Assembly: GCA_032433595.1 (NCBI GenBank)
Contig: JASWJB010000604.1
Location: 1 to 12,473 of the forward strand
Direction: 5' to 3'
DNA: 12,473 nucleotides
Source: Conoideocrella luteorostrata
Lineage: Eukaryota; Ascomycota; Sordariomycetes; Hypocreales; Clavicipitaceae
Each line of letters starts with the position of its first letter. Within the stretch, counting starts at the first letter, position 1. The notes beneath the pieces are model-generated. The model saw only the letters and a list, made by a program, of their open reading frames with translations, was not told the DNA's origin and ran no database searches. This document shows, in pieces, positions 1-12,473 of this stretch. A program made the position numbers and the translations under genes.

Positions 1-58
1 GCTGTTCTGACCGTTGCTCTCTTGAAGATTGGAAGCATCCATTTTGGCTGGATTGGAT

Positions 59-226
59 AGGTTCAATTTGACCGATATGACTAGGTTCAATTTGACCGAT
101 ATGACTAGGTTCAATTTGACCGATATGGCTAGGTTCAATTTGACCGATATGACTAGGTTCAATTTGACCGATATGACTAGGTTCAATTTGACCGATATGA
201 CTAGGTTCAATTTGACCGATATGGTT
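59..226. repeat. Minisatellite, 7 x 24 bp, inside copia pol
   Basis: Seven head-to-tail 24-bp units of the form AGGTTCAATTTGACCGATAT plus four bases are nearly identical; unit 3 has GGCT where the others have GACT, and unit 7 ends differently. The unit length is a multiple of three, so the minus-strand pol frame stays open through it and gives a repeated octapeptide (IGQIEPSH). It lies just downstream of the pre-integrase motif in pol. Plus-strand open frames here are a by-product of the repeat. Confidence 0.95.
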
Positions 227-588
227 GAATTCAATTACAGGTTGACTATGAATTTGGGTTGTACGGAAGATAGATTCCTTGCCTTTGGTCACTTCGCTGG
301 TGGCTGGATTCCAATTGAATCCCTTCCTGACGAAGATATCTAAGGAAGCAACATTCGTGTGGAACGAAGGTATATAAGCTACGTTCTGCAGCATAAAGAG
401 CCCATTAGGCAGTTAAAGATATACTATGCCGTATCCATGGATTTGAATTTGGTGGTTGCCAGCATAGATAGTCTCGATAGTCTGAAGAGGCTGATATTCC
501 TTGATACGACTAATATTATTATAAATGTGCAAATCGGCACATGAGTTAAGAAGGAAGGAATCCCGTAACGGATAGATTTGTTGACTGC

Positions 589-636
589 CTTCCTGACTAG
601 ATTCCTGACTAGATTCCTAACTAGATTCCTGACTAG
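589..636. repeat. Tandem repeat, 4 x 12 bp, between gag and protease
   Basis: Four 12-bp units (ATTCCTGACTAG; the first starts with C instead of A) lie in the linker between zinc knuckle and protease. On the coding strand they give Gln-Glu-Ser-Ser repeats. The unit at 613-624 carries TAG where its neighbours have CAG, so this single repeat shows one C-to-T transition at a CpA site next to unmutated copies. Confidence 0.9.
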
Positions 637-1801
637 CCCGTTGACTATAGAATCTAGCAAAGGCAACGCCTTTAATATCTAGATTTTTAGGCTTCTTATC
701 TAGCTCGTTGAACCTATCTAAGATTCGCTTCACCCGGTCTTGCATATACCGATATTTTAGCTTCTTATTGACTATGGCTTGGACTGACTGGTCTGGTTGC
801 TAATTTTCAGGCCTTTTCTGCTCGTTTAGATATAGGCAGTCCTGATACCAATGCTTCTGACTACATAGGCACTTAGGTGGCTGCTTGCGATTAGATTCCG
901 TAGATAACGAATTTAACGACTAACTAGGATGCTGACCTTGTTGACTAGCATCCTTGCCTTGGAATGTGGCCGAAAATGCACCTCCCTTGGATTCCGTGGT
1001 TTTCTAGCTTTGGAAATGCTGCTCAAAGAGGTCACTTATCTTCTAACTAATAGGAATTTTATCCTCCCATCTGGGCTTATTGGCCGTAGATTTGTCACGA
1101 ATCCGGTTATTCCAATAGTTAGAAAATGATGGCGCAATCGTGGCCACAGATGCTAGGAAATCTAGCGTTGGCTTAATTCCTTGAACATTAGGAAGACTAA
1201 TGCTTTGAGCGTCTTAGCATGCTAGCTGCTAGCTTGTAATCCAGGTCTGTATCTTCGTACGATTTAGTGCCTTTAGAATCTGCTTATATCTCGCTAGAAC
1301 CTCTCGTTAATAGTCGTAATTAGTAGGCTTAAACCGGCTTTACAGTAATTCTAGCTAACGGGCGATATTTGTTTCTAGCGCTATTATATTAAAGTAGCTG
1401 CTAATAGATAAAATAATGTGCCAATAAATGCTAGTAATTGCCTTCTTATAACGATAATAACCTTATAATTTCGTACGATAGTTATTGTTCAGGAATTCAA
1501 GCCTCTTAAATTGCTCAGCATCTAAGTCGACGATGCTTGCAGCATCCAGGTCAATTATGCCGGGACTTGGCTCAATAGGCTCAATGAATTCCGGTCGATT
1601 TGCTGCTTTAGGGTCTAGATACTACCAGACACCTTCAGCTACAGCAATTTGCTTGATTAAAGCAATCCATAGGTTCTAATTACTAGTCCCTTAAAGGACT
1701 GCATAGGAAGAAGGACCATTAGAGGGATCCATGATAGCTCGTAAAGATATTATAAAATGATGTAATTTGTGACAGTGGAATAATAAGAATGCTTGCGCAG
1801 A

Positions 1802-1815
1802 CCCGGGCTCATAAC
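1802..1815 (-). promoter_or_regulatory. Primer-binding site for half-tRNA initiator Met
   Basis: The minus strand reads GTTATGAGCCCGGG directly after the LTR end. Its first 11 bases are the exact complement of GGGCTCATAAC, the anticodon arm of fungal initiator tRNA-Met ending at nucleotide 39. Drosophila copia and yeast Ty5 are known to prime reverse transcription from the 5' half of tRNA-iMet cut at this point. Its place between LTR and gag supports the assignment. Confidence 0.7.
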
Positions 1816-1878
1816 TGTCAACACAAAAAGAACATGCTCTAATTGCGCAGCAATTATTGTATATTATAACCTGTGACA
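1816..1878 (-). repeat. LTR-like end of the copia element (TGTCA...TGACA)
   Basis: On the minus strand this 63-bp segment begins TGTCA and ends TGACA, the short inverted TG..CA ends typical of LTRs, and it stops exactly where the primer-binding site begins. It contains TATAATATA, a possible LTR core promoter. At 63 bp it is much shorter than ordinary fungal LTRs, so it is either internally deleted or the outer boundary is misplaced. The 3' end (1816) is more secure than the 5' end (1878). A matching 3' LTR left of the window would settle it. Confidence 0.45.
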
Positions 1879-2650
1879 TGTGGAAACCTCGTAGAAGGCG
1901 GTACGGATACCATGGCGCAAACAACATTAGTGTTTTTGCAAGCCATGACCAACCATCCGGATGTCCAAAAAAAAGCACAAAAAGACATAGATGCAATCGT
2001 TGGTTTGGATCGAGTACCAACCTGGACTGACTTTGGCAAACTTCCCTATGTCACCCAGGTGGTCAAAGAACTGCTACGATGGCGACCTCCTGCTCCAAGT
2101 GCATTTCCTCATGAGCTGACCCAAGGTGTGAACTACTCTTTTTTGAGATTGCCACTATGAAAACTAACTTCTCGTAGATGATGAGATTGATGGCAGAAGA
2201 ATTCCTGCCAAGTCGACTATTATCGTGAATATATGGGGTATACACCACGATCCAGCACGATATTCAGAGCCAGAATCGTTTGACCCCTCAAGGTTTGAAG
2301 GAAAGATAGGTACAGCTTCCGCACATGCAAACTCTGGTGATTATGAGGGACGAGATCACTTCGCATATGGAGCAGGTCGGCGAATCTGACCCGGTATTCA
2401 TCTAGCTGAGCGTGGTTTGTTTTGTTCCGTCGTCAAGCTTCTTTGGGGTTTCAAAGTGTCCCAAAAGCGAGACGTGGTAGGACATCCCATTCAAATTGAT
2501 ACAGATCCGCGTACAGGCTATCGCGATGGCTTTCTGAACCAGGTGCTCCCCTTTGAGGTAGACGTCAGTGTAAGATCAGAGAGGCACAGGGAAACGATAA
2601 TCGCCGAGCGTAGAAGGGCTGAATCTGAGGTGTTTAGCAAGTTTACGTAG
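1879..2650 (+). pseudogene. Cytochrome P450, C-terminal half; heme-Cys codon is TGA
   Basis: Homology starts at the I-helix (CGNLVEGGTDTMAQ, 1879-1920; oxygen-binding G-G-T-D-T). The K-helix ExxR is KELLRW, with Glu at 2068 and Arg at 2077. An intron at 2126-2177 (donor GTGTGA, branch CTAAC at 2164, acceptor TAG) restores the frame to DDEIDGRRIP. The PERF-like region is FDPSRF (about 2279-2296) and the heme loop is FAYGAGRRI-stop-PGIHLAER (2360-2413). The TGA at 2387-2389 stands where the thiolate cysteine must be. After it the frame stays open to TAG at 2648-2650 with a normal microsomal P450 tail. Roughly the first 280-300 residues (membrane anchor to H helix) are absent, cut off at the retroelement junction. 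With neither heme ligand nor N-terminus it cannot work as a P450. It resembles fungal secondary-metabolism P450s and may once have served the neighbouring oxidase or peptide cluster; that link is inference. Confidence 0.9.
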
Positions 2651-2921
2651 AGTTTGGGGCCTTTCTAGCTGAGCAATAAACATTTCATCAATTCAAGAGT
2701 TCCGCCTATAGTCTTATCGACTTGAATTGTCTTTCAGCTATTACGATAGTGTTCCCATGGCTATCATCATGTGGAAAGTGGGTCTCCAAGACGAGGATCA
2801 CTCGCATTTATGTTAGATGTAAGAGATCTGGCTATAATAGTAACTTGTCCATGGCCATGACGCCCTGAGGCCCTGTGGCTGCTCCCACTGCGCCCGCAGC
2901 TATCCAGAATAGGTAAATAGC

Positions 2922-2992
2922 TGACCGCGAAAATGTCGACCCAGGATTGTTGACCGCGAAACTCAATTGATGCTAGCGTCGTGACCGCAAAA
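2922..2992 (+). repeat. Three spaced copies of TGACCGCRAAA
   Basis: TGACCGCGAAA occurs at 2922-2932 and 2951-2961, and TGACCGCAAAA at 2982-2992. The spacing is 29 and 31 bp, close to three helical turns, and all copies share one orientation. They could be subterminal transposase-binding repeats of a decayed DNA transposon or binding sites for a regulator; nothing else in the sequence decides between these. Confidence 0.5.
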
Positions 2993-3120
2993 CCCAAAAC
3001 GGATATCTACGCGAGCCTCCGCAGACCCGACAGCCCCAGGAAAAGAGGCACCAACACCGCCCATAGAATATAAGACATGATAATAATTTACTATAATAAT
3101 ATTTAGTGAGCTCACACTTT

Positions 3121-3135
3121 TGCACCTTTGGTGCA
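3121..3135. repeat. Perfect inverted repeat TGCACC-TTT-GGTGCA
   Basis: Two 6-base arms are perfectly complementary around a 3-base spacer. It stands in non-coding sequence between the P450 relic and the oxidase gene. It could be a dimeric regulator site or a transposon remnant; no function can be assigned. Confidence 0.4.
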
Positions 3136-3864
3136 GCGGATATTTAAGCTGACAGGTGGCTGAAAATAAGGTGGTTGGAACGAGGCTATCGCGGGACATA
3201 AATAGGAGGCATTGTGGAAGGAATCAGAAGGACATCGGGCGCGGGAAGAATCATCTATGAGTACCTCCACTCGGAGCTGTTACAAAATACGCTAGACAAC
3301 CCTATAATCCACCTTTGATACGCATACACCACCACCACGCACTGCCACACAAAATATGGTTATCTAATTAGCAGCTTAGATAGTGCTCTATACGCGAAAA
3401 CGGGTAATGTTCTTATTCGCGTTCTTTGAGTTATTCTGAGGCGTCACGATGCGGGCGCCGGGCTGCCCGCTATCCGTTAACCTGCTTCCTTTAACAACAC
3501 CACGATCGTCACAGCCATTATTTAAGACCATCAGTTAAAGCTTTTTAATATAACTTTATATATTTTATAAAATTCTTTAGGGTTATATTTAAACGGTAAA
3601 TATATTTAATAAGTAAAGCCTCTACACAAGCAGTAGACGCTAACAGTATCTGGCTTACTCGGTGAATTAGCCAACCGTTAGTTATGTTGTTCAGCACCAC
3701 TACTTTTCACCGAAATTCGATGTCAAACTTATGGCACTCACGGATCGAATATCGAATATTTGTTCGGTATGCTGCTCATACCGCCTATACTTGTACCTTT
3801 GTCCACGTATCACCGACTCAACTCACTGCTGTCCATAGCATCAAACAAGGCCACTCTTATAGAC

Positions 3865-5494
3865 TCACACAATCGGCACGTAGTACCTCATCTTGTTCTC
3901 CGGATCCCACTTGGCTTTGAGCTCTCTCAGCTTTTCCAATCTCCAGTCCTCCCAGCCGTACACCTCGCGCAGGTCCTCATTGCCGTGTGCGTAGTTGACG
4001 TAGGCGCGCAGGCGCTCCGGGTCATCGCTGGCTTCCAGCAAGATCTGGCGCAGGGTCTTCCCGTACCTGTCGGCGAGCGAGTCGATCCTTGGGTCAGGCT
4101 TGTACTGGACGTACGACGTGACCAGGATCTCATCGCTGCGGTGTGGGAACGCCGTGCTCCGCTCGTCGACGGCCTGCACCGCTTGCGTTGAGTAGCCCTC
4201 CAGCAGGAAGAAGGATCCCGCAATCTCGGGGATTTCCTGGAAGCTCTTGTCGATGAAGTCGAACACCTTGCGAACCGCAGACACGTCGAACGTCTTCAGT
4301 CCGATTGGATACCGGAGAGAGGTCAGACCGTAGGCGCATCCGGGCCCATCTACGTCCTGGTAGGTGAGGGCAGCCAGTTCGTGGGTCGTTGCTACACCCG
4401 CCTGGATTGACATGGCTCCGATGTCGTGCAATGGCCTGGCGTATTCACGCGCTTCGGCCTCCGGGCCGTCGTAAATGATGCCATACCAGATGATGGGCTG
4501 CGTGCGATTAGTTTTTGACTTCTGATGATGAAAAATCTCATCGTGATGTGTAGTAACTTACATGGTCGGGGTTAATTTCCACGACTCTGATGATATAACT
4601 CCAATGGATCGCTTGCGCTGGTTGGCTCTTCTGCATTTCATTATGGAGACTGAACAGAGCCTCGAGCTTGTCGCCTGGGAATATGAATATCTCGTAAGAC
4701 CATTTGGGAGCTCGAGGGTTAACGTCGTAGATGCGGTATGTCCACTCAGATACCAGGCCAAAGTTGTGGCCAGCGCCCCTAATGGCCCAGAAGAGGTCGC
4801 GGTTCGAGTCTTCGGATACAGTCACGACATCGCCGCTCGGAACAATGAGCCGCGCCGAGACGATCTGGTCGGCGGGAAGGCCATATTCACCCTGCAACCA
4901 CCCATGACCGCCGCCGAGAACAGGCGCTGAAATTCCAACATTTTCGCAGATTCCAGTGACTGACAGCAGTTAGACTTGGCCTCAACAACCACAAACCCCT
5001 GCGCGGGATGAATGACTACTTACCTGTACGCTTCCCTGCCTCGGCAAGTGCGTCGACGACTTGCTTAACATTCGCCCCACCCCCAATTTTGGCCGTCTTG
5101 CCGTCCTCGGCGACCGTTACGTTGCTCATGTTACGGAAGTCGATCTGAATGGCATTTTGCGCCAAAGCCATCGCTTCTGTCGCGCCGTGGCCTCCGGCTC
5201 TTCCGAAGAATGCCATGTTTTTCCCATTTGCATAGCGGACCTGATTGGTGGGCGTGAATATTTGGTTAGTAGAATGAGCGGCAAATAACGTCGTGCAATG
5301 CTTGGGCACAGGCGTTTCCTTACAGTCTCTTGGATGTCTCTCTCGGTCGCCACCTGCACCAGCGCGGCAACAGTAGGAGCATGATATTCTCTCCACCGAC
5401 TGACAAGACCGAGGAATTCCTTGTCGCCGGGGACGACGACGTTGACGCCTGGTGAAAGCCGCGGCTTTAATTCTGCTGCAATCTGAAGACTCAT
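3865..5494 (-). CDS. BBE-like FAD-linked oxidoreductase (4 exons, 472 aa)
   Basis: Exons are 5494-5324, 5240-5024, 4959-4562 and 4497-3865. The introns of 83, 64 and 64 bp have GTAAGG/GTAAGT donors, CAG acceptors and TACTAAC, CTAAC and CTAAT branch sites. The start at 5494 is favoured by A at -3. The PCMH-type FAD domain covers about residues 35-215, with GRAGGHG carrying His75, the expected 8-alpha-histidyl FAD attachment, and GICENVG carrying Cys134 at the position of the 6-S-cysteinyl attachment in berberine bridge enzyme, then LGGGHGWLQGEYG. The C-terminal BBE segment is also present (YVNY at about 428, YG at 442, and WDPEN near the end). No signal peptide is visible, so it is probably cytosolic. 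Length and both flavin sites suggest an intact oxidase that moves a hydride from substrate to FAD and reduces O2. Its substrate is unknown. It could tailor the nearby peptide product, but that is context only. Confidence 0.93.
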
Positions 5495-7889
5495 GGTTTT
5501 TGGCCTACAAAATGTGATGGTATGATCTCGAATTTCGTAACGCCGGGAGGTGAAGGGTTCCAAACGCTGCTGATGGGTAAAGTAACAGCCTCCATTTCTA
5601 AAGGCATCTAGCAGGATACTTTCTACAACAGCTCTAGGCAGGCCAATGTTATTGAGGCCACATAGCCTGTCCTGTAAGGTGGTTGCGCGGCGACCGGTCA
5701 GGGGGATGGCTTCCGTTTGCATGCGTGTTGGTCATGCCACTAATACTCCCAGGTTCTTAACGCTTGTTGGTGGCTGTGTCCGTTACATGGCAGTGACGTG
5801 GCGTAAGCATTTGTCATGCCATTATCATTAATTATTAATGCAATCCGTGCCGTCGCCCCCTCAGGAATTGGCCGGCTTACTAGCGCCGTCAGCATATACG
5901 TGAAAGATATTACATCCTTCGGCATGATTGCGTACAATAGCAATAGCCAGCCGCAAGGGCGAGCCAATCACGGTGCGTGTCGAACTGGGACTGGAGAGCA
6001 TTGCGACACTGTTTATTATTCTCAGATTGCCAATTCAATGAAGGAGACACACTGCTAGAGTTAACAAGGCGGCATCTAACGGGTTGAAGTGTGTAGTATC
6101 TCTAAATTTTGGTTGCCAAGCACCGAGTGGGGAGCTTAAGGCAACCCTTCACGTCTCGTATGAACGCAAATATTGAATAGCATCTTAGTGGATCCCACCA
6201 GTGCCCGTCCATATGCCTCGTTGTCTATGTGCATTGCGAAGCGTCTGCCGTGTTGCACAATAGTTCTGTCTACTATTAGCGGCGACATCATGTTCGTTGT
6301 TATCGCTACATGGCTAAATTAGGTCCCATGCGTTAATATATCCCACACGCATGCAGTTCGCTTCGTGCCTTCAAGCCATCCGGCTCCACGAATATCATTC
6401 TAATTTTGCATGCCAATGCTGCAATGCGACACCAAAATATTATCGGGGACATGCTATGAAACCACAACAGTATCTTACTGCATGTTAAGCACACCGCTAT
6501 TTGTTTCACTGCACAAATACTATTGCCCGGTCAAATATAACAAAATAAGTAAGTATCTATAGTACTGTATGAACTAACTAAAAGAAAGTAATATTGCAAA
6601 AGAACCGGTATGGAGCTAGCTCGGGAGATACACCGAAAATAGTTGTTTATCTAGCCTGATTAAGCCTAGAGCCATAGTATTCACTCCCTGCTATTCACTT
6701 CCTTCCTATACGCTAAACTGCATCCTCGCAGCTAAGCGTCACGGAATTTGTTCCCCGCATGCTCGGCGCAGAGGTGGTGGTTAGTGTGGATTACAGCCAT
6801 TTCTAGCGTATTTTTGACAGCTCCGAGGACTCCGGAATACTGAGGAAGATGCACCTCTCAGTATGCGCAGTTGATGGAATACAATCGGGGATAGAGATAT
6901 TGGGGGCCAAATGATCGCCGATGATGGATTACACATAGAATCGCAACCAAATCCATCATCATCTGTAACGGTAGTCGTAGCAACTTACTCGGTACCAGCA
7001 CATCCTAGATAGTATCTGATTTTTCTCTAGAACCCTCTCTCTGAGGTGGCTCCAGCGAGAAAGGTGAAGGGTAGACAAAGTCGCCTTGTGTGTATGGAAT
7101 TGGAGGTTGCGGTATGGTAGTGGAGGAGTACTCGGAATTGTTACTTCTCGCCCGGGTTACTCCTGCCAAGCTGCCACTATTGAGCAGCTATCACTAGGCG
7201 GAGTCGGTGAGCGGTTTTCTTTGGAGCTGCATGGTCTTCGTTCATAGATTCAGAGCATGCCCGATCCACTTTATTCTTTGTGAGTCGTTGATAGTCGGTC
7301 CTGCTGGGGCTACGACCTATGATAGTGGTGGGGTACCGATTTCTCAGGCACGCGTTCTTATTCTTGCAAATATGTTTGAAATAAGATAAGATAGACACAG
7401 CCTGGCAAAATTATCTTGTTGGGTGCGACAAGGATGCGGAGAAGGATTATAGAGACTGTGGGGACAAGATACGTACATGACAGCGCATTCCCTTAACATT
7501 TTGTGATTGACAGCACGGCGGATTTCTCGGTCCTTCCTATGCGGCCTTTCTGGCCTTACTGTGTGGGTCAAGTAGAAGATGATGCTCGCGGCTGGGCAAC
7601 TTGTCTTCAATCTTGATACTGCAACCATTTGCTTTGGTGTCACAGCAACCTCCACCCCCCCCCCCCCCCCCTGGGGTTAGTATGGGTATTATTTCCTTCC
7701 TTTTTGAGCTGCCATTGGGGTCTGGATCAAGACGTGATAACGGAGACAGCGCCTCGAGGCGAAAACGAAATCCGCGGAAATCATTTGAACCGCCTGCCCG
7801 CAGCTTCCTCCCCCTTTGGATATTAGACATACTTATCGCTCAGATTTGTTCAAGTTGCAAGTGAACAGTAACGCAAAGGAGTCGCTAAC
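5495..7889. other. Intergenic region between oxidase and RiPP precursor, no gene recognised
   Basis: This 2.4-kb stretch separates the minus-strand oxidase from the plus-strand precursor and should contain both promoters. Short frames exist on both strands (for example 5816-6058 plus and 7177-7398 minus), but none has a recognisable domain or plausible splice partners. The oxidase frame stays open upstream of its chosen ATG to 5722. A run of 17 C lies at 7655-7671. No tRNA-like or long-repeat structure was noticed. Confidence 0.6.
7655..7671 (+). repeat. Homopolymer tract, 17 consecutive C
   Basis: An uninterrupted run of 17 cytosines lies 219 bp upstream of the precursor start codon. G/C runs of this length are rare in fungal DNA, prone to slippage and to sequencing error, and can form G-quadruplex or i-motif-like structures. 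Its exact length should be treated as uncertain. Confidence 0.9.
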
Positions 7890-8205
7890 ATGAAGCCCGC
7901 CATTATCTCCAGCTTTATCTTAGGCCTATTTACCTTGGGTGCCGCTCTCTCATTTGGTAAGACTCATGGTCAAGTTATAGCCAGCAGATTCATGAAGCTC
8001 AAGTTTATTTTAAGGAAATCCTCGCCTCTATGTCAATGAAGGCTACAAGCGCAGCAACGATGAAATCGATGTCGCTGATGCTTTCAAGCGTGATGGCGCT
8101 GAGATTGACATCGCTGATGCTTTCAAGCGTGATGGCACTGATATTGACGTCGCTGATGCGTTCAAGCGCGACCAGAATGAGATTGACGTTGCGGACGCTT
8201 TCTGA
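7890..8205 (+). CDS. Kexin-processed RiPP precursor with four core repeats (2 exons, 85 aa)
   Basis: Exon 1 (7890-7956) encodes a secretory signal: MKPAIISS followed by a hydrophobic run to about residue 22. The 58-bp intron 7957-8014 has donor GTAAGA and acceptor TTTTAAG; it is the only acceptor found that joins the signal in phase to exon 2 (8015-8205). The ATG has A at -3. After a short leader ending GYKR come four 11-residue units, SNDEIDVADAF, DGAEIDIADAF, DGTDIDVADAF and DQNEIDVADAF. The first three are followed by Lys-Arg and the last ends at the stop codon. This is the layout of UstA-type and other kexin-processed precursors: signal peptide, dibasic Kex2 sites, repeated cores. The UstYa-family gene lies tail-to-tail 238 bp away. 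Unlike ustiloxin-type cores, these contain no Tyr, only a terminal Phe, and are strongly acidic. The mature product and its activity are unknown. Confidence 0.88.
8053..8202 (+). repeat. Four tandem 39-bp core-plus-KR coding units
   Basis: Units start at 8053, 8092, 8131 and 8170. The first three are 39 bp (11 core residues plus Lys-Arg); the fourth is 33 bp and ends at TGA. Variation is concentrated in the first three or four codons, plus one Val/Ile change, while I-D-x-A-D-A-F is invariant. Many differences inside the core are synonymous (GTC/GTT, GCT/GCG, GAT/GAC), which points to selection on the peptide and not just recent DNA duplication. Confidence 0.95.
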
Positions 8206-8443
8206 TTGAACGAGTGTTGTTAAAATCTCATGTCACTTAATAGCACCCAAGATCAGATTGGAGGATTGTTCTAGCGGTGTCAGCACATCCACTCAGATTT
8301 GGTAGACATGTCTGCGGATAACTCTAGATAGTGGGACAATACACGAGTTTGGAACGGCATTTCACATGCCCAGCCAATTGATTTTCACACCGTGAACAGT
8401 AACACTTCTTCTTTTTTTACCTCTCATTAAGCACTATGACCCC

Positions 8444-9301
8444 TTACTCGACATATCCGACATTCTCCGCCGGTAAGCCTTCCAAAATATCATCCGTCGG
8501 TATATAATCATCCGTGACAACATATCCGCTGCCCTCTGGGCAGTGCTTGAACCTGTTCAGTTTCTTCGGCCCGTCCCATTCTGCGTTCTCTGGACGCTTG
8601 TAGCACGCTGTATGACGCTTCGCAAAGTCCTCTAGTGCGTCCCAGTTGCGGCACATGCGGTACTGGCCAAGCCCGGCCACGACCTCGGGTCTCCGATCTG
8701 TAGCGCGCGGCGTATCGTCGGCATCGCAGATGACTTGGCGGCGCAGAGCGTCAAGGCAGTGGCTGATGTGGTGCCACGAGCGCGATTGTCCCTCGCCGTG
8801 GCGATATTCCTTTAGGGATCTGTAGATGTTCTTCAGACAGTGAAGGTTGTGGATGCCATGCAGAATGTAGAGTCCTTTAGTTTGGTCCCAGGGAAACCTC
8901 TGAGCTATTCGGAGGTCGTGGGCGCGGGCGTAGTCATCCGACAGTGCAACTACAGCCAGGTCGTCATCGATGCTCATCCATGCCTTGTCTTGAACTGTCT
9001 CATTTGTAGAAGAGTATTCTGTCAAGTAGACATATGGCTCTTGGCGAGATCGACTTATGTGGGCGTACTTCGAAGGGGACTCTTCGTGCTTGACGGGGGC
9101 CACTGGACGAGAAGATAGGAGGAGCTGGGCCACGTTCATCACTAGTGAAACTAACAAAATCCCTATTACCAGCCGATTAAAGAGCGAGATTCTGATCGGA
9201 GGCGGTGTTGTCAAGCATCGTGTTTCTTCAAAGCTCTCATTCTGTCTATAGTCAGACAGCAGAGCCTTGCGTCGCTCCATGCTTTCTTGAGATGGAGACA
9301 T
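8444..9301 (-). CDS. UstYa-family (DUF3328) oxidase, single-pass membrane protein (285 aa)
   Basis: The frame is open upstream to 9553, but the start at 9301 (AAAATGTCTCC, A at -3) gives the normal family layout: a short cytosolic N-terminus, one membrane helix (about residues 44-64, FNRLVIGILLVSLVMN) and a lumenal domain. The two hallmark HxxHC motifs are HNLHC (151-155, within HGIHNLHC) and HISHC (178-182), followed by LDALRRQVICDAD and a C-terminal CRNWDALEDF, all typical of DUF3328. UstYa-type enzymes are metal-dependent oxidases that cyclise or otherwise oxidise fungal RiPP cores in the secretory pathway. The adjacent repeat-bearing precursor is the obvious candidate substrate. No intron is seen, and all catalytic histidines and cysteines are present. 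Which reaction it performs on a Tyr-free core cannot be read from sequence. Confidence 0.95.
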   Translation of the reverse strand: MSPSQESMERRKALLSDYRQNESFEETRCLTTPPPIRISLFNRLVIGILLVSLVMNVAQLLLSSRPVAPVKHEESPSKYAHISRSRQEPYVYLTEYSSTNETVQDKAWMSIDDDLAVVALSDDYARAHDLRIAQRFPWDQTKGLYILHGIHNLHCLKNIYRSLKEYRHGEGQSRSWHHISHCLDALRRQVICDADDTPRATDRRPEVVAGLGQYRMCRNWDALEDFAKRHTACYKRPENAEWDGPKKLNRFKHCPEGSGYVVTDDYIPTDDILEGLPAENVGYVE

Positions 9302-10144
9302 TTTGGAGGTATGACTGACAGCAACGAGTTCGTGTTTCACTTGGGAGGAATGCTGACACAGGGGCTTTTTTGGGAGCTTTTGCAGCTCGCATAACGCTGG
9401 AACCCTCAGTAGGACGGTCGGGTCTAAGTATGGGGATGTCATATTCATACATAGCATATTATACACCGTGCGTATGCAGTCTTTCTGTAAGATTTGCCGG
9501 TAGGTGTGGGGTGAAAACTGATTGTCAAATGGCACGACAGATGGAGGTAGCAATGCATGCTGCTAATGAGCGGTGGCTATGCAGTCATTGCAGAAAGGAG
9601 TATCTTACCTGATTGCTCTTGGGGGCGGTGCGTTTGCTTACGCTGCACGGCGATTATGCGGTAGGTGTCAGCAGGAGCATCGGAACTGATTGCTGTCACA
9701 AAATCAAGAAGTTGAAGCTCCACACTATCTACCACCTTGTGTAATGCAATAGTAGTGGCTTGCTTAATTGCAACGTAGTAACCAACCAGCCATAAACCCA
9801 AACTGGCTCACAGTGCCTTCAAGTTGGCCCATTCTAAGGATACTCAAAGGCGCTCCTAAGTACCCCAAGAAAAGCCGAGGAGAGGGGCGCCATGAAACCT
9901 AACATGGTTGCAGATCCTTTGAGCAAGATAACCACCCGCCTGCATAACAGCCACACTCGATTCATCAATACTGCAGTGTTTCCTTACTATACCCCTTCAA
10001 TCACGACAGAGTGGGCATCGTTTACCTCGTCATCATATACCAATATTCTCCCACACCGACGGATCGCAGCATCCAAGGCCCCAATCATCTACAATTATTT
10101 ACCAAAGTCCTCGCAACTATAGAGCGAACGCCACCGTCGCCGCC
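9302..10144. other. Divergent intergenic region between UstYa gene and membrane-protein gene
   Basis: The two flanking genes point away from each other, so this 843-bp stretch should hold both promoters. On the minus strand TATAATATGC (9463-9454) lies about 150 bp before the UstYa start and could be a core promoter element, but such AT motifs are common here. The UstYa frame remains open to 9553 without sequence resembling the family. No other gene was recognised. Confidence 0.55.
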
Positions 10145-11440
10145 ATGCGTTTGGCACTTGTCAGTGATCGCGTAGGTCTGATTATTATGACAGTCATTCT
10201 CTGCGTCCTCGTTATTCTTTCTCTTTATTGTCGACTCAAGGCCAGGAAATTAACGACAGCCGGACTTGAAATTGATGACTGGCTAGCTGTAGTTTCCCTG
10301 GTAAGTCTTATATAGCGCGTTTTCCAGGCTCGCTCAGCATGCAAGCTAAATCGAAAGCCACGGAACACTGACGGCAAGTAGGTGTTCACTCTCGGTATCA
10401 ATGGCATCTTCCTTGCTGGCACGATCGACGGTGCGATTACTGGTCATTCCAACATTGTGAACGGCATATCGGTGACGAATGACCTCGAGATATTGACCCA
10501 AAAGTACAAATATGCATATCAAACGAGCGAGAAAATCGCCTTCGGGCTCATTAAATTATCCATTTTGTTTCTCTGGAAACGTCTCTTTGGCAGATCTAAG
10601 GCCCTGACCATCCTCTGTTATGTTATGATAGGCGTCATTGTAGCCTGGACAATCGCATTCTTCTTCGAGACTGTTTTCCAGTGCGGATCGAATTGGCCTA
10701 TGAACTGGGCTCCCATCTTCGTCTTTCTTGCCGAGTGTACCGCTAGTCTTGACGTGCTCACCGTATTCGGTGTCTCCGACGTAGTTACGGACTTGATTAT
10801 CTTAGCTATGCCCATCCCGCTCATCTGGTCCCTTCGAATGCCGAGAAAGAAGAAGGTCGCCGTAACGGGCATCTTTGCCCTTGGTTTCTTGTGAGTTCAT
10901 TCACCTTTTCACACATGAACCATCTTATGCCGCGGAAGTTGACTAGAATACAGTACGATCGCCTCCGGAGTAGCCCGCTTGTTTTACTATCTCGCCACAT
11001 CTTATAACCATGTGGAAAATCCCGATTTCATCGGCGATGTCACTCTCACGCTACTTTGGTCAACCATAGAGCTTAACGTAGCTATGATAGTGTGCAGCCT
11101 CCCCGTCTTGAGTCCCATCTTCGAAAAATTCCGCAGTAATTTAGTCTCGCTGTCAGGTCGCTTGGGCATCGCCAAGTGGACTAACATCTCAAATGAGCGC
11201 TCAGACCGCAAGGGAAGCAACCAGATCAGTGATATATTGCGGGCAGAAAACGGCGCTGCCAGAAAAGAAGGACAGGGCTTTTCGACTCATCGGCATAATT
11301 ATATGTGGCCGGGAGGGCACGGAGCGGTCTCGTCAGCTGGCTTTTTCGGAATCCAGGACTCTCCTGACCACAGTCGAGGCATTCTTGCGCGTACTGAGAT
11401 TTCTACCACGATCGAAGAGAATAAGCCGCGTAGGATATAA
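10145..11440 (+). CDS. Fungal rhodopsin-domain seven-helix membrane protein (3 exons, 383 aa)
   Basis: Exons are 10145-10300, 10382-10890 and 10954-11440. The introns of 81 and 63 bp have GTAAGT and GTGAGT donors and TAG and CAG acceptors, and rejoin the frame exactly. The start in GCCGCCATGCG is the first that gives a full helix 1. Seven hydrophobic segments are visible at about 10-28, 44-65, 100-119, 127-147, 183-202, 210-236 and 255-276. Family marks are DDW at 44-46 before helix 2, the Cys153/Cys171 region between helices 4 and 5 (likely an extracellular disulfide), SDVVTDLIILAMPIPLIW, and IELNVAMIVCSLPVLSPIF in helix 7. A polar C-terminal tail of about 100 residues follows. These features fit the fungal rhodopsin-like / SAT4 membrane domain family, which overlaps PTH11-type receptors. 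No extracellular CFEM domain is present. Such genes often lie beside metabolite clusters, but their role is mostly unknown, so membership here is uncertain. Confidence 0.9.
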
Positions 11441-11893
11441 TATGTTTAATAAGAACATAAACGAGGGGCTTTGTTTCTTAGATGTCTGTCTAAACGAACT
11501 TAATATACGGTTAGGCTATAAAGGAATAGGTAATAGTTAGTTAAATGTTCTCGTTTCTTAACCCGCATAGTACAAATTGCTACTAGCTGTCTAAGGGGTA
11601 GGCTAAGCTTATATTAATAAGATAACGCTATTATTCTTCTAATACTAATGTCTTGTGTTATAGACAGAGCATTGCATTATATTATAAATATTGCTATAAA
11701 ATTCATAAAGTGCTATAACTACTCTTGTGGCACTTTTAGCAAAGAAGATTGCAATAGCCATAGTTTCTACATTATTTCTATCACTAAATTTAGTTATAGG
11801 GGTATAAAAGAAGCAAAAGAACTAGAATATATACCTCTGCTGTGTTAGGCTAGCTCTGTTTTATGTGATAAGCATAATAGGAGTTGTATAAAT

Positions 11894-12016
11894 AGGGTTG
11901 GGTTAGGGTCTATTTTGCTAAAGAAAGCTAATCTGCTCGCCTCGTGTAATCTAATCCCTTATTTATATAAGCTATCTAGAGAGAGGAGAGGTTCTATACA
12001 AAGGAAAAGAGAGCTA
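11894..12016 (+). repeat. Direct repeat, copy 1 (about 123 bp)
   Basis: This copy begins AGGGTTGGGTTAGGGTC and ends GAAAAGAGAGCTA. It matches copy 2 at 12352-12473 over its whole length with few substitutions and about one single-base indel; the copies are some 457 bp apart. The start of each copy resembles degenerate telomeric TTAGGG repeats. Confidence 0.9.
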
Positions 12017-12134
12017 GCTAGTATTACGACCCTAGCTAGCGGGCTGCAAGAAGGCCAGCCACGGAGCGCCCAAAACCCCCACTGCCACACGTGACCATCG
12101 GGACGGAACTAGGGATGTTCCGTATAGAGAATAT

Positions 12135-12256
12135 AGTTTACTCTAGGTTTATCGTAAACTATTAGTGAACTATACAAAGAGTCACTATAGGTTCACTGTA
12201 AACTAATAATAAATTATTTAAAGACACTATAAAGGTTTACTTAGGTTCTAAGTAAA
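12135..12256. repeat. Cluster of short inverted repeats (fold-back / MITE-like)
   Basis: AGTTTAC at 12135-12141 is complementary to GTAAACT at both 12154-12160 and 12198-12204. AGTGAAC at 12164-12170 pairs with GTTCACT at 12191-12197. TTTACTTAG (12236-12244) and CTAAGTAAA (12248-12256) form a perfect 9-bp stem with a 3-base loop. The group lies between the two direct-repeat copies and could be the core of a small non-autonomous element. Confidence 0.6.
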
Positions 12257-12351
12257 TTACCTACTATATAAGCACCACTAAATTACACTCTTTAGATATC
12301 TTAGATAGTTAGTCTTTAATAGTTATTTAATTATTATAATTATTTAGGGTT

Positions 12352-12473
12352 AGGGTTGGGATAGGGTCTATTTTGCTAAAGAAAGCTAATCTGCTCGCCT
12401 AGTCTAATCTAATCCTATTTTACACAAGCTATCTAGAGAGAGGAGAGGTTCTATACAAAGGAAAAGAGAGCTA
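12352..12473 (+). repeat. Direct repeat, copy 2 (runs to the window edge)
   Basis: This is the second copy of the unit at 11894-12016, preceded by a clean TTAGGGTTAGGG (12345-12356). It reaches the right edge of the window, so it may continue, or a third copy may follow. Two LTRs of a tiny element, a local tandem array, and subtelomeric repeats are all possible; the ends do not show TG..CA. Confidence 0.88.

Follow-up and report, generated by a model that had tools for sequence, protein, structure and literature searches.

Does a short run of Lys-Arg-separated peptide repeats encode the precursor of an ustiloxin-type fungal RiPP and, if so, which peptide would it release and through what gene structure? 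The question arises in a window of 12,473 bases, the whole stretch of DNA analyzed here, which is an entire contig (C604) from an assembly that totals 46.4 Mb over 620 contigs. UstYa/DUF3328 proteins are the enzyme family of ustiloxin-type (dikaritin) pathways, and a gene for such a protein adjoins the repeats. In this study, we found that the precursor locus is real and belongs to a known kind, and that its IDVADAF core family is kept across genera.

Repeats and signal-like start of the precursor

Based on translation and TRF, four units, SNDEIDVADAF, DGAEIDIADAF, DGTDIDVADAF, and DQNEIDVADAF, lie at 8053–8202 of the forward strand with Lys-Arg between them, as a first-pass annotation of this DNA had described. 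TRF resolves them into four 39-nt units (period 39 nt, score 167), and the stop codon (8203–8205) directly follows the final Phe of the fourth unit. Six of the seven core codons differ silently among the four copies, while the sole replacement is one V/I change. Because the differences in the core codons are almost only silent, the repeats look selected and not like the product of chance. In the KEP survey, the definition of a KEP asks for three or more tandem repeats, each 8 or more residues long and bounded by Kex2 sites (KR, KK, RK, or RR), together with an ER signal peptide (PMC7329392); the window holds four 11-residue units delimited by KR.

Directly upstream, at 8022–8052 (+), lies a diverged fifth unit, ...RLYVNEGY-KR, in which Tyr replaces Phe. 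It falls within the first copy (8022–8085) of the direct-repeat family D1, which matches the reference copy at 66% over 64 nt, and the string VN(D/E)GYKRS is common to this unit and to the related precursor P0003. The unit count of four given at first pass therefore holds for the intact units, the diverged one having been left uncounted. The leader units ending in GY-KR, in P0003 and at 8022–8052 of the window, look like diverged cores with Tyr, and therefore a single precursor may bear both Phe-ended and Tyr-ended units.

To define the core, we used a pattern that permitted few residues at each core position and demanded a final F, and it recovered 47 cores in 14 precursors (13 relatives and the window). 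Units outside this pattern were omitted, namely some of those in P0003, P0005, P0011, and P0012 and the diverged unit of the window; they include Tyr-ended (P0012) and Pro-ended (P0003) forms. Among the 47 cores, positions 1–6 are occupied by I (42), D (46), V (42), A (42), D (45), and A (41). The four residues preceding the core are variable, with E or D immediately before it in 36 of 47 cases. The core is followed by Lys-Arg in 32 cases, by KH, KK, or RR in 4, and by the end of the protein in 11. Because the four residues ahead of the core vary and the last seven are conserved, we interpret each unit as a variable 4-residue spacer followed by a conserved 7-residue core, IDVADAF. Of the "four near-identical 11-residue cores" proposed earlier, the four KR-separated 11-residue units thus stand, but the conserved core is limited to their last seven residues. 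The four cores of the window contain no Tyr, Trp, Lys, or His, and Phe is their only aromatic residue.

The start of the precursor is an ATG followed by a signal-like hydrophobic stretch, MKPAIISSFILGLFTLGAALSF(G), at 7890–7956 (+), recognized by translation, hydropathy, and alignment. Residues 4–20 have a mean hydropathy of 2.15, in agreement with the signal sequence proposed at first pass, and the start aligns with those of P0003, P0005, and P0012. However, the signal-like start and the repeats lie in different frames. The frame opened by the ATG at 7890 ends at a TGA at 8037–8039; the open part of the repeat-unit frame begins at 8014, runs up to the stop at 8203–8205, and contains no Met codon. 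The two would be joined if 7957–8014 is spliced out or if the frame break is an error.

Relatives of the precursor

Searched against proteins, the spliced model had 12 matches at E values up to 1; ten of them lie at 3.8e-7 or better, and the other two are P0011 (6e-3) and P0012 (0.13). A profile search, limited to the 7986 candidates with the most words in common, returned 13 proteins; 12 were already known, 11 of them in the profile, and P0133 was the only new one. IDVADAF is exact in 12 of the 13 relatives (P0001–P0010, P0012, and P0133), while P0011 carries a diverged form. The units of the relatives are mostly followed by KR, most come after a signal-like start, and 2 to 5 units match the core pattern. 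Their leaders differ: in seven of the 13 (P0004, P0005, P0007–P0010, and P0133), the signal-like end and the first core are no more than about ten residues apart. None of the relatives carries a functional name. No second copy was found in the source genome; NCBIfam yielded no match, and the PDB a single one at chance level (E 0.41).

The relatives belong to eight named genera, Monosporascus, Xylaria, Anthostomella, Nemania, Parahypoxylon, Apiospora, Hypomontagnella, and Daldinia, and to one Xylariaceae species. By taxonomy, Monosporascus, Anthostomella, and Parahypoxylon (Xylariales) and Apiospora (Amphisphaeriales) are Xylariomycetidae; Xylaria, Nemania, Hypomontagnella, Daldinia, and the Xylariaceae species we take to be Xylariales. 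A UstYa homologue appears linked to five of the 13 precursors, judged from locus tags and from equal-sized contigs of the same organism. Neighboring locus tags connect the precursor and UstYa pairs P0004/P0028 (010970/010980), P0006/P0020, P0008/P0108, and P0012/P0027, and P0010/P0018 come from the same organism on contigs that both measure 483,780. For the other eight, no UstYa partner was found among the 120 listed of 136 UstYa matches.

The adjacent UstYa gene

The UstYa/DUF3328 gene (P0013) occupies 8444–9301 of the reverse strand as a single open frame of 285 aa (PF11807, E 1.4e-23). It is convergent with the precursor and lies about 240 bases downstream of it; in the KEP survey, DUF3328 genes are most numerous at the place immediately beside the KEP gene (PMC7329392). 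The protein carries HNLHC and HISHC, that is, the motif pair HxxHC(x)nHxxHC, and has one probable membrane helix. In an alignment of 35 sequences of our own choice from the UstYa database matches, H151, C155, H178, and C182 are invariant and H154 and H181 nearly so. The structural model, with a low overall confidence (mean pLDDT 63.4), contains a confident helix at 40–63, which we read as a membrane anchor, and the motifs lie in helices 150–167 and 176–193. Similarly, CctR of the cyclochlorotine pathway belongs to this family and has an HxxHC pair, one membrane helix, and a helical motif region; a 2025 study tied its HxxHC pair to a binuclear copper center (PMC12435403). Unlike the enzyme proposed here, CctR hydroxylates a non-ribosomal peptide.

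The UstYa protein had 136 database matches, of which 120 were listed, one being the window's own. The best named match among those listed shares 73% identity and comes from Stachybotrys elegans (Hypocreales), in which the precursor protein searches found no precursor. In a tree of 102 of the 120 listed proteins, picked by length and with incomplete linkage labels, the six precursor-linked members need 6 changes, against a shuffled mean of 5.9, which gives no support for one origin.

Intron or frame shift

At first pass, the precursor had been drawn as a two-exon gene from which a 58-bp intron is removed. The excision itself was reproduced: removal of 7957–8014 (+), which in the frame of the start reads (G)KTHGQVIASRFMKLKFILR, joins the start and repeat frames into an 85-aa translation with the signal-like start and the four intact units. 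The donor, G/GTAAGA, is strong, the acceptor, TTTTAAG, has a T-rich stretch ahead of it, the GC content of 7957–8014 is 0.36 vs 0.48 and 0.50 in the flanks, and the length is near that of most introns kept for comparison (59–87). In addition, the frame rescue is exact, although 317 of 5000 dinucleotide shuffles of 7951–8040 gave a comparable rescue when a GTAAG, GTGAG, or GTATG donor with a [CTA]AG acceptor was counted. The acceptor is of a scarce type. The 11 introns kept, five from two open genes of the window and the six of ten calls that have consensus-like GT donors, have 10 CAG or TAG acceptors and one AAG; four calls with GC or odd donors were left out (acceptors AAG, GAG, TAG, and CAG), and all 15 together have 12 CAG or TAG acceptors and two AAG. 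An AAG acceptor thus has a precedent in this set. By eye, the nearest branch-like site, CTCAA, appears weak. Other splice models were also considered: 23 GT/GC-AG joins link an upstream ATG to the repeats, of which only 7957–8014 and 7957–8041 use the GTAAGA donor, and none was judged better than 7957–8014.

The relatives bear on the splice more directly. The string SRFMKLK, encoded within the claimed intron in the frame of the start, matches P0003 in the right frame and at the corresponding place (0/2000 and 0/1000 shuffles), and P0003 had been retrieved by the spliced query, which is without SRFMKLK. More weakly, THGQVI of the same stretch matches THGTVL of P0012 (2/1000 shuffles, one of 12 tests). 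Among the other relatives, the match to this stretch is marginal for P0005 (40/1000), ranges from 60 to 927/1000 for nine, and has no anchor in P0002. In frame-aware alignments to P0003, the unspliced sequence with one frame shift scores 208–218, compared with 187 for the spliced model and 156 for neither. The spliced model scores higher for P0005, P0133, and P0004 and ties for P0001; however, these four say little on the splice because they lack the stretch in question. Furthermore, the donor GT is part of Gly-Lys codons, and Gly-Lys is also present there in P0003, P0005, and P0133. An intron could still be accommodated if the open frame of P0003 itself runs across an intron that was left unspliced.

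Weighing these points within the ustiloxin-type reading, we regard removal of the 58-bp intron, with an 85-aa precursor of four intact units as its product, as plausible but somewhat doubtful. For the alternative, a frame-shifted precursor, which could be a pseudogene of recent origin within a decaying cluster or reflect an assembly error in a single-exon gene that is itself intact, the case is evenly balanced, which places a frame break or assembly error slightly above the intron. Besides the fit of P0003 to the unspliced frame with one shift, a neighboring P450 piece (1870–2650) is broken, the contig ends are rich in repeats, and the databases hold relatives with an unbroken frame. On the other hand, the UstYa, FAD oxidase, and rhodopsin-domain genes of the window are all open, the four repeats and the terminal stop are intact with nearly all differences silent, and the argument draws mostly on one homologue, P0003, from an 850-base contig. 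The two-exon gene is unsecured and somewhat disfavored by the P0003 and P0012 matches and the P0003 alignment scores. Without a splice, the sequence as given encodes no full-length precursor, and the window copy may fail to be expressed in full, given the frame change between its start and repeats and its doubtful intron. More generally, a tidy GT-AG splice can mimic an exon junction even at a place where the relatives point to coding DNA.

Product class and proposed maturation

Based on the repeats, the KR sites, the signal-like start, the adjacent UstYa gene, and the five UstYa-linked relatives among 13, the locus is probably of the ustiloxin type, with a Kex2-processed precursor trimmed to IDVADAF and oxidized by the adjacent UstYa; the same features lend good support to the kexin-processed RiPP-type precursor proposed at first pass. 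The precursor would enter the secretory pathway, and, by analogy with the family, Kex2 would cleave at Lys-Arg, trimming would strip the variable spacer of four residues together with the basic residues, and the adjacent UstYa, from a family in which one member has been shown to depend on copper, would oxidize and most likely cyclize IDVADAF. The computed [M+H]+ values are 750.3668 for linear IDVADAF and 748.3512 after loss of two H, and 764.3825 and 762.3668 for IDIADAF. Because the core is without Tyr, Trp, Lys, and His, the likeliest site of oxidation would be the C-terminal Phe, which would be bonded to a carbon of an internal Ile or Val, a link of the kind reported between Phe and Leu in victorin; a second option is desaturation of Ile or Asp, as in phomopsin. 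The victorin core reportedly ends in Phe as well. Chemistry at Phe, Ile, and Asp has precedent in reports on these two compounds: the victorin ring of Cochliobolus victoriae is closed between the side chain of the C-terminal Phe and an internal Leu (PMC9233826, a review), and gene inactivations suggest that DUF3328 homologues make the dehydro-Ile and dehydro-Asp of phomopsin (PMC10880069). The victorin core differs in sequence, and the Phe-ended core here is no more than suggestive of a victorin-type Phe-aliphatic cross-link.

Like the ustiloxin, phomopsin, and asperipin-2a systems, the window combines a signal-like start, KR-separated repeats, and an adjacent UstYa gene with HxxHC(x)nHxxHC. 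Unlike those dikaritins, it has cores without Tyr, a single UstYa gene, and a start and repeats in different frames. Since the cores are without Tyr, we file the locus only with the wider UstYa-linked KEPs and not with the Tyr-ether dikaritins proper. Several observations speak against the ustiloxin-type reading. The start and repeats are out of frame unless spliced, and P0003, the only long homologue that is informative here, argues for an unspliced gene. The four cores have no Tyr, whereas Tyr occurs in 65.6% of the repeats of DUF3328-linked KEPs, according to the survey (PMC7329392). The nine Pfam-scanned stretches of the contig showed no peptidase, methyltransferase, or tyrosinase, eight of the 13 relatives have no UstYa partner among the 120 listed matches, and the linked UstYa members do not cluster in the tree beyond shuffled labels.

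The repeats might instead encode a linear peptide that is secreted without modification, for instance a pheromone or signal, with UstYa as a chance neighbor. A core well kept between genera and lacking Tyr would suit a signal. However, UstYa linkage recurs in five relatives, and IDVADAF does not seem to resemble known Sordariomycete alpha-pheromones. The KEP survey bears on both sides of this comparison: alpha-factor-type pheromones are among the KEPs, of which 6120 out of 7878 have no DUF3328 neighbor, but nearly all pheromone KEPs, with three exceptions, also lack such a neighbor (PMC7329392), while a DUF3328 gene adjoins the precursor here. Collectively, these points make a linear peptide improbable, and we retain the ustiloxin-type reading.

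Novelty and significance of the core

The first-pass suggestion that the product may be new holds to the extent that the core occurs in no paper text searched; on the other hand, the core itself is present exactly in the 12 database relatives. IDVADAF had no match in the searchable text of papers, and VADAF had text matches, none on fungal peptides by title. Specifically, IDVADAF does not appear in the searched parts of PMC7329392, PMC12048977, PMC8403587, PMC9233826, PMC10880069, and PMC12435403. The tables of the KEP survey may already catalogue it. A 2021 study reported an unspecified ustiloxin-like RiPP cluster in all Hypomontagnella species studied and in two Hypoxylon species (PMC8403587); precursor P0008 comes from Hypomontagnella, and that cluster could be of the same family as the IDVADAF precursors. 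Type G-6 of the KEP survey, which includes Monosporascus and Hypoxylon, was also considered and is probably another family because G-6 is said to contain Tyr (PMC7329392).

Tentatively, and with doubt prevailing, IDVADAF might form the backbone of one cyclic peptide that is near-constant across Xylariomycetidae and closed by a Phe-aliphatic bond through a single UstYa copper enzyme. According to the KEP survey, KEP repeats are highly diverse between fungi, and the three DUF3328-linked RiPPs that it names are closed through Tyr (PMC7329392). If the proposal is true, the constancy of IDVADAF would point to a conserved signal or defense compound and not to a fast-changing toxin. Furthermore, a Tyr-less 7-residue core in eight named genera, several with one adjacent UstYa, offers a compact test system for the action of a single UstYa enzyme on Phe, Ile, Val, or Asp.

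Other genes and repeats of the contig

A berberine-bridge-like FAD oxidase gene (PF01565, PF08031) lies at 3868–5494 of the reverse strand, open over four exons and 472 aa; it had only one splice solution under the intron rules used, which accepted introns that end in CAG, TAG, or AAG and contain a branch-like motif. This oxidase is a possible member of the pathway. At 10145–11440 (+) lies a rhodopsin-domain gene (PF20684), open over three exons, whose introns end in TAG and CAG and whose first donor is ambiguous (380 or 384 codons). The cytochrome P450 remnant at 1870–2650 (+) was scanned against Pfam in two pieces, which match profile positions 266–410 of 462. A TGA in it falls at the expected place of the heme-ligand cysteine, and because of this replacement the piece looks like a pseudogene. 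No peptidase, methyltransferase, or tyrosinase was seen among the nine stretches of the contig scanned against Pfam.

Repeats occupy both contig ends, at 58–223, 590–647, and 11890–12473. They include one tandem array of 24-nt units in 6.9 copies, arrays with 12- and 24-nt units, and one with 44-nt units at 12140–12231. By eye, a stretch near 11890–12010 recurs at 12350–12473. Elsewhere in the assembly, the whole genome contains 57 PF11807 matches, some of which are exons of one gene. Seven UstYa-domain matches fall within about 9 kb of contig C54 (117619–126436; L016, L017), a region that resembles a multi-UstYa peptide cluster.
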